Positions 1 to 64,000 of a stretch of 64,000 bases of DNA are shown piece by piece. Each line of letters starts with the position of its first letter. Position 1 is the stretch's first letter. A program made the position numbers and the translations under genes. The stretch lies in the NCBI RefSeq assembly GCF_034259205.1, contig NZ_CP139487.1:3286001-3350000 (forward strand), given 5' to 3'. The notes beneath the pieces are model-generated. The model was given only the letters and a program-made list of their open reading frames with translations, was not told the DNA's origin and ran no database searches. The DNA comes from Peredibacter starrii (lineage in GTDB: Bacteria; Bdellovibrionota; Bacteriovoracia; Bacteriovoracales; Bacteriovoracaceae).

Positions 1-25
1 CCTGTACTTCAGGGGGTTATTTTTT

Positions 26-1102
26 ATGAAATTCATTTCAATTCTTTCTATTGGAATTCTGTTTAGTTTGAGCGGTTTTGCTCAGGAAGAAAAACTCATT
101 AACGAGGCCTGGAAAGGTTTCTCTGATCCCCAGATTTTTGGTTCGGGATTTACTCACAAGCTTAACGATTTACCACTTGAAGGTAACGTTGATCTTGGGA
201 ACCGTGCTTGGTCAGGTGACTACTGGTCAGCAAAGAAAGGCAGTATCAATTATCGTTGGAATGCGCCGACAAAAATTGGTTACAAACTTGTTTCACCAAG
301 TAAGGCGGAAGCTCAGAAGATGACTGAAGCAGAGTTAGCGACTCTTGCTCCATCTGAAAAACTAGATCTTCTTATGAGCCGGTACGACTACCCTCTTGTT
401 CGTGAAGTTGATGGTGTTGCCACTCCAACTGCTTCAATTTGGGCCGGTATTTGTCACGGCTGGTCTCCTGCCACTCTTTATCACAACGAACCAGCACCAA
501 AGCTTTTAACCAATGCTGAAGGGGTTAAAGTTCCATTCGGCTCAGGGGACATCAAGGCCCTTATTAGTTACTACTATGCTTTCCATCACGACGCGGGTTC
601 TGATCAAATGGGCCTTCGCTGTTTCTTCGGTCCTTGGACCGGAGGTGCGGCCGCTCGCGGTTGTCAGGAAGATCTGAATGCTGGTGCTTTCCATATTGTT
701 CTCGCGAACAAAGTTGGCCTTCAAAAAGAAGGGTTTGTGATGGATATGGACCGCTATCGTGAGGTTTGGAACCACCCGATTATTGGTTATAAATCCACAG
801 TGGTTGCCAATAACTTGCAACCTTCAAGAGATGCTGCTACAACAGCCGTCAAAGAGATTCGCGTTAAAACGGTGATTACACATGCCGATGGCTCTGCTCC
901 AACTTGGGGAACAGTGATTGGTACTGATAATCAAAAAACTGGAACTCAGGAATACACTTACCGCCTTGAACTAAATAACGAAGGCAAGATCGTAGGTGGA
1001 ACTTGGGAATCAGCTAAACGTCCTGATTTCATCTGGAACGTACCTCGTGCAACGGAATTCTCAGGACTATTTACGGCACTTCCAGTGCTTTTAAACGACT
1101 AA
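26..1102 (+). CDS. Secreted transglutaminase-elicitor-like protein
   Basis: A 358-residue protein with a Sec signal peptide (residues 1-19, ending GFA). The stretch GICHGWSPAT puts a cysteine at C143, followed by DIKALI, then AFHIVLAN with H223 and FVMDMDRYREVWN with D240/D242. This order and spacing resemble the transglutaminase elicitor family (PF16683, first known from Phytophthora GP42), which uses a Cys-His-Asp triad. It should therefore be an exported enzyme acting on protein glutamines, by cross-linking or deamidation. The start at 26 follows an AGGGGG ribosome site. It is followed after 7 bases by a small ORF, so the two are probably co-transcribed. The family call rests on motif memory only, and the actual substrate is unknown. 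Confidence 0.72.
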   Translation: MKFISILSIGILFSLSGFAQEEKLINEAWKGFSDPQIFGSGFTHKLNDLPLEGNVDLGNRAWSGDYWSAKKGSINYRWNAPTKIGYKLVSPSKAEAQKMTEAELATLAPSEKLDLLMSRYDYPLVREVDGVATPTASIWAGICHGWSPATLYHNEPAPKLLTNAEGVKVPFGSGDIKALISYYYAFHHDAGSDQMGLRCFFGPWTGGAAARGCQEDLNAGAFHIVLANKVGLQKEGFVMDMDRYREVWNHPIIGYKSTVVANNLQPSRDAATTAVKEIRVKTVITHADGSAPTWGTVIGTDNQKTGTQEYTYRLELNNEGKIVGGTWESAKRPDFIWNVPRATEFSGLFTALPVLLND

Positions 1103-1109
1103 GGATTTT

Positions 1110-1364
1110 ATGACGTCAGTTCCTCCACAACCAGAAAACTCGTTTCGTATCGCTCTCGAGCTAGAGTATCCGGAATCAAGAATGGATAACGTTCTTCTGA
1201 ATGCTCTTCGTGAACAAAACGAAAATGAGAAGCTAAAGAATATTTCTCGTGGCGCTTTGAAGGATCTTTTTAATTCAAAAAGAATCATGATCAAAGGCCA
1301 GCGTGCGAAATCAAACTCTTCTCTGGCGAAGGGTATTACTTACGTCGATATTTTAGGATTTTAA
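1110..1364 (+). CDS. Small cytoplasmic protein, possibly S4-like
   Basis: An 84-residue protein with no signal peptide, placed 7 bases after the transglutaminase-like gene and behind an AAGGA ribosome site. It is followed by a strong hairpin, so it ends the operon. The second half (GALKDLF, then RIMIKGQRAK and AKGITYVDIL) faintly recalls the S4 RNA-binding fold, in which a helix is followed by a V-x-G turn and a closing strand. The resemblance is weak and no function is assigned. No partner is obvious, since the upstream gene is secreted. Confidence 0.7.
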   Translation: MTSVPPQPENSFRIALELEYPESRMDNVLLNALREQNENEKLKNISRGALKDLFNSKRIMIKGQRAKSNSSLAKGITYVDILGF

Positions 1365-1371
1365 TAAATGG

Positions 1372-1397
1372 TAAGAAGGACCTTCGGGTCCTTCTTA
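1372..1397. terminator. Bidirectional hairpin terminator
   Basis: A perfect 11-base stem (TAAGAAGGACC) with a TTCG tetraloop lies between two convergent genes. The A/T-rich ends give each strand a short T run. The stem includes the stop codon of the minus-strand gene ending at 1395, so it can serve both transcripts. Confidence 0.85.
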
Positions 1398-1763
1398 ACT
1401 GATTGAACAATTCACTTCTAATTTATAATCATCAAACCAAACAGTTTTCTCAGAGTTTCCACGCAGCTCATACTTCTCGCTGATCGCTTTAGAATTACGA
1501 AACACCTCAATTACCGCCTGCTCTTCACCGGTCCATCCGGCCATAAATGATTTAAGACTGACTTTATCTTCCAGAGATTCTTCCATAATGACGCCTTCAT
1601 TCTTTTGGCGCATTTCCGAAGTTTTTGCCTTGATGATTTTCTCACCTACAACAAGACCAGATTCTTCAGCGTAAGAAAGATTTAAACGACACTCGTAACT
1701 TGCCTTTGCCTTGAAACAGATGAAGAAAGTTGCGAAGATAGCGAGAGCAAAATTCATGAACAA
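1395..1763 (-). CDS. Small secreted protein of unknown function
   Basis: A 122-residue protein with an N-terminal signal peptide (hydrophobic ALAIFATFFICF then KAKA, cleavage near residue 21). The mature part is about 100 residues with two cysteines, one near each end, which could form a single disulfide. No family is recognised. Its start lies inside the end of the upstream gene (10-base overlap), so the two are translated from one message and probably coupled. Confidence 0.75.
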   Translation of the reverse strand: MFMNFALAIFATFFICFKAKASYECRLNLSYAEESGLVVGEKIIKAKTSEMRQKNEGVIMEESLEDKVSLKSFMAGWTGEEQAVIEVFRNSKAISEKYELRGNSEKTVWFDDYKLEVNCSIS

Positions 1764-2134
1764 AACCCTAACTTCTTAAGGCCCTTAACGAAATCCTGAG
1801 CTTCAACTTTACCGCTTAGGCTCCAGGTCTTCCAACGGTCAGTGCCTCTCACCATTGTAATGAAATTTTGATTTTTGATTTTTTCAAATTTTAAGACACA
1901 CTTTTGAGCAAAGATTCTTTCTTCACATACACCCATGTCCTGAAGATTCAACATCTCTTCGTCAATGGCGGTAAGAGTGGCCTCTCTCAGAGGAATTTTG
2001 GAATGAATGACATTTTTTGAGTAGAACTCGATCACTTTAACTCCGACCGAGGTTCCAGGTCTCACATCACACTTACTTTCCGCGAAGGTGTGTACAGAGA
2101 TCATCATTAATACTACGAAGAGAGGGAACTTCAT
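1754..2134 (-). CDS. Small secreted protein of unknown function
   Basis: A 126-residue protein with a clear signal peptide (MKFPLFVVLMMISVHTFAES). The mature protein has four cysteines (near residues 22, 69, 77 and 125), consistent with two disulfides in the periplasm or outside. No domain is recognised. It overlaps the next secreted gene by 10 bases, so the two probably act together. The 116 bases upstream separate it from the convergently placed photolyase tail. Confidence 0.75.
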   Translation of the reverse strand: MKFPLFVVLMMISVHTFAESKCDVRPGTSVGVKVIEFYSKNVIHSKIPLREATLTAIDEEMLNLQDMGVCEERIFAQKCVLKFEKIKNQNFITMVRGTDRWKTWSLSGKVEAQDFVKGLKKLGFCS

Positions 2135-2250
2135 AAAAATGCCTTTTCAAATTTGTCTGTTCAAGGCCATTGTATGAAATTCTGGATTTTACACTAGGCT
2201 TAACCCGCTATGCTTGTAAATCTTGGTTGGGGTGTCCAAAAAATAGACAC

Positions 2251-3726
2251 TTAATGCGACTCTAAGGTGTTGTTTTTAATGAATTCATTCGCAAGCTTTA
2301 ATAGGGTCTTCTTGCGTGTAGGTTCCATTTTGTGAAGGGAATTTACCATCATATTGAGTCTTGGGTTCTTCGAAAAATAGCTTTCATGCTTATCTATAAA
2401 GCGCCAAAAGAGTCCGTCCCAAACGTCGCACCAGTCCCCTTTTTTGTAATCCGACATCTTCAAGATATAGTTACTTCCAGAGATATAAGGTTTAGTCGCA
2501 AAGATTCCACCATCTGAGAATTGTCCCATTCCATATACATTGGGACCCATCACCCAATCAGCACTATCAACAAACATTTCCATGAACCATTTATGGACTT
2601 CATGCGGATGGAGTTCAGTTAGCAGCATGACGTTTGATAAAATCATGAGCCTCTCAATATGATGACAGTAGCCCAATTCATTGGCCTTCTTAATTGCGTC
2701 GTCTACTGGAGGAAGTCCTGTTGTCCCCTTATACCAACTGTCTGTCATTTTCCTTTTGTGCTTGAAGAAGTTTTTAGTTTCTTCTTCCTCGGAATAATTT
2801 TGGTAAACGCCTCTGACAAACTCTCGCCACCCCATAATCTGTCTTATAAAACCTTCTACCGAATGAAGTGGGGCCTCAGTTTTAAGGGCCGCTTCAATCA
2901 CTTCTTGAGGAGTCAGTAGTCCCATATTCAACATGGGAGATAAAACAGAATGATAGAGATAAGGTGAACGATCGGTAATCGAGTCCTGATAGGTCCCAAA
3001 ATCATTCAGATGATGAGTCATGAATAACTTCAGAGATTGAAGCGCACTTCTTCGGTTTGTCGGAAGCCAAAAGTTTTCGAGGTCACCCGGGTGATCAGGA
3101 AATTTGTCCTCAACAATCTTTCGGACTTCAGAAAAGTGTTCACTTTTTTTATGCAAAGGCAGATCTTTATTGGTCAGTTCTTTAGGGACTTTTTTACGAT
3201 TCTCAACATCGTAACTCCACTTACCTCCCTTCGGTTTCTTGTTCTTCTCTATAAGAACTTCAAGTCTTCTCCTTTCCTTCTCATAAAAGCTCTTCATAAA
3301 AGGCCTAGGATGATAGAAAAGATAATTCTTAAATTCCTGACGGGAACAAAGGAACATAGGTGTTTCTAAAACCTCGAAAGGAAGTTCTAACTTTTCAAAT
3401 AACCCAAAGAGAGACTTCTCAAAAAACTTGTCCTGGACTTCTCCAATCGTGATCTTTTCAATCTTTTCTTGTTTTAAAAATTTCTCTAATCGCTTTTCAT
3501 AAGAAGTATTTGAAAGACTTTCGTAATGGACCCTATGCCCTTTGGTCTTCAATTCTTCAGCATATTCCCTCATGGCCGTCAAAAAGAAGGCAAGCTTGTG
3601 CTTATGATACTTGTAGTGAGTGCAAAGGCCCACATCCTCGGCCATAAAGACATGCTTCTTGAGGTGAGGTTCATAGAACTTCGTCGGAAACAGTTGATCA
3701 CCAAGTATAATTAAGGCCTCATTCAT
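2251..3726 (-). CDS. Deoxyribodipyrimidine photolyase-related protein (FeS-BCP/CryB-PhrB type)
   Basis: A flavoprotein of about 491 residues in the deoxyribodipyrimidine photolyase-related family, whose members repair (6-4) photoproducts with light. Seen: N-terminal EALIILGDQLFP as in this family, then the C-terminal FAD region with QIMGWREFVRGVYQNY, CHHIERLMI and DWVMGPNVYGMGQF. The frame is open to 3780, but homologues start at the MNEALI methionine at 3726; neither start has a strong ribosome site. Odd: of the four cysteines that bind the 4Fe-4S cluster in Agrobacterium PhrB, only the one in CHH is clearly kept; SDYCxxC reads SDYKKGD here. It is the last gene of a GST/SDR/small-ORF operon. 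Confidence 0.9.
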   Translation of the reverse strand: MNEALIILGDQLFPTKFYEPHLKKHVFMAEDVGLCTHYKYHKHKLAFFLTAMREYAEELKTKGHRVHYESLSNTSYEKRLEKFLKQEKIEKITIGEVQDKFFEKSLFGLFEKLELPFEVLETPMFLCSRQEFKNYLFYHPRPFMKSFYEKERRRLEVLIEKNKKPKGGKWSYDVENRKKVPKELTNKDLPLHKKSEHFSEVRKIVEDKFPDHPGDLENFWLPTNRRSALQSLKLFMTHHLNDFGTYQDSITDRSPYLYHSVLSPMLNMGLLTPQEVIEAALKTEAPLHSVEGFIRQIMGWREFVRGVYQNYSEEEETKNFFKHKRKMTDSWYKGTTGLPPVDDAIKKANELGYCHHIERLMILSNVMLLTELHPHEVHKWFMEMFVDSADWVMGPNVYGMGQFSDGGIFATKPYISGSNYILKMSDYKKGDWCDVWDGLFWRFIDKHESYFSKNPRLNMMVNSLHKMEPTRKKTLLKLANEFIKNNTLESH

Positions 3727-3784
3727 AATGAAATTATGTGTCTTACGCATCTTTGGTGTCATTAAACAATTCTTAGGCAATTCT

Positions 3785-3925
3785 CTATTGTTTATCTCTC
3801 ACTGCTTCACTCACGCCAGTGTTGAGACTTTCGTTCCTTTGAACTTTTGTTTTTTGTTCAAAGGGACGATTGCCATGTGGATTCCCACGATGTTTATCAA
3901 GTCTTCCTTTCTTTTTACCTTTCAT
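3785..3925 (-). CDS. Small basic protein of 46 residues
   Basis: An unlisted small ORF between the SDR gene and the photolyase. It begins MKGKKKGRLDKHRGNPHGNR and ends EAVRDKQ. A perfect GGAGG ribosome site (3926-3935 region) sits 5 bases before the ATG and overlaps the SDR stop. The product is strongly basic at its N-terminus (six Lys/Arg in the first eight residues) and hydrophilic throughout, with no membrane segment. It fits snugly into the operon: 9 bases after the SDR and a few bases before the longest photolyase frame. It could be a nucleic-acid-binding peptide, but that is a guess. Confidence rests on the ribosome site and position. Confidence 0.65.
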   Translation of the reverse strand: MKGKKKGRLDKHRGNPHGNRPFEQKTKVQRNESLNTGVSEAVRDKQ

Positions 3926-3934
3926 AAAATCCTC

Positions 3935-4828
3935 CTAAGCGGATTTGTAATTCTTATTTTTCAGACCATCTTGAGTATGCTCAAGATCCTTAAGAATTTT
4001 GCCTTCTGGTTCATCTCTCACATCTTTTCCTAAAGCATCTAATCCAATTGGTCCTTTTGATTTGGTAATACCACCATCAACAAACCAAAGAGCACCAGTC
4101 ACAAAACTTGCTTCATCGGAAGCGAGAAACGCATAGACATTGGCAATTTCTTCTACGGTCCCTCTGCGTCCCATTGGCGTGGCAGCGATGAGGCTTTTTT
4201 CCATCTTAAGATTCATCGGACCCGATTGTCGGTGAGTCCAGGCAGTGTCGACTGGTCCCGGACAAACACAATTGGCCCGCACTGAATACTTCGCTTGTTC
4301 AACTGCCACTCCTTCAATGAAAGCGTGGACCCAGGCCTTGGTTCCACCGTAGACAGTGTTATAAGGAATACCAATCTCTCCCGCCTCTGATCCGGCGGCG
4401 ATGATATTTCCTTTTGATTTTTGGAGATGTGGGAGAGCGTACTTAGTCATGAGAAAAACTGTGCGTATATTGTTCAAAATCGTTTCATCGAAGGATTTTG
4501 TTTCATACTCCTGGGTCTCACCTGCGAAGAGAAAAACACCAGCATTATTGACTAAGACATCAATCCTTCCAAATTCACTTATTGCAAAATCGATGGCCGC
4601 TTTTGCCGTTTGCTCTTGGGATAGATCGCCTTGAAAAGGAACGGCCTTTCCTCCCATGCTATTTATCTTATTGACCACATCAAGCACCGGGTCTGACTTC
4701 AGACCACAGGCCACGATCTTGGCCCCTTCATGAAAAAATTTATGAGCAATCGCTTCACCGATACCAGTACCAGCACCCGTGATGATCGCTACTTTATCAA
4801 GTAGTCTTCCATTAGATTGAACTGTCAT
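3935..4828 (-). CDS. SDR family NAD(P)-dependent oxidoreductase
   Basis: A 297-residue classical short-chain dehydrogenase/reductase. Seen: the nucleotide-binding TGAGTGIG (residues 17-24), NNAG (94-97), and the catalytic S147, Y160 and K164 (YGGTK). The C-terminal extension after the FVDGG motif is about 45 residues longer than the usual 250-residue member. It probably acts on a small alcohol or carbonyl substrate in the cytoplasm; the substrate cannot be read from sequence. It lies 10 bases after the GST-like gene and before the 46-residue ORF and the photolyase, which suggests a shared role in dealing with reactive or light-generated damage (inference). Confidence 0.92.
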   Translation of the reverse strand: MTVQSNGRLLDKVAIITGAGTGIGEAIAHKFFHEGAKIVACGLKSDPVLDVVNKINSMGGKAVPFQGDLSQEQTAKAAIDFAISEFGRIDVLVNNAGVFLFAGETQEYETKSFDETILNNIRTVFLMTKYALPHLQKSKGNIIAAGSEAGEIGIPYNTVYGGTKAWVHAFIEGVAVEQAKYSVRANCVCPGPVDTAWTHRQSGPMNLKMEKSLIAATPMGRRGTVEEIANVYAFLASDEASFVTGALWFVDGGITKSKGPIGLDALGKDVRDEPEGKILKDLEHTQDGLKNKNYKSA

Positions 4829-4838
4829 ATAGTCCCCT

Positions 4839-5450
4839 TTAGGCGGCCTTCGCTAATTGTTCGCCATTTTCTGCTTCAGTTACTTTTTTAACGAGTGGTA
4901 AATCTTCCATGTTTTGGATGAAACGTTTGATGTTAGGATAAGGGGCGAAATCGATTTTAAGATGTTGGGCAATTCTAAATAACCCAATCGCATACATATC
5001 AATGACAGTAATATCCTCACCCATGAAGAACTTTTTATGGGCAAGATGATCGTTCATAAACTTCAAACGAACTTTTAGCTTATCATTCACAATATTTAAG
5101 TACTCTCCAAGCTTCTCTCGCGCGAAAAGTGGACCAAAGCCTTTGTGAAATTCTGAACTAAGATAAACTAACCATTCAACACTGCGAGCTCGCTCAATTG
5201 TTCCCGGCTCGGGCAACAGATCATAACGAGCATTTGAATCAGAAATATAGGCCAGAATGGCGATCCCTTCAGTCAGGACTTCGCCGTTATCGAGAATTAA
5301 GGCCGGTACATAATTTTTAGGATTGTATTTCTCAAGGATCGAATTCTTTTCGTGGAGCTTCACCTGCATGGTCTCATACTTCTTTCCGATTTCTTCCAGA
5401 AGAAGATGGACCCCGAATGCACAAGTTCCTTTAGCGTAAATGAGTTTCAT
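4839..5450 (-). CDS. Glutathione S-transferase family protein
   Basis: About 203 residues. The N-terminal thioredoxin-like half opens MKLIYAKGTCAFGVHLLLEE and includes a VPAL cis-proline segment and a TEGIAIL stretch corresponding to the glutathione-contacting E-S/G loop. The all-helical C-terminal half contains GEDITVIDMYAIGL, matching the N-capping S/T-x-x-D motif of GSTs. The start at 5450 is preferred over an upstream in-frame ATG because an AGGAGT ribosome site lies just before it. It is the first gene of the GST/SDR/46-residue/photolyase operon. An inverted repeat lies directly upstream. Confidence 0.9.
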   Translation of the reverse strand: MKLIYAKGTCAFGVHLLLEEIGKKYETMQVKLHEKNSILEKYNPKNYVPALILDNGEVLTEGIAILAYISDSNARYDLLPEPGTIERARSVEWLVYLSSEFHKGFGPLFAREKLGEYLNIVNDKLKVRLKFMNDHLAHKKFFMGEDITVIDMYAIGLFRIAQHLKIDFAPYPNIKRFIQNMEDLPLVKKVTEAENGEQLAKAA

Positions 5451-5471
5451 AATCACTCCTTTGCTTATAAG

Positions 5472-5492
5472 GAGATGATTCGCGCTCATCTC
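5472..5492. promoter_or_regulatory. Inverted repeat upstream of GST operon
   Basis: Perfect 7-base arms (GAGATGA / TCATCTC) flank a 7-base spacer about 20 bases before the GST start codon. The placement suits a repressor operator or a 5' leader hairpin. The binding protein is unknown. Confidence 0.4.
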
Positions 5493-5559
5493 TAACTAAG
5501 CAAGGGAGCGAAAGAAAATTGATTCTTTCTTTGGGATATAGAAGACCGAACAGGATCTA

Positions 5560-6192
5560 TTAGGCTTTTTTAAGTCGGCTCTTCACCCATGGAATAACCA
5601 TTGGAAGCGCTGAAACAGCAATCACACCAAAGATCACGATGTGGAAGTTACGCTTCACCACTGGAAGATTTCCAAAGAAGTGACCGGCCAGGATGAAAGT
5701 GAAGACCCAAGCGATGGCGCCCAGAACGTTATAAGAGATAAATTTCTTATAGTTCATCGATCCTAGACCTGCTACGAATGGTGCGAAGGTCCTCGCGATC
5801 GGAGCGAAACGAGCGGCCACAATTGTGAATGCACCCCATCTCTCATAAAAAGCATTCGTTTGGTTTAGATATTCTTTTTTGAAGAAGCGACTATCTTGTT
5901 CAAAAACTTTGGGCCCTAAATACTTACCTATATGGTAGTTAACGGTGTCTCCTAAAATTCCCGCAATAGTTAAACTAATCAGTAATATCCATAGGTCTAG
6001 ACCGTTTTCTAAAGCAGTAAGAGCACCAAGAGCAAACAAGAGTGAATCACCCGGTAAGAACGGCGTCACAACCAGACCAGTCTCACAAAATATTACAATG
6101 AACATTAAGACATAAATCCAGGGTCCAAAGAGAGTCAGCCATGATAAAAGATGTTGATCAAGATGAAGAATAATGTCGAGAAATTGAGTCAT
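5560..6192 (-). CDS. DedA family membrane protein
   Basis: A 210-residue inner-membrane protein of the DedA/VTT (SNARE-associated) family, whose members are implicated in undecaprenyl-phosphate recycling and envelope homeostasis. Seen: the reentrant segment FCETGLVVTPFLPGDSLLFA with the conserved acidic residue and G-D-S, and the second motif ARFAPIARTFAPFVAGLGSM with the conserved F/Y-x-R region, plus terminal membrane helices. The length is normal for DedA. Its ATG overlaps by two bases the ATG of the divergent M23 peptidase gene, so both leaders lie inside the partner's coding sequence. Confidence 0.92.
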   Translation of the reverse strand: MTQFLDIILHLDQHLLSWLTLFGPWIYVLMFIVIFCETGLVVTPFLPGDSLLFALGALTALENGLDLWILLISLTIAGILGDTVNYHIGKYLGPKVFEQDSRFFKKEYLNQTNAFYERWGAFTIVAARFAPIARTFAPFVAGLGSMNYKKFISYNVLGAIAWVFTFILAGHFFGNLPVVKRNFHIVIFGVIAVSALPMVIPWVKSRLKKA

Positions 6193-6856
6193 GAAAATTT
6201 TTTACCGTGTTATTTTAATTTTGCTTCCTATCATATCTGCCTTTGGTCAGGAAGGATACCCTAAACCTGGCGTGACCATTTCAGGCGTCTTTAAAAACTC
6301 CTTCTGCTTCCCTGTTGTCGTTTCGGCCAACAAGAAAACCTGGTCCATCGATAGCTCTAAATCTCAAGATATCCAAGATTCAAAATGGGGAGAATGGAAC
6401 TGGTTACCGGGAAAGGTAAGTCAGGTTTCAGAAAAGACAGTGCTTCATCCCCTAAAAAATAAGCCTCCTTTGAATTTTGGTCCAGGCCAGAATTCGGCCC
6501 ATCAAGGAAGAAATAAATATGGCTACGACTTCCCGGCCGATGAAGGCACACCGGTACACGCGATTGAAAGCGGAATCGTTTCCAAAGTGGTTCAAAATTA
6601 TACGAAGGCCCATGATGATCCTAAAAAAGATCTGTCTAATAAAGTAGAAGTGGTCCATGAAGATGGGACCGTTTCTTCTTATGTGCATTTAAAACCGAAT
6701 TCGGCCAAGGTCGGCCCCTGCGAGAAAGTTAAGGAGGGCCAGATTCTGGCGGAATCAGGCAATACCGGCTATAGCTCGGGGCCTCACCTTCATATAGACG
6801 TTTATAGACCAATCGATGGCCTTAATTACACGACGATTCCTTTGAAGTTTAAGTAG
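6191..6856 (+). CDS. Secreted M23 (LytM-type) peptidase
   Basis: A 221-residue protein with a signal peptide (residues 1-19, ending SAFG) and a C-terminal LytM metallopeptidase domain (about 95-215). Seen: AHQGRNKYGYDFPADEGTPV, carrying the metal-binding His and Asp; VVHEDGTVSSYVHL; GNTGYSSGPHLHIDVYRP with the catalytic HxH. These enzymes cleave peptidoglycan cross-links, or regulate amidases when inactive; the metal ligands appear complete here. It is divergent from DedA with overlapping ATGs and is followed by a perfect hairpin at the stop codon. No strong ribosome site is visible because the leader is in the DedA coding region. Confidence 0.9.
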   Translation: MKIFYRVILILLPIISAFGQEGYPKPGVTISGVFKNSFCFPVVVSANKKTWSIDSSKSQDIQDSKWGEWNWLPGKVSQVSEKTVLHPLKNKPPLNFGPGQNSAHQGRNKYGYDFPADEGTPVHAIESGIVSKVVQNYTKAHDDPKKDLSNKVEVVHEDGTVSSYVHLKPNSAKVGPCEKVKEGQILAESGNTGYSSGPHLHIDVYRPIDGLNYTTIPLKFK

Positions 6857-6876
6857 CTGTCTAAACTTTAGACAGC
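6856..6876 (+). terminator. Hairpin at the M23 stop codon
   Basis: A perfect inverted repeat (GCTGTCTAAA / TTTAGACAGC) with a one-base centre begins at the last base of the stop codon. No T run follows, so it may be a weak terminator or an mRNA 3'-end stabiliser. Confidence 0.5.
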
Positions 6877-6934
6877 GGATGAATTCATTTCAACTTCTGC
6901 ATTAATTGGCCTCAAGACGAGTACAATCCTCGTC

Positions 6935-7732
6935 ATGTTACAATTCATTATCGCCGCTATTTTATGCTCTCTTGTGATCAGCAACGCCTGGTCTAAATGC
7001 CTTGAATCGAACGATAAGAATAACAATTTATGGCGTCCCGATTTTAGTACCTCAGACCTAGGCACCATCAATATTCCGATGAAGCCAAATGGCCAGCAGG
7101 CCTGCTATCACCAAAGTTCTGCTTTGACTGTTAAGGCGACTGGGCTTGATCTAACGGGAGCAGAATTTGAGATCTCTCCTCTTCTGGCGGAATTTGAAAA
7201 TGTACCTGAACCTCAGACCTATCAGTATCTCAATATCGAATACGGCGAAGATGGTGCTGCCACTAAAGTCAATGTTGTGAGCTTTCTTTGTAGTGGTGAG
7301 AAACCAATCGGTGCAGACGCTTTTTCAAGTTCTCTTAAAAAGCTCATCGAGATTAATGAAGATGAAAACAGTGAACCGCTATCAATTGCTAATGGCCAGG
7401 CAGCAGATAATCTTTCTGTGAATCAGGAAAAGAAACTTAAGGCAAAGGTCTACTTCCACTTTGTGAAACTCTTTGAAACCAGAAATCCCGGCGTATCAAT
7501 TGAGAACATGATTAACTCAAACATTTTTGTTCCCAATATGATGGCCCATCACCAACTCTACTCAACGTTTTTTAGTCGCACAAACTCGAGCCTTAATGGA
7601 TGCTCCAATGCCTTCCGTGAAAAGATGGATGATCTCCTGATTGAAAACATAATCGAGAATCAGCCCTTCCAGAGCATCGAGATCAGAAAAAAATTATTCA
7701 GCAGTAAATTTAGAATGAAATGGAAGATCTAA
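6935..7732 (+). CDS. Secreted protein of unknown function
   Basis: A 265-residue protein with a signal peptide (LQFIIAAILCSLVISNAWS). The mature part starts with a cysteine, has four cysteines in all, and shows no domain I recognise. It is hydrophilic and mixed alpha/beta, and does not look like a barrel. It stands alone, with a hairpin before it and a strong terminator after it. No good ribosome site precedes the ATG, but the signal peptide fixes this start. Confidence 0.75.
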   Translation: MLQFIIAAILCSLVISNAWSKCLESNDKNNNLWRPDFSTSDLGTINIPMKPNGQQACYHQSSALTVKATGLDLTGAEFEISPLLAEFENVPEPQTYQYLNIEYGEDGAATKVNVVSFLCSGEKPIGADAFSSSLKKLIEINEDENSEPLSIANGQAADNLSVNQEKKLKAKVYFHFVKLFETRNPGVSIENMINSNIFVPNMMAHHQLYSTFFSRTNSSLNGCSNAFREKMDDLLIENIIENQPFQSIEIRKKLFSSKFRMKWKI

Positions 7733-7736
7733 TAAA

Positions 7737-7763
7737 AAAAGGGCGCCTTGTGGGCGCCCTTTT
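7737..7763. terminator. Bidirectional hairpin terminator
   Basis: The stem GGGCGCC / GGCGCCC has a 5-base loop and is flanked by an A run and a T run, which makes it a rho-independent terminator for both converging genes. It ends 3 bases before the minus-strand stop at 7766. Confidence 0.9.
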
Positions 7764-7765
7764 GT

Positions 7766-8227
7766 TTATTTCTTTTTAAGAGACTGGATGTAAGCGTGGA
7801 TCGCTGGAACATCAGCTTCTAGCTGAGGAAATTTTCTCATCTGCTTCGTCTTTCTCTTAGGAACGAAACCAGCAGGAAGAACCTCAGGGTAACGACCTGT
7901 TCTCACTTTCACGATCATCACTTCAAGTGGAGCATCAACCAGTTCAGGACCGATGGCACCTTTAACGTTCGGATCCTTGTTGTGACAAGTAAGACAGTTC
8001 GCTGTGTATACTTCCTTACCTTTCGCGATAAGCGTAGCTGGATCAACAGCTGTTTCAGGAGTGTGAGCTTCAGTGGCCGCTGCAGGAGCGTCAGCTTTTG
8101 GCTCTTCCACTACTACTGCAGCAGGGTCCGGAAGCTTATCCGGTGGTGGAGCAACAACAGGAGTACTAAATGTTACGAATACGTAGAGGACCGCAAGGAT
8201 CCCCATCCAAAAAATATTAGAAGCCAT
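7766..8227 (-). CDS. Membrane-anchored c-type cytochrome
   Basis: A 153-residue protein with an N-terminal membrane anchor (IFWMGILAVLYVFVTFS), then a proline/alanine-rich linker of about 45 residues, then a single cytochrome c domain. Seen: the haem site CLTCH and a downstream MRKFP segment supplying a candidate methionine ligand. It is exported to the periplasmic face. Its ATG shares one base with the stop of the upstream PuuD-like membrane gene, so they are translationally coupled. In Agrobacterium PuuD the membrane part and the cytochrome c part form one protein; here they look split into two genes. Confidence 0.88.
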   Translation of the reverse strand: MASNIFWMGILAVLYVFVTFSTPVVAPPPDKLPDPAAVVVEEPKADAPAAATEAHTPETAVDPATLIAKGKEVYTANCLTCHNKDPNVKGAIGPELVDAPLEVMIVKVRTGRYPEVLPAGFVPKRKTKQMRKFPQLEADVPAIHAYIQSLKKK

Positions 8228-8928
8228 TAAACTAGAACCTCAATCAATGCATAAAGAACAACTAGAAGAGCAACACCACAGTGGATTACACCTTTAACTG
8301 TAGTCATAGGTCCTAGCTTACCTTTAATAGCGTTAACTTCTAGACCAAGAATGATCAGAGTCACAAGAGCAAGAACCATTCCAGGATTGAAATCTTCAGG
8401 GATAGTTAGAGGTAAGTGTCTCGCAGCACCCATGAAAAACAGAAGTGGGATTGAGAACATTGTGTTTGTACGAGAAGCAAGAAGAGCTTTCGGAGCTTTC
8501 GCAGCGAAAGAAGCATCAGGTGTTCCACCAGAAAGTGCAGCAGCACCGTTATTGATAAGACCACGCTGAATTGGCCAGATGATAAGCCAAACGTTAAGGA
8601 ACATGAAAGTTCCCATAAGAGCACCAGTCCAGATGAAGATACCATATGGAGTCTTCATGAAGTCTCCACCAAGATCTTTACCAGCGATAAGAAGCATAAT
8701 TAGACCAGAAAGGAACGTGAACATTGCGCCCCAACGGAACCACCACATAGCACGTGGAACTAGTTTCGCGAAAACGTTGTTCTTAACAGTAGCATCAACT
8801 TCAGGCATGAAAGCGCCTTGAACGAAGTTAAAGTAGTAAAGGTGACCGATCCAAGCAACACCGGCGAAAAAGTGGATCCAACGAAGAACCATCACTAGGC
8901 CGTCTTGGGTAAATAAACCAACATCCAT
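8227..8928 (-). CDS. PuuD-like integral membrane protein (Urate_ox_N family)
   Basis: A 233-residue protein with about six membrane helices. RWIHFFAGVAWIGHLYYF, RAMWWFRWGAMFTFLSG and NVWLIIWPIQR match the N-terminal membrane domain of urate hydroxylase PuuD (PF06181). That domain passes electrons from a substrate to a C-terminal cytochrome c; the cytochrome is the next gene here. The domain is shorter than in PuuD (about 300 residues). No purine-catabolism gene lies nearby, so urate as substrate is uncertain. The start is set by an AGGAG ribosome site and by the family N-terminus. A TAGAAT -10 box lies about 50 bases upstream. Confidence 0.82.
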   Translation of the reverse strand: MDVGLFTQDGLVMVLRWIHFFAGVAWIGHLYYFNFVQGAFMPEVDATVKNNVFAKLVPRAMWWFRWGAMFTFLSGLIMLLIAGKDLGGDFMKTPYGIFIWTGALMGTFMFLNVWLIIWPIQRGLINNGAAALSGGTPDASFAAKAPKALLASRTNTMFSIPLLFFMGAARHLPLTIPEDFNPGMVLALVTLIILGLEVNAIKGKLGPMTTVKGVIHCGVALLVVLYALIEVLV

Positions 8929-8978
8929 AGCAACTCCTGAGTAGATATTAAAAAACGGATGAATAAAATTGTGCTTTC

Positions 8979-9007
8979 ATTCTAGCGAGAAAGTCAGGAG
9001 TTTGAAA
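8979..9007 (-). promoter_or_regulatory. Candidate promoter of the PuuD-like/cytochrome operon
   Basis: On the minus strand, TAGAAT (5 of 6 to the -10 consensus) at 8984-8979 is preceded, at a 17-base spacing, by TTTCAA, a weak -35. This would start transcription near 8972, giving a leader of about 45 bases. Confidence 0.4.
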
Positions 9008-9013
9008 GGGTAT

Positions 9014-9787
9014 TCATTGCGTCATTTGCCAAGGTGGATGATCTCCGAGCTCCATTTCCGGATCACGTCCAAGTTTTTTGAGAAGATTCCACTCGAGATC
9101 GAGAAAATATTTTTGCTGATACTCTGCTGAGAGTTCCATTCCATCTGTTTCACGAGAGCAATCTGAAGTTGGCGATGTGGCCCCTGAATTACAAATAGAG
9201 ATTTTTATTTTTTGAGGATCTCCCATTCTTTCCAACCACTCTTCAAGTGTCAGAGGATTGGCGGGTTCAATGGCAGGATCCATGACATATTTTTGTCCCT
9301 GCACTTCTACAATTGAGGCCACATGAAACCACCAAGTGACGACTCCCCTAATGTGATTGGGAGTTTTTACTCTGAGATTTCCGAATGCAAAGACCTTGTC
9401 AGGAACGGGAATAAATAAACGATAGAAGTTTCGGCTGAAAAGTGCGGCCCTCACATAACAACCATCTGTTGGATAGAGCCATGAAATGCGTCTCAGGAAA
9501 TCCGGATCACGAGATGTTTTGAGAAACCGTAAATCGCGTGCACTCTCAAATCGAGATTGCATTACGTTCAGATCTCTCCATTCAGTAGCACTTAAAAGAC
9601 TTTGAATTCGGTAAGCACGAGCTGATCCCAGAGGAGAAGTTTTTAAATTCTTTTCTTTTGCAAGAGTACGAAGCACTCTCTTTTCATAGATCGTATAATC
9701 TTGATTTGGATCTCGATAAGCGGAGATTTCACTCTCAGCAAAAACCATAGAAGAGCTTATTAGCATAAAACACAATAGCTTTTTCAT
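9014..9787 (-). CDS. Secreted protein-glutaminase-like enzyme
   Basis: A 257-residue protein with a signal peptide (residues 1-17, ending MVFA). Seen: YPTDGCYVRAA with C110, TWWFHVASIVEV with H155 and KYVMDPAI with D170. This Cys-His-Asp order with the DGCYxRA and WxxHVA contexts matches the protein-glutamine glutaminase fold (PF18626 group), which deamidates glutamine residues in proteins. It is probably released to the periplasm or outside. It stands alone, with a 381-base leader region shared with the divergent small secreted gene. It could instead belong to another transglutaminase-like protease family, but the triad is clear. Confidence 0.75.
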   Translation of the reverse strand: MKKLLCFMLISSSMVFAESEISAYRDPNQDYTIYEKRVLRTLAKEKNLKTSPLGSARAYRIQSLLSATEWRDLNVMQSRFESARDLRFLKTSRDPDFLRRISWLYPTDGCYVRAALFSRNFYRLFIPVPDKVFAFGNLRVKTPNHIRGVVTWWFHVASIVEVQGQKYVMDPAIEPANPLTLEEWLERMGDPQKIKISICNSGATSPTSDCSRETDGMELSAEYQQKYFLDLEWNLLKKLGRDPEMELGDHPPWQMTQ

Positions 9788-10168
9788 GACCGTTCTCCTG
9801 CTTATTTACTTTGATCGGGAGAGGCCTAATAGCCAAGAAACGGCAGGCAGAGACGGAGTTTTTATCTTCGAATAACACTAAAAACTCTCAAGGTTGGCTT
9901 GAGTTTGTGCTGACCATAACACAATGCGGAATATATTTTTTTTGCAATCCCTTAACTTTCCTTAAGAGTTTTTCCTATAGGTAGAAACACTAATCATCAG
10001 AATTCATGAGTATTTTTACCTATCAGACTTTTTTAATCAGGCTGATTTCCGCGTCGCGCTGCGCCTCAAAATTCCTCTTGTGGTAAATCCGAAATACTAA
10101 ATAATCAATACATAGAGAATTTTTTAATTTGTTTTTAACACTTTTAACACTTTTCAAGGGAGAAAAGA
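9788..10168. other. Long divergent intergenic region
   Basis: 381 bases without a convincing gene. On the minus strand, CTCAAG-CCAAC-CTTGAG followed by AGTTTTT (9881-9903) is a small terminator-like hairpin in the leader of the glutaminase-like gene. Near 10134-10155 a TTTTAACAC unit is repeated just before the GGGAG ribosome site of the small secreted gene. The rest is AT-rich and probably holds two divergent promoters. Confidence 0.4.
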
Positions 10169-10411
10169 ATGAAAGCTACTCTGCTTTTCATCGCAATGGC
10201 ACTTGTATCGACAAGTGTATTCGCTGATGCAAAAGAAGACTTCATCGCAGCAGTCGTAAAGAGCTGTGGAAAATCAAAAGAAGATGCAGAAAAGATGGCC
10301 ACTCCTGGTCGCTCTGGAAACATCATCAAGTGGCAAACATGTAGTTCATCATCAGTGGATATTGATGGTTGTTCTGTTCAATGCGCATCTAGTTCTAAAA
10401 TCGGTAACTAA
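10169..10411 (+). CDS. Small secreted cysteine-containing protein
   Basis: An 80-residue protein with a signal peptide (TLLFIAMALVSTSVFA) and a mature part of about 60 residues carrying four cysteines (CGKS, TCSS, GCSVQCASS). The spacing suggests two disulfides in the periplasm or outside. A GGGAG ribosome site lies just upstream. It is followed after 27 bases by a DUF3373 porin gene, so the two may share a transcript. No family is recognised. Confidence 0.75.
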   Translation: MKATLLFIAMALVSTSVFADAKEDFIAAVVKSCGKSKEDAEKMATPGRSGNIIKWQTCSSSSVDIDGCSVQCASSSKIGN

Positions 10412-10438
10412 TCATTTAAAGAATAAGGAAATTCTTAC

Positions 10439-11818
10439 ATGAAAAAATTTATTTCGAGCTTAGCGGTACTTGCTCTCACAGCACCTGCATTCGCTCAAGA
10501 CACTAAAGCTTTAGAGTCTCGTATTGAAGCACTTGAACTTTCTCGTGATCTTAACTGGGTTAAACTTGGTGGATCTCTTGAAACTCGTTATGACTACATT
10601 GATTACGAGAGAAACAAAGGTTATTCACTTAACGGTGCGGCAGTTAACAAAGGTGGAAGAAATGATTCTTACTACCGTATGTGGGCCAACGTTAATATGG
10701 AAGCTAAGCCATCTGATCGCTTAACTTTCTTCGGCCGTCTTTCTATGGCGAAATATTTCTCAGTTCTAGGCTCTAACGGCCAACCGACAACAGATTTCGC
10801 AGATCTTGGCGATGGTCAAAACATGAACCGTTCTTTCCTATTCATGGAAAGAGCATTTGTTAACTACTCTATCGATAAGAACTGGACATTCACAATGGGT
10901 CGCTTGCCAACGATCGATGGTCCAAACAAACATATCGCCCTTAACCAGCAAATCATGGGTAACTACCCGACTCTTGCTTATTCAGCTATCCTAGATGGTT
11001 TCGCTCTTACTTATGCTACTCAACCAACAACTGACAGCGTTCTAAGAACAAAACTTATCTATACTCCGCTACAAAACGTAAACTACGCTGGTACAGGTTC
11101 TTCAAATCTAAAAGATGGTAATGGTGATTCAATCAGAACATCTTCTGATTTCGTATCTCTACTTGTTGAGTATGAAAAATACAATGCTTCATGGTTCAAA
11201 AAGAACATGACAATTTTCCAAGCTCTTCGTGGCGAACAAACCCCATTCTATCAACCTCCATTCGATGATGGTAATCCAGTAACTGAAACGACTGGTTCTG
11301 ACCTTTATGTTTCAGTTAACCGCTTCGTACTATATACTGACTTCGAAAAAATCGCTGGTACCAACTTCGATCTAGCAGCTCAAGTGATGTACTCAATAGT
11401 TAATTCTCGCGGTAGCCTAGTAAACAACCCTAATAGCCCATCAACTACTATTGGTTGGGGTACTGACAAGCGCTCTGATGATCAAACTGGTTACGCTTCA
11501 GTTATTACTGCTCGCTACCAACTTGACCTACCATCTCTTAACCGTCCAAAAATCGGTGCTGAGTGGTTCCACTCTTCGGAAGATGCATACGTATACGATG
11601 CTGCTAACGTGAACCCTATCAATATGTACGGTTCTCAAGACGCTGACGTTTACCACGTGTTCTACAACCACACATTCGATGGTGGTCTAGCTCTTAACAC
11701 TGGTTATATGTACCGTAAGCAGAACTCTGTTCGTGGCTTTTCAAACGTTCTTGGTAAAAACCAAGATGCTGATAACAAAGATCAGAACGTTTACGTTTCT
11801 CTACTTGCTACGTTTTAA
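10439..11818 (+). CDS. DUF3373-type outer-membrane porin
   Basis: A 459-residue protein: signal peptide (residues 1-19), then a short coiled coil (ALESRIEALE) and a long beta-rich barrel ending in LLATF with C-terminal Phe, as in outer-membrane barrels. The segment MGRLPTIDGPNKH and the L-x-W-x-K-L-G-G opening match my memory of DUF3373 (PF11853). It probably forms a diffusion pore. Codon use (strong preference for a few codons, such as aac, ttc and cgt) suggests high expression. A strong terminator follows. The family assignment is moderately sure; the barrel nature is surer. Confidence 0.75.
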   Translation: MKKFISSLAVLALTAPAFAQDTKALESRIEALELSRDLNWVKLGGSLETRYDYIDYERNKGYSLNGAAVNKGGRNDSYYRMWANVNMEAKPSDRLTFFGRLSMAKYFSVLGSNGQPTTDFADLGDGQNMNRSFLFMERAFVNYSIDKNWTFTMGRLPTIDGPNKHIALNQQIMGNYPTLAYSAILDGFALTYATQPTTDSVLRTKLIYTPLQNVNYAGTGSSNLKDGNGDSIRTSSDFVSLLVEYEKYNASWFKKNMTIFQALRGEQTPFYQPPFDDGNPVTETTGSDLYVSVNRFVLYTDFEKIAGTNFDLAAQVMYSIVNSRGSLVNNPNSPSTTIGWGTDKRSDDQTGYASVITARYQLDLPSLNRPKIGAEWFHSSEDAYVYDAANVNPINMYGSQDADVYHVFYNHTFDGGLALNTGYMYRKQNSVRGFSNVLGKNQDADNKDQNVYVSLLATF

Positions 11819-11835
11819 TCCGACTGAATCAATCA

Positions 11836-11862
11836 GGGACCGCTTCGGCGGTCCCTTTTTTT
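11836..11862 (+). terminator. Rho-independent terminator of the porin
   Basis: The stem GGGACCGC / GCGGTCCC with a TTCG tetraloop is followed by seven T, just after the porin stop. Confidence 0.95.
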
Positions 11863-11958
11863 GCCAACTTAAGAAGATTTCCTTTTAAAAGTTAAAGACC
11901 CCTTAAGAATTCTTTTCAGCATACGAAAAGATATTAGTAACTCTAACTGGGGCACTCC

Positions 11959-13572
11959 ATGTTTAAACATTTTAGTCTAAAGTTCAAAATGCTATCGGCC
12001 TTCATGCTGGTTGCGATGTTCGTTCTCATCGTGGCCGGTAGTGGATACTTCTCAATGAAAAAGGTGCATAAAGAATACGACTTTATCGCCAAAACAGTGG
12101 TTGATAACCTCAAGATCATTAACGACATGGGCTCTAAAACTCATGAGGCCAATCGTCACCTTCTTCTCGCTTATATGGCAGTATCAAAAGATCAGCTTGA
12201 TCCACAGATCGCAGGTTGGAAGAAAGAAGTAAAAGCTTTAGAAGATCTGGACGTTGCTTACCGAGCGGTTCCTTTTCAACCAGGTGAAAAAGAACTTCAC
12301 GACGAGTTCTATGCAGCTTGGACTGCGTATCATAAAAGTGGTGAAAAATTTCTAAGTTACTTTGGAACCTTTACTGAAGAGTCTTGGGTAAATGCAGTGA
12401 TTTATTCAGAGAAAGAGCTTAACCCTGCTCGCTCTCGTATGAATGAGGCCTTCAGAAAGCTCTTTGAATATCACGGAGCCAATGCAGCTGAAAAAAATGC
12501 GACCGCTGAAGATGCTTATGCTCTGGCCAGCTGGTTAAGCATGGGCTTCTCCGTGGCCGGTATCGTAGTGGCATTCGTAGTGGGTTGGTTCTTCTCTAAT
12601 TCAATTAGCAATCGCCTGAATGAATTCTCAAACGAAATTAAAGGTTCGTCTGAGAAAACAAATACTGCTTCTCACGAGCTAACTTCTGCATCATCAACTC
12701 TATCAGAAGGTGCAACAGAATCTGCGGCATCGCTGGAAGAAACAGTATCATCTCTTGAAGAGCTGTCTTCGATGGTAAAACTAAACTCAGATCACGCAAA
12801 AGAGGCCAACTCGCTTTCTCAAAAATCTCTTGTCTCTGCAGAGAGCGGCGAAAAAGAAATTACAAGTCTAATTTCCGCCATGTCAGATATGTCGAAGTCA
12901 TCTAAGAAAATTGAAGAAATCATTAACGTTATTGACGACATTGCCTTCCAGACAAACCTCCTTGCTCTTAACGCCGCAGTAGAAGCTGCACGTGCCGGTG
13001 AACAAGGTAAAGGCTTTGCTGTCGTAGCAGATGCGGTTAGAAACCTCGCCTCTCGTTCAGCAGCTGCCGCAAAAGACATCAATAGTCTTATTGCAGAGAA
13101 CGTAGAGAAAACCGAAGAAGGTGCTAAGATCGCGGATAAATCCGGTGTTGCACTAAAAGAGATCCTGACGTCAGTTAAAAAAGTGGCGGACCTAAACTCA
13201 GAAATCTCGGCCGCTTCGCAGGAACAGGCAAACGGTATTGAACAAATTTCACGAGCCATGAATCACCTTGATACCGCCATCCAATCAAACGCCTCTTCTT
13301 CTCAGGAAGTAGCAACTTCAGCAGAGGAAATGATGGCGCAAGCAGAGACCCTTTCTGCACTAGTGACTGATCTAAGAAAGTTTGTGAGTGGCTCAAAGGC
13401 GACACCAAAAACTTCGCAAAAGGCCCCTCCATCTTCTGGAGGCAGTCATAAGAAAAAAGACTTCAAGGTCGTGAAGTCACATGCGGAACCGAAGGATCCA
13501 CCTTCGAAATCAGCGGCGATCCTACCATTTGATGATGAAGAGTTTAAAGTCGGCAAGGCCGAAGGATTCTAA
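11959..13572 (+). CDS. Methyl-accepting chemotaxis protein
   Basis: A 537-residue chemoreceptor: TM1 (about 9-31), a periplasmic four-helix-bundle-like domain (32-190), TM2 (about 192-213), almost no HAMP, then the cytoplasmic signalling coiled coil. The hairpin tip ([20 protein letters not shown], near residue 325) matches the CheA/CheW contact region. The tail after about 475 is flexible, rich in Pro/Ser/Lys, and ends in an acidic PFDDEEF segment instead of the NWETF pentapeptide. It senses an unknown ligand and implies flagellar or gliding motility. It is a single gene, ended by a bidirectional hairpin. Confidence 0.95.
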
Positions 13573-13578
13573 TAAAGA

Positions 13579-13598
13579 AAGGGGCCTTAGGGCCCCTT
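13579..13598. terminator. Bidirectional hairpin terminator
   Basis: The stem AAGGGGCC / GGCCCCTT with a TTAG loop lies between the chemoreceptor stop and the amidohydrolase stop at 13600. The A- and T-rich flanks can serve both directions. Confidence 0.85.
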
Positions 13599-13599
13599 A

Positions 13600-14676
13600 T
13601 TATTTACTACTCGCTGGAAGTCTCGGACTCGTATCAACAAAGCCCTGTTTCTTTTCCCAGGCCCTCACCTTCACTCTGGCCTCATCAAAAAGCTTCTCGT
13701 AATTAAGTCTTCTGACTTTTTCACTCGTTTCTTTGGAAAGAAGATTCCAAAGCGGACCGTATTGCCAATAAACTTTCTCGTGGCTCGCTTTATCTGACGG
13801 TGCGACCTCATCAGTCCCAAAAAGAAATCTATCCGGATATTTTTCAAGAAATGCCGCCATCTTTTTTACACTGTCAGGAGTTTTCACAACATACTTAGCG
13901 ACCTCGTCCCAGGAAATATCAAAGTAAACATGCTTTAGTTTTTTATCATCGAGTATTTCCTGAATACCTTTGAGCTGACTCTCAATCGGTTCAATGATCC
14001 GTCCCAGACCGGCATGGGCCCAGATAATTTTCGTTTTAGGATGTTTTCCCAGAAGTTCCTTCATTTGTTTGAAGAAAGCAGGATCGGTTCCGTCTTTTGG
14101 GAAAGGAGTATTAAAATCACTATGCATAATTGCCAGAAGTCCAACTTCACCAGCAAAATCCAAAATTCGGTCCAGCGCTGGGTCAGTTAAACTGGCAACA
14201 TCCCCTGCCACTTTTGAGGACACAAATTCTTTATGAATAGTGAACTCTCCAATTCCTGTGAACACACCGGGAAAGGTTTGCAAGGTTCTTTTGATATGAT
14301 CGACTCCATACATGTCTGTGGGATTAAACCCTGTGATCATTGGATCTAATCTTTCCTGTGACTCCTTAGGCAATGATCTATAAGCCATCGCAATGAAAGC
14401 ATCAGTGAAAGAGTAATAGTAAAGTCTCGCGTCCGTATCAAGATAATACTTTGGTGCATGGTCTTTTCCAGAAATCCGATAAGACCACTGCTGCTGAAGA
14501 GGAATGCCAAATACAGTAGATCTACCGACCGTATCTCCCATGATCTCAATATATTTCTGGATCGGAGTTCCTTCCTGAATATAGTTGGTCAGGTGGAAGT
14601 GACTATCATTGAAACGATATTCTGCCCGGGCGTTTAAGCACCCGAGCAGAAAAAGGGGAAACAATATCTTCTTCAT
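13600..14676 (-). CDS. Exported amidohydrolase-family metal-dependent hydrolase
   Basis: About 358 residues. The N-terminus is a signal peptide; LLGC may be a lipobox, or cleavage may follow NARA. The mature part is a TIM-barrel amidohydrolase: NDSHFHL carries the HxH metal motif, then GEFTIHKEF, LLAIMHSDF, IIWAHAGLGR and FLFGTDEVAPS with the final metal Asp. It hydrolyses a small substrate, perhaps a carboxylate or amide, in the periplasm. Its ATG at 14676 follows the glutaminase stop by one base, so the genes are coupled; longer in-frame starts at 14697 lie inside glsA. It is the last gene of the DcaP/glsA operon. Confidence 0.85.
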   Translation of the reverse strand: MKKILFPLFLLGCLNARAEYRFNDSHFHLTNYIQEGTPIQKYIEIMGDTVGRSTVFGIPLQQQWSYRISGKDHAPKYYLDTDARLYYYSFTDAFIAMAYRSLPKESQERLDPMITGFNPTDMYGVDHIKRTLQTFPGVFTGIGEFTIHKEFVSSKVAGDVASLTDPALDRILDFAGEVGLLAIMHSDFNTPFPKDGTDPAFFKQMKELLGKHPKTKIIWAHAGLGRIIEPIESQLKGIQEILDDKKLKHVYFDISWDEVAKYVVKTPDSVKKMAAFLEKYPDRFLFGTDEVAPSDKASHEKVYWQYGPLWNLLSKETSEKVRRLNYEKLFDEARVKVRAWEKKQGFVDTSPRLPASSK

Positions 14677-14677
14677 A

Positions 14678-15715
14678 TTATCTCTCATCTTTACCAATCA
14701 CATATTCACCCTGAGGCTTAATATCATATGGATTGGCATTAAGTTTTTCTGTGATAAATTCGATGGCACGCTGAGCACGCACACTATTTCCGGCCTCATC
14801 AAGACGAGGAGAGAAAGCGGCGATACCAAATTTCCCGGGAACTACTGCAATCACACCACCACCTACACCACTTTTGGCAGGTAGACCGGTTTTGAATAAC
14901 CATTGACCTGTTGTATCGTACAATCCTGCCGTCGACATTACTGCAAGCACACTCTTAACGTGTTTTTGATCAATCACTTTTGTCTTTGTCACTGGATTGA
15001 AACCACCGTTAGCAAGTGTTGCTGCCATTGTGGCAAGGTCTTTGGCATTCACATTGATTGAACATTGTTTTGTGTAAATATCGGTCGCCTGCTCCGGATT
15101 GGTTTTGATGATCTCATAGGCCTCCATCAATTTACCAATCGCCTGGTTTCTTTGGTTCGTCGCCGCTTCTGATTTATAAACTTCTTCATTCAATTCAAGA
15201 GGACGACCGGCAAAAGCGCTGTGAATGCTTACAATTTTGTTCCAGATCTCATCAGCATTTTTACCTTTCACCATCGAAGTTGTTGCAATGGCCCCCGGGT
15301 TAACGAAAGGATTCATCTCCTTGCCTTTATTTTTCTCAACAGCAACAATCGAATTAAAAACATCACCAGTGGCATCAACACCAACAGTATCGGTGATTTG
15401 TTTTTCTCCCGACTCTTGAAGCACTTGAGATAAAGTAAACACTTTAGAGATGGATTCAATTGCAAATAACTTTTCAATGTCACCTTCTGTGTAGACTTTT
15501 CCGTCCACCGTTACTAAGGCAATACCAAAAAGCTCAGAAGGAACTTTGGCAAGAGCAGGAATATAATCTGCATTCTTCCCTTCCTTTAGTCCCTTGAATT
15601 TTTTATGGGCCTCAGTCAGAGTTCCTTTAATATCACCCACACCGGCACTTGGTGTAGTACGGGCGAAAACATTTACTGATGAAAGTAAAATTAAAGCAAA
15701 AGCCAGATTTTTCAT
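14678..15715 (-). CDS. glsA: Glutaminase A with signal peptide
   Basis: A 345-residue glutaminase of the serine-dependent GlsA family, which converts L-glutamine to glutamate and ammonia. Seen: ESISKVF with S88 and K91 (the SxxK pair), MNPFVNPGAIA, ATMAATLANGG, YDTTGQW and KSGVGGGVIAVVPG. Unlike most GlsA proteins it carries an N-terminal signal peptide (residues 1-19, ending NVFA), so it should work in the periplasm. It lies between a DcaP-type porin gene (9 bases upstream) and an exported amidohydrolase (1 base downstream). The context suggests uptake through the outer membrane followed by deamidation (inference). Confidence 0.95.
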   Translation of the reverse strand: MKNLAFALILLSSVNVFARTTPSAGVGDIKGTLTEAHKKFKGLKEGKNADYIPALAKVPSELFGIALVTVDGKVYTEGDIEKLFAIESISKVFTLSQVLQESGEKQITDTVGVDATGDVFNSIVAVEKNKGKEMNPFVNPGAIATTSMVKGKNADEIWNKIVSIHSAFAGRPLELNEEVYKSEAATNQRNQAIGKLMEAYEIIKTNPEQATDIYTKQCSINVNAKDLATMAATLANGGFNPVTKTKVIDQKHVKSVLAVMSTAGLYDTTGQWLFKTGLPAKSGVGGGVIAVVPGKFGIAAFSPRLDEAGNSVRAQRAIEFITEKLNANPYDIKPQGEYVIGKDER

Positions 15716-15724
15716 AAAACACTC

Positions 15725-16903
15725 CTAGAAGTCGTTGCTAGAAAAACTATATTTAAATGAGATCTGAGTACGAACATCATTCCCATAATTTCCATCATTG
15801 TCTGTACGAGCACCCCAAAGCATTTCCGCACCCATCATGACGTTTTTCACAGGTTTATGAAGAAAGTTTACAGAGGCATACTCCCCTTTATGAAAAGCAC
15901 TCCCCTCCTGAAAACTTGTATTATCAACTTGTGTACGAGAATAACCAATTGATGAACTGTTCTTTGAGTCCCAGTAGTGATCGTAATAGGCCACAATCCC
16001 AAGAAGCGGAACTGCTTTGGCCTCAAGATCGGCCAGGCGTCTACCTTGTGGTGCTAGATCCACACCACCATCGTTCATGTAGCTCGCAATACCTTGTCCA
16101 TAAACGGCAGAGAGGATCAGTTTATCAGTATCAAGAAATTTAATATTAGTACTGACATTCAGACCCCAACCAAGCTCATGATCCTTTGGATTGTTGTTAG
16201 GAAGTCCGGTTGTTTCATATCCAATTCGACGAAGAATACCACCAGTTTGGAAATGACCCCAATCACGATTCATTCGAAACTGTGCCGTAAGGTCCGGAAG
16301 CTTTTCATCAGATTGAAGATTATCACCAAACTCCGGCGCCACATCTCTGATTTGGCCGGCATCGATATCATCACTCGGTTTCTCCAGGGCCACTGAAAAA
16401 TTATTGTCCCCTTTGAGAGGTGTATATCTGATTTGTGGATTACGCAGGAAAACCATCCCGGCGGGCCCCCAGTAATCAATTGTGTTAGGAAAAACATCAA
16501 TGTCCATGAACAAACTGTGAGTTTGACCGGCGAGCCATTCTTTCCACTCTCCATAAGCATGACGTAGACGAATCGTTGTTTGACCTTCATCTACCCCTAC
16601 CCCGAACATATCAATTTCAAACTTGGTGTAAACGCTTTGATCTTCAACAGGCAGAGTTCCTTGCACACCGAATCTACTTTGACGAGCACCAATGATGGCC
16701 TGGCCATCACTACCAAATTGACCTTCTTCAGTTGGAATTCTCGATGGTCTTAAAGTGTCGTCCCAATTTGGATCAACTCGATCGAAATCCTGAACATAGT
16801 CAGCTTGAACAAAACCATAGACTTCGAGCCGATTAGGTTTCTTATCTTGTGCATAGGCGCCTGTCGTTAACAGCGCCGCAAGTAAGGCATATCGACTTTT
16901 CAT
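15725..16903 (-). CDS. DcaP-like trimeric outer-membrane porin
   Basis: A 392-residue protein with signal peptide (residues 1-18, ending AYA) and an outer-membrane barrel ending in Phe. RLEVYGFVQADYVQDF, IGARQSRFGVQGTLP and GQTHSLFMDIDVFPNTIDYWGP match the DcaP family of Acinetobacter, which takes up dicarboxylates and small anionic compounds. The N-terminal coiled coil of Acinetobacter DcaP is missing. It is the first gene of an operon with an exported glutaminase and an amidohydrolase, so its cargo may be glutamine-like or dicarboxylic amino acids (inference). Confidence 0.85.
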   Translation of the reverse strand: MKSRYALLAALLTTGAYAQDKKPNRLEVYGFVQADYVQDFDRVDPNWDDTLRPSRIPTEEGQFGSDGQAIIGARQSRFGVQGTLPVEDQSVYTKFEIDMFGVGVDEGQTTIRLRHAYGEWKEWLAGQTHSLFMDIDVFPNTIDYWGPAGMVFLRNPQIRYTPLKGDNNFSVALEKPSDDIDAGQIRDVAPEFGDNLQSDEKLPDLTAQFRMNRDWGHFQTGGILRRIGYETTGLPNNNPKDHELGWGLNVSTNIKFLDTDKLILSAVYGQGIASYMNDGGVDLAPQGRRLADLEAKAVPLLGIVAYYDHYWDSKNSSSIGYSRTQVDNTSFQEGSAFHKGEYASVNFLHKPVKNVMMGAEMLWGARTDNDGNYGNDVRTQISFKYSFSSNDF

Positions 16904-17111
16904 AATTACTCCTGATCAATTCAGTTAATATGAGCAACCTGAATTCTTAAAGGTGCAAGCTCAAGGCCCTTTTGTGGCCGTCTACATCAATGATTGGATT
17001 CAAGCTTTTGATGGGGATCAATCCACGACTGAGTTAACAAATTTAATCTCTCTTAAGTCCCAAGATGACCTGTTTTGTTGATATGGTTTTCGGAATTTTT
17101 GAGGGGGCCCT

Positions 17112-18188
17112 ATGTCAAGACTCCTGATTCTTATCTGCACTTTGATCTGCTTTAAAGCAGAAGCACAGATCTTCCAATTGAAAGTCACAGACTACGATGG
17201 TCTTGATTCAATCAATGCCGTGAAGATCTTTATCGATTCCGAAGTAAAGAAGATTGAAGATTCTGTGAATAAAGAATTTCCCAACGACGCTCCCAGAAGA
17301 ATTCTGCAAGGGATGGGAGACTCAAATATAATGGCCGCAAAAGGAATCGGAACTGATTATACCTCTGCCATGCAAGTAAGTATGATCGGTGCCACTCTTG
17401 GAGCTGGTGCGGATTTTGAACAAGAGGAACACACGAAAAGTGAAACCAGCGGATACGCGGCCGCTCCCGGACTCATGCTTGGTTTTAATTTGGGCGCTTT
17501 AGGAATGAATGACATCCTTAACATGGAAAGCGATAAGCTCAATATGTACGTTAATGCCATGAGTACGAAGTACATCCAATCGCTGGATGATGAAAATGAT
17601 CGTACACTCGTTGGTCTTGATATGACTTCTGTTGGGGTTCACTTCAGATATCATCTGGTGGATAAAAGCGATGTCAATCACAGATGGGGGGGACTAAAAC
17701 TCACCTGGGGCTATGAATATAATCATTCAGACTATACTTACGAAACACGACTCGACCGAATGATTAATATCATCGGGGATAATGAACTCCTCCAAGGTCG
17801 TCTAACTGGTACACCTAAGGCCATCGTAAAAGTCAGAACACATTCCTTCCCACTGGCGGTATCAACCGATTACCAAGTTCTGTCCTTCTTAAATATATAT
17901 GGAGGAACAGGTATGGATTTTAATATTGGTTATGCTAAAGGTATTGGAGTCGCCAACGGAGACGTAACTCCGGTTCTGTGTACCGGCGGAAGTTGTGGTC
18001 CTGGTAGAAATCTTAAACTTCAGGCCCAGGCAAATCTAGATACATCATCTTTGGTCACACCAATTACGGTGAGAGCATTTGGTGGATTTCAACTTAGTGC
18101 TTCTCACTTTAGTTTTTATACTCAAGTGGATAAAGAAGTACTCACGGAGCTCGTAAGTGCAACGGTAGGGATCAGGTTATTTTATTGA
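17112..18188 (+). CDS. Probable outer-membrane barrel protein
   Basis: A 358-residue protein with a signal peptide (RLLILICTLICFKAEA). The mature sequence has alternating beta strands with Gly/Tyr-rich turns and ends in GIRLFY, so it is probably an outer-membrane beta barrel. One CTGGSCG loop near residue 298 may hold a disulfide. The start has a GAGGGGG ribosome site. It is divergent from the DcaP operon across a 208-base gap with several TTGAT/ATCAA elements (CATCAA, TTGATG, GGATCAATCC near 16985-17025). The family is unknown. Confidence 0.75.
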   Translation: MSRLLILICTLICFKAEAQIFQLKVTDYDGLDSINAVKIFIDSEVKKIEDSVNKEFPNDAPRRILQGMGDSNIMAAKGIGTDYTSAMQVSMIGATLGAGADFEQEEHTKSETSGYAAAPGLMLGFNLGALGMNDILNMESDKLNMYVNAMSTKYIQSLDDENDRTLVGLDMTSVGVHFRYHLVDKSDVNHRWGGLKLTWGYEYNHSDYTYETRLDRMINIIGDNELLQGRLTGTPKAIVKVRTHSFPLAVSTDYQVLSFLNIYGGTGMDFNIGYAKGIGVANGDVTPVLCTGGSCGPGRNLKLQAQANLDTSSLVTPITVRAFGGFQLSASHFSFYTQVDKEVLTELVSATVGIRLFY

Positions 18189-18221
18189 CGCTGTCCCGCC
18201 CCTCTCTAATAATAAAAGAAC

Positions 18222-19403
18222 ATGAAAACAAATAATGTTCTTCGCGACTTCTCATTCTCCAGCATCACGGCCGGTTTTGTTTCTGATCTTGTAGGATATG
18301 CCAGCTCCGCCGTTCTCATTTTCCAGGCCGCAACCTCCCTTGGTCTCCCCCCAAATGAAGCAAGCTCATGGCTCGCTGTTCTTTGTGTGGCAATGGGAGT
18401 ACTGAACATTGTTTTATCTCTTCGTTATAAAATACCCATCATGTTTGCCTGGTCGACTCCGGGTGCCGCACTTCTCATTGCCAGTCTTCCTGGTGTGCCG
18501 GTATCTGATGCCGTAGGCGCTTTTCTTTTTTCTGCTGTTCTCATTACCTTAAGTGGAATCACGGGTTACTTCGAAAAAATTATGGATAAAATTCCGATGT
18601 CAATTGCGTCGGCCATGCTTTCAGGAGTGCTATTGAAGTTTGGGCTTGAGGTCTTTAATTCCATGAAGACTCAGTTCGCTCTCGTGTTCACCATCTTCAT
18701 GATCTATCTCCTCTTCAGAAGAATTTCGCCTCGCTATTCAGTGGTTGCTGCCTTCTTCACTGGTTTGATTTTGGCAGGAGCATTGGGACTTTTAAATTTT
18801 AGCGAAATGAATCCGGAACTCGCGATTCCTGTCTTTACAACTCCTACTTGGGACATCAAGACGATTATTAGCGTAGGTCTTCCATTGTTTATTGTGACGA
18901 TGACTTCCCAAAACATGACAGGCCTTGCGGTATTGAAGGCCTTTCATTATAAACCGGAAGTATCAAAACTCATCACCTGGTCTGGTATCACTAATATCAT
19001 CATTGCTCCCTTTGGTGGATTTGCTATTAACCTCTCTGCCATCACGGCCGCCATTTGCATGGGCCCAGAGTCCCATGAGGATTCGACGAAACGTTATACG
19101 GCGGCGATTTCTTCTGGAATCATTTACATCATCATGGGAATTTTTGCTGGATCAGTTGGTGCGCTCTTTGCCGCATTTCCAAAAGAGCTCGTTCTGTCAG
19201 TGGCAGGATTGGCATTACTCGGGGCCATTTCACAAGGACTCATGGCAGCGGTTCAAAATGATCATGAAAGAGAACCCGCGATGATGACTTTTTTTGTGAC
19301 GGCATCAGGCGTGACACTTGCAGGAATTGGTTCTGCATTCTGGGGAATCACGGCCGGGATTCTTACACTCCTTATTTTAAGATTTAGGCACTCAAAACAA
19401 TAA
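18222..19403 (+). CDS. benE: Benzoate/H+ symporter family transporter (BenE)
   Basis: A 393-residue inner-membrane protein with about 12 hydrophobic segments. FMFAWSTPGAALL-like text (PIMFAWSTPGAALLIASLPG) and FGGFAINLSAITAAICMGPE are hallmarks of the BenE family, proton symporters for benzoate and related aromatic acids. The length is normal. No aromatic-degradation genes are nearby, so the substrate is not proven. The ribosome site is weak. The last 20 bases overlap the end of the convergent PilZ-like gene. Confidence 0.9.
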   Translation: MKTNNVLRDFSFSSITAGFVSDLVGYASSAVLIFQAATSLGLPPNEASSWLAVLCVAMGVLNIVLSLRYKIPIMFAWSTPGAALLIASLPGVPVSDAVGAFLFSAVLITLSGITGYFEKIMDKIPMSIASAMLSGVLLKFGLEVFNSMKTQFALVFTIFMIYLLFRRISPRYSVVAAFFTGLILAGALGLLNFSEMNPELAIPVFTTPTWDIKTIISVGLPLFIVTMTSQNMTGLAVLKAFHYKPEVSKLITWSGITNIIIAPFGGFAINLSAITAAICMGPESHEDSTKRYTAAISSGIIYIIMGIFAGSVGALFAAFPKELVLSVAGLALLGAISQGLMAAVQNDHEREPAMMTFFVTASGVTLAGIGSAFWGITAGILTLLILRFRHSKQ

Positions 19404-20085
19404 TACATTTACGCTTGAGGTACTCGAAAGTTTCCTGCGCCAGTGGCATCTGAAGTGAGAGACCAACTCTCACATCTCCACGCTTCAAGTAGTATCCTTT
19501 AGGAGCGATATAACAGACCGAACCCAGGATATCGTGCCTCAGCGGTTTATGATCAATGGACTTTAACCAGAAACTATCATTCTTTTTAAAGTAGTCTTTA
19601 TTTTGTCCCGAAATCAAAATACCGAAACCTCTTTCAGAGACATCAATGATACGAATTTCCATTTCATATGTTGTTTCACGTAGAGTGCGTTCCACTCTTT
19701 TTAGTGAAAGCGAAATGTCTGAATTAAACGGAAGAACATAGCGTTCTCCTTTTCTTTCCTCCAGCGCACGGGCCTCTTCAGGATAGTGACAGGTGATTTT
19801 ATCACCGTTGACCTTAAACTCTCCCGGGAAAAGTCGAAAGATAAGATTCCGATAGGAAAGGCGAATATAAATCGGTTTATTAGGATCGATCTCTACAACT
19901 GTAGGAGTTCGAAGAACTAAGAAATCAGATTTAATGTCGACTAAGATTTGAATGATCTGTGATACATGTCGATTGGGTTCACCAGCGCGATTCTGCCAGA
20001 TGTCTCCGCCAAAGAGTGCAGCTTTCTCAATCACCGTAATGATTTGAACACGATTCTCTAAGGCCTTAAGCTTCGACATATCCAT
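19384..20085 (-). CDS. PilZ-domain protein
   Basis: A 233-residue cytoplasmic protein. An N-terminal half with no clear match (about 1-110) is followed by a PilZ-like domain: the basic KGERYVLPF near residue 119 stands where RxxxR is expected, and IIDVSERGFGIL (near 155) matches the D/N-x-S-x-x-G motif. PilZ domains bind cyclic di-GMP and control motility or exopolysaccharide; the two-part layout resembles YcgR-type flagellar brakes. The RxxxR motif is not fully kept, so binding is uncertain. AGGAAG precedes the ATG. It overlaps benE by 20 bases at the 3' end. Confidence 0.75.
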   Translation of the reverse strand: MDMSKLKALENRVQIITVIEKAALFGGDIWQNRAGEPNRHVSQIIQILVDIKSDFLVLRTPTVVEIDPNKPIYIRLSYRNLIFRLFPGEFKVNGDKITCHYPEEARALEERKGERYVLPFNSDISLSLKRVERTLRETTYEMEIRIIDVSERGFGILISGQNKDYFKKNDSFWLKSIDHKPLRHDILGSVCYIAPKGYYLKRGDVRVGLSLQMPLAQETFEYLKRKCIIVLSA

Positions 20086-20246
20086 AAAACACTTCCTGTT
20101 GAATTACTGGATATAAAATTGGTTGGTAAGATCTATCGACACTCTTCCTTAGAAAATTAAACCGGACACAAGTTATTGATATTTCTGCGATCTTTACGAT
20201 GATTTTAGTTTTAAAAGGCCAAGGGATGGGATATACACACCCGCCT

Positions 20247-20747
20247 ATGAAAACACTAATTTTAATCCTAATTATGACCATGTCTTCTCTTGCCCATTCA
20301 GCTCAATACACACTTCGCGAAGGTAAACTTCACAAAGGTGGCGTTGCCTCTGTAGAGGTCCTTCCTCACAGTGGCCTTTTCATTGTGAAGATGGATTATG
20401 AAGTTTATAAACGCGCTTGGGTTCCTGCTCCACCAGAAGCTCTTAAAGGCGACACGGTTTTGGAATTACCGACTCAATTTAAAGATGAGCGTGGCTACCT
20501 GGAGCTCGAAACTCTTGGGTCAATGAGCATTCCGGATGCTGAGTTAAAATTCATTCGTCGTACAAATCTAGGTAAATATCACGATGCATATGAAGCATTA
20601 GTATTACCGAAAAATGGAAAAACAAGAATTGAAGTCATCTATCATCCGGACGTGCCTGGTGCAGGTTGGGCGCAAGTTCGCATCACTTTCATCAGCAATG
20701 TTCCGCTCCTCAATGGCTACCAGGCCATCGCAGATTTAAAAAACTAA
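20247..20747 (+). CDS. Secreted protein of unknown function
   Basis: About 166 residues from the methionine at 20247, which opens a signal peptide (TLILILIMTMSSLAHSAQ). The frame is open to 20199, but the extra residues are not signal-like. The mature part is about 147 residues, beta-rich, with no cysteine and no recognised domain. Its stop shares four bases with the aldo/keto reductase stop on the other strand. It is divergent from the PilZ gene. Confidence 0.72.
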   Translation: MKTLILILIMTMSSLAHSAQYTLREGKLHKGGVASVEVLPHSGLFIVKMDYEVYKRAWVPAPPEALKGDTVLELPTQFKDERGYLELETLGSMSIPDAELKFIRRTNLGKYHDAYEALVLPKNGKTRIEVIYHPDVPGAGWAQVRITFISNVPLLNGYQAIADLKN

Positions 20748-21829
20748 TAAGGTCTTTGACCATCGGCCGGGGCCAGAGGATTCGACGGCCCCGTTTCTCC
20801 ATTAATCGTCGTATTAGAATTTCTGAATGCCGGTGAACGCTTCAGAAAATCCGCAGGGAAATTAAGAGACGGCTTACTGATCTCATCCAAGGCCTTCAAA
20901 TGTTCCGCAGATAACTTCACATCAAGTGCCGATAAATTATCTTCCAATTGCTCAATGGTTCTCGCCCCAATGATTGGTGAAGTTACTCCCGGTTGGGAGC
21001 AGACCCATTTGAGTGCAACTTTTGCAGGAGTAGATTTAACTTCTTTTGCGATTTGTATGACTTTTTCAACCACATCATAGGCATGATCATCTAAAGATGA
21101 TGTGACCCACTCACCTCGACCGGCCTCAACATGATCTTTATTCTCTCTTCTATATTTTCCGGAGAGAACTCCAGACTTCAGCGGACTCCAGGGCGTCACT
21201 CCCATGCCGAGTTCTTGCGCCATCGGAATTAATTCACCTTCAACCGTTCTTTGAAGAAGTGAGTATTCAACTTGAATGGCACTGACTGGAACCCAACCTT
21301 GAAACAGGGACTTCACATGGGCCTCAGCGACTTTCCAGGCAGGAGTATCTGAGAAACCAATGTAGCGAACCTTACCGGAAGACACGAGATCATCCAGAGC
21401 TCTCATCGTTTCATCTATGGGAGTTTGATAGTCCCAGCAATGCATCCAATAAAGATCAATATAGTCAGTCTGAAGCCTGCGAAGAGATTCTTCACAAGCA
21501 TGAATAATACTTTTTCTTCCTGCCCCACCTGCGTTTGGATCTCCAGGTTTCAAGGTCCCAAAAAACTTCGTGGCAATCACCATCTTCTGTCTTTCAAAAG
21601 GATCTTTTCGGAAAAAATCTCCAATGATTTTTTCTGAATGGCCATAAGTATAAACGTTGGCGGTATCAATGAAGTTCCCGCCTAAATCTATATAACGAGC
21701 AAGAATTTTTTCGCATTCAGGAACCGATGCTCCCCATCCCCAATCCTCACCAAAGGTCATGGTGCCGAGACATAAAGGGCTCACTTTCAGACCTGATTTT
21801 CCGAGTGTCACATAATGATTAAGAGGCAT
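20744..21829 (-). CDS. Aldo/keto reductase
   Basis: A 361-residue cytoplasmic NADPH-dependent reductase of the aldo/keto reductase superfamily. The catalytic tetrad is visible: D55 and Y60 (IDTANVYTYG), K88 (VIATKFF) and H130 (DLYWMHCWD). VTSPIIGARTIEQL near residue 275 is the cofactor-binding segment. Substrates are generally aldehydes or ketones; this branch resembles the YajO/general-stress type. AAAAGGAG precedes the ATG. An ACCTCT/AGAGGT dyad lies 30 bases upstream. Confidence 0.93.
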   Translation of the reverse strand: MPLNHYVTLGKSGLKVSPLCLGTMTFGEDWGWGASVPECEKILARYIDLGGNFIDTANVYTYGHSEKIIGDFFRKDPFERQKMVIATKFFGTLKPGDPNAGGAGRKSIIHACEESLRRLQTDYIDLYWMHCWDYQTPIDETMRALDDLVSSGKVRYIGFSDTPAWKVAEAHVKSLFQGWVPVSAIQVEYSLLQRTVEGELIPMAQELGMGVTPWSPLKSGVLSGKYRRENKDHVEAGRGEWVTSSLDDHAYDVVEKVIQIAKEVKSTPAKVALKWVCSQPGVTSPIIGARTIEQLEDNLSALDVKLSAEHLKALDEISKPSLNFPADFLKRSPAFRNSNTTINGETGPSNPLAPADGQRPY

Positions 21830-21858
21830 AACTGCTCCTTTTTCTCACTATGATAAGG

Positions 21859-21877
21859 ACCTCTTTCAGGGAGAGGT
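21859..21877. promoter_or_regulatory. Inverted repeat between urea transporter and reductase
   Basis: The arms ACCTCT / AGAGGT have a 7-base loop. It could be a terminator for the urea transporter (no T run) or an operator for the reductase. Confidence 0.3.
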
Positions 21878-21904
21878 AGTCGCACACGCTTTGTCTATAC
21901 TGCT

Positions 21905-22780
21905 TTAGTTAGTTATGAATTTAGTATGATCGCGAAGGACAACTTCAAGTTTAATCATAAGCCAGGTTGAAATCAAAAATGGGGCCGTTAAAGGAACTGC
22001 TCCTACCTTGATGAAGAGAACATGTAAAAGAACACTTGAAACAATTCCTACTAAAGCAAATATGGCAGATTTAAAGGTCGGTTTCATAAACGTGCAACCA
22101 AGTGCAACCGAAGTTAAAACCGCACTAAACCCATATAGGCCAGCACTTACGCCATCCATATCTAATTCTAGAACGAGGGCCAGACCTGTCGCCACCACAC
22201 TTCCGAACAAGGTGAAAATAACCGGCCAGAAGGAAGAGACAAGAAGTCCCAAAAGAATTACCAGTCCTGCAATAGCACTCTCCACGAGATAAATTTCTGA
22301 AATACTTTTCAAAACAATTTTTGCAAAGGAGATGTCATGCAGACCAAGATAGATCGACGTCACTGTTGTCTTCATGGGAAGAGTAATTTTTGCCATCCAG
22401 CTAACGAGAACAAAAGGAAAGGTCATTACCGGCAGACCCATATTTTTATATTCCGGGGCCAAGTAACACATTAGGATAGTAGAAAAGGCAGAAGCGAGAA
22501 CAAAACCTACGAACATAAAAGGAGATGGAATCAAAAGCGCGAAAAAGGCCGCACCAATTAAGCATCCGTTATAGCCATAAAGACCACGGATGATATCAGT
22601 TTTTTCGTATCGTAAAAAAATTGCGGTCCAGGTTGAGATCACTGTTCCCAAAAAAGCACCAAGTGCCACCCATGGAGAACCGATCGCCAATCCAATGAGA
22701 ATGAAAAATCCCGTAAGGGAATTATTTTGAAGCATGACCTGACTAAGGCCACGAAAGACTCTATCTAGAAATTTTGACAT
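21905..22780 (-). CDS. Urea transporter family protein
   Basis: A 291-residue inner-membrane protein of the UT family (PF03253), which forms a trimeric passive channel for urea. Seen: QNNSLTGFFILIGL, GLYGYNGCLIGAAF and the second-half copy GLYGFSAVLTSVALG, showing the usual internal duplication. The size fits bacterial members. No urease is present in the window. It is preceded by a DUF2917 gene 9 bases away; the pair is divergent from an Lrp-type regulator that may control it. Confidence 0.88.
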   Translation of the reverse strand: MSKFLDRVFRGLSQVMLQNNSLTGFFILIGLAIGSPWVALGAFLGTVISTWTAIFLRYEKTDIIRGLYGYNGCLIGAAFFALLIPSPFMFVGFVLASAFSTILMCYLAPEYKNMGLPVMTFPFVLVSWMAKITLPMKTTVTSIYLGLHDISFAKIVLKSISEIYLVESAIAGLVILLGLLVSSFWPVIFTLFGSVVATGLALVLELDMDGVSAGLYGFSAVLTSVALGCTFMKPTFKSAIFALVGIVSSVLLHVLFIKVGAVPLTAPFLISTWLMIKLEVVLRDHTKFITN

Positions 22781-22789
22781 CCATCCAAT

Positions 22790-23038
22790 CTAGCATTCCA
22801 CTCGTCGTACTTCAATTTCGAGCTTTGATGAAAGCCCTTGAAGAAGAATGGCCGGCTGATTTTCAGGGAACTCCAGAACGCACCCTTCATAAACGATATA
22901 GTCGTTTGGATCGTCCTTGGCCGTGATCCAGCCAGATCCACCCAGACACTGAAGTATCAGTTTCCCGGTACCTTCGGTACTTAAGGTCTTAAATTCATTA
23001 TATTCAAGAGAAATACTTGATGGCTTAATCGTATTCAT
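22790..23038 (-). CDS. DUF2917-like small protein
   Basis: An 82-residue cytoplasmic protein. GSGWITAKDDPNDYIVYEGCVLEFPENQPAILLQG split across strands matches the small beta-sandwich DUF2917 family (S-G-x-W-x-T ... D-D-x-x-L-x-x-G), whose function is unknown. It is the first gene before the urea transporter and starts beside an AT-rich dyad opposite the Lrp gene. Confidence 0.7.
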   Translation of the reverse strand: MNTIKPSSISLEYNEFKTLSTEGTGKLILQCLGGSGWITAKDDPNDYIVYEGCVLEFPENQPAILLQGLSSKLEIEVRRVEC

Positions 23039-23042
23039 GTCG

Positions 23043-23068
23043 TTAATATAATCGCTTAATGATATTAA
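23043..23068. promoter_or_regulatory. AT-rich inverted repeat in the Lrp divergent region
   Basis: TTAATAT and ATATTAA arms are separated by 12 bases, between the divergent DUF2917 and Lrp-type starts. AT-rich symmetric sites suit Lrp/AsnC proteins. It starts 5 bases from the DUF2917 ATG. Confidence 0.4.
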
Positions 23069-23102
23069 TCAACAACCGATTCTACGCAGGGAGAAAAAAC
23101 GA

Positions 23103-23570
23103 ATGGAATTAAATGGAAATGGTCTTCGGGGCCCCCTCGACGAGATGGATCTTAAGATTCTTAAGTTACTTTCTGAGGACGCCAAAATGTCCTTTGGAGA
23201 TATTGGCGAAAGAGTCCATTTAACGGCACCAGCGGTTCATGCCAGAGTCAAGAAAATGGAGAAGGCCGGAATCATCAAGAATTACACTGTTAATATCGAT
23301 TTCGAGAAAGTGGGCCTGCCTGTTACTGCTTTCGTAAGAATCCAAACTGGAAAAATTAAATGTAGTGATGCGGGAAAGCTGGTAGATAAATTTTCAGAGA
23401 TCGTTGAATGTCATGCAGTGGCGGGTGAAGATGATCTCATTCTCAAAACAAGAACGGCCACTCCCCTTGAACTTCAAAACTTACTAGATAAAATGCGAAC
23501 GGAAGGCATTTCAGAAAAATCAAATTCAATTTTTGTTCTTCAATCACACTTTGAGAGATCACGTCTATGA
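23103..23570 (+). CDS. Lrp/AsnC family transcriptional regulator
   Basis: A 155-residue DNA-binding protein: an N-terminal winged helix (LDEMDLKILKLLSEDAKMSF, then VHARVKKMEKAGII) and a C-terminal RAM domain (about 75-150) that normally binds an amino acid and drives assembly. GGGAG precedes the ATG. It is divergent from DUF2917/urea transporter and overlaps the parvulin gene by 4 bases (ATGA). It may regulate the divergent pair and itself through the AT-rich dyad upstream. Confidence 0.93.
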   Translation: MELNGNGLRGPLDEMDLKILKLLSEDAKMSFGDIGERVHLTAPAVHARVKKMEKAGIIKNYTVNIDFEKVGLPVTAFVRIQTGKIKCSDAGKLVDKFSEIVECHAVAGEDDLILKTRTATPLELQNLLDKMRTEGISEKSNSIFVLQSHFERSRL

Positions 23571-23833
23571 TGCTGAGTGCTCGCCATATTTTAGTTCGTC
23601 ATGAATATGAAGCGAAAGATCTTCTTAAAAAACTTAAAGAAGGAAAAAGCTTTGAAGAACTCGCCAAAGATTTCTCATTATGTCCTTCAGGAACTCGCGG
23701 TGGTGATTTGGGAGAATTTCCAAAAGGCCGAATGGTTCCTGCTTTCGAGAAGGCCCTTGTTCAATTAAAATCGGGTGAGATATCGGGTATCGTCAAAACT
23801 CAATTTGGTTATCATCTTATTCAGCGGAAATAA
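23567..23833 (+). CDS. Small parvulin-type peptidyl-prolyl isomerase
   Basis: An 88-residue, single-domain cytoplasmic parvulin (PpiC type). Seen: SARHILVRHEYEA, FEELAKDFSLCPSG, GGDLGEFPKGRMV, FEKALVQLKSGE and TQFGYHLIQ, covering the whole fold and its active-site His residues. It catalyses cis/trans isomerisation of Xaa-Pro bonds. It has no signal peptide. Its ATG overlaps the Lrp stop, so it is translationally coupled. The last 17 bases overlap the convergent YkgJ-like gene. Confidence 0.95.
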   Translation: MMLSARHILVRHEYEAKDLLKKLKEGKSFEELAKDFSLCPSGTRGGDLGEFPKGRMVPAFEKALVQLKSGEISGIVKTQFGYHLIQRK

Positions 23834-24428
23834 CCTTCGATAACATATAAGGCAGAGTTCCACTGTCTTCTGCATCCATGAAAGACGCGTAAATCACTAG
23901 ATCAGATTTTGGTGTTTTTATGAGCCGGGTTGGTTTGATTTCACTGCTGGTATCACACTGATCAATTTCTCCAATGACAGCATTCGTTCGACAAACTGAG
24001 GGCCGATTTTTATAAATTCGACAGGCCCCATTTTCATCCAGGAAGACACAAGCTCGCTTTGAATAAGGAATTTTATAAAATTCATCCGAATCATTTTTGG
24101 CAATTGCTTGAAGTTCAAGCAGGTCCAAATCAATACCGATCCCTTCTCGAACTAATAGTGCCATCAGAGCCGCTTCATCTTGAGTCACGCTCACTTGTGT
24201 ATGACAACAAGCCGAACATCCCATCTTGCAGGGACTCAGTTGCTCTACCAATGGATTAGAAAAGACGTCCCGATTAAGTTCTTCGATTAAATTGTGAATG
24301 AATTTGGCGCGAGTTATTGGGCTTGATAACTGTTGTAGTTCATTAATTATATTTTGAACCATACTGAGAAATTCAGATTTACTCTTCAGTTCTTCAAAAG
24401 TTCTTTTGGCGATAGCGGGGACATTCAT
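23817..24428 (-). CDS. YkgJ-family cysteine cluster protein
   Basis: A 203-residue protein with CKMGCSACCHTQVSVTQDE (near residue 70-88) and CVFLDENGACRIYKNRPSVCR (near 125-145). These match the YkgJ/CxxCxxCC family (PF03692), predicted to bind zinc or an iron-sulfur cluster; the role is unknown. It has a longer helical N-terminus than the domain alone. Two further cysteines follow. The 3' end overlaps the parvulin gene by 17 bases. Confidence 0.88.
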   Translation of the reverse strand: MNVPAIAKRTFEELKSKSEFLSMVQNIINELQQLSSPITRAKFIHNLIEELNRDVFSNPLVEQLSPCKMGCSACCHTQVSVTQDEAALMALLVREGIGIDLDLLELQAIAKNDSDEFYKIPYSKRACVFLDENGACRIYKNRPSVCRTNAVIGEIDQCDTSSEIKPTRLIKTPKSDLVIYASFMDAEDSGTLPYMLSKVISAE

Positions 24429-24549
24429 GGGGTCTCGCTTGTTCGTCTACATAGTACTTACTTAATTAAAGTCTAGGGTAATTGAAAAAATATGCAACTT
24501 AATGCGAGACCATTAACTATTCATTAAAGCTTTCTTAAGCATTGGTCCT

Positions 24550-25437
24550 ATGCCCATTGAAAAGGACCCTCATAAGCAAGATGATTTTCTTATGAGAACA
24601 ATGAAGCGACATCAACTACTCATTCAAAATCAAAACATCCATTTTCTAGAGTGCGGAGAAGGAGAAAGAGTTGTGCTCTTTCATTGTAGTGGCTCTCAAT
24701 CAGGCCAATGGTCAAACTTTATGCGTGAACAAAATCAGTTCCATTGTATAGCTCCTGATCTGGCATGGTATGGAGAGAACGCTCTAGGCCCGAATCCTAA
24801 AACCGCGAATGAGATTGATCACAAAATCGTGGAAACTTTCATTGATCGATTTGCCCCTTGTCACCTCATTGGACATTCTTATGGGGCCGCTCTTTTGCTT
24901 GAGGCACTTCAAAAAAACCGCAACTCTATTTTATCTGCGACTTTCATTGAACCAGTTAGTTTCCATTTATTAAGAGATCATGATTCAAGTTTTCGCGAGA
25001 TAGATCTGTTGGTACAAATGCTTCTAGAATATTTGAATGATGGACAAAGGGTCCTGGCCTCTAAGAAGTTCATCAACTATTGGTCATTCCCTTACGCCTG
25101 GGAATTTCTGGATCACAGATTACGTGAGTATATGATTCAAAGAATTGATAAAATCACCTATGAGTTTTTACCCATGTATCATAAGTCGGGTGAACTCTTA
25201 TTTGATAATGTGACGTATCCGGTGTTCCTGATGGAGGGACAATGGACCAAGCGTCCCATCAAAAACATCATGAAAAGATTGAGTGATTATTTTATGGTGG
25301 GAACTCAGATCATCCCTATGGCAGGACATCTGGCCCCGATTGGCCGATATAAAACGGTCGATAGAATGCTCATGCAAAACTTAAGTCAGTTCAATGCCGG
25401 AAATTCTTTCGATATAGGGCAATTGAATCTTCGATGA
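24550..25437 (+). CDS. Alpha/beta hydrolase
   Basis: A protein of up to 295 residues. Seen: VLFHCSGSQSGQW (oxyanion loop), HLIGHSYGAALLLEAL with the nucleophile Ser in G-H-S-Y-G, and a late GHLAPIGRY with the candidate catalytic His. The substrate is unknown. No start has a clear ribosome site; methionines at 24592 and 24601 are also possible and would remove 14 or 17 residues. Its last 47 bases overlap the pyrophosphatase gene on the other strand, the longest tail overlap in the window. Confidence 0.85.
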   Translation: MPIEKDPHKQDDFLMRTMKRHQLLIQNQNIHFLECGEGERVVLFHCSGSQSGQWSNFMREQNQFHCIAPDLAWYGENALGPNPKTANEIDHKIVETFIDRFAPCHLIGHSYGAALLLEALQKNRNSILSATFIEPVSFHLLRDHDSSFREIDLLVQMLLEYLNDGQRVLASKKFINYWSFPYAWEFLDHRLREYMIQRIDKITYEFLPMYHKSGELLFDNVTYPVFLMEGQWTKRPIKNIMKRLSDYFMVGTQIIPMAGHLAPIGRYKTVDRMLMQNLSQFNAGNSFDIGQLNLR

Positions 25438-25918
25438 CCTTGATGGCATCGTCTTTTCCATCGATGGAAGAAATCTCGACACTCTTTTTTTCCAACTCTT
25501 TATAGCTCTCAAAGAACCTTCGAATCTCATTTATTTTATGCTTGGCCAATTCATCGATTGAGCTGATGTGAGCGTATTCAGGATCGTGTGCATGGATTGA
25601 AATGACCTTATCATCACCTTGGCCCTGGTCCTTCATTCTAATGACACCAATCGGTCTTACTCGCATGATGGACATGGGTATGACTGGAAGTTGTCCGATG
25701 ACGAGAACATCCAGGGGATCTCCATCATCGCAATAAGTTCTGGGAAAAAGACCATAGTTGCAGGGATAATGAACGGAGCTATAAAGAATACGATCCACTC
25801 GAAGTAGACCCGAATCTTTATCAATCTCATATTTGATTTTAGACCCAGAAGGAATCTCGATCATGCAATCGAGTAATTCACCATTAAAATTCAATTCAAG
25901 ATCGTGCCAAGGATTCAT
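25391..25918 (-). CDS. ppa: Inorganic pyrophosphatase (family I)
   Basis: A 175-residue soluble enzyme that splits pyrophosphate to phosphate and drives biosynthesis. Seen: EIPSGSKIKYEID, YPCNYGLFPRTYCDDGDPLDVLV with the metal-binding D-x-x-D-P-x-D, and KDQGQGDDKVISI. The size is typical of bacterial family I. AAGGAG precedes the ATG. The 3' end overlaps the alpha/beta hydrolase gene by 47 bases. A small lipoprotein gene lies 60 bases upstream on the same strand. Confidence 0.97.
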   Translation of the reverse strand: MNPWHDLELNFNGELLDCMIEIPSGSKIKYEIDKDSGLLRVDRILYSSVHYPCNYGLFPRTYCDDGDPLDVLVIGQLPVIPMSIMRVRPIGVIRMKDQGQGDDKVISIHAHDPEYAHISSIDELAKHKINEIRRFFESYKELEKKSVEISSIDGKDDAIKVIEDSIALYRKNFRH

Positions 25919-25978
25919 AGAAATCTCCTTGGCCGTAGAGTAGCAATGAGTAGCGAATTATTAAAAGACTCGAGGTGG

Positions 25979-26104
25979 CTACTGCTGCTGGTGTTCTTGT
26001 GCGATCGTACGATCTGCAGGAATCGCCACGTATTCATTCTTTCTGAAAGTCGAACAAGCGGTAGAAATAAGCCCCAAAAAAATCATAAGCGATAATGACT
26101 TCAT
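25979..26104 (-). CDS. Small lipoprotein of 41 residues
   Basis: A short unlisted gene: MKSLSLMIFLGLISTACSTF followed by a hydrophilic tail of about 20 residues ending in three Gln. The basic/hydrophobic N-terminus and STAC lipobox indicate a lipoprotein. GGGAGG lies 4-5 bases before the ATG. It sits between the pyrophosphatase and the TPP-riboswitch receptor region. After removal of the signal only about 25 residues remain. Function unknown. Confidence 0.7.
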   Translation of the reverse strand: MKSLSLMIFLGLISTACSTFRKNEYVAIPADRTIAQEHQQQ

Positions 26105-26185
26105 TATTCCTCCCATGGAATATAAGTCAATTATAGTGCAAAGAGCTTATTCGACAAAGCTTGGCAGGGTTTACCTTAAGCATAC

Positions 26186-26214
26186 TTGACTTCAACAATT
26201 GAGTATTTTAAATT
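26186..26214 (+). promoter_or_regulatory. Promoter of the TPP-controlled receptor
   Basis: TTGACT (5 of 6 to the -35 consensus) and TAAATT are separated by 17 bases, directly upstream of the TPP aptamer. Transcription would start near 26221, at the 5' edge of the aptamer. Confidence 0.55.
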
Positions 26215-26308
26215 CTTCTCACGTGGGAGTTGCTTCCTTGCATCTGAGAGGCCCGGTTTTGACCGAGCGACCACATAACTTGATCCAGGTAATGCTGGCG
26301 TAAGGAGC
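26215..26308 (+). promoter_or_regulatory. TPP riboswitch (THI element)
   Basis: The signature parts are present in order: GGGAGTTGC, GCATCTGAGAG (consensus CUGAGA), a CGGTTTTGACCG variable hairpin, then CTTGATCCAGGTAATGCTGG and CGTAAGGAG, matching the conserved GAUC..GUUAAUxC..GCGUAGG core. The closing stem pairs CTTCTCACG (26215-26223) with GCGTAAGGAG (26298-26307). That 3' strand contains the ribosome site GGAG of the receptor gene 9 bases before its ATG, so bound thiamine pyrophosphate should block translation directly. No T-run terminator lies between the aptamer and the start. Confidence 0.95.
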
Positions 26309-26315
26309 TCGTCGT

Positions 26316-28361
26316 ATGATGTATGTTTACATCATTTTCTTTTTCTTATTATCAATCCAGGCCGCAGAGAACTTAGAAGAAATCCAGGTCACAGAAGATC
26401 AAGCTACCCAGCTCTCTGACTTCACCGGTTTTACAACTCCTCTTTCTAAAATTCCACTGTCGATTAAGGCCTATAGCGACCAGGACCTGCAAAAAGCACA
26501 GGTAAAGCGACTATCTGATATAACCACCTTGGATGCATCAGTTACAGACAGCTACAACTCCACCGGCTATTGGGACATTATCTCCATCAGAGGTTTTCCT
26601 CTGGATAATAAAAATAATTTTCAGCGGGAAGGTCTGCCTATTTCAGCAGAGACCTCCATCCCTCTTGAAAATAAAGAGCGAATTGAAATTTTAAAAGGCA
26701 TCTCTGGCGTTCAGGCCGGTGTAGCGGGGCCTTCTGGTCTGGTCAACTATGTAGTTAAAAGACCAACGATTGAAAGGAAAACAATATTACGTCTTGATCT
26801 AAGTGAGAGACAAAATGTTTTAGGCGCCATTGATCTCAGTGTTCCTATTAATGAGAAGCTTCGAACACGTACGAATATTGCGCAGGAAAATCTTGATCCT
26901 AAAGTTAAAGATACCAATGGTTCTCGCTCTCTTCTGGCCCATGCATTGGATTACCGTTTTTCAGAGATGGATTCAATCGAAGGTGAAATTGAATGGTCTC
27001 GCCAATCGCAACCATCTGTTCCGGGCTACGGCCTTTTAGGAAATAAGTTACCTCATCCTCTGGATCCGACTCTCAATTTGAACAATCAGTCCTGGAGCAA
27101 ACCTGTTGAATTTGAGGGACTAACCGGAACTATAAAATACGTCCGGGCCCTGAATGATTACTGGAGAACAGATGTTCTTTTGGGAGCACAAAATTTAGTC
27201 ACAGACGACAGGCTCGCCTATCCCTATGGTTGTTCAAAAGAAAATGTTTTTGATCGTTACTGTGCTGACGGAACCTTTGATGTTTATGACTATCGAAGTG
27301 AGAATGAACGACGCTTTTCCAGGTCCGCAAAATTTTCAGTCACAGGAGAAATTCCTGGAACCGTCATTCAGAATTTAAACTTTGGAGCATGGTCGCATTC
27401 CTATCAAGAGAAGATGGGTGGCCAGGCCTATAATTTCGTAGGAGAAGGAAATGTTGATGGTTCAGCAGACCTTCCGGCCAATCCCCAAAAGAACGACCCC
27501 GGAACAAATCGCCTTGCCCGTAATCTCGATTTTTTTATCTTCGATCAATTGAGTTACTCAAAGTGGAACGTCTGGGCGGGTGTGCGCCAATCAAACATTT
27601 CTCGAAGTAGTAAGCGAACGGATGGGACGAGTGGCACTCATTATCAGCAAAGCTTTGTCTTGCCATGGCTTGCACTCTCTTATCAATTTTCAAAATTTAT
27701 GACCTATATGAGTTATGGTCAAGGAATTGAGTCCTTTGTAACTCCCAATCGCGGAGGTTACACAAATAAAGGAGAATTCCTTCCCAATGTTATCAGCCGA
27801 CAATGGGAAACGGGATTAAGAGGCACTGAATCCGTTCAATGGGGATTGAGTCTCTTTCAGGTAAAGCGTCCGGTTGTTCTTGATCAAGATCCCATTTTTG
27901 CAACCGACGGAGTGGCCCAACAGCAGGGCCTTGAGTTTGATCTTGCCCATAAGTATCAGCGCTTTTTATATGGTTTTTCTTTGATGAAACTGAATGTTGA
28001 AAGACAAGACGCCAAGATCGTTCGAGAGTTTAACGGCAAAAAAGTCATTAACGTCCCTGACGAAACGGTTCGAGGATTCATTAACTATGAAGTTCCGAAA
28101 ATTAACGGACTCAATCTAGAGTTGAGACTCATTCATGAAGGAAGACGAGCGGTTGTTTCGGACAATTCGATAATGCTTCCAGATTGGACCAGATGGGACA
28201 TAGGCATTTCGTATCTAAGAAAACAAATGCTTCTACGCTTTTACGTAGAGAACATCGGGAACAAACGCTACTGGCGCGAGTCCCCTACTCAATACGGACA
28301 CGTTTACTTATTCCCGGGGGCCGTGCAAACCGCGAACTTTAATATCGTCTATACACTTTAG
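26316..28361 (+). CDS. TonB-dependent receptor under TPP control, probable thiamine uptake
   Basis: A 681-residue outer-membrane receptor: a short signal peptide (to about residue 17, ending QAA), a TonB-box-like EEIQVTED, a plug domain (about 30-150: IPLSIKAYS, ISIRGFPLDN, ERIEILKGISGVQAG, LVNYVVKRP) and a 22-strand-type barrel ending in VYTL. By sequence it looks like the siderophore-receptor branch. The TPP riboswitch in its leader, masking its ribosome site, argues that the cargo is thiamine, a thiamine phosphate or a precursor. It is the only gene of its transcript as seen; the next gene converges and shares four bases at the stop. Confidence 0.93.
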   Translation: MMYVYIIFFFLLSIQAAENLEEIQVTEDQATQLSDFTGFTTPLSKIPLSIKAYSDQDLQKAQVKRLSDITTLDASVTDSYNSTGYWDIISIRGFPLDNKNNFQREGLPISAETSIPLENKERIEILKGISGVQAGVAGPSGLVNYVVKRPTIERKTILRLDLSERQNVLGAIDLSVPINEKLRTRTNIAQENLDPKVKDTNGSRSLLAHALDYRFSEMDSIEGEIEWSRQSQPSVPGYGLLGNKLPHPLDPTLNLNNQSWSKPVEFEGLTGTIKYVRALNDYWRTDVLLGAQNLVTDDRLAYPYGCSKENVFDRYCADGTFDVYDYRSENERRFSRSAKFSVTGEIPGTVIQNLNFGAWSHSYQEKMGGQAYNFVGEGNVDGSADLPANPQKNDPGTNRLARNLDFFIFDQLSYSKWNVWAGVRQSNISRSSKRTDGTSGTHYQQSFVLPWLALSYQFSKFMTYMSYGQGIESFVTPNRGGYTNKGEFLPNVISRQWETGLRGTESVQWGLSLFQVKRPVVLDQDPIFATDGVAQQQGLEFDLAHKYQRFLYGFSLMKLNVERQDAKIVREFNGKKVINVPDETVRGFINYEVPKINGLNLELRLIHEGRRAVVSDNSIMLPDWTRWDIGISYLRKQMLLRFYVENIGNKRYWRESPTQYGHVYLFPGAVQTANFNIVYTL

Positions 28362-29683
28362 AAAAAGATATCGGTCGCAAGCGAGATGATGGTCCCACTT
28401 TGTCCGGCAGTGTAATAGCCGAATGAACCGCCGGCGGCCGACTTATCCACGAAACTTAGAAAACCGTTTACCCGGAAATTTCTCGTGTTGGTTGGATAAT
28501 AGTTTGAACCAATTCCGGTTTCGGTTGAGTCGTTAAACTCTCCCCAAATTTTTTGGTAGGAAAGATACCCTTCAACTTTTTTAGGAACGAAGAAGTAGGC
28601 CCCTTGAAGATTAATGCCGGTATCGATGAGGGAATTACTTGGCACGCTTCCAATCAAAGTGGAGAAATCGGAAAGCTGCCGCCAGTAGAATTCACTGAAT
28701 AAAAAAAGCCCTCGGTATTTCATTGCCGCATCTGCCGACAAAAGATTGTAATCAGCTTTCTCTACGATTGCTCCCTGAGCAAGAGCATTTTCATCAAAGA
28801 GAAAGTTTCCATCTGAAATTCTGATCTGAACATTGCTCGGTGAACCAGTCTGAATCTGGGTCGCGCGATCTTCCCTACTCGTAGCACCCGAAATACCAAA
28901 ACGTGTTGCCATACTCTGGTGCTGTTCATAGTCACCGTATCCACCCTTGGGGCCAAACTCACCGGTAGTTGGCATCCACCAGATCGTGGCACCGTAGGCA
29001 AAGTCCCTAGTCAATTGACTGGATGTCACACCCAATTGAGAAATGTTGTTCCCGATCATGATGCGATAAAGAAGATCAGGTCTAAGTCCTCCGCGCAGAG
29101 ATAAACCAGTTGTAAATCCTGGTCTAAAATATTCATCTGCCATTTGACGGTCAGTCCCCAGGAAATAAGGATGCTCTCCGTTCATGGAACGAGTACCAGG
29201 TAAACCATCAATACCAAATCCCACAACTGCAGCTTCATTCACTTTATATAAAAGGTTACCGGCAATGATGGATGTCTGTACTGAGTTAAGAGACCAGAAC
29301 ATGAATGAATAATATAGTTTCGGAGTATAAATGAAACCGTTCATCCATACGAGCACACGGTGAATCTCCATATCATTTCGGGCAACGACGGTTTTCTTCG
29401 TTCCCAAATGGTCTCTGTAGTTCTGGCCACCAGGCATTTGATTCAAATAACGAGCAAGCATATAGCCCGAGATATTTAGTGATCCGCACTTGTTCTTACC
29501 AACGACAAAACCTTTGCCGGGTTCAAGAGTGCCTGAGAGAATTCTATGGTCGATCTGCTTGTTTTGAATTTCCGGTGATGGTGGCTCGGTCATACAATCG
29601 AGCACACTTTCACTATCTGGAGTTGTTTCGGCAAAAAGAATGTGAGGTAGAAGCACCAGAAGAATGAGCATTAAAATTTTCAT
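28358..29683 (-). CDS. Outer-membrane porin-like protein
   Basis: About 441 residues. The signal peptide starts at MKILMLILLVLL (29683); eight residues upstream in frame do not look like part of it. The mature protein is beta-rich with Tyr/Gly and ends in LATDIFF, so it is an outer-membrane barrel. HRVLVWMNGFIYTPKLYYSF and GLSLRGGLRPDLLYRIMIGN loosely recall phosphate-selective porins (OprP/OprO), but the match is not secure. It converges on the TPP-controlled receptor with a four-base shared stop. Confidence 0.7.
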   Translation of the reverse strand: MKILMLILLVLLPHILFAETTPDSESVLDCMTEPPSPEIQNKQIDHRILSGTLEPGKGFVVGKNKCGSLNISGYMLARYLNQMPGGQNYRDHLGTKKTVVARNDMEIHRVLVWMNGFIYTPKLYYSFMFWSLNSVQTSIIAGNLLYKVNEAAVVGFGIDGLPGTRSMNGEHPYFLGTDRQMADEYFRPGFTTGLSLRGGLRPDLLYRIMIGNNISQLGVTSSQLTRDFAYGATIWWMPTTGEFGPKGGYGDYEQHQSMATRFGISGATSREDRATQIQTGSPSNVQIRISDGNFLFDENALAQGAIVEKADYNLLSADAAMKYRGLFLFSEFYWRQLSDFSTLIGSVPSNSLIDTGINLQGAYFFVPKKVEGYLSYQKIWGEFNDSTETGIGSNYYPTNTRNFRVNGFLSFVDKSAAGGSFGYYTAGQSGTIISLATDIFF

Positions 29684-29789
29684 GTTGCCGCAGACTGCAT
29701 AACACATGCCAAAGGATTCTTACTAGAATACTTTTACTTGCGTCTATGCAGCAGAGATCTTTTGCCTCATTCAACTTTTTAGCCGGTAA

Positions 29790-29966
29790 TTAAAACCCCA
29801 TGGCAGGCGGAGGTGGTGCATGATGGATATGTCCGGCCGCAGCTTGAGAAGCATGAGCAGCAGCAGCATCCGAGGCTTGTTGAGTCCCAAAGAAATTTCC
29901 TGAAGGCTGCATTCCTGCGCATGAAGTGAATAAAGTCAGAAGAAAAAGAATAGATATAATTTTCAT
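29790..29966 (-). CDS. Small lipoprotein of 58 residues, His/Pro/Ala-rich
   Basis: A short unlisted gene: signal IISILFLLTLFTSC with an F-T-S-C lipobox at C16, then an Ala/Gln-rich helix, then GHIHHAPPPPAMGF. The three His in five residues might bind metal (guess). The ribosome site is weak, so the evidence is the lipoprotein signal and an open frame with fitting codon use. It lies between two outer-membrane barrel genes on the same strand. Confidence 0.6.
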   Translation of the reverse strand: MKIISILFLLTLFTSCAGMQPSGNFFGTQQASDAAAAHASQAAAGHIHHAPPPPAMGF

Positions 29967-30018
29967 GGAGGTCTTATCGGCCCCCCTCTGTCTGAATTTA
30001 ACTAAGAATTCTTAAGTC

Positions 30019-30978
30019 TCATATAAAGAGCGTCGCAGATAAAGAAACCTCATCTAAGAGGAAGTAATTATAGTTCACGCCCATGATGAGATGCTGTCCG
30101 AATGAGTACTGTCCACTGGCAAAGATCGCTGACTTATCTTTTTCAAATTCTAACTCCCCATTCTTATAAATTGGAGCTGAAGAATGCTCTTTTCTATAGG
30201 CCACGTTAAGAAGAACGTTTTTAAAGTGATAGGCGGCCGAATAAAGCATGATCTTCGTCTCTTCCGTAAAGAAGTCTGGATCAGAAGTGATTGAACCAAC
30301 ATCAATGGCAAGATTGTGAAGCCTGAAACCACCAGTGATGGTCTTTACGGTAAACTTGTCAGTCAAAGAATCTTTGCCATAGGCCGCTTGCGAATTAGGA
30401 AATTTCGTCAGATCGATCCATGAGTCATCCTGATAAATGGATGCTCCAACATGAAACATTCCATAACGACCGGAAATTCCCGCCCCTGGATTAATGTCCT
30501 TAATTTCAGAATGACGTTTAACAATCACACCGAAATCAAGACCGGCCTTGCGGTTACCAATTAGTTTGGCCCCTAATGCGAAAGCAAACTTCTTTGGCTT
30601 AAACTGCTGATCATTACTTACTCTTTCTTCAATCGCCTCATTTAACTCCGGAACTCGGTTACCAAAAAAACTATTGTCCAAAGAACCACTAATCAGGGCC
30701 CCACCCATTTTCCCCGTACCACTGGCGATACTGAAGAACACAGGATTTTTGGCCTGGGCAATTGCTTCAAGACCTGCACCACGATCAAAGCTCACGTTAG
30801 ATGGATTTAAAATTGCCGCGGTAGAAGGCGTTGGAGCAGTTGGAAATGTCGTTCGACGCATTTGTTTCGTCACACCAGGGCAATTGGGAATTTTAATAAT
30901 GTCACAGATGTCGGTGGGAGCCGCCAATGCCATTTCCATTGAAGAGAAAACGAACAAGAACCAAATCAAGATACGCAT
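30019..30978 (-). CDS. Probable outer-membrane protein of unknown function
   Basis: A 319-residue protein with signal peptide (residues 1-19, ending ALA). Two early cysteines (DICDIIKIPNC) could form a disulfide. The C-terminal 200 residues are alternating beta strands ending in SATLFI, suggesting a barrel of 10-12 strands. No family is recognised. A GGAG ribosome site supports the start. It is on the same strand as two other surface-protein genes but has its own gap of about 50 bases. Confidence 0.72.
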   Translation of the reverse strand: MRILIWFLFVFSSMEMALAAPTDICDIIKIPNCPGVTKQMRRTTFPTAPTPSTAAILNPSNVSFDRGAGLEAIAQAKNPVFFSIASGTGKMGGALISGSLDNSFFGNRVPELNEAIEERVSNDQQFKPKKFAFALGAKLIGNRKAGLDFGVIVKRHSEIKDINPGAGISGRYGMFHVGASIYQDDSWIDLTKFPNSQAAYGKDSLTDKFTVKTITGGFRLHNLAIDVGSITSDPDFFTEETKIMLYSAAYHFKNVLLNVAYRKEHSSAPIYKNGELEFEKDKSAIFASGQYSFGQHLIMGVNYNYFLLDEVSLSATLFI

Positions 30979-31112
30979 GATGCTCCGACGGCGTTAATTT
31001 TTGTAAGAAAAGGATATCATGCGCCGGCCGTCCTCAGCAAAAAAATAAGTTGTCATGACTCAATTCAAACGCAAAAAATACTTTATATAAAATTAAGCTT
31101 GGGGAGACGATA

Positions 31113-31367
31113 ATGAACTTTGAAAATGATACTGTCTCGGGTTGGTTTACTCTAAACGCTGGCTTCAAGGTCTATGGCAGATGTCCTGCCTGTCACTCTC
31201 CCCGAATCTCATTCCATAAAACCCGTATACCTGGTCTCAAAGGTATTTCAGCAACCAGTGTAGGTCTAACTCCTGTTTGCATTGATTGCGGGATGAACCT
31301 TCCAACGAAGCCAAGTAAGCAACAGAAACTTCTTCCCCGTAAGAAAACCAATTTCAAAGAGGCCTAA
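31113..31367 (+). CDS. Small zinc-ribbon-like protein
   Basis: An 84-residue cytoplasmic protein with two CxxC knuckles: CPACHSPRI near residue 28 and CIDCGMNLP near residue 67. This is a standard layout for one zinc ion. The C-terminal tail is basic (KPSKQQKLLPRKK). It could bind nucleic acid or a protein partner, but no specific family is recognised. GGGGAG precedes the ATG. Its stop shares four bases with the convergent hydrolase gene. Confidence 0.75.
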   Translation: MNFENDTVSGWFTLNAGFKVYGRCPACHSPRISFHKTRIPGLKGISATSVGLTPVCIDCGMNLPTKPSKQQKLLPRKKTNFKEA

Positions 31368-32233
31368 TGAAGGACGGCCTGACTTTCGAACATGTCAGTT
31401 TGATCAACTGCCCAGTTCAAGCAAAAGTCGGCCACTTCTTCCCAACCTGTTTCACCAAAAGTGTAGTGAGTTCGTTCCGGAAATTCCCGATAATCTGTTA
31501 TTGTTGTGGTCTTGTACCGATTGGCATTCTCTTTATTGATTGAAGCTGGAACGGTGTGATCATTTCCACTCGCAACGAAGAGTAGCGGAGCTCGGTTAAT
31601 ATTCTCATAATTTACTTTCGTAACAGCATTGGGATTGAAATTAGCAAACGCCGCCTGAAGCAGTGGTCGTTTCGGTCCAGGAATAGAGAACTTTTCAAAG
31701 ACCTCTCTTGATTCTTCTTCTGACAAGTTATTGGTAAAGGCAAACCTAAATTGCTCTAAGGTCAATTCAGTGATTCCGTTTGTATCCAGAGGATTCGAAA
31801 GAATTGGCCAAGCAACTCGAATTGTAGAGAGCGGCAAATTTAAAACACCACGGGTTTGAACAGAATCAATCGCAACACCTGAACACCCCAATCCCCTATC
31901 TAGCAGCAATTGAGTAATCAGACCGCCCATTGAATGCCCCATGATGATCGGGGCCCTTGAGAGAGAACGAATGATTTTATCATAGTGATTCACTATCTCC
32001 TCCACTCCTAATCCTCTTAAAAGCGTAGGATCTTTTCTGATGTCATCAATGGTTCGATCTTCAAGTCCGGGCCATGCAGGTGCAATGACATTATAACCAT
32101 GTTCATTGAATCGTTTTATCCAATTCTCCCAACATAGTGGCGTGAGCCACAGACCGTGAATAAGAACAATATCACGTCCAGGTGGAGTAAAATTCTTTAA
32201 CTCTGAAGTGTTGCTTGTTTCTTGAGTGGCCAT
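31364..32233 (-). CDS. Alpha/beta hydrolase
   Basis: A 289-residue enzyme without a signal peptide. Seen: IVLIHGLWLTPLCWENW (oxyanion region), IIMGHSMGGLITQLLLDRG with the nucleophile Ser in GHSMG, ASGNDHTVPA with the acid, and ERTHYTFG with the candidate His. It resembles the bromoperoxidase/esterase-like group; the substrate is unknown. AAGGAA lies before the ATG. Confidence 0.88.
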   Translation of the reverse strand: MATQETSNTSELKNFTPPGRDIVLIHGLWLTPLCWENWIKRFNEHGYNVIAPAWPGLEDRTIDDIRKDPTLLRGLGVEEIVNHYDKIIRSLSRAPIIMGHSMGGLITQLLLDRGLGCSGVAIDSVQTRGVLNLPLSTIRVAWPILSNPLDTNGITELTLEQFRFAFTNNLSEEESREVFEKFSIPGPKRPLLQAAFANFNPNAVTKVNYENINRAPLLFVASGNDHTVPASINKENANRYKTTTITDYREFPERTHYTFGETGWEEVADFCLNWAVDQTDMFESQAVLH

Positions 32234-32352
32234 AAGCGTTCCTTGAAAAAAGTTTCCAAATCACCCTATTTTAAACGCGCCTTCACAGAGGCACATTTCT
32301 CACTGTTTCTTGATAAGACCTTTTCACTTTTTCATAAAATTTTCTAAAGCTT

Positions 32353-32389
32353 TAACACCCTGGACTGCTGAAGAGCTTCCAGAGTGTTA
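32353..32389. promoter_or_regulatory. Inverted repeat upstream of DUF4242 gene
   Basis: 12-base arms (TAACACCCTGGA / TCCAGAGTGTTA) with one mismatch and a 13-base centre end 28 bases before the DUF4242 start codon. It could be an operator or a leader hairpin. Confidence 0.45.
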
Positions 32390-32417
32390 GAATCAAATGG
32401 CAGCAAGGAGGAACTTT

Positions 32418-32708
32418 ATGAAGAAGTTTCTAGTCGAGCGAAACATTCCGGATCTTGGAAAGAATTCCGAAGACGAATTTCAAAATCCTGATTCGCATGT
32501 CGAATGGAAAGAATCCATCGTCACCGCAGACAAAGTTTTTTGTGTCTATGAGGCGGAGAATGAAGAGGCCGTGAGAGTCCATGTTATGCAGGGTAATTTA
32601 CCGGTAAATCGAATATCAGAGATTAAGACGGTACTCACTCCAGAATCCGAGCACATGCGCTTTAGAGTGCCGGATATTGAAAAGCCAATTGATCGATTAT
32701 TGACTTAA
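32418..32708 (+). CDS. DUF4242-family protein
   Basis: About 96 residues. KKFLVERNIPDLG, WKESIVTADKVFCVYEAENEEAVRVHV and PVNRISEIKTVL match DUF4242, a small ferredoxin-like fold; one Streptomyces member (SCO4226) binds nickel. The function here is unknown. The start at 32418 is chosen for its AGGAGG ribosome site; an in-frame ATG at 32397 lacks one. It has its own promoter region with a large dyad, and its stop shares four bases with the convergent GspG-like gene. Confidence 0.8.
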   Translation: MKKFLVERNIPDLGKNSEDEFQNPDSHVEWKESIVTADKVFCVYEAENEEAVRVHVMQGNLPVNRISEIKTVLTPESEHMRFRVPDIEKPIDRLLT

Positions 32709-33373
32709 TAAGCTTGAGGTTCTTCGGACTGGGCCTGATCGTCTTGCGGCTGATCCTGATATTGATCTTGGTACGACTGATCATCCGCCGCTGGCTCACG
32801 CTGATCCTGTTCCAAATTTTCACCTTCAACCAGCGTTTCATCTCCTGTAGGGAACTGTTCTTCATTTGCATGAGTCTCAGGTCCTTCTTCTACTTCCACC
32901 ACTTCTTGAATGATGACTTTCTTCTTTGCAGCTTGCGCCAGTTGTTTTTCTTCAGGATCTTCATATGGAATATCCGCAGCGATATCGTCCTTTGTATTAT
33001 ATTCCTGATCAGGACCCGCACTGAAAATCTTTACTGATCCGAAAACTCTTACGTACTGAAGCTTAAACGGCTCACCCCAGATATCCACGGCATGATCATG
33101 GGACTTATCTCCCTTAATTTCTCGAGCTAGAACTGAATACTGATTATGGAATCGGTCACGAATAAAGTCTGGAAGACGCTGAGGTTCTTTCACAAGTTTA
33201 TTTGATCCATGAAGATCCACCACTACGAAGTTGGCAATCTGGGCCAGCTCATATTGAGTGAGGGCGACCTTCATCGTATCAATAAAAGGATTGATACGAG
33301 CTCCACCACCGAAAATACCACCGATGATAGTCAGAAGAGGAAGAAGTTTGAGGATGATTCTGATGAACTTCAT
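32705..33373 (-). CDS. GspG-like periplasmic protein with acidic tail
   Basis: A 222-residue protein: N-terminal membrane anchor (about 5-23), a domain similar to the globular part of major pseudopilin GspG (DIWGEPFKLQYV, then IFSAGPDQEYNTKDDIAADI, near 96-135), then an acidic Gln/Asp/Glu-rich tail (about 155-222). The Ca-binding loop of GspG is recognisable. It lacks the prepilin G-F-x-x-x-E motif, so it should not be processed as a pseudopilin. Its ATG overlaps the stop of the upstream cNMP-binding membrane gene by four bases, so they are coupled. No other type II secretion gene is nearby. Confidence 0.75.
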   Translation of the reverse strand: MKFIRIILKLLPLLTIIGGIFGGGARINPFIDTMKVALTQYELAQIANFVVVDLHGSNKLVKEPQRLPDFIRDRFHNQYSVLAREIKGDKSHDHAVDIWGEPFKLQYVRVFGSVKIFSAGPDQEYNTKDDIAADIPYEDPEEKQLAQAAKKKVIIQEVVEVEEGPETHANEEQFPTGDETLVEGENLEQDQREPAADDQSYQDQYQDQPQDDQAQSEEPQAY

Positions 33374-35418
33374 GCCGCTTTCGCCTCCACCATACGGTGA
33401 CGACCGACACTTTCAATGTACATCGCGAGTTCAATGTTCTCAGACAGGATTTTCCAGAACTTTTTATCTTCAATATAAAGAAAAAGACTTTCTTCAAGAG
33501 TGTTGACCGTGGCCGTTCTCGGAACATTGGCGATAAGCGCCACTTCGCCAAAGAAATCTCCCTGGCCCAACTCGGCGATCGTTTTGTCGTCTTTAACGAT
33601 TTCAACCTTTCCTCGGATAAGGAGATAGAATGTTTTATCATTCTCTCCCTGATCTACTACACTATGGCCCTTCGGGAAGATGACCAGATCCCCAGCTTCA
33701 ACAAAAAGATTCATGATCTCCGGCGGGAAATCTTTGAACATGTTAGCGGAAGAAACAAACTGCGAGATCTCAATTCTATTTCTCAGCTTTTCGTAATCCT
33801 GCTTAAACTGATCCATGGTCATGAGATCAGAGAAGATCTTTTCATGAAGCTCAAGATAAACAATTTCTTCGGCCGCCACCACATTGGCACTGCGTTTCTG
33901 TTGTCCCAGGATCGCCATCTCACCCAAAACGACATTTGATCCAAGGGTCACAATGTGTTTTGTTCTACCCGTTTTCTCGCGCACATTTACATTCACACTT
34001 CCGCGTACCAGGTAATAGACATGGCGACTTGAATCGCCTTGAAGAATTAAGGTATCACCTTTCTTCATGGTCTTTATTGAGGCTTTTTCCAATAAGAATG
34101 TGATGGCATCATCACCAAACTGATTGAAAAGCATGTTTTTCTTCAAGTTAGCATGGAGTTCATCAATTGAGAGATCTTGCGCCTTATAAATCTTTGAACT
34201 GCCCTTGAATTTCGAAAGTGGAACCATTAACGGCGAAAGGATATTTTTTACGAGAGTGTGAAAGAGATCAATCAAGAGATAGCCGGTAATGAACAATAAA
34301 GAAGCAAGCACAGCAACTGCTGAATATTTACTTAGATCTTGTCCCAATTGAATCTGATAAAAAAGACCCGGAAAACTTTTAAGGACAACTTCAAAACTAA
34401 ATAGCGTGAAGCCCACTGCCCAACCAAGAGACAGGACTGAATACACAACGTAGCGAATTTCATCTGAAATTTTAGCACCAGTATCATTCAGAATGCCCGA
34501 GAGGGAACAATTCTTTAGATAAGGCATGATATTTTTTAATTGAGTATCGGCATAGAAAAAGTAGAACAACTTGGTGAGATCACTTCTGCGATATGGGTTC
34601 ATCTCCATGAATGTCAGAAGTATTGAAACGATGGCCACATCATTAGCATAATTCTTTAGTCCCGGAATCAGAGTCAGAAGACAACATGATACTCCATAAA
34701 GTAATGAAGACATCACGCCATAGGCAACAATGACGGACTTTTTCGAATGAGAGTATATAGAGTTATCATTCACCCCTAAGGCAACTGCATAGGGGTAAAA
34801 CCTTAAGTATGGCCCATAAAAAGAACCTACTGAGGTCAATAGAAGTGCACCTTGAAAAAGCGCCCTCATGCTCATTAGAAGAGATGAAATAAGAAAGACT
34901 CGGAGGATCGCCTCTTCATAGCCTAAATCGTTTTTTAGAAAACTCTCCAGGTTCAAAGACGTGAAGCACTCAAAGTTTGCAAAGGCCCCGAAGAGCACTG
35001 CCACCAGGCCAAAAAACAAATTATCATTTTTAAATGGAACTTTAACTCGTTTGAATAACTGCAATTCTAAAATTGTACGATTTAGGATTGAGGTCTTTTG
35101 CTCATGAGGACTTTTATCTTCCGGTAGGCCCTCAAAATGATTCCCTACCCCTTCAAGAAGTTTTGCTTCATTCAGAAGTTTGATGGTTGTGATTATGGAG
35201 TGAAAACTCACCTTCCCCTGTGAATGATAAAGAGCGGAAGAGATGTCTTTGATACTATGTTTACCATTGAGAAGTTCAAGAATTTCCTGGTTCTCTTTAG
35301 GAAGAACAACTTGAGATTTACTCTCAGAGTCCTCCACCACGATATTCTTCTCGCCTTCGTAAAGGCTACAAGGTTTAAGGACAGGGCGTATTTGGTCTAA
35401 TTTTAAGGATTCGGCCAT
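33370..35418 (-). CDS. PqqD-like / degenerate M50-like / tandem cNMP-binding membrane protein
   Basis: A 682-residue protein in three parts. Residues 1-90: PqqD-like winged helix (LLNGKHSIKDISSALYH). Residues 125-390: multi-pass membrane region; MEMNPYRRSD (N264-P265, D270) sits where site-2 proteases have NPxxxxDG, but RALFQ (175-179) replaces HExxH, so it looks catalytically dead. Residues 410-520 and 535-670: two cyclic-nucleotide-binding domains, each with a phosphate-binding cassette (GEMAILGQQKRSA and GEVALIANVPRTA) keeping the Glu and Arg. It probably responds to cAMP, cGMP or a related nucleotide at the inner membrane. It is coupled to a GspG-like protein. The M50 reading is inference from a few residues. 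Confidence 0.8.
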   Translation of the reverse strand: MAESLKLDQIRPVLKPCSLYEGEKNIVVEDSESKSQVVLPKENQEILELLNGKHSIKDISSALYHSQGKVSFHSIITTIKLLNEAKLLEGVGNHFEGLPEDKSPHEQKTSILNRTILELQLFKRVKVPFKNDNLFFGLVAVLFGAFANFECFTSLNLESFLKNDLGYEEAILRVFLISSLLMSMRALFQGALLLTSVGSFYGPYLRFYPYAVALGVNDNSIYSHSKKSVIVAYGVMSSLLYGVSCCLLTLIPGLKNYANDVAIVSILLTFMEMNPYRRSDLTKLFYFFYADTQLKNIMPYLKNCSLSGILNDTGAKISDEIRYVVYSVLSLGWAVGFTLFSFEVVLKSFPGLFYQIQLGQDLSKYSAVAVLASLLFITGYLLIDLFHTLVKNILSPLMVPLSKFKGSSKIYKAQDLSIDELHANLKKNMLFNQFGDDAITFLLEKASIKTMKKGDTLILQGDSSRHVYYLVRGSVNVNVREKTGRTKHIVTLGSNVVLGEMAILGQQKRSANVVAAEEIVYLELHEKIFSDLMTMDQFKQDYEKLRNRIEISQFVSSANMFKDFPPEIMNLFVEAGDLVIFPKGHSVVDQGENDKTFYLLIRGKVEIVKDDKTIAELGQGDFFGEVALIANVPRTATVNTLEESLFLYIEDKKFWKILSENIELAMYIESVGRHRMVEAKAA

Positions 35419-35494
35419 ATGACTTTATCGTCATCTAGAAGGAGTAAGCTTACGACTTCATAACTGACCGAATCGGTACGTCCCTTAAATTAAA

Positions 35495-35989
35495 TCAGCC
35501 TCTTACATCGGGCCACTGTTCAGATTCATCAACTCCACGCTGAAACCCAGCTTCCTTTCCGACGATGTCACTGAGATGATCCAGACTTTGTTGCCAGCCT
35601 TGCTCACATTCCACAGCGCCCTCTTCATCTTCAAATCCCCGCTGATAGAGACGGATTTCTGTGCCTCCAGGTTTGGAGAAAAACTCCACTCCACTCTCAA
35701 GGTTTTGGTAAAGAGTCTTACCATCCGGTCCTTTAATCTCTTCATCAAATTGAATAAGTTTTTTACCCGGGACCAATTCTTTAATATGACCAGTGCAAAG
35801 ATATTGTCCGTCTTTTCCAGTGTGTTCATAGCGATATCTCCCATTCACCTTGGCATCAAACTCAGGAATTTTAAGCGTCATCCCTTCTGGATAGGCCCAC
35901 TGCTCAATGAGATTCGGTTGCACAAAATAATTGAACAACGTCTCACTATCTATGGGAAAAAATTTTGTCATGTTCACTTCATTTGCCAT
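35495..35989 (-). CDS. SRPBCC (AHSA1-like) protein
   Basis: A 164-residue cytoplasmic protein of the START/Bet v1-like superfamily, AHSA1 branch: FFPIDSETLFNYFVQPNLIEQWAYP, GRYRYEHTGKDG, and GWQQSLDHLSDIV at the end form the helix-grip fold with a hydrophobic cavity. The ligand is unknown. GGAGG precedes the ATG. It is a single gene. Confidence 0.88.
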   Translation of the reverse strand: MANEVNMTKFFPIDSETLFNYFVQPNLIEQWAYPEGMTLKIPEFDAKVNGRYRYEHTGKDGQYLCTGHIKELVPGKKLIQFDEEIKGPDGKTLYQNLESGVEFFSKPGGTEIRLYQRGFEDEEGAVECEQGWQQSLDHLSDIVGKEAGFQRGVDESEQWPDVRG

Positions 35990-36131
35990 AAAGGCCTCCG
36001 TGGTTAAAGGGCCATGTTAACGCTCACAACTCCAGAGGTAACGTGACGCTGAGGCTATTCTGATGGAAGGGGTTCACTTGGTTGAATTTAAGCCTTACAA
36101 GGCGGACCATTACCTCAATAAAGGAGCCCAT

Positions 36132-37034
36132 ATGGAAGCAACAACATCAAACTTAGGTTTTCGACATACTGGCTTCGATGCAGGTCAGTTCACTCGGGAA
36201 ATTGATATTGAATCTCAGGACGGGCTGATGTTGCACGGCTGGCAGATTGAGCCTCAAGGTGGTCTTGCCCGTGGGAATATAGTGATTGTTCATGGAATGA
36301 AAGACTACTCTGAAAGATATCTCGATTTTGCGAGAGAACTCTCTCAAGCAGGTTATCAGGTTTTTGGAATGGATCTAAGGGGCCTTGGAAGATCAGGTGG
36401 AGATCGAAATTATTTTCCACATATCGAAGACACAGTAGAAGATCTCAATCGCGCTTTGAAGGCCTTCAAGCAGTTCGATAATAATCAACCCTGGATCATC
36501 TTTGGCCATAGTGCTGGTGGGAATATTGTGGCCCGCTATGCAATCGATCACCAGATTGCCATTGATGGTTTTATTTTAAGCGGCCCCTTCTTAAAACCCA
36601 TGCCAGCATTGAATGAGTTTATCATTGGTGCTTTGAAAGCGGTGAATCTGGTTGCCCCTCATACCAACATGGTGGATTTACCGGACAAGGACTTTTCAAA
36701 AGATCCAAAAGTCGTACAGGACATGCTGAGTGATCCCTTAATAAATCACACTAAAATTCCGGCCCGGACGGGAGTGGAAATTCTCAATAACTGCAAATAC
36801 ATCGAGATGAACCGATCGGTAATATCCCTTCCTTTTCTTGTCATTCACGGAGAAAGTGATCTGGTGAATAACATTGAAGGCACAAAAGAATTTTTTGAAA
36901 GCACTAAAAACATTCCGGGAAAACAAATCAGGACCTATCCAGGTGTCTATCACGATCTATTGCATGAGCCAGAAAGAGAGCTTGTCGCGAGTGATATTAT
37001 TTCCTGGATCAATAGTGTGAGTACCCGACACTAG
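36132..37034 (+). CDS. Monoacylglycerol-lipase-like alpha/beta hydrolase
   Basis: About 300 residues. Seen: VIVHGMKDYSERYLDFARE and GMDLRGLGRSGGDR as in monoacylglycerol lipases, IIFGHSAGGNIVARYA with nucleophile Ser (GHSAG), VIHGESDLVNN with the acid and VYHDLLHEPER with the His. It probably hydrolyses lipid esters or lysophospholipids in the cytoplasm. The start at 36132 is preferred (AAGGAG 5 bases before the ATG) over 36063. The bestrophin gene follows after 33 bases. Confidence 0.88.
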   Translation: MEATTSNLGFRHTGFDAGQFTREIDIESQDGLMLHGWQIEPQGGLARGNIVIVHGMKDYSERYLDFARELSQAGYQVFGMDLRGLGRSGGDRNYFPHIEDTVEDLNRALKAFKQFDNNQPWIIFGHSAGGNIVARYAIDHQIAIDGFILSGPFLKPMPALNEFIIGALKAVNLVAPHTNMVDLPDKDFSKDPKVVQDMLSDPLINHTKIPARTGVEILNNCKYIEMNRSVISLPFLVIHGESDLVNNIEGTKEFFESTKNIPGKQIRTYPGVYHDLLHEPERELVASDIISWINSVSTRH

Positions 37035-37067
37035 ACTTGCTTATAAAAAAGAGATTAAAATCTTTTC

Positions 37068-37934
37068 ATGATTAATTATGATCCTCATCGTTGGATGGAC
37101 CACTTTTTTGATATTCGTGGTTCATTAGTAAAAGAAATTCTCGGCCGAGTACTTCTGTGTACCACGTGGTCGGCGGGTGTTGTTTATTTCCATGTCTATA
37201 TTCATCCCATTGCCATTCCATCCATCGTTCATACTTTGGTTGGTCTGGCACTGGGTCTTCTTCTGGTCTTTAGAACAAATGCTTCCTATGATCGATTCTG
37301 GGAAGGAAGAAAACTCTGGGGTGGCATTGTAAATGAAACCAGAAATCTAATCAGATCTTCGGAAGCATTCTTGATCAATGCTCCCGAAATCCGACATGAG
37401 ATCGCCAGTTGGATGCTTGCATTCGTCTATGGTTCCATGAACGCTCTTCGCGATAAGAAAAGCTTTGGCCCGATTGAAAATCGTCTTCCGCCTGAGAAAT
37501 TAAAGGCCGCCATGGAGGCCCCTCATCCAGCTTTATTCGCGGCCAAACAAATTAGCCTTCTTCTTCAAAAGGCCAAATCAGAAGGTCATATCACTGATTA
37601 TGTTCAGGCGACCATCGATCAGAACGTGCAACTTCTTGTGGACTACATTGGAGGTTGTGAACGCATTCACAAAACGCCACTTCCCTTCGCCTATGTCGTG
37701 CACCTTCGTCGGGCCCTGGTGATTTATTGCTTCACTTTACCGTTTGCTTTGGTGGGTTCATTTGAATGGCCATGGGCCACAATACTCGACACCTTGTTCC
37801 TCGCTTACATTTTCTTTGGCATTGAAGAGATCGGTGTCGAGATTGAGGATCCGTTTGGAGAAGATGAGAACGATCTTCCCCTGGAAACAATTTGTGCTTC
37901 TATTGAAAAGAATACTATGGGGCTTCTTTCTTAA
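37068..37934 (+). CDS. Bestrophin family anion channel
   Basis: A 288-residue inner-membrane protein. LLVFRTNASYDRFWEGRKLWGGIVNETRNL is split over the second helix and matches the bacterial bestrophin (RFP-TM/YneE) signature; LPFALVGSFEWPWATILD and EEIGVEIEDPFGEDENDLPL match the conserved C-terminal region with the acidic loop. Bacterial members form pentameric ion channels. The 3' end overlaps the convergent CLC gene by 20 bases, so two anion-channel families sit tail to tail. Confidence 0.93.
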   Translation: MINYDPHRWMDHFFDIRGSLVKEILGRVLLCTTWSAGVVYFHVYIHPIAIPSIVHTLVGLALGLLLVFRTNASYDRFWEGRKLWGGIVNETRNLIRSSEAFLINAPEIRHEIASWMLAFVYGSMNALRDKKSFGPIENRLPPEKLKAAMEAPHPALFAAKQISLLLQKAKSEGHITDYVQATIDQNVQLLVDYIGGCERIHKTPLPFAYVVHLRRALVIYCFTLPFALVGSFEWPWATILDTLFLAYIFFGIEEIGVEIEDPFGEDENDLPLETICASIEKNTMGLLS

Positions 37935-39252
37935 CTGAGAAATATTCATTTGGAACGTGGACTCCACGTCGTACAATTTTCTCTGTCATAATGGTTTCTT
38001 TTAAGAAGAAAAGCGAAATCAAATATGCGGCACTATTTCCTAAAAGAAGTGGTGCCACTCCAAAATGAGTTCCCGTCACTTCTAAGGCAAAAATCGTTGA
38101 AGTCAGAACCGCTCTGGTGGCCCCCGAGAACATAGATGACATACAAACCAGTGCAGTTACTTCTGGAATAATCCCCGCGTCTGGAAAAATGAAATGCCCA
38201 ACATAACTTAGAATGACTCCCAGACTACTTCCGAAAGTCAGAAGTGGTGCCAGGGTTCCTCCGGAAGTTCCACTTCCAAGTGAAATCGACCACGAGATAA
38301 ACTTAAACACGAACAAGGTAATCGCTGGAATGAGTAACAGCTTTCCTTGCAGGGCATTTGTGATGTTCACATACCCCACCCCTAAACTACGTGGATCAAT
38401 ATAACCGATGATTCCGACCACTAGACCACCAATCATTGGCCACCACATCCAATGAATAGGAAGTTTCTCAAACACATCTTCAATGATGAAGACCAATTTA
38501 GAAACCACACATGCAACTGCGCCCGTCACCGCCCCTGCCATGAAATAGAAGAAAATATTTTTGCCGTTTACCACCTCAGTGAACTCTCCAATTGGGAATT
38601 CCGCGTGAGTGTGTCCGCTGGCAAGTCGAATGGCGAAGGCAGTAGAAACTGCAATTAAAACTGGTATGAAAGATTTCGCAGAGAACTCAAAGAGAAGAAG
38701 TTCAATACAAATAAAGACCGCCGCCAGCGGAGTTCCAAAGATGGCAGTCATCCCAGCGGCAGCGCCTACAGCGAGAAGAATTTTTCTCTCATACTCGGAG
38801 AAATAAAAATGTCTTCCAATCCATGAACCAAGCGAACTCCCGGTCGCAATAATTGGTCCCTCTGCACCGAACGGTCCACCGGATCCAATTGAGATCGCCG
38901 CCGATAAAGGTTTAAGTAAAGTCATACGACGAGGAATTTTACTTTCTTTTGTAAGAATATTTTCCATCACCTCTGGAATACCGTGACCTCGGATCGCCTT
39001 GCTTCCATAACGGGCCATAAGACCGACAATGAAACCACCAATCACTGGAATGAAAATATAGATCAGAGGAAATTGATGTTCACCTAATTCCACTCTATGG
39101 GTAGAGAGAGATTGAAACCAAAAAAGGTTTGTGAAGAAAGCAATGGCGAGTAATAAAACTTTTGCGACCACAGTTGCGAGAGCACCGATAAGCGCGGCTA
39201 ACGAGCAGAGAATGATCAATTTCTTTCGATCAAATTCGATTTGTTTGTACAT
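37915..39252 (-). CDS. CLC family chloride channel/transporter
   Basis: About 446 residues with some 16 hydrophobic segments. Seen: RGHGIPEVME, SGGPFGAEGPIIATG with the gating Glu (E131), GTPLAAVFICIELL and GSGTSGGTLAPLLTFGSSLG. The Ser of the usual GSGIP is His (H90). The inner proton Glu of exchangers (E203 in E. coli ClC-ec1) falls on L185, next to the kept E184; non-acidic residues there are typical of CLC channels, so this may be a channel. The start at 39252 has AAGGA upstream; the frame is open to 39303 without a better site. No C-terminal CBS domains. Confidence 0.93.
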   Translation of the reverse strand: MYKQIEFDRKKLIILCSLAALIGALATVVAKVLLLAIAFFTNLFWFQSLSTHRVELGEHQFPLIYIFIPVIGGFIVGLMARYGSKAIRGHGIPEVMENILTKESKIPRRMTLLKPLSAAISIGSGGPFGAEGPIIATGSSLGSWIGRHFYFSEYERKILLAVGAAAGMTAIFGTPLAAVFICIELLLFEFSAKSFIPVLIAVSTAFAIRLASGHTHAEFPIGEFTEVVNGKNIFFYFMAGAVTGAVACVVSKLVFIIEDVFEKLPIHWMWWPMIGGLVVGIIGYIDPRSLGVGYVNITNALQGKLLLIPAITLFVFKFISWSISLGSGTSGGTLAPLLTFGSSLGVILSYVGHFIFPDAGIIPEVTALVCMSSMFSGATRAVLTSTIFALEVTGTHFGVAPLLLGNSAAYLISLFFLKETIMTEKIVRRGVHVPNEYFSVKKEAP

Positions 39253-39345
39253 TGATTGTCCTTGGATTACGACGAAAGTAATGCAAGGACACAAAGGCGC
39301 CAATGGGCAGCGTATCGAAACGGTGCATCAACAAATGAAAAGAAA

Positions 39346-40548
39346 TTAACCTTCGACGGTTCTTCCGACAATTCTCTTACTACCTAAGAATAAAATGAGA
39401 AGCGCCAGAGTAGAAGTTCCAACAAAGATTCCTCCGATGGGAGCGAGCTGTTGTGCCTTTAAAACACCTACCATCACTGAAGCAAGTGAGCCGATTGCCA
39501 TTTGAAGGAAACCCAGCATGGCCGCCGCACTTCCCGCTTTTCTGGCGAAAGGGGCCATGGCCAGTGCTGCAGCATTAGGATTTGATAAACCAATTGATGA
39601 TAGATAAATGAACATGGTGATCACTACGCCATAAACATTATACCAATCGTTATAAGCGCAGATAAAAAAAGTAGATGCAGTCAAAGTAAGTAAACAAAGT
39701 GCACCTAATAAAATTTGTTCATTGGAATATTTTTTCAGAAGAACTACGTTAAGCTGACTCGTGCCAACCATCCCCATGGCCACGAAAGCGAAAATCCAGC
39801 CGTAGACCTGTTCGCTGACTTTGAAGACTTCCATAAAAATTGTGGGAGAAGCAGCAAGATAAACAAAGAGACCTGAAAAACCAACTGCTCCAGCAATCGC
39901 ATATGTATAGAATTGAGGCTCTCGAAGAATCGATAGATAGTTTTTGAGAATGGGAAGTGGTTGAAGAACATGTGTCTCATCAGCGTGATGACTCTCCGGC
40001 AGAAACTTCGTCACAATGAAAAGCAGAAGACTTGAGCCAATGGCTAGCGCCACGAAGACAGATTGCCATCCAAAGTAGACCGACAAATAACCACCAACAG
40101 TAGGTGCTAAGAGTGGCGAAACTCCCAGAATGAGAATTAAAAGCGATAGAACCTTGGCACTCTCTCTTGGCTCAAAGAGATCGCGAACCATTGCAAAAGC
40201 ACCTACACTCGCCGCACATCCACCAACTGCTTGAATCACGCGAATGACAATCAAAGCTTCAATCGATTTAGCAAAGGCACAGGTAATGGAGGCCAGGATA
40301 TAAATGAGAAGACCAATAATCAGCGGTTTCTTTCTTCCAAAACGGTCCATCAATGGGCCATAAAATAATTGTCCGGAAGCAAGGCCAATAAAATAACTCG
40401 AAAGCGTGATCGAAACTTGCGCCACGTCGGTTTGAAAGTACTCTGCCATCAAAGGAAAAGCAGATAAATACATATCAATCGAAAAGGGAGATAAAGCGGT
40501 CAAAAAACCTAAAATGAGAATGAGTGAGCGACGTTGAGAATTATTCAT
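39346..40548 (-). CDS. MFS drug efflux transporter, Bcr/CflA type
   Basis: A 400-residue inner-membrane protein with 12 membrane helices. SPFSIDMYLSAFPLMAEYF, SGQLFYGPLMDRFGRKKPL (motif A) and VIRVIQAVGGCAASVGAFAMVRDLF (motif C-like) are typical of the Bcr/CflA family, proton-driven exporters of bicyclomycin, sulfonamides or other small molecules. The substrate is unknown. It lies between the CLC gene and a small membrane protein on the same strand. Confidence 0.93.
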   Translation of the reverse strand: MNNSQRRSLILILGFLTALSPFSIDMYLSAFPLMAEYFQTDVAQVSITLSSYFIGLASGQLFYGPLMDRFGRKKPLIIGLLIYILASITCAFAKSIEALIVIRVIQAVGGCAASVGAFAMVRDLFEPRESAKVLSLLILILGVSPLLAPTVGGYLSVYFGWQSVFVALAIGSSLLLFIVTKFLPESHHADETHVLQPLPILKNYLSILREPQFYTYAIAGAVGFSGLFVYLAASPTIFMEVFKVSEQVYGWIFAFVAMGMVGTSQLNVVLLKKYSNEQILLGALCLLTLTASTFFICAYNDWYNVYGVVITMFIYLSSIGLSNPNAAALAMAPFARKAGSAAAMLGFLQMAIGSLASVMVGVLKAQQLAPIGGIFVGTSTLALLILFLGSKRIVGRTVEG

Positions 40549-40575
40549 CCAAAGAGTGTAGTGAAACTCATCAGG

Positions 40576-40842
40576 TCATTCAACGATTTTACACTTCTTG
40601 GGATCCTTACTGTAATAAGAACAAACCGCCAGGGCCTTGGAACAAGCGGCATCAGTTGTGAAGGCGGTATAGTACTTATCGTGTCTGGAAGTTTCGGTGA
40701 AATCAGTGGCACGACATTTCTGCATGCTATTTAGCCAAATGATGGAGCCAAAAATCACAAAAACGAATACGGCCGGGATGATGGCATGCCGACTTAAATT
40801 GAACTTTGTCTGGTATTTGGGAATCAAGGGGTTTTTAGACAT
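40576..40842 (-). CDS. Small membrane-anchored protein
   Basis: An 88-residue protein with one membrane segment (about 20-37, IIPAVFVFVIFGSIIWL) after a short basic N-terminus, so the C-terminal 50 residues face the periplasm. That part has four cysteines (KCRAT, ACSKALAVC, KKCKIVE), probably two disulfides. No family is recognised. It is followed after 27 bases by the MFS gene on the same strand. Confidence 0.7.
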   Translation of the reverse strand: MSKNPLIPKYQTKFNLSRHAIIPAVFVFVIFGSIIWLNSMQKCRATDFTETSRHDKYYTAFTTDAACSKALAVCSYYSKDPKKCKIVE

Positions 40843-40984
40843 AGATTTACCATCAAATGAATGGCGACCCTACCATTGAAATACTCCTGCCTGATCGACA
40901 GAACCCGCTTAATTCAAGTGTAAGCGCAGACCAAATCTGAGTCAAATGAGATATATTTAATCTATATTCAAGTTGGTCCGTCAA

Positions 40985-41893
40985 CTATGCTAAATGATAG
41001 TCCATCTCTGAAGAGGGTACCGAGGTTTGTTCCTCTAAGAAGTTAAGAAACATCTGGAGTGGGAGTGACTTATTCTCCCGGGCCCAGTTAGCGAATATTT
41101 TTAATCGCGGCGAATATTCAGCGAATGGTACGAAGATCGCTCCTTCCCTTGTATGCATCATACTCCTCGATGTAATCAGAAGTCCTTTCCCGTGAGTCAC
41201 AAGTGTGGGACAACTCTCTTTGCGCTTTTTATAGTAGACCTTGGGATGCACATCTTTGGATTTCAAATACTCTAAGAACTCAGACTGAAATCCCAGGTTC
41301 TCATGCTTACCGTGAAAAATGAGGGTCTCACCTTCTAAATCCTGAGGGCGAATGGTCTTCTTTTTGGCCAGTGGATTATGGATGGGAACAAGAACACCAA
41401 TCTCATGGGTCTGAACCGCCATTTTTTCAATAGCAGAATCTTTAAAATCATTTACTCCAAAGGCAATATCCACCTTACCGGACTTTAAAAATCGTTCGAG
41501 TGAACTTAATGTGTGCTCCTCAATTTCTATCTCGACTTTAGGAAACTGTTCTTTAAATGAACTTATGATTCGAGGGATATTTGAATGAAATGCTGAATGA
41601 GTGAAACTAAAATGAAGTTTTTTCTCTTTCATCTTTGGCAAGGAGCGAACTTCCATCTCCATCTTTTCCATTTGAGAAAGAAGATCTTTCCCTTTTTTTA
41701 ATAAGTGAAGTCCCGCACCGGTTAACTCAACTTGTCTGGTTGATCGATTGAAGAGTTTTACTCCTAAATCATATTCCATCTGATTGATAAGCCGACTAAG
41801 TGGCGGTTGACTCATATTAAGTCTCTCAGCAGCCTTTCTGAAATTAAGCTCTTCGGCCAGGATCACAAATGCTTTCAACTCTCTAGATTCCAT
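40985..41893 (-). CDS. LysR-type transcriptional regulator
   Basis: About 302 residues: an N-terminal winged HTH (RELKAFVILAEELNFRKAAE, then LNMSQPPLSRLINQME) and a C-terminal effector-binding domain (about 90-295, LHFSFTHSAFHSNIPRII). The start at 41893 is preferred over the longer frame to 41947. It is divergent from an FAD-dependent oxidoreductase, the usual layout for a LysR and its target. A three-half-site dyad covers its own start codon, suggesting autoregulation. Confidence 0.93.
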   Translation of the reverse strand: MESRELKAFVILAEELNFRKAAERLNMSQPPLSRLINQMEYDLGVKLFNRSTRQVELTGAGLHLLKKGKDLLSQMEKMEMEVRSLPKMKEKKLHFSFTHSAFHSNIPRIISSFKEQFPKVEIEIEEHTLSSLERFLKSGKVDIAFGVNDFKDSAIEKMAVQTHEIGVLVPIHNPLAKKKTIRPQDLEGETLIFHGKHENLGFQSEFLEYLKSKDVHPKVYYKKRKESCPTLVTHGKGLLITSRSMMHTREGAIFVPFAEYSPRLKIFANWARENKSLPLQMFLNFLEEQTSVPSSEMDYHLA

Positions 41894-41923
41894 TGATACC
41901 CCTGAGGTATCAATAGTGATACC
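41893..41923. promoter_or_regulatory. LysR-type operator, three half sites
   Basis: TTGATACC and GGTATCAA are separated by CCTGA, and a third TGATACC follows after TAG. The first pair contains the LysR consensus T-N11-A. It overlaps the regulator's ATG and its AGGGG ribosome site, and lies 139 bases before the oxidoreductase start. Confidence 0.65.
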
Positions 41924-42061
41924 TACTTTGAAATTATCATACAACATTCTTACGATTAAGATAAGCGTATGAAGAAAGCTCTGTCCCGAAGAAAGATGAT
42001 GCAGTTAAGTACCTTATTTCTTTTTGGATGCAGTTTCTCACTCAGGAAAAAGGACGAATAT

Positions 42062-42940
42062 ATGAAAGAGATATTTGATGTTGTCATCGTTGGCGGTGGT
42101 CCGGCCGGATTAAGCGCGGCCCTGACATTGGGCCGTGGAAATAGATCGGTCCTCATTCTGGATGAAGGAAAAGGTAGAAACGCTCCTGCCTCACATATGA
42201 TGAACTTTCCTTCCCGGGATGGAACTCCTCCGATGGAATTTCGAGAACTCATTAAGAGGGATTTGAGAAAATATTCTAATGTTCAAATTGCATCGTTAGG
42301 GGTCAAATCAATTGTCAGAGAAGAGCATCATTTCTTGATCAATGAGGAGATCAAGGCGAGAAAGATTCTTCTTGCTCATGGAGTAAAAGATATTCTGCTT
42401 CCACTTCCGGGGTTCTCAGAACTATGGGGGAAATCTATTTTCCATTGCCCTTACTGCCATGGGTATGAGCATCTGAAGGAACCTATTGGTATTATCGGTG
42501 ACAATAAAACTGCTCTTCATTACGCGATCCTGGTAAAGTCACTGACTGATAATTTAATTGTCTTCTCTAACGGAGCAGAAGTTGATCCAGCTCCTTTCGA
42601 AAAAAATGGAATCAAAGTTTACTCCTCCCCCATCGATTCCCTTATTCACCAAGGTGATAGACTTATTGCAGTGAAACTAATGAGTGGCGAAACAATTGAA
42701 AGGAGCTACCTCTTTTACCGACCTGAGCAAAAACTCACGTCAGACCTTGGAACCAAGCTGGGATGTGAATTAAATGAACACGGCCTATATAAGGTTCAGG
42801 ACAGTGGAGAAACAACCGTTAAAGGAATTTATGCGGCCGGTGATATCACTGAACTTAGACAATCTGTATTAATGGCCACAGCGTCAGGACAAAAAGCGGC
42901 AGCGCACATTAATTTCGAAATCTTGCACGAAAGGTTTTAA
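42062..42940 (+). CDS. Thioredoxin-reductase-like FAD/NAD(P) oxidoreductase
   Basis: About 292 residues. Seen: FDVVIVGGGPAGLSAAL (FAD motif), FHCPYCHGYE with a redox CxxC, GIIGDNKTALHYA (NAD(P) region, with the glycine motif weakened) and GIYAAGDIT (second FAD motif). The layout matches the low-molecular-weight thioredoxin reductase family; CPYCHG places it with the subgroup found beside LysR or AraC regulators rather than canonical TrxB. The start at 42062 has AAGGA upstream. The frame is also open from 41969, which would add a Tat-like SRRKMM stretch and an LFGC. Divergent LysR is the likely regulator. Confidence 0.88.
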   Translation: MKEIFDVVIVGGGPAGLSAALTLGRGNRSVLILDEGKGRNAPASHMMNFPSRDGTPPMEFRELIKRDLRKYSNVQIASLGVKSIVREEHHFLINEEIKARKILLAHGVKDILLPLPGFSELWGKSIFHCPYCHGYEHLKEPIGIIGDNKTALHYAILVKSLTDNLIVFSNGAEVDPAPFEKNGIKVYSSPIDSLIHQGDRLIAVKLMSGETIERSYLFYRPEQKLTSDLGTKLGCELNEHGLYKVQDSGETTVKGIYAAGDITELRQSVLMATASGQKAAAHINFEILHERF

Positions 42941-42947
42941 ATGATAA

Positions 42948-42971
42948 AGTCATGGGCGGAGGCCCATGACT
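42948..42971 (+). promoter_or_regulatory. Hairpin presenting the ribosome site of the hybrid kinase
   Basis: A perfect 10-base stem (AGTCATGGGC / GCCCATGACT) has a GGAG tetraloop. The GGAGG ribosome site lies in the loop and first stem base, 10 bases before the kinase ATG at 42973. It may also end the oxidoreductase transcript, although no T run follows. Confidence 0.6.
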
Positions 42972-42972
42972 G

Positions 42973-45885
42973 ATGATCAAACAAAATCAAGTATCAGACC
43001 TAAGCTTCAAAAAACTTACTATTTCCTCCATCATTGCCGTGACCCTTCTATTCGGCATAACTATCTTCATTTATCTTAAAGTTAAACAAACTGAAACGAG
43101 TAATAGATGGATCCAGCATACCCTTGAAGTTCTGGCCAAACTTGAAGAAGTAAAAGGTATTGTCTACAAGGCCGAAAACTCCTACCGCCAACAGAACAAA
43201 GATTTCTTTAAGCTTACGGCAGAGTCAAAAATACACATTCAAAAAGTTTCTGAACTTGTGAGAGACAACAGGCCCCAATCCAGAAATTTGGATGCGGCAG
43301 AAAAAAAGCTTGATGAACTGTTCGATTACTATGCTGATAAAACTGAATCGGCCGGAGCAAATCGCCAGGAGGAAGGGAAACTATTATATGAAGTTGAACA
43401 AAGTATTCAAAAAGTAAAAGACCAGGAAGAGAAATTACTTCAGGAAAGACTGGCCGCAGTCAATCAAGTCAGTGAATCAACCAGTAATGGAATTATATTT
43501 GGAAGTTTTCTTTCTCTTTTTATCATTCTGATTTTTATTGTGCTTACCTTCCGCGAATATGCGCTTGGTAAATCGATATTGCACCAATTAGATCAAAACA
43601 TGCAGGTACAAAAGGCCATTGTGGATGCAACCGCATTCGCGGTGATCGCGGTCAATAAAGATGGACACGTTAAGCGTTTCAACCCCGCGGCGGAAAAAAT
43701 GTTGGGCTATTCTGCACAAGAGGCCATTGGAAAAAGTCCCTCTATTTTTCATCGGCCGGAGGAAATAGCACAATATACAAATGAACTCTTTGAAGAATAT
43801 AAGGAGAGGGTCCCTGTTGGTTTTGAGGCCTTTAGATATAAAGCGGATAAAAGAATCACCTCAAGTAGAAACTGGACCTTCGTGAGAAAAGATGGCTCTA
43901 CACTTCCAGTCAATCTGACTATTTCTCCACTGGTAGGATTCAACGGCGAAATCAGTGGTTATATGGGCATTGCTTATGATCTTACGAAGCAGAATGAATT
44001 TGAAAATGCCCTCATCACCGCCAAGGAAGAGGCCATTGCGAGGACCCAGGAAAAATCGGACTTCCTGGCCAACATGAGCCACGAAATCAGAACTCCTATG
44101 AATGCGATCATGGGTATGGCCGAACTTTTAAAAGAAACCGAACTGACTCTCGAACAGCAAAAGTATGTTTCAATCTTTCAAAGTGCTGGTAATAGTCTTC
44201 TAAACATCATCAACGACATTCTGGATCTTTCAAAAATTGAATCGGGTAATCTTGAATTAGAGGAGCAGCCTTTCAAATTCAGTACGATGGTGGCAAATGC
44301 GGCCGAAATCATGGCGCTTAAGGCCCATCAAAAACATCTGGAACTTGCGATTGATCTGGAAGATGACATGTATGACTACTATCTAGGAGATGAAAATCGC
44401 CTAAGACAGGTTCTACTGAATCTTTTGGGCAACGCCATCAAGTTTACACGTAAGGGTGAGATTCTTTTGAAGATTCATACGACCGACGGCTCCTCGCCCG
44501 CAACTAAAAAAATTATTATCGAAGTCCAGGATACAGGAATTGGAATGTCCGATGGACAAGTTCGAAATCTCTTCCAACGATATGTTCAGGGAAGCACTTC
44601 CATTTCAAAAGAGTTTGGAGGTTCGGGGCTTGGCTTAAATATTACAAAAAAGTTATTGGCCCTCATGAATGGAGAAATTGAGGTCCATAGTACTTTGGGG
44701 GTAGGTTCTAGTTTCAAGGCCACCCTGGAACTTAAAATGGCCGAAGGTTTTCAAAAAGATGAGAAGAAAAAACATCTCAAGGGTCTTAAATTCCTGATCG
44801 TTGATGACACTAAGATCAATCGTCTTATCATGAAGAAAATCCTGGAAAAGACCGGGGCGATTACAGAAGAGGCAGATAATGGGAAAAATGCCCTAAAAAA
44901 ATATGAAGAAACTAAAACCAGGAAGCTGACTAATTACGACATGATTCTCTTAGATTGTCACATGCCAGATTTGAATGGATTCGAGGTCGCTAAAACAATT
45001 AAAGAAGAAGACCCCAAAGGTGCCCCTGAAATTCTCATGCTCACATCAGATAATCGCCCCGGAGATTTAGCGAAGGCCAAGGATTTAAAGCTTCATGCAC
45101 CAATCATAAAGCCAATCATGAAACATGAACTACTTGCCACAATTTATAAGGTTTTAAGTCGGCCCCAGGATAATACAAAAGATGGAGACGTCATCCCAAC
45201 GAAGGAAGATGTTCTTCGCGGTCTGAGAATTATGCTGGTCGATGATAATGACGAGAACCGTTTTGTCATTAGGGCCTTTTTGAAAGACAAGGAAAGTACT
45301 ATTGATGAAGCTAAGAATGGGCGTGAGGCAATTAACCTGTTCCTGGCCGGAACTTATGATTTAGTCATTATGGACATGCACATGCCCATCATGGATGGAT
45401 ATGCGGCGACCCGAGAACTGAGAAAGATTGAGACCGAGAACAATTATGCCTTTGTTCCGATTCTCGCCCTTTCCGCCTATGCATTCAAAGAAGAAATCTA
45501 TAAAAGCATTGATGCCGGGGCCAATGGTTACCTGGTGAAACCAGTATCTAAGATCAAACTACTTCAAAAGATAAAAGAGCTCACTAACCCGATTGAAGTT
45601 GTGATCCATGGAGAAATCAAGGACCTGATTCCGGAATTTTTGAATTCCCGTCAGGTAGAACTGACAAAGCTGTATCTCGCCCACTCCAACCAGGACTATG
45701 TTTATATGGAAGAAACAGGTCATAAACTAAAAGGGACCGCAGGCTCATATGGGTTTGAACGTCTGAGCCAGATTGGAAAAGACATTGAGGAATGCGCGAA
45801 ATCAAGAAATGATCACTATCTTTCACTCGCCTTATCTGACTATCGTATTTTCTTAAAGCTCGTTCAAGTCGTTTATACTAGCTGA
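42973..45885 (+). CDS. Hybrid sensor histidine kinase: CHASE-like, PAS, HK, two receivers, HPt
   Basis: A 970-residue membrane kinase. In order: TM1 (about 17-37), a periplasmic helical sensor (about 40-172, CHASE3-like), TM2 (about 174-195), PAS (about 212-340), HisKA with FLANMSHEIRTPMN (H370), HATPase (about 480-600, DTGIGM and GSGLGLNITKKLL), receiver 1 with D661 (LLDCHMPDLNG), receiver 2 with D801 (MDMHMPIMDG), and a C-terminal HPt with H917 (GHKLKGTAGS). A full His-Asp-His relay is thus on one chain; an external receiver is still needed for output. The end overlaps by eight bases a convergent OmpR-type regulator that could be that partner (inference). Confidence 0.95.
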   Translation: MIKQNQVSDLSFKKLTISSIIAVTLLFGITIFIYLKVKQTETSNRWIQHTLEVLAKLEEVKGIVYKAENSYRQQNKDFFKLTAESKIHIQKVSELVRDNRPQSRNLDAAEKKLDELFDYYADKTESAGANRQEEGKLLYEVEQSIQKVKDQEEKLLQERLAAVNQVSESTSNGIIFGSFLSLFIILIFIVLTFREYALGKSILHQLDQNMQVQKAIVDATAFAVIAVNKDGHVKRFNPAAEKMLGYSAQEAIGKSPSIFHRPEEIAQYTNELFEEYKERVPVGFEAFRYKADKRITSSRNWTFVRKDGSTLPVNLTISPLVGFNGEISGYMGIAYDLTKQNEFENALITAKEEAIARTQEKSDFLANMSHEIRTPMNAIMGMAELLKETELTLEQQKYVSIFQSAGNSLLNIINDILDLSKIESGNLELEEQPFKFSTMVANAAEIMALKAHQKHLELAIDLEDDMYDYYLGDENRLRQVLLNLLGNAIKFTRKGEILLKIHTTDGSSPATKKIIIEVQDTGIGMSDGQVRNLFQRYVQGSTSISKEFGGSGLGLNITKKLLALMNGEIEVHSTLGVGSSFKATLELKMAEGFQKDEKKKHLKGLKFLIVDDTKINRLIMKKILEKTGAITEEADNGKNALKKYEETKTRKLTNYDMILLDCHMPDLNGFEVAKTIKEEDPKGAPEILMLTSDNRPGDLAKAKDLKLHAPIIKPIMKHELLATIYKVLSRPQDNTKDGDVIPTKEDVLRGLRIMLVDDNDENRFVIRAFLKDKESTIDEAKNGREAINLFLAGTYDLVIMDMHMPIMDGYAATRELRKIETENNYAFVPILALSAYAFKEEIYKSIDAGANGYLVKPVSKIKLLQKIKELTNPIEVVIHGEIKDLIPEFLNSRQVELTKLYLAHSNQDYVYMEETGHKLKGTAGSYGFERLSQIGKDIEECAKSRNDHYLSLALSDYRIFLKLVQVVYTS

Positions 45886-46579
45886 TCTTGTCCAGATTGA
45901 AGGAATAGCCCACGCCTCGGATTGATGAGATCGTATCTCCCACAGCGCCAAGCTTTTTTCTGAGAGAGCTAATATGCATATCAATGGTGCGGCTTTGAAC
46001 ATCAGAACTAATATTCCAAACCTCTTTTAATAGCTCTTCTCTGGTATAGGTTTTTTTTGGATTGTTAACTAGTTTGAGGAGAAGTTTATACTCCTTTAAA
46101 GTGAGAAGAATAGGTTCTTCGGTGTGATCGAAAGTCAGCTTTACTTCCATTTTTGATTCATCAATCACAAAAGGTCCCACACGCTTCACGACATGATTAT
46201 GCCCGGTGCGAAAGCGATTAATATACTTTTCCATTTGCGACTTAAAGGCCTCAGGACGCAATGGTTTTCGGATGAATTCAAAGACATTAAGTTTATGCGA
46301 TCGAACTTCATCGGCCTCATTTTCAGAGGCGGTAATGATGATGATAGAAGGGATGAATGGAAACTCTCGATCTTTTAATGACTCTAAAAACTCAAACCCT
46401 GATTCCCCCTCAAGTCTTAGGTCAACCAGGATAATATGGAAGGTGTTTCGGTTTAAAAGATCCAGGGCCCCACTCATGTTATGGGCCTGACTTACCTCGA
46501 TATTTTCCGGAAGAATCTTCATGACCAAAGATTGCATAGAGGGATCGTCTTCAAGATAAAGTGCTTTAAACTTATCCAT
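45878..46579 (-). CDS. OmpR-family response regulator
   Basis: A 233-residue protein: receiver domain (1-120) with D11/D12, phospho-acceptor D53 (IILVDLRLEG), T/S at IIIITASE and K near RKPLRP, then an OmpR/PhoB winged-helix DNA-binding domain (about 130-230: LTLKEYKLLLKLVNNPKKTYTRE, SRTIDMHISSLRKKLG). It is convergent with the hybrid kinase and overlaps it by eight bases. Its upstream region has strong symmetry around a TTGACA -35 (46678-46673). Confidence 0.95.
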   Translation of the reverse strand: MDKFKALYLEDDPSMQSLVMKILPENIEVSQAHNMSGALDLLNRNTFHIILVDLRLEGESGFEFLESLKDREFPFIPSIIIITASENEADEVRSHKLNVFEFIRKPLRPEAFKSQMEKYINRFRTGHNHVVKRVGPFVIDESKMEVKLTFDHTEEPILLTLKEYKLLLKLVNNPKKTYTREELLKEVWNISSDVQSRTIDMHISSLRKKLGAVGDTISSIRGVGYSFNLDKIS

Positions 46580-46651
46580 GTATAAATTTTATTACTTTCG
46601 AAATGATATTCAATCTAAGAAAAATTATTCGTGTTATGGAGTGAGTTAAAA

Positions 46652-46737
46652 TTGACCTCTTTAACCGGAGAATGTCAAAGAGGCCAATATCGACAAGGTG
46701 ATGGTGGATAACTTGCCGGTTTGATCTCGACATTCTC
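46652..46737. promoter_or_regulatory. Symmetric regulatory region upstream of the OmpR regulator
   Basis: Dyad A pairs TTGaCCTCTTT (46652-46662) with AAAGAGGcCAA (46677-46687). Dyad B pairs GAGAATGTC (46668-46676, inside the A loop) with GACATTCTC (46729-46737), nine bases exact. AACCGG (46663-46668) also matches CCGGTT (46716-46721). On the minus strand dyad A encloses a TTGACA -35 and spans to a weak TCAATT -10 at 17 bases, so it may be an operator over the regulator's promoter. The rest of the 240-base gap holds nothing else evident apart from the terminator. Confidence 0.5.
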
Positions 46738-46778
46738 ATCTAAAATTAAATTTTCGGCTGTAAATTCTCTGTAAATAA

Positions 46779-46811
46779 GTATCCGGCCAACCAAATTAGT
46801 TGACCGGATAC
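46779..46811 (-). terminator. Hairpin terminator of the secreted propeller-like gene
   Basis: The stem GTATCCGG / CCGGATAC, extended by CAAC / GTTG after one mismatch, has a 7-base loop. On the minus strand it is followed by TTATTTA. Confidence 0.8.
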
Positions 46812-46819
46812 CATTTAGG

Positions 46820-48412
46820 TTACTCTTTTGCTTCTTCTGCTTGTTTTACTTTTTCTGAAGCATATGGGATGCGAGTTACTCCTCCAATACTATTGAATAG
46901 CAAATCACCATTCGGTAAATATTGAATAATAGCGTAAGCACCATTTCCAAAATTGCTTTGCCCGAAAACTACTCGGTGAACAGTCTTACCATTGTTCCAG
47001 TCCATTCCTGTGATTTCCCAACCATCTTGTTTTGTGTATCCATTAACGGCCACGATGCTGGAAGTTTCACTCACTACTGGAACCATGCTGGTAGAAACAA
47101 CATCACTACGACTCCAGACTGATTTCCAGGAATTATTTTTTGGATTCCACTCAAATCTTTCTGCACCAACCGCCGGCTCAAAGACCGGACCACCGGCAAG
47201 AACATCAACCATACGGTCTTTGTCACCCTCTTTACGGATGTTATTCACTACGAACGCCCCATAGCCTTTCGCCACCACAGATTGTTCGGTTTGAAGGAAT
47301 TCAGGAGTTGGATTAAGACCACAGGTAACAGGAATCTGTCCTGCAACTCGGCTCGATTTTGTTCCAGCAACTTGCTTGAAGTCTTTAGGAATTTGATCAC
47401 GCCAGAAAGCAACCAGCTTCATTTGATCCGCACCATCAGTGATAACGACAAGCTTGTCCTCATCTGCTCCAAAGCCCATGAGCGTTGGAGTTGAGCCTGT
47501 TCCTGTTCCTACTTTTACACTTGGTGGTTCACGTCCATTATCATAAGGCGCGATCCATGCCCCATCTTTCTCATCAGTTGAAATGGCCTTTCCGTTCCAC
47601 ACTAACTTGCGCATGTTCTTATCACTTGCCACGTAGATGCCGTTCTTTTCATCAATGGCCATTGAATTACTCACATATTCATCTGGATTAAATTTAAAGA
47701 TCACAGGCTCACCTTTAAGATCTCTATTCATGACAAACAGTGAATTATTGCCCAAGACAACTAATTTACCGTCATAGGTTAAACTCACTCCGGCGATTGC
47801 CTCTTGGGCACCCATCATATTTTTGAAATCACGATTGGCGAGGATTTGAATGCCTTCGCTGGGATTTTTTGGATTCTTCAGTCCAAAAACGAAGACACGC
47901 TTATCGTAAGTGTTGTAGTAGAGCTTATTGTCTTTATCAACGAAAGAGTAAATTCCATTACCAATGCGGGTCCAATCAAGACCCCAATCTTTAACAAGCT
48001 TTCTGACTTCGGTAATGTTCTTGAAATTTTTATCTAAACCAGCAGTCAGTTGCTCATCCGTAAGGGCCTTAACTCCAGGCACATCCAGTGAAGCAACTTC
48101 CTTTAAACTATTATTCGAAAGGTCCAGATACGCCACACCTTGGGAAGAAACAGACCACATGAAATTTGGATTAGGAGTCGCAAAAGTCATGATGTTCACA
48201 GGACCACTTGTGACTCGGGCATTGCTTTTTACATCTGCCTGAAAAGTGCCTTGCTTAATGGGATAAGGCATATTATCCGATTGTGCAGAATCGAAGTGTG
48301 TAATGGCATACTTGTCTGCAGCGAGATTCGGGTTCTTTGCTGGAGCGCCGGCCATGGCACTCATGCTGAGAAGAATTGCTCCCAGACCCAAAGAAAGTTT
48401 TGAATGTTTCAT
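46820..48412 (-). CDS. Large secreted protein, probable beta-propeller
   Basis: About 530 residues with a signal peptide (LSLGLGAILLSMSAMAGA). Repeating strands with patterns such as GVAYLDLSNN, NGIYVASDKNMRKLVW, GIYSFVDKDNKLYYNT and NGDLLFNSIGGVTRI suggest a beta-propeller that reads like a quinoprotein or NHL-type repeat protein. No catalytic motif is recognised. A GGAGGG ribosome site supports the start at 48412. It is a single gene with its own terminator. It could be an exported dehydrogenase-like or binding protein; this is not certain. Confidence 0.72.
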   Translation of the reverse strand: MKHSKLSLGLGAILLSMSAMAGAPAKNPNLAADKYAITHFDSAQSDNMPYPIKQGTFQADVKSNARVTSGPVNIMTFATPNPNFMWSVSSQGVAYLDLSNNSLKEVASLDVPGVKALTDEQLTAGLDKNFKNITEVRKLVKDWGLDWTRIGNGIYSFVDKDNKLYYNTYDKRVFVFGLKNPKNPSEGIQILANRDFKNMMGAQEAIAGVSLTYDGKLVVLGNNSLFVMNRDLKGEPVIFKFNPDEYVSNSMAIDEKNGIYVASDKNMRKLVWNGKAISTDEKDGAWIAPYDNGREPPSVKVGTGTGSTPTLMGFGADEDKLVVITDGADQMKLVAFWRDQIPKDFKQVAGTKSSRVAGQIPVTCGLNPTPEFLQTEQSVVAKGYGAFVVNNIRKEGDKDRMVDVLAGGPVFEPAVGAERFEWNPKNNSWKSVWSRSDVVSTSMVPVVSETSSIVAVNGYTKQDGWEITGMDWNNGKTVHRVVFGQSNFGNGAYAIIQYLPNGDLLFNSIGGVTRIPYASEKVKQAEEAKE

Positions 48413-48474
48413 GTTCCCTCCAATATTTAAAGAACACATATTCAATAAATATTGGAGAAGACATTAAGCGTTTC

Positions 48475-49629
48475 TCAAGCCGCAACGGCTGCGTCTTTTT
48501 TCCACATCACGATCGACAGTAAAAGAGCTGCGGCCGAAATCGCAAATCCTCCCCAAGGAACGGCCGAGAGTCCTGGACCGTTATCAATAATAAGTCCTCC
48601 ACCCCATGCACCAAGAGCATTACCCAAGTTAAAAGCAGCAATATTCAGAGCAGAGGCCAGTGTGGGAGCATCTCCGGCACTTTCCAGCACTCGCATTTGA
48701 AGTGGAGGCACCGTCGCAAAACCAGTAAAGCCAAGAAGGAAAACCAGGATAATAACACTTGTTTGATGGTGAGAGAAAATTCCAAATCCAATCATCACAA
48801 TGGTCAATGCCAATAAACTTCCAACCAACGTCGGCATCAATTTTTTGTCCGCAAATTTTCCACCCACAATGTTTCCGAAGATAAGCCCAAGTCCAAATAA
48901 TAATAAAATGGGTGAAATGGCCTTTTCATTGAAGTGCGTGATGTCGGTCAGGATGGGAGCAATGTAAGTAAACAAAGCAAACACTCCGCCAAAGCCAATG
49001 ACAGTGAGAAGAAGACCCAACAACACTTCGGGACGCTTTACCGCTGCGAGCTCTGAACGAATATCAGGTACTATATTTTTCTCAGAATCTTTTGGAACGA
49101 GATACAAGAGACCAAGCATTGCCAGAGGTCCCACTGCTGTGACCGCCCAAAAAGTCATTCTCCAACCATAGAGTTGACCCAACCAGGTTCCAAAAGGTAC
49201 TCCCAAGATATTTGCAATCGTAAGACCAGTGAACATCAGAGCAATGGCCAGGGCCTTTTGATTTGGTTTCACCAGATTAGTGGCAACGACGGAGCCGATT
49301 CCAAAAAAAGTTCCATGTGCAAATGAAGTGATGACTCTCGCAATCATCAAAGTCCAATAATCGGGAGCGATGGCACAAACTAAATTACCAATCGTAAAGA
49401 TCGCCATCAAGGCCACCAGAGCAGACTTTTTGGGGAAGCGAGTGGATAGAAGGGACAAGAAAGGAGCGCCGATCGCAACTCCTAGAGCATAACCACTAAT
49501 CAACAGACCAGCGGTTGAAAGATTTACTCCCAGATCTTTTGCAATCTGAGGCAGAATTCCCATAATAACAAATTCGGTAGTACCAATTCCAAAGGCACCA
49601 ATCATCAAGGCGTATATAGCTAATGGCAT
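48475..49629 (-). CDS. MFS transporter, AraJ-like
   Basis: A 384-residue inner-membrane protein with 12 helices. GAFGIGTTEFVIMGILPQIA and SGYALGVAIGAPFLSLLSTR are hallmarks of the AraJ/YdhP (DHA1) group, exporters of sugars, purine analogues or drugs. The substrate is unknown. It is divergent from a LysR regulator 94 bases away, the common layout for a regulated exporter. Confidence 0.93.
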   Translation of the reverse strand: MPLAIYALMIGAFGIGTTEFVIMGILPQIAKDLGVNLSTAGLLISGYALGVAIGAPFLSLLSTRFPKKSALVALMAIFTIGNLVCAIAPDYWTLMIARVITSFAHGTFFGIGSVVATNLVKPNQKALAIALMFTGLTIANILGVPFGTWLGQLYGWRMTFWAVTAVGPLAMLGLLYLVPKDSEKNIVPDIRSELAAVKRPEVLLGLLLTVIGFGGVFALFTYIAPILTDITHFNEKAISPILLLFGLGLIFGNIVGGKFADKKLMPTLVGSLLALTIVMIGFGIFSHHQTSVIILVFLLGFTGFATVPPLQMRVLESAGDAPTLASALNIAAFNLGNALGAWGGGLIIDNGPGLSAVPWGGFAISAAALLLSIVMWKKDAAVAA

Positions 49630-49723
49630 AACTTTCTCCAGTTTGAATTATGACCAATATAGCACTTTAACTCTTGCTGATTTAGTCATGAAAAGTAAAA
49701 TCATAGTTGACCAGGAGTCAACA

Positions 49724-50617
49724 ATGAAAACGACCATTGAAGAGATGCAGACCCTCATTTCAATCGTGGATTTAGGATCCATTACCCTCGCGGCCGAACG
49801 ATTGGAACAAACAACTTCTGGAGTCAGTCGTACTCTCTCTCGCCTTGAAAAAAAGCTCGGCGTCACTCTTCTAAGAAGGACCACCCGAAAAATCGATCTC
49901 ACTCCTGAGGGAGAAAATTTTCTCAATCATGCCAGGCAAATTCTTCAATCTATAGAATTGGCAGAGGCCTCAGTAAATAACAAGGAGAACGCTCCTACGG
50001 GAATTCTCCGTGTTGATTCCGCCTCACCTTTCGTTATTCATGCTATTACTCCTTTTGTTCAGGAGTTCATGAAACTTTACCCAGGAATCACCCTGGAACT
50101 GTATAGTAATGATCGAACCATCGACCTGATTGAGAAACGAATTGATGTCGCCATTCGAATTGGAAAGATGGAAGACTCAACCTTGACTGCCATTTCTCTG
50201 GGTACAAGCAAGAGAAGAATTCTCGCGAGTCCCGCCTATCTTAAGCAATACGGGACTCCCAAAAATCTGGAAGATCTTGAAGGACACCGCTTAGTTGGTT
50301 TCACTGATCCTCGTCATCTCAATCAATGGCCCCTTAAAACAAATGCCGGTCCTTATCTCGCAAAATGCCAGATTGGTGCTTCAAGTGGTGAGACGATTTT
50401 GAATCTTGCACGTGAAGGTGCAGGGATTGTGTGTCTTTCAGATTGTATGACCACCAAAGATCGTAAAGAAGGCAAACTGCTCCAAATCCTCGCGAATCAC
50501 ACGATAGATAATAGAGAACTCATTCATGCAGTTTATTACAAGAATATTCAGGTCTCCAATCGTGTGAATCTCTTTATCAAATTCTTGAAATCAAAGCTCA
50601 AAGGCATCACTTACTAG
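49724..50617 (+). CDS. LysR-type transcriptional regulator
   Basis: About 297 residues. N-terminal winged HTH (MQTLISIVDLGSITLAAERL, then TTSGVSRTLSRLEKKLG) and effector domain (about 90-290: GILRVDSASPFVIHAI, GHRLVGFTDP). The sequence resembles the large group that regulates divergent MFS exporters. AGGAG lies before the ATG at 49724; the frame is open to 49643 but without a better site. The shared promoter gap with the MFS gene has no strong dyad that I can see. Confidence 0.93.
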   Translation: MKTTIEEMQTLISIVDLGSITLAAERLEQTTSGVSRTLSRLEKKLGVTLLRRTTRKIDLTPEGENFLNHARQILQSIELAEASVNNKENAPTGILRVDSASPFVIHAITPFVQEFMKLYPGITLELYSNDRTIDLIEKRIDVAIRIGKMEDSTLTAISLGTSKRRILASPAYLKQYGTPKNLEDLEGHRLVGFTDPRHLNQWPLKTNAGPYLAKCQIGASSGETILNLAREGAGIVCLSDCMTTKDRKEGKLLQILANHTIDNRELIHAVYYKNIQVSNRVNLFIKFLKSKLKGITY

Positions 50618-50770
50618 ATTCCCAACTCGCTGAAGCTTGATTTTATTTTCTGCTTAGAATATTTGTGTGGCAAAGATCGAGTCAATATTACCCGATTCTT
50701 CACTTTCGGGCCTTAGCTCTGCAGAAAGATGTTAAAAGGTCTTTAGATAAATAGCTTCCAGGAATTCATC

Positions 50771-51232
50771 ATGAAATTTTTACTCATTCTTTTGTTCGTG
50801 CCTTTCCTCTCATTTGCTTCAGACACATCAAGCTGCTCAGGTCTGATTAACGATTGCGAATATTACTCTTGTATCGCCGCTACTAAACACTGTGATGGCA
50901 ATTCATATCCAACTCAATATGGCCGAAAGTTTTGTATGCGCTATGGTGAGAATCTGAATAAGTTTTCTCGCGAAGGCAGACGTTGGGTCGTTAATGTTAG
51001 AAAATGTCTCATGAATGAGATTGAGAAGTTTGACGAAAGCATCAGCTGTGGAGAATTGAAAGTTAAAGCATTCAGAAGCCATGTCAATTGTTACGTTGAT
51101 CACGGCTTCTGCGACTTGTCCCTCAAAGACAAACAACATATCATGACGACTATCTGGCCCGGGCTTATGAGTGCCCTTTCAATTGAGAATGGTCTAGGCG
51201 TCCTGAACGCCTGTTACGTCTCAAAGATGTAA
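50771..51232 (+). CDS. Secreted cysteine-rich protein
   Basis: A 153-residue protein with signal peptide (FLLILLFVPFLSFA). The mature part of about 137 residues has ten cysteines, an even number fitting five disulfides. No family is recognised. It ends NACYVSKM; a near-identical NACLVSKM occurs in the secreted protein encoded at 53034-53354. Its 3' end overlaps the DUF885 gene by 12 bases. Confidence 0.75.
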   Translation: MKFLLILLFVPFLSFASDTSSCSGLINDCEYYSCIAATKHCDGNSYPTQYGRKFCMRYGENLNKFSREGRRWVVNVRKCLMNEIEKFDESISCGELKVKAFRSHVNCYVDHGFCDLSLKDKQHIMTTIWPGLMSALSIENGLGVLNACYVSKM

Positions 51233-52981
51233 TTCTTTTTGAACCCAGGTATCGACTTGCTCTTCCATTATATCAAGTGGAATTGCCCCGTCTCTCAGAA
51301 CAACATCGTGATATTTTCTCACATCAAATTTTTCACCTAGAGCTTTGCGAGATTTCTCTCTGAGCTCTAGGAACTTAAGCATTCCGACTTTGTAGGCCGT
51401 TGCCTGTCCCGGCATGACAAAATAACGTTCGATCTCTTTCACTGTTTCAAGGTCCGCACTAGGAGTATTCGACTTCATATAATGAATCGCTTCCTCGCGG
51501 GTCCATTTTTTGGAATGAATACCAGTATCAACCACTAAACGTACCGCTCGCCATATTTCCATCGAGAGACGTCCAAAATCAGAATAAGGGTCCTGGTAGA
51601 ATCCAATTTCTTTTGGAAGAAGCTCAGCATAGAGTCCCCATCCTTCAATATAAGCAGTAAAACCCCCGTCCCTTCTGAATTTCGGTAAATGCTCTAACTC
51701 ATTGGCAATGGCAATTTGCATATGGTGACCAGGAATTGCTTCATGGTAGGCCAGTGCCTCAAGTTTATATTTTGGATTATCGGCCATCTTATAAAGATTC
51801 ACATAGTAGATCCCCGGACGATTTCCCTCCATTGAAGGACCACTATAAAATGCAGTTCCCGCACTCTTCTCACGATAGGCCTCGACAGGCTTAACCATAA
51901 GTTCGGCCTTCGGAAAGGTATTAAAGAGTTGAGGCAGAGCGGTCTTGATATTAGTCAGAACTAGATTCACTTGATTCAAATAAGCCGTGCGACCATCTTC
52001 CGTATTCGGATAAGCGAATTCATTACCACGAAGATGCTTGAAGAAGGCCTGAAGACTTCCTTTGAAACCAACCTGCTTCATAATGACGTGCATTTCTTTT
52101 TGAATGCGTGCCACTTCGGCCTTTCCAATTTCATGGATCTGTTCTGCGGTAAGATTTGTCGTGGTTGTCGAACGAAGCCGGTAGTTGTAATAGTCCTTCC
52201 CTTTCGGAAGGGCCCAAACTCCGTTGTTCTTTTTATACTTTCTGGAGAGCTCCGATACATAAGAGATAAGCTGACGATAGGCCGGTCTTACATAAAAATC
52301 CAGTGCCTCTTCCGCGTCCGCAGTAAGCCTTACTTTCTCATCGCCCGTGAGATTTAGTTTTTCAAGCTTCATCTTAAAATCATTCATCAGAGGATTATTT
52401 TGCTCCGAGATGATGTTCTTTGAATCTTCAATGACTTTTGAAAACACAAAGTTGGGCGGAACAATTCCAAGCTTAGTTTGCTTCTTCACAAAAACCATTC
52501 GCTCAGAGAAGACGCGCTTAATTTCTTTCATGCGAGAAATGTAGGCCAGAGCATCGGCCTTATTATCAATTTGATGCATGTTAATTAAGAAACTTGGTGC
52601 CTCTGATTGATACCCAAACATTTGGTTCAAAGGAAAAGCATGATAACGCCACTGAAAGCCTTCAATATCCAGGTTCAATTGGTACTGAAGAATTTTGTAA
52701 CTAAGCTTGGCCGCCTCATTAAGCTTATCATAATCGAAGCTCTTAAGTGTTTTAAGGTATTCCTGGTTCTTCTGATGTTCGGCCAGCTCATAGGCCTCGG
52801 TTTCATTATTGAGTAAACCATAATTGGTTTTTCGTCCCAAATAAGTTTGCCAGGTGGGATAGCGAGAGACCTTCTCTTCAAAATAAGAATCAAAGAATTT
52901 TTCAATCCGATCAGACTCTGTAAGAGATTTTTCATGGGAACAAGATACGACTAGGAGTAATAAGAAGATGAATTTTAGCAT
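51221..52981 (-). CDS. DUF885 family lipoprotein, probable metallopeptidase
   Basis: A 586-residue protein with a lipoprotein signal (FIFLLLLVVSC). It belongs to DUF885 (PF05960): YHEAIPGHHMQIAIANE provides an HExxxGHH-type zinc motif, with YIEGWGLYAELLPKE downstream providing further acid residues, and MEGNRPGIYYVNLY upstream. The family is predicted to hold metal-dependent peptidases. It would act at the periplasmic face or on the outer membrane. It is a single gene; the 3' end overlaps the cysteine-rich gene. Confidence 0.9.
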   Translation of the reverse strand: MLKFIFLLLLVVSCSHEKSLTESDRIEKFFDSYFEEKVSRYPTWQTYLGRKTNYGLLNNETEAYELAEHQKNQEYLKTLKSFDYDKLNEAAKLSYKILQYQLNLDIEGFQWRYHAFPLNQMFGYQSEAPSFLINMHQIDNKADALAYISRMKEIKRVFSERMVFVKKQTKLGIVPPNFVFSKVIEDSKNIISEQNNPLMNDFKMKLEKLNLTGDEKVRLTADAEEALDFYVRPAYRQLISYVSELSRKYKKNNGVWALPKGKDYYNYRLRSTTTTNLTAEQIHEIGKAEVARIQKEMHVIMKQVGFKGSLQAFFKHLRGNEFAYPNTEDGRTAYLNQVNLVLTNIKTALPQLFNTFPKAELMVKPVEAYREKSAGTAFYSGPSMEGNRPGIYYVNLYKMADNPKYKLEALAYHEAIPGHHMQIAIANELEHLPKFRRDGGFTAYIEGWGLYAELLPKEIGFYQDPYSDFGRLSMEIWRAVRLVVDTGIHSKKWTREEAIHYMKSNTPSADLETVKEIERYFVMPGQATAYKVGMLKFLELREKSRKALGEKFDVRKYHDVVLRDGAIPLDIMEEQVDTWVQKELHL

Positions 52982-53003
52982 GTGAAAATGCTAGCACATA
53001 ATG

Positions 53004-53025
53004 GGCCCGGAAACACCGGGCCTTT
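53004..53025. terminator. Hairpin terminator
   Basis: The stem GGCCCGG / CCGGGCC has an AAACA loop, followed on the plus strand by TTTTAT. It lies between two minus-strand genes and most likely ends the upstream small secreted gene, although its T run points the other way. Confidence 0.6.
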
Positions 53026-53033
53026 TATATTAA

Positions 53034-53354
53034 TTACTGACAATTAACTGATTCAGATAATACACGGCCGGACTTTAAAGGGGCCTCACAAGTCATTTTA
53101 AAAAGCGAGCGGCCAGGAGAACGGAAGGGAACAGTTCCACGAATCACAGTTCCATGCACATAATGTCCCACCGTACGCATCTTAGAAACCAAACAAGCAT
53201 TCATATCAATGGCCATATCTGCTTGTGTATCAACCAGTGCTTTTTCGATGGCCTGACAAAATCTTCTGACCTCTGATTCAGTTGATGGACGACTGATGTT
53301 TGCAAAACTAGAAGTTGCAAAAAGAACGAATATGAGAACCACTAACGTTTTCAT
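53034..53354 (-). CDS. Small secreted protein of unknown function
   Basis: A 106-residue protein with signal peptide (LVVLIFVLFATSSFA). The mature part has four cysteines, likely two disulfides. It contains NACLVSKM near residue 54, very like the C-terminal NACYVSKM of the secreted protein at 50771-51232. No known family is recognised. Confidence 0.72.
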   Translation of the reverse strand: MKTLVVLIFVLFATSSFANISRPSTESEVRRFCQAIEKALVDTQADMAIDMNACLVSKMRTVGHYVHGTVIRGTVPFRSPGRSLFKMTCEAPLKSGRVLSESVNCQ

Positions 53355-53547
53355 CTGAACTCCTTATATGTATTTGAAGTCGAGGTAACTAGCACACAAG
53401 AATACCCAATAAAACTGAAGAAGAATCCCCTGTAAGAAGGTAATGGTCTTATCTTTGGCCAATCATTAGAAAACCAAGGCAAATATTTAATTGAAAGAAC
53501 ACGTTTTGCTTCTTAGGATTTATAACAATAGAACACCAGGAGTCATT

Positions 53548-54003
53548 ATGGAACTCAACTTTCCTGTTCAGGCGAAAATCTTAAAACCAATCTCTGAAGT
53601 TTTTGATGCTGTTTATAATCCGAAGAAACTCTCTACCTATTTTGTTACGGGAGGGGCCAGTGGCCCAATGGATGAAGGAGCAAAAGTCATGTGGGAATTT
53701 GCAGATTTTCCTGGAGCATTTCCTGTCTATGTTAAAAACGTAAAAAAGAATGAACAGATCGTCTTTGAGTGGGAGGCCAATGATGGAACAGGACACGGTG
53801 CCGGTTATAACACCACAGTGACATTTGACTTCAGCGAGGTCGATGAATACTCGACGCGGGTAAAAATTCTAGAATCAGGATGGAGAGATCCTGATAAATT
53901 TCTTAACGCAGCAGTGGGCAATTCAAAGGGATGGATGCAAATGGTGTGCTGTTTAAAAGCATACGTCGAATATGGCATCAATCTCAGAAAAGGTTTTATG
54001 TAA
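53548..54003 (+). CDS. SRPBCC domain protein
   Basis: About 151 residues, one helix-grip (START/Bet v1-like) domain: FPVQAKILKPISEVFDAVYNP at the start, VMWEFADFPG and QIVFEWEAND in the sheet, and GNSKGWMQMVCCLKAYVEYG in the last helix. The ligand is unknown. The start at 53548 is set by AGGAG; an in-frame ATG at 53491 has none. The convergent GNAT gene follows after an 11-base gap. Confidence 0.87.
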   Translation: MELNFPVQAKILKPISEVFDAVYNPKKLSTYFVTGGASGPMDEGAKVMWEFADFPGAFPVYVKNVKKNEQIVFEWEANDGTGHGAGYNTTVTFDFSEVDEYSTRVKILESGWRDPDKFLNAAVGNSKGWMQMVCCLKAYVEYGINLRKGFM

Positions 54004-54014
54004 CCAGGAATTTC

Positions 54015-54557
54015 TCACAACGAGGAAAGCTTAAGAGTCATCTGCACATCATCAATCATTTCGTTTTCTACACGAAGGGCATCTTGAATAGTTCCTTGCT
54101 CTTTAAATCCAAGACCCGAGTACAATTTTCGCGCCACTACGTTATGTGCAAAAACACTGAGATCGATCCATGAAATTTGAGTTTGTTTTTTTGCCCATGA
54201 AAGGGCCTCGTCCATCAGGGCCTTGCCTATTCCTTGAGAACGGTAATCATTTTCAATTCCAATTCCTAAACGCATGCGATGAACCTGGGCCTCAACTCCT
54301 CCACATTTTAGGTTTACATGGCCCACAAATTTTCCATCTACAACTGCGACCCAGATCATTGACCAGTTTGGGGAAAAAGGTTTTGAGCTTAAGCTCTTAA
54401 CAATTTTATCCAGAAACTCAGCTTCATCCCACTTGTGATTAGTAGGAAATGGATGAGCATAAATACCCCCAATACCCTTCTCACGCATATGAGTAATACA
54501 GTGACGAGTATAAAGCTCGGCATCATCTACTGAACATTGTTTGATCGAGAAGTTCAT
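54015..54557 (-). CDS. GNAT family N-acetyltransferase
   Basis: A 180-residue acetyltransferase. MIWVAVVDGKFVGHVNLKC, RLGIGIENDYRSQGIGKALMDEAL with the R/Q-x-x-G-x-G/A pyrophosphate loop for acetyl-CoA, and FAHNVVARKLYSGLGFKEQG match the fold motifs. The acceptor is unknown; it may be a protein N-terminus, amine or amino acid. It is a single gene. Confidence 0.92.
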   Translation of the reverse strand: MNFSIKQCSVDDAELYTRHCITHMREKGIGGIYAHPFPTNHKWDEAEFLDKIVKSLSSKPFSPNWSMIWVAVVDGKFVGHVNLKCGGVEAQVHRMRLGIGIENDYRSQGIGKALMDEALSWAKKQTQISWIDLSVFAHNVVARKLYSGLGFKEQGTIQDALRVENEMIDDVQMTLKLSSL

Positions 54558-54607
54558 TTTTAACCTACCAAATGCGAATTGAAATCTGGGGCAAATACCA
54601 GTGGTTT

Positions 54608-54627
54608 ATTTAGTTGTACCACTAAAT
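54608..54627. promoter_or_regulatory. Palindromic operator candidate upstream of DUF1254 gene
   Basis: Perfect 7-base arms (ATTTAGT / ACTAAAT) flank TGTACC. It lies 28 bases before the DUF1254 start codon, where it would overlap the promoter or first transcribed bases. Regulator unknown. Confidence 0.45.
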
Positions 54628-54655
54628 AGTATCTGATTTCTTCAAGGAGATAAAA

Positions 54656-56068
54656 ATGAAAACGATTTTGTCTGCTTTATTGCTCTTCACCCTGGCGAAT
54701 CTTTCATTCGCTCAGGACAAGGTCGATCCAAAGCTTCAGGAGCAGAATGCCTACAAGGCCGCCCTCTGGGGCATGCCTATTGTAAGTTTCGATGCCATGA
54801 GAGAGGCCTACCAACGAGATGCCAAGGCCAAATATAATGATATCGTTTATTGGTCTAGGCCAGCAGACTCAAAACTTCAAATCACAACTCCAAATAATTC
54901 CACTCTCTATGTTTACATCAACTACAACCTGACCAATGGACCAGTTGTCATCAGCGTACCAGAGGCCAAAAACATTGGTCTTTTTGGATCAATGAACGAT
55001 GCCTGGCAAGTCCCACTCGCGGACATTGGCCCCAAGGGTGAAGACAAAGGAAAAGGTGGAAAATATCTTCTTATCCCGCCTGAATATAAGGGAGATATTC
55101 CAGTTGGTTATATTAACGTCAATGCGCTCACTATGAATGGTTATGCTATTTTTCGAGTGATCCCCAAGTCTTTCGAAGACAAGGACCTTAAAAAGGCAGT
55201 TAGTCTTATTAAAACCGTTCGTGCTTATCCTTTAGCAGAAGCGGTCTATCCACCAAAGCAAAGATATATTGATATGGCCGGAAAAGAATTTAATGGCCTG
55301 GTCACATATGACTCGAGCTACTTCACTCGATTATCTCGGATGATCAACGAAGAAAATGTTCATGCTCGAGATACATTTGCCATGGATCAATTGAAGACCA
55401 TCGGAATTGAAAGAGGAAAAAACTTTACTCCAGACACGAAATCAGAGCCTATGCTGACAAATGCCGCTAAAAAGGCCCAGCAATTTTTTATGACATCTGC
55501 GACTGAAATGAATCCCTTTTTCCCTAAGTCACATTGGCTAGCACCAGATCCGATTGGACCGAAGACGGGCTTTAGCTATATGGAGGGAGATAAACTTGCC
55601 ATTGAAAGCCGGGGATTGGTCTTTTTCCTGGCCTGTGCTCCTCCCAAAAATTTAGGAGCGGCCTCAATCTATGTGGCGGGCTTCAAAGACAACAAAGATC
55701 AGCTCTTCATGGGTGAAAAGAACTATCGCTTACATGTTCCTGCAAAAGTTCCTGTGAACCAGTATTGGTCAGCAACTGTTTATGATTCAGAGACAGCTGG
55801 ATTCATTATCAACTCACCAAAGCAGACCGTAGATTCTTTTAACCAGAAGCTCGCCAAAAATGCAGATGGCTCAGTTGATATCTACTTTGGGCCAAAGGCT
55901 CCAGAAGGAAAAATGGAGAACTGGATTTACACTCAACCAGGGAAACGTTGGTTTACATTCTTCCGCTTCTACGGGCCAGAAGAAGCAATTAAGAACAAAA
56001 GCTGGAAACTACCGGATATAGAAAATGTGTCAACCAATTTAATGCAAGCCGAAGAAGAGAAACCTTAG
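54656..56068 (+). CDS. Exported DUF1254/DUF1214 protein
   Basis: A 470-residue protein with signal peptide (residues 1-19, ending LSFA). The N-terminal half matches DUF1254 ([40 protein letters not shown]) and the C-terminal half DUF1214 ([37 protein letters not shown]). This pair is widespread and exported; its role is unknown. AAGGAG precedes the ATG. The aquaporin gene follows after eight bases, so they form an operon, and a palindrome upstream may control both. Confidence 0.9.
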
Positions 56069-56076
56069 GAGTAATT

Positions 56077-56841
56077 ATGAATACAAAAAAACTTTTGGCC
56101 GAGGCACTGGGTACAGCGTGGTTAGTGTTCGGCGGATGTGGCTCAGCTGTACTCGCAGCCGCCTTTCCGAAGCTTGGAATTGGATTTCATGGTGTAGCAC
56201 TTGCCTTTGGTCTGACTGTTGTGACCATGGCCTACGCCATTGGACCTATTTCCGGTTGTCATTTAAACCCTGCAGTCACAGTGGGGCTGGCGGTAGCGGG
56301 AAGACATTCTAAAGCGGAAGTTGTTCCATATATCGTTGCTCAAGTTATCGGAGGGATTGTAGGAGCTGGAGTGCTCTATATGATCGCCTCGGGGAAAGCA
56401 GATTTTTCTCTCGGAGGGTTTGCATCCAATGGCTACGGAGAACACTCTCCCGGTGGATACTCATTACTCGCGGGATTCCTCACTGAGTTTGTGGCCACTG
56501 CTTTTTTTCTTTTTGTGATCCTGGGCTCAACCGATAAGCTCGCCCCAACAGGTTTTGCTCCTCTCTCCATCGGATTGTGCTTAACCCTCATTCACTTAAT
56601 CACCATTCCCGTGACTAATACTTCAGTTAACCCGGCAAGAAGCATGGGTCCTGCTATCTTTGTGGGTGGCTGGGCCATTCAACAACTTTGGCTTTTCTGG
56701 ATTGCTCCGCTTTTAGGTGCAGTGGCCGGATCAGTTGTTTATAAATTTATCTACACAGAAGATGAGCGAACTCTTCCTGAGAAAAGAAGAGAACAAGCTC
56801 GTAGAGTTGTTCCTCAGGACAGAGTTGGACAAGGTATTTAA
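56077..56841 (+). CDS. aqpZ: Aquaporin Z
   Basis: A 254-residue water channel of the inner membrane, six helices. Both NPA boxes are intact ([18 protein letters not shown] and [13 protein letters not shown]). The selectivity-filter residues of AqpZ are kept: Phe in [10 protein letters not shown], His in [13 protein letters not shown], Thr and the Arg of NPARS, so it should pass water and not glycerol. The C-terminus has an extra basic tail of about 25 residues. AGGAG precedes the ATG. It is co-transcribed with the DUF1254 gene; osmotic function is likely. Confidence 0.95.
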
Positions 56842-57617
56842 GATTTAGGCTTTAATGCTCTGGTGGCGATGAAGCAGTCCATGAGATTGTTGATCCCGCC
56901 AGCGCTTTTCCATCCATCTTCATAGAACCCAATCAAATGAAATCCTGCCGCAATTTGTCCACCGATCTGATCTTGTAGCGTATGTCCAAATGTAATGGGT
57001 TCATCCTGACCGTATAAACGAACTCGCTCTTCTTCAGTGATGCTCGTTAAATCCGAGTAAGGTAACTTATGCTTAAGTTCAACGATGCCTTGTTTTTCTT
57101 TTTCAGGATCCAGTATCAGCGTTACTGGGTTAGTAAAACCAGAAATCAAAGTTCCACCCGCTTTCAAAACCCTAAAGGCCTCTTTCCAAACAGGTTTGAC
57201 GTCCGGAACAAAACAATTCGAACATGGATGAAAAATAAGATCAAAGCTATCGTTTGAAAAACATGAGAGATCACTCATATCTCCCTCAACGGTCCTTAAC
57301 TTTAGATTATCACGGTCCGCAACTAAACGATCTTGGGACAATTGATTCGGAGAGAGGTCAAACACTGTTACTTCAGCTCCAGCAGCAGCAAAAATCGGAG
57401 CTTGTTGTCCGCCACCTGAGGCCAATGCTAAAATTTTGAGACCCTGCATAGACGGAAACCATTCCTTTGGAACAGGTTTCTCGGGAGTTAAAACAACACT
57501 CCACTCGCCCTGTCTGGCCTTCGCAATGACTTCGGATGAGACCGGAAGAGTCCATTGATTTTTTTTATCAACCTGCTTGTTCCAGGCATCTTTATTTCTT
57601 TCTAAAATTGTTTTCAT
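56838..57617 (-). CDS. SAM-dependent class I methyltransferase
   Basis: A 259-residue cytoplasmic enzyme. [21 protein letters not shown] is motif [19 protein letters not shown] motif [24 protein letters not shown] motif III, and [15 protein letters not shown] motif IV, all of the Rossmann methyltransferase fold. The acceptor is unknown. It is 3 bases after the FKBP gene, so co-translated. The stop shares four bases with aqpZ. Confidence 0.92.
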
Positions 57618-57620
57618 AAA

Positions 57621-57965
57621 TTAATCGTCGCGAGTTCTCACTTCCAAAAGTTCGACAGTGAATAATAAATTTGAATTGGGTTTAATGATGGCACCAACTT
57701 GTCTTTCACCATAGGCCAGATAAGCGGGCACAAAAAGTTTACGCTTTCCACCGACTTTCATTCCCATCACCCCTTGATCCCATCCCTTAATCACCCGACC
57801 TGTTCCAATCACAAACTGGAAAGGACGACCTCGATCAATTGATGAATCAAACTTTGTTCCGTCTTCAAGAAAACCTTCGTATTGAACAAAGAGTAAAGCA
57901 CCTTTCACTGCTTCTTTTCCGGTACCAACTTCGATATCTGTAATTTGTAATTCGTTTTGATTCAT
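57621..57965 (-). CDS. FKBP-type peptidyl-prolyl isomerase
   Basis: A 114-residue cytoplasmic FKBP domain: LFVQYEGFLEDGTKFDSSIDRGRPFQFVIG, VIKGWDQGVMGMKVGGKRKLFVP and LAYGERQVGAIIKPNSNLLFTVELLEV read through the standard catalytic fold, with the FDSS, VIKGWDQG and F residues in place. It is a single-domain protein without a signal. It is the first gene of a pair with a methyltransferase. Confidence 0.95.
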   Translation of the reverse strand: MNQNELQITDIEVGTGKEAVKGALLFVQYEGFLEDGTKFDSSIDRGRPFQFVIGTGRVIKGWDQGVMGMKVGGKRKLFVPAYLAYGERQVGAIIKPNSNLLFTVELLEVRTRDD

Positions 57966-58027
57966 TTCTTTCTCACTTTGAAGACTTTAAGCAAGAATAT
58001 ATCAGAAAAATCATCTACACTAGACGC

Positions 58028-58357
58028 ATGAATTACATCCTACTTGCAGTGGCAGTCATCTTTGAAGTTATTGGAACATCTCTATTAAAAACCACAGAAG
58101 GTTTTACCAAGGTCCTGCCTTCCATCGCTCTCTTGGGTTGTTATTCAATGGCCTTCTACCTTATGAGTATCGTGGTTAAGACGATCCCTGTTGGCATTGT
58201 ATACGCCACATGGTCAGCCGGCGGAATTGTTCTCGTATCTGCCATCTCTTACTTTATCTTTAAGCAATCTCTAGACCTTACCGCTATTTTGGGTCTGGGA
58301 TTAATCATTGCCGGTGTTATTATTATCAATGTCTTCTCTAAGGCAGGCACCCATTAA
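58028..58357 (+). CDS. SMR family multidrug/quaternary ammonium transporter
   Basis: A 109-residue protein with four membrane helices, the EmrE/QacC type: VIFEVIGTSLLKTTEGF with the essential Glu (E13), VYATWSAGGIVLVSAISYF with the conserved Tyr and Trp, and FKQSLDLTAILGLGLIIAGVI. It exports lipophilic cations by proton exchange as a homodimer. It stands alone, and the histidine kinase gene follows in the same direction after 70 bases. Confidence 0.94.
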   Translation: MNYILLAVAVIFEVIGTSLLKTTEGFTKVLPSIALLGCYSMAFYLMSIVVKTIPVGIVYATWSAGGIVLVSAISYFIFKQSLDLTAILGLGLIIAGVIIINVFSKAGTH

Positions 58358-58427
58358 CCTAACCTTTTTACAGGGTCTTATACCTTAATAACCTTTAAAT
58401 TTAGACTCTGTTAATCTTATTTGGCCC

Positions 58428-59651
58428 ATGACAAACGCAACATTCATGCCCTTATATTCTCAGTCGATACAATGGTTCCTCATTGGAATGTGCCTGTTCC
58501 TTGCATTTGCTTTCATCCTTATCATCCTCCATTACAAAAAAAAGATGTCCCGCCAAATTAATGAAATGAAACAAAGTCAGAAGAACCTCGACTTTGCTCT
58601 TCAGTCAGGTCGGATGGGAACCTGGGAAATAGATCTCGTGACGAATGTTGTGAAGTGCTCAAACGAAATGCTCTATCTTTGGGGTGTGAACTCAAATGAA
58701 TTCGATGGCGATCGCTCTATCCTTCAAAGCAGAGTACATCCTGATGATTTAGAAAAAATGAGAGCGGCCATTGATAAGGCCATCGCCAACGAAGTTATTT
58801 ACGAAATGGAGTACCGAATTTTTCCCTTTCCTGGACTTGAACGTTGGGTCATCTCTCGCGGAAGATGTACTTTCGCTCCTGGAACTAAAAAGCCCATTCG
58901 TTTTTCCGGCGTGGTCTATGACATTACAGAAAAGAAAGTGAAAGAAGAAGAACTTAAGGCCGCCATTAAAATACGTGATCAGTTTCTCATGATGGCCAGT
59001 CATGAACTCAGAACACCTCTGACTTGTATGCAATTGCAACTGCAAGTCGCTGAATGGGACTTGAAACATCGTTTTCCTGAGGCCTTTACCTTTGAGCGCA
59101 TTGAAACCAACATAAAAAAGAACAACCAACATCTTTCTAGAATCACTCGTTTGGTAGATCAGATTCTGGATGAATCAAAAATTTCTCAAGGACGCCTCAT
59201 TATGCTCTTTGAGCATTTTGACCTGAGCGAGATGGTAGTGGACCTCATTGAGCAGTACAAAGTTACGGCCGAGTTTTCTGGAGTGGAGGTCCTCTTCTCT
59301 CCGACAGAAAAAGTAAGCGGGATGTGGGACAGATTTCGACTAGAACAGGTCTTTCTCAATCTGCTTATCAACGGAATTCGTTACGGGAATAGAAAACCGA
59401 TACATATTACGGTAAAAAAAGAAGGCAATAAGGCCCTTCTTTCAGTCAGAGATGAGGGTATTGGCATCAAGTCAGAAGATCAAAAAAGAATATTTGAACG
59501 CTTTGAGCGGGCCTCACACGACAAAGAAGTGAATGGTCTCGGCCTCGGGTTATATATTGCCAATAAAATTGTTACTGACCATGGCGGCGAAATACGTCTT
59601 GAAAGTGAATTTGGTAAAGGTTCAAAATTTATAGTCGTCTTACCTCTCTGA
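58428..59651 (+). CDS. PAS-containing sensor histidine kinase
   Basis: A 407-residue kinase: one membrane helix (about 12-32), a PAS domain (about 50-170, ending with SGVVYDITEKKVKEEE), HisKA with LMMASHELRTPL (H192), and HATPase (about 290-405: NLLINGIRYGNRKP, RDEGIGIKSEDQKRIFERF, GLGLGLYIANKIV). No receiver is adjacent, so it is an orphan kinase. It may sense the membrane or a PAS ligand such as haem or flavin; nothing seen decides this. Confidence 0.94.
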   Translation: MTNATFMPLYSQSIQWFLIGMCLFLAFAFILIILHYKKKMSRQINEMKQSQKNLDFALQSGRMGTWEIDLVTNVVKCSNEMLYLWGVNSNEFDGDRSILQSRVHPDDLEKMRAAIDKAIANEVIYEMEYRIFPFPGLERWVISRGRCTFAPGTKKPIRFSGVVYDITEKKVKEEELKAAIKIRDQFLMMASHELRTPLTCMQLQLQVAEWDLKHRFPEAFTFERIETNIKKNNQHLSRITRLVDQILDESKISQGRLIMLFEHFDLSEMVVDLIEQYKVTAEFSGVEVLFSPTEKVSGMWDRFRLEQVFLNLLINGIRYGNRKPIHITVKKEGNKALLSVRDEGIGIKSEDQKRIFERFERASHDKEVNGLGLGLYIANKIVTDHGGEIRLESEFGKGSKFIVVLPL

Positions 59652-59762
59652 GTCTTTTTTCCCCGAACAACCCTCATCAGCATTTTCTAAATTCTTCAAA
59701 ATTCATCATCCTAGTCTGGTACGAAAGTTGCTCAGGAATTAATGTCGCACAAAGGAGGCCGT

Positions 59763-60023
59763 ATGATTTTAAAGATTGTGTTCACCGCATTTGTTCTTAT
59801 GTGTATTGGTGCCGTCTCTATGCCAGTACGTGCAGATGACGACTCAATGAAACAGAAGGCAGAAGAAGTAGGTAATGACGTTAAGCGAGGAAGCAAGGAT
59901 GCTTCTCGTAAGGTAAAAGACGAAACATGCGAGCTTGTGAACGGCAAAATGGAATGTGCCGGTCAGAAGGCCAAGCATTCCATTCAAAAAGGCGCAGATA
60001 AAGTTGAAGACGCCATAGATTAG
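59763..60023 (+). CDS. Small exported helical protein
   Basis: About 86 residues: a signal peptide (VFTAFVLMCIGAVSMPVRA) then a hydrophilic, Lys/Asp/Glu-rich helix with two cysteines (ETCELVNGKMEC). The heptad-like pattern of A/V and charged residues (KAEEVGNDVKRGSKDAS) resembles stress proteins such as CsbD- or LEA-like peptides, but there is no firm match. The start at 59763 has AGGAGG; an earlier in-frame ATG at 59742 has no site. Its stop shares four bases with the convergent TamB-like gene. Confidence 0.75.
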   Translation: MILKIVFTAFVLMCIGAVSMPVRADDDSMKQKAEEVGNDVKRGSKDASRKVKDETCELVNGKMECAGQKAKHSIQKGADKVEDAID

Positions 60024-61984
60024 TAGGAAATAATTCTTTCAAGCATGACACCATAGTCACGGGCATTCCCAGTAGTGCCCGTGCTACTCTTCTGAGTACT
60101 GGTAGCTGATGTATCAATATACCAACCTTTGCCTATCGTCTGCCTGATACCCGTTGAGTTTAGACCTTCTGAATCTCCCCCCACCCTAAGCGAGCTTTTA
60201 GACCCCAGTCGAAACTGTGCGGTGGCGGTTTTTGAGTTTGGATCATAACCAATATATTCAACCGGACTTCCTGCCAAAAAATAAAGAACAGATAAAGACA
60301 TGATCCCCTGGGCGAGAATCTGATTGGTCTGACTTGCAGAACGTTTATCATCAGGATTCAGGTCTTCCAGAGGACGCCCGAATAAAAGAACCGAGTAAAT
60401 ATCATTGCGGGACAAGGGTGGTTTACTTGAGAAGGCGTATCGAGGCTGGGATATGGGGCCCTCTAGATCCATCGTTATTTTATATTCAGGTAAAGGGAAG
60501 ATCACTTGGCCCACGAGCACCGGCTCGGCCGGAGCATCAAAGTTGATTTGCATTGATGGAATTTGAATGGGACGCTTGAAGACCTTCGTTTTCAAAGGGA
60601 GAACTTTCACAAAGCCGTTCTTCAAATCCCCTTCCTCAATATTGAGATCAAAGTTTAACCGTAAGGGCTGATCCAAGAGGTTCGTACTCAGATGCAAGGA
60701 CTTCTCGTCCATCGCCTCTAACCTAAAAGTCATTTCCATTTGAGATTTGGTCTTTTTAGTGACCTTCGCTTTGTCTTTTTGAGTAATGATCCGCTTATCT
60801 GGGGTGAATTGAGGCGGCAAACTTTTTTTAGATATTTTAGGAAGTGCCAAATTCACTTTCTTAAAATCAATCTCGGCCAGAACTGAAACTGGCCTCATTG
60901 TAAGAAGATTCAAAAAAAGATCAGCTCCAAGATCCATGAGAAAAACCTGCTCCTTACTTTTCAGATCAATCCTCGCTTTAGAAGTTACAATCGCTTCTTC
61001 ATTCTTTTCAGACTCCTTGGTCACGATCTCAATATTGATGGCCCCATCCATACTGTTTAAAGGTGCAGGGAGAACATTAAATGGACTAGGAGCAAAACGT
61101 CCAATTGCTTGTTTTACATCCGGCACACGAATGTCCCCTCTCGTCGCAAGAATTGCCTTCTTTCTGAAGTTTAAGCTTGAGAAGGAGTCCTTGAGGGGAA
61201 GTTCTATTTTGGAGGTCACATGAAACAAGATCTTTTCCATGCCACCGCTGAGATCTAAGGGAATTCCATTTTTTTTAACGGCACCGATGAGTTTGACATC
61301 ATACAAGTGCAAAGGAGGATTGAACTTAAGTTTCGGTATTTTGAATTTCGAAGGAGCGAGAAGCATGAAACCTTCCGGATTTGCATCAAGAGAAAACCCT
61401 AAGCTCTTTGCATGAAACTTATGCGGAGACTTAATTACAGTCACATCAAACTGATAACTCTCTTTCCCTAAAGTCAGCTCATTCTCATCAAAAACAAAAT
61501 CAAGATCTGGAACCAAAGGACTCCAAAACATACTCCAGAGGCCCCAAATGTCAGGTTGTGATTCATTCTCTGGAGGCGGAGTCTTACTTTCTTTGATCAC
61601 AATTTTTGAGAATTGGTCACGAACGAAAATGGGACTATTCGTAATGCTCTTTATGCCCTCGCCTTTCACATAAGTTACAGTAAAGTTCCACGAAATCTCT
61701 GAAAGACAGATATTAAGATAGGCAGTGTCGTTATCAAACTCAAAACACAAATTCTTAAAGTAACCTTTGATGATTCTTTCGTTCCACTTGATCCACTGGT
61801 GAGTAATATCCGCATCAGTCCATGAATGGGTTTTTAGAATTTTGGTTTTTCTTAAAACAAAATCGATGTTTTTCGGATTAATGATAAGTGTCGGCTTGAA
61901 GAATAAAATTCCACCCACAATCGTCACCAAAAGAATAATGAGACTCAATAAGCTTAAAAGAGGATAAAGGACAAACTTCTTCAT
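60020..61984 (-). CDS. tamB: TamB-like translocation/assembly module protein
   Basis: A 654-residue protein with one N-terminal membrane anchor (about 8-30) and a long beta-helical periplasmic part. The C-terminal region matches TamB/DUF490: DLEGPISQPRYAFSSKPPLS and DIYSVLLFGRPLEDLNPDD, then a conserved tail. TamB spans the periplasm, works with TamA or BamA, and is also implicated in phospholipid transport. It is shorter than E. coli TamB (about 1260). Its ATG overlaps the tamA stop by one base, so the pair is coupled. Confidence 0.92.
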   Translation of the reverse strand: MKKFVLYPLLSLLSLIILLVTIVGGILFFKPTLIINPKNIDFVLRKTKILKTHSWTDADITHQWIKWNERIIKGYFKNLCFEFDNDTAYLNICLSEISWNFTVTYVKGEGIKSITNSPIFVRDQFSKIVIKESKTPPPENESQPDIWGLWSMFWSPLVPDLDFVFDENELTLGKESYQFDVTVIKSPHKFHAKSLGFSLDANPEGFMLLAPSKFKIPKLKFNPPLHLYDVKLIGAVKKNGIPLDLSGGMEKILFHVTSKIELPLKDSFSSLNFRKKAILATRGDIRVPDVKQAIGRFAPSPFNVLPAPLNSMDGAINIEIVTKESEKNEEAIVTSKARIDLKSKEQVFLMDLGADLFLNLLTMRPVSVLAEIDFKKVNLALPKISKKSLPPQFTPDKRIITQKDKAKVTKKTKSQMEMTFRLEAMDEKSLHLSTNLLDQPLRLNFDLNIEEGDLKNGFVKVLPLKTKVFKRPIQIPSMQINFDAPAEPVLVGQVIFPLPEYKITMDLEGPISQPRYAFSSKPPLSRNDIYSVLLFGRPLEDLNPDDKRSASQTNQILAQGIMSLSVLYFLAGSPVEYIGYDPNSKTATAQFRLGSKSSLRVGGDSEGLNSTGIRQTIGKGWYIDTSATSTQKSSTGTTGNARDYGVMLERIISY

Positions 61985-63720
61985 CAGAAAGTTCCTCCAA
62001 TCCCGGCGTAATAAAAATTTCCTTTGTCGATATAAGGATTCGTTACATACCCGCGGGCCACATAACCTTGAACAAGTCCAAGCTTAGTTAACCAGCGTAG
62101 ACCAACACCCGGCGAGTACCACAGTCTCGGATCAATGTCCCAGGACTTCGCACCGAAATAAGCACTGTCGATGAACCCGAAGGCCTCTAGGGACTCAATT
62201 ACAAAATAAGTCTTTCTCGCCTCTAGTTTGAGCTCAAGCTTGGTTAAAGCTCCAAGTCCATCATTATCCGGCAAGGTATTAAGGAGAAAGCCTCGAACAT
62301 CATCACTTCCTCCTCCATAAAACTTAACCGAAGGTGGTAAGCTCTTTAACGTCACATCATCCGAGACCCAAGTCGTACCAGCATTGAAGCGATAGGCGCC
62401 AATAATGGCCCCCTTCCCCACGAAGCCCAGCTCTTTCATTTCAGAGTAAGTTCCGTAAAGCATCAGGAGTGGATCAGTAAATCCAAGCGAAGGATGGCGA
62501 AAATCAAAGTTGAATCCAAAGACACTTCCTTCTTGAGGATGAATATCAAAAAATTCATAGGAATGAGACATGAGCTGGCTACTGCCATTGATGTTTACCG
62601 CAGAATAGGTCTTCGTATTTGGATCCACTTGAGCGTGATAAGTACTCGCTTCATAAGTGGGACCTAGAGTATAGGTCTGAAGATATCTGGGAGAATCATA
62701 GGTCCATTTCATATGAGGTCTAAAACTCAACAGCGATTGTTCGTAATCAATCTGAGACTGACGACTTAATTCCACAACGGTGAAAAGAGATCTTCTAGGT
62801 CTATTTTTCCAGAAAAATAAATCTGCGGTTCCATTTAAGGATTGAGACCTGACGGAGGCCTGAGCATTTAATGCCAGAATGGAGGCCATCGATTTGTAAC
62901 GGTTATTTGACCAACGAAGCCTCGCCATTGGACCCAGTTCGGTACTCGCTCCAACTCCAAAGCGAATGGTGCGAGGTGGGCCCAGAATGAAGTATTGAGA
63001 CAGCTTAAAATCTTTCATGTCCGGAGAACAGTTATTCAGATAGTAAGTTCCCTGCATGACTTCCGCACGTAGAAGACGCTTCTCATTGAGCTTTAAGAGT
63101 TGATCACTAAAAGTGTCCTTCTCCTTATAGGGATAGTATCGGTCTAGCGCATTTTCATCCAGGCCCTTTATCTCTTCTTTATCAACTTCACCGAATGGAT
63201 AGGCCACTCCTTCATTTAAAGTGATTCGGACTTTTTGGAGTTCTGCATCTGCCATGACCTTGGGATCTGCACAGGGATAGCCTCTATCGCCCACAATTTT
63301 CTTTGATCTTTTTTCGAGAGCATCTAGTAGATTGGGATTTAAAATTTCTTTATTATAGCGGCGGTGAAGTTCCTTTTTGACCACATGCCTTTCTTTTTTA
63401 TTTTCTGTCTCAACATGAATTTTCTTCATCCGTCTTATAGGACCTGTGTCGACGTGCAAAACACCATCAATGGTTTCAAATTGAGGTTTTAAGAAACCAC
63501 GGGATTGCAGGAATGCCGTAAAGAAGTAGCTCGCCTGATAAGGAGGAATCACTTTATAGCTTTCGCTTTTAGGATCACCACAAACGAGAAGCTCTTCCGT
63601 TTCGGTGAGTTTCACATCCTCATCATGTCCATGGAGCACTACCGTGGGGCAGATATTCGTAGATGCATATGAATGAGAAATGGTGAGTAGAATGAGTAAG
63701 GAGAGCAACTTTATCTTCAT
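61984..63720 (-). CDS. tamA: TamA-like Omp85 family outer-membrane protein
   Basis: A 578-residue protein with signal peptide (KLLSLLILLTISHSYA), N-terminal POTRA-like domains (about 30-260, with two or three repeats, e.g. VLHVDTGPIRRMKKIHVE and KVRITLNEGVAYPFG), and an Omp85 barrel (about 270-578) ending YYAGIGGTF. GGGSDDVRGF near 470-480 contains the conserved RGF of the Omp85 lid loop. With TamB it should insert some barrel proteins. It is the first gene of a two-gene operon; the divergent gene starts at 63874. Confidence 0.92.
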   Translation of the reverse strand: MKIKLLSLLILLTISHSYASTNICPTVVLHGHDEDVKLTETEELLVCGDPKSESYKVIPPYQASYFFTAFLQSRGFLKPQFETIDGVLHVDTGPIRRMKKIHVETENKKERHVVKKELHRRYNKEILNPNLLDALEKRSKKIVGDRGYPCADPKVMADAELQKVRITLNEGVAYPFGEVDKEEIKGLDENALDRYYPYKEKDTFSDQLLKLNEKRLLRAEVMQGTYYLNNCSPDMKDFKLSQYFILGPPRTIRFGVGASTELGPMARLRWSNNRYKSMASILALNAQASVRSQSLNGTADLFFWKNRPRRSLFTVVELSRQSQIDYEQSLLSFRPHMKWTYDSPRYLQTYTLGPTYEASTYHAQVDPNTKTYSAVNINGSSQLMSHSYEFFDIHPQEGSVFGFNFDFRHPSLGFTDPLLMLYGTYSEMKELGFVGKGAIIGAYRFNAGTTWVSDDVTLKSLPPSVKFYGGGSDDVRGFLLNTLPDNDGLGALTKLELKLEARKTYFVIESLEAFGFIDSAYFGAKSWDIDPRLWYSPGVGLRWLTKLGLVQGYVARGYVTNPYIDKGNFYYAGIGGTF

Positions 63721-63873
63721 TCGAAAAGGAACTTATCACTCTGATCCTCGTCTGAAAATCAACAATCCATGACTCAAAGGTCTGGCGAAGTGCTTAAGGA
63801 AATTAAGATTAAATTGAACTGCACGAGCTATAAAAGAAATTGTATGTACGCTGCCACTTCCCAGGAGGAAACT

Positions 63874-64000
63874 ATGCGTGCATTAATTCTATTGGCCTTT
63901 CTTGTAAGTAGTCATGTTTTTGCAGGAGAATATGTTCCAAAGAAACTTCAATTTAACTTCTTAGGCGATGACATGGGTAATCGCATTTACTACAGATGCG
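63874..64000 (+). CDS. Secreted protein, partial (cut by window end)
   Basis: A start at 63874 with an AGGAGG ribosome site (63863-63868). The first 42 codons give a signal peptide (ALILLAFLVSSHVFA) and a mature start GEYVPKKLQFNFLGDDMG. No stop is reached. The rest lies outside the window, so the family cannot be judged. It is divergent from tamA across 153 bases. Confidence 0.8.
   Translation, partial: MRALILLAFLVSSHVFAGEYVPKKLQFNFLGDDMGNRIYYRC

What the first reader, a model, noticed from the sequence alone, without database searches (positions are those of the whole stretch)
26186..28361. TPP riboswitch that masks the ribosome site of a TonB-dependent receptor
Seen: the full THI-element core, with the 3' strand of the closing stem (26298-26307) containing the GGAG ribosome site 9 bases before the receptor ATG. 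Known: TPP riboswitches control thiamine synthesis and uptake, and TonB receptors under TPP control have been proposed in Bacteroidetes and proteobacteria. Inference: this receptor imports thiamine or a phosphorylated form, and its expression is switched at translation. A scavenging outer-membrane route fits an organism that feeds on other cells. No thiamine synthesis gene is nearby.
Basis: partly seen in the sequence, partly recalled or inferred. Interest (0 to 1): 0.72.

Follow-up and report, generated by a model that had tools for sequence, protein, structure and literature searches.

The report
Thiamine riboswitch controlling an outer-membrane receptor
A vitamin B1-sensing RNA overlaps the ribosome site of an outer-membrane importer in a relative of the predatory bacterium Bdellovibrio that lacks the B1-synthesis genes tested; the pairing of switch and receptor recurs in dozens of other genomes, so these receptors, which look like iron-siderophore receptors, probably import vitamin B1.

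Summary
RF00059 matches 26213-26323 (+), 49.1 bits, E 8.8e-9: below Rfam's cut-off (54.3), but aptamers of the same subtype in relatives exceed it and precede ThiM, a ThiB-like protein and PnuC-type genes. One detail is wrong. The Shine-Dalgarno AAGGAG (26302-26307) is not in the closing stem: AAG belongs to P4, GA is the conserved linker, and in this subtype the closing stem P1 pairs only at chance level (38.7% of cells; other helices 83-100%). This is "direct translation attenuation", already described for TPP riboswitches.

The thiamine reading is well supported. It is the genome's only TPP riboswitch. ThiC, ThiD, ThiE and ThiL were not found; thiamine pyrophosphokinase and a symporter orthologous to riboswitch-controlled ones are present. 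In 369 genomes of the phylum, 24 carry this receptor type and 23 have a TPP riboswitch directly upstream; so do 48 of 79 testable public loci, mostly Burkholderiales (30 of the 31 exceptions are Variovorax). The receptor resembles siderophore receptors and is probably annotated as one. TonB receptors under TPP control were known; this receptor type and the near P1-less aptamer are the additions. OFF logic and substrate are inferred; computed folding does not show the switch.

The parts
26186..26214 (+). Candidate sigma-70 promoter: TTGACT (26186-26191), 17 nt, TAAATT (26209-26214); predicted transcript start about 26221, 2 nt before P2
   Evidence: consensus match only. 3 promoter-like sites found in the region against 1.0 in shuffles, so weak alone; in 11 of 15 well-scoring close-start relatives the predicted start also lies 2-9 nt before P2.
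26213..26323 (+). TPP riboswitch aptamer as matched by RF00059 (core 26223-26307)
   Evidence: 49.1 bits, E 8.8e-9, full model 1-105; only one in the genome; covariation in the subtype.
26223..26274 (+). P2 (26223-26226 with 26271-26274) enclosing P3 (26229-26233 with 26240-26244), CUGAGA (26244-26249) and P3a (26251-26257 with 26262-26268)
   Evidence: for coordinates; P2 100%, P3 94.7%, P3a 96.7% of cells paired in 15 sequences.
26279..26304 (+). P4 (CUUG 26279-26282 with UAAG 26301-26304) and P5 (CCAG 26285-26288 with CUGG 26295-26298)
   Evidence: three P4 pairs invariant, P5 100% paired with changes on both sides.
26302..26307 (+). Shine-Dalgarno AAGGAG: AAG = 3' strand of P4, GA = conserved linker, G = first P1 position
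   Evidence: Direct reading; ends 8 nt before ATG 26316.
26316..28361 (+). TonB-dependent receptor, 681 aa, monocistronic; predicted thiamine receptor. TonB-box-like LEEIQVTED near the mature N-terminus (by eye); plug at residues 43-141
   Evidence: Pfam Plug 6.3e-12; TIGR01783 204.5 bits against a cut-off of 223.5; AlphaFold model pLDDT 80; fold matches to FemA, BauA, FoxA and FhuA.

Best explanation
26186-28361 is a single-gene thiamine-uptake unit. A promoter starts a leader that is almost nothing but a TPP aptamer. When TPP is plentiful it binds the aptamer and holds P4 closed; because the gene's Shine-Dalgarno (AAGGAG) is made of the P4 3' strand and the following linker, ribosomes cannot load. 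When TPP is scarce, the weak P4 (C-G, U-A, U-A, G-U) can be opened by a ribosome and the receptor is made. The receptor, energised by TonB, brings thiamine across the outer membrane; a sodium:solute symporter encoded elsewhere (C1:3782362-3783750) is the likely inner-membrane carrier, and thiamine pyrophosphokinase (C1:2351536-2351793) makes TPP, which closes the loop. Shown: the aptamer, its geometry, gene order, gene inventory and co-occurrence. Inferred: ligand binding, OFF logic, substrate and inner-membrane partner.
For: Aptamer. Ribosome site inside the aptamer, start codon 8 nt on; 53 of 65 parsed relatives have a start codon within 25 nt of the core. Aptamers of the same subtype precede ThiM, ThiC, thiamine-ABC binding protein and PnuC-type genes. 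Receptor and aptamer occur together in 23 of 24 receptor-bearing genomes of the phylum and in 48 of 79 other loci. No ThiC, ThiL, ThiE or ThiD; TPK and symporter present. Direct translation attenuation is a described TPP mechanism (PMC2258182). A TonB receptor under TPP control contributes to thiamine use in Bacteroides (PMC5613172).
Against: Score below the Rfam cut-off. P1 practically absent. Thermodynamic folding shows low ribosome-site accessibility in both states and does not demonstrate switching. The receptor's nearest solved relatives bind iron-siderophores. Variovorax relatives keep the receptor without the switch.
Confidence: 0.8

Rival explanations
1. The receptor is an iron-siderophore receptor, as its sequence family suggests, and the TPP riboswitch ties it to thiamine status incidentally.
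For: Best solved relatives and fold matches are siderophore receptors; TIGR01783 is the best family.
Against: 23 of 24 co-occurrence with a TPP riboswitch in the phylum, again in Burkholderiales; the fold is shared by TonB receptors for many non-iron substrates, including PQQ and B12 in the same hit list.
Confidence: 0.08
2. The aptamer is a relic or an ON switch: without P1 it no longer represses, or TPP binding frees a ribosome site that is otherwise paired with the P3 loop (UUCCUU, 26234-26239).
For: P1 absent; the ligand-free fold pairs AAGGAG with that loop.
Against: The loop sequence is not conserved in the subtype, while the aptamer core is, with covariation; an importer switched on by its own end product would be perverse; the aptamer precedes many other thiamine genes in the same close arrangement.
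Confidence: 0.08
3. Control is by transcription termination downstream of the aptamer.
For: Common for TPP riboswitches in Firmicutes (general knowledge).
Against: No terminator-like site between aptamer and ORF; the start codon follows the core by 8 nt.
Confidence: 0.02
4. The receptor takes up a thiamine precursor (HMP or thiazole) or TMP/TPP rather than thiamine.
For: Bdellovibrio genomes with the same receptor have ThiL and no TPK match, which fits use of thiamine monophosphate there.
Against: The window's genome has no ThiD, ThiE or ThiL match to use precursors or TMP but has TPK.
Confidence: 0.12

Closest known systems
TPP riboswitch RF00059, direct translation attenuation type (Barrick and Breaker 2007, PMC2258182)
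   Same: Aptamer core, and a purine-rich 3' region that serves as ribosome site with no separate expression platform.
   Different: Closing stem P1 practically absent in this subtype and a predicted transcript start next to P2. [quoted passage not shown] here it is the common mode of a Bdellovibrio-related phylum.
OMthi (BT2390) of Bacteroides thetaiotaomicron (PMC5613172)
   Same: TonB-dependent outer-membrane receptor behind a TPP riboswitch; loss together with biosynthesis raises the thiamine requirement.
   Different: Different phylum; sequence relation not tested. The window's genome has neither the biosynthesis enzymes tested nor a PnuT match.
omr1, TonB receptor of marine SAR86 and Flavobacteriales (PMC10881298)
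   Same: Predicted B1 receptor near a TPP riboswitch.
   Different: Sequence relation not tested.
TonB-dependent siderophore receptors (TIGR01783; FemA, BauA, FoxA, FhuA)
   Same: Sequence family and fold.
   Different: 15-20% identity to solved members in the fold alignment; window protein under the family cut-off; under TPP riboswitch control.
ThiV-type sodium:solute symporter (PMC10881298)
   Same: An SSS symporter stands under TPP riboswitches in related genera, and an ortholog is in the window's genome.
   Different: The ortholog in the window's genus has no riboswitch; membership in ThiV itself not tested.

Membership tests
TPP riboswitch (RF00059) | Covariance-model score at or above the gathering cut-off (54.3 bits) | tested here: not met
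   49.1 bits; E 8.8e-9; four same-subtype aptamers pass with 58.2-63.5 bits.
TPP riboswitch (RF00059) | Ligand-binding core: CUGAGA after P3, P4-P5 arm with GAUCC...GGUAAU...GGCG | tested here: met
   P2, P3, P3a and P5 95-100% paired with two-sided changes.
TPP riboswitch (RF00059) | Closing stem P1 | tested here: not met
   1 contiguous pair in the window; 38.7% of cells paired in 15 sequences, chance level.
TPP riboswitch (RF00059) | Genomic link to thiamine genes | tested here: met
   Same subtype before ThiM, ThiC, thiamine-ABC binding protein and PnuC-type genes.
TPP riboswitch (RF00059) | Binds TPP | not testable with these tools
   Needs in-line probing or calorimetry.
Direct translation attenuation | Ribosome site inside the conserved aptamer core, no other expression platform | tested here: met
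   AAGGAG 26302-26307 is P4 3' strand plus linker; ATG 8 nt on; no terminator.
Direct translation attenuation | Ligand-dependent change of ribosome-site access | tested here: inconclusive
   Calculated accessibility is low in both states.
TonB-dependent receptor | Plug domain and 22-strand barrel | tested here: met
   Plug 6.3e-12; plug-barrel model and fold matches.
TonB-dependent siderophore receptor (TIGR01783) | Score at or above 223.5 bits | tested here: not met
   204.5 bits for the window protein; a Bdellovibrio ortholog scores 253.7.
Thiamine outer-membrane receptor (OMthi/omr1) | TPP riboswitch control | tested here: met
Thiamine outer-membrane receptor (OMthi/omr1) | Sequence homology to OMthi/omr1 and thiamine transport | not tested
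   Reference sequences were not in the collections used; transport needs experiment.

The most novel reading that the evidence does not exclude
A siderophore-receptor-type branch of TonB receptors, shared by Bdellovibrio-related bacteria and Burkholderiales, is a distinct lineage of thiamine importers. In the window's genome its controller is a minimal one-piece TPP switch whose transcript begins at P2, has no closing stem and uses the P4 strand as the ribosome site, having replaced the different aptamer type that accompanies this receptor elsewhere.
Probability: 0.5. Interest if true: 0.55.

Novelty: new variant of a known kind. Interest (0 to 1): 0.42.

Why it matters
It gives a vitamin B1 role to a receptor type that automatic annotation probably calls a siderophore receptor (a Bdellovibrio ortholog scores over the TIGR01783 cut-off), and a concrete B1-uptake route for Bdellovibrio-related bacteria; an incomplete thiamine pathway was already noted in a metabolic model of B. 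bacteriovorus (PMC7529429). It also offers a natural test of whether a TPP switch works without its closing stem, which is usually drawn as the switching helix.

Tried and rejected
Rfam at the curated cut-off gives nothing in the window; the permissive search was needed. A single-sequence scan of genome contigs for the receptor found nothing; the alignment query worked. Decayed riboswitch before the symporter in the window's genus: none in 12 loci. PnuC/PnuT in the genome: none. Ligand-free versus aptamer-enforced folding as evidence for OFF logic: uninformative. Terminator mechanism: no terminator near the aptamer. Receptor tree for transfer history: the Burkholderiales form one clade (100/100) but the place of the window's receptor is unresolved. 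Pfam on the small secreted genes behind same-subtype aptamers: no family.

Full report
OBSERVATION. The window 26213-26323 (+) matches RF00059 with 49.1 bits, E 8.8e-9 in a 401-nt search. This is under the curated cut-off of 54.3, so the default scan of the whole window reports nothing. It is the only match in the 4.15-Mb genome. Four aptamers of the same subtype in relatives do pass the cut-off (58.2-63.5 bits). A structure-based count on 15 aptamers of the subtype gives 100% paired cells in P2 and P5, 95% in P3, 97% in P3a and 83% in P4, 46 cells changed on both sides against 17.5 in shuffles, and loss of the signal when partners are slid. The element is real.

GEOMETRY. The Shine-Dalgarno AAGGAG is 26302-26307 and the receptor ATG is 26316. 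AAG is in the 3' strand of P4 (26279-26282 with 26301-26304), GA is the conserved linker, and G26307 is the first P1 position. The true closing stem P1 has three non-standard pairs of five in the Rfam alignment, one contiguous pair by direct reading, and 38.7% paired cells in the subtype, which is what slid controls give. Over a wider set of 53 aptamers with a close start codon P1 is short but not random: 53% of five positions pair, against 42% with strands exchanged (the parsing of P1 ends was automatic and approximate). In that set P4 is CUUG in 39 and CCUG in 14, while 10 of 12 with a distant start by that parse have CCUG (the classes are related by descent). The best sigma-70 site, TTGACT-17-TAAATT, predicts a start about 2 nt before P2; 11 of 15 well-scoring sites among close-start relatives predict starts 2-9 nt before P2 (weights from memory; the window's site alone is weak). 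That leaves little room for a P1 5' strand.

MECHANISM. A ribosome site inside the aptamer core, with no separate expression platform, is a described category, 'direct translation attenuation', and TPP is one of the classes where it is commonest (PMC2258182). The calculated folds do not demonstrate switching: enforcing the aptamer costs about 4-6 kcal/mol in the window, and Shine-Dalgarno accessibility is low in both states. OFF logic is therefore an inference from known TPP switches.

TARGET. The 681-aa ORF has a Plug domain, a plug-barrel model (pLDDT 80, pTM 0.82), and best fold matches to FemA, BauA, FoxA and FhuA. It scores 204.5 bits against TIGR01783, siderophore receptors, whose cut-off is 223.5; a Bdellovibrio ortholog scores 253.7, over the cut-off, so such proteins are likely to be annotated as siderophore receptors. 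The neighbouring genes are divergent (25391-25918, -) and convergent (28358-29707, -), so the receptor is monocistronic.

CO-OCCURRENCE. With a receptor profile (A1), 11 of 192 relatives have the receptor, and all 11 have a TPP aptamer directly before it. In 369 genomes of the phylum, 24 have it and 23 have the aptamer; the exception is G220. Genus g83 is taken to be Bdellovibrio because contigs of G218 and G220 equal in length the named Bdellovibrio records L102 and L103 (inference). Among 79 testable loci from public genomes, mostly Burkholderiales, 48 carry the aptamer by pattern, five of them with a long insert inside the P4-P5 arm; of 18 checked with Rfam, 11 pass the cut-off. Of the 31 without it, 30 are labelled Variovorax and one is the Bdellovibrio locus L103. 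The Bdellovibrio and Burkholderiales aptamers share GAGNTAATNCTCGCGCAGGGA, whereas the window and G020 carry the local CUUGAUCCAGG...AAGGAG type that elsewhere precedes ThiM, ThiC, thiamine-ABC binding protein and PnuC-type genes. I read this as an exchange of aptamer before a shared receptor; the tree does not settle the order of events.

METABOLISM. The genome has no match to ThiC, ThiL, ThiE, ThiD or PnuC/PnuT. It has TPK at C1:2351536-2351793 and an SSS symporter at C1:3782362-3783750 orthologous to symporters under TPP riboswitches in sister genera, but without one itself. The simplest pathway is receptor, symporter, TPK, TPP, riboswitch. The symporter's role is inferred; ThiV-type SSS symporters are listed for pyrimidine/B1 transport (PMC10881298).

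KNOWN. TonB receptors under TPP riboswitches are known: OMthi BT2390, where loss together with biosynthesis raises the thiamine requirement (PMC5613172), and omr1 in SAR86 and Flavobacteriales (PMC10881298). A metabolic model of B. bacteriovorus noted an incomplete thiamine pathway (PMC7529429). I found no paper in the held library describing this receptor in Bdellovibrio or a P1-less TPP switch; most subscription papers are not held, so this is weak evidence of novelty.

VERDICT. Observation right except for the closing-stem detail; interpretation well supported but not proven. A structural variant of a known regulator on a known type of target, in a receptor branch and lineage for which I found no earlier description.

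Noticed in passing
L064 (G014, same genus), L048:2001-2464, L041 (G134), L061:2001-2596, L074:2001-2515: TPP aptamers of the window's subtype stand directly before single small secreted-looking genes (121-166 aa) with no Pfam family and no evident likeness to each other: an unexplained target for TPP control.
   Followed up: partly
L094, L095, L096, L097, L098, L099, L100, L050, L040: A second, unrelated-looking TonB receptor type (alignment A2, RGIGERSSYEGMPN signature) is also TPP-riboswitched in other genera of the family.
   Followed up: partly
G156, G166, G172 (g83, taken as Bdellovibrio) against G000: Bdellovibrio has ThiL over the cut-off and no TPK match, while the window's genus has TPK and no ThiL over the cut-off; with no ThiE over the cut-off, Bdellovibrio may need thiamine monophosphate or an unrecognised thiamine kinase.
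   Followed up: no
L115, L160, L165, L171, L176 (about 230-340 nt before the receptor): TPP aptamers with a long insert inside the P4-P5 arm, an unusual place for an insertion.
   Followed up: no
30 Variovorax loci among L112-L162: Variovorax keeps the receptor but has no CTGAGA within about 700 nt upstream: apparent loss of the riboswitch in one genus.
   Followed up: partly
L104:5094-5166, L105:5127-5199, L108:5141-5213 and others: A tRNA gene directly follows the receptor in nearly all Burkholderiales loci checked, which suggests one ancestral insertion site.
   Followed up: no
window 26234-26239 and 26302-26307: The P3 loop UUCCUU is complementary to the Shine-Dalgarno AAGGAG and pairs with it in the calculated ligand-free fold; not conserved in the subtype.
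   Followed up: partly
L066 / L217 (G020): The ATG at ribosome-site distance opens an ORF of under 25 codons; the receptor ORF starts about 70 nt further on: possible leader peptide with coupling.
   Followed up: no
G000:C1:3782362-3783750 (L200) and orthologs L201-L211: The symporter that is TPP-riboswitched in sister genera has no recognisable riboswitch in the window's genus.
   Followed up: yes
window 17112-18188 (+): 358-aa protein of the Lsa36/LIC_11975 surface lipoprotein family, 107.7 bits over a cut-off of 90, a family named from Leptospira.
   Followed up: no
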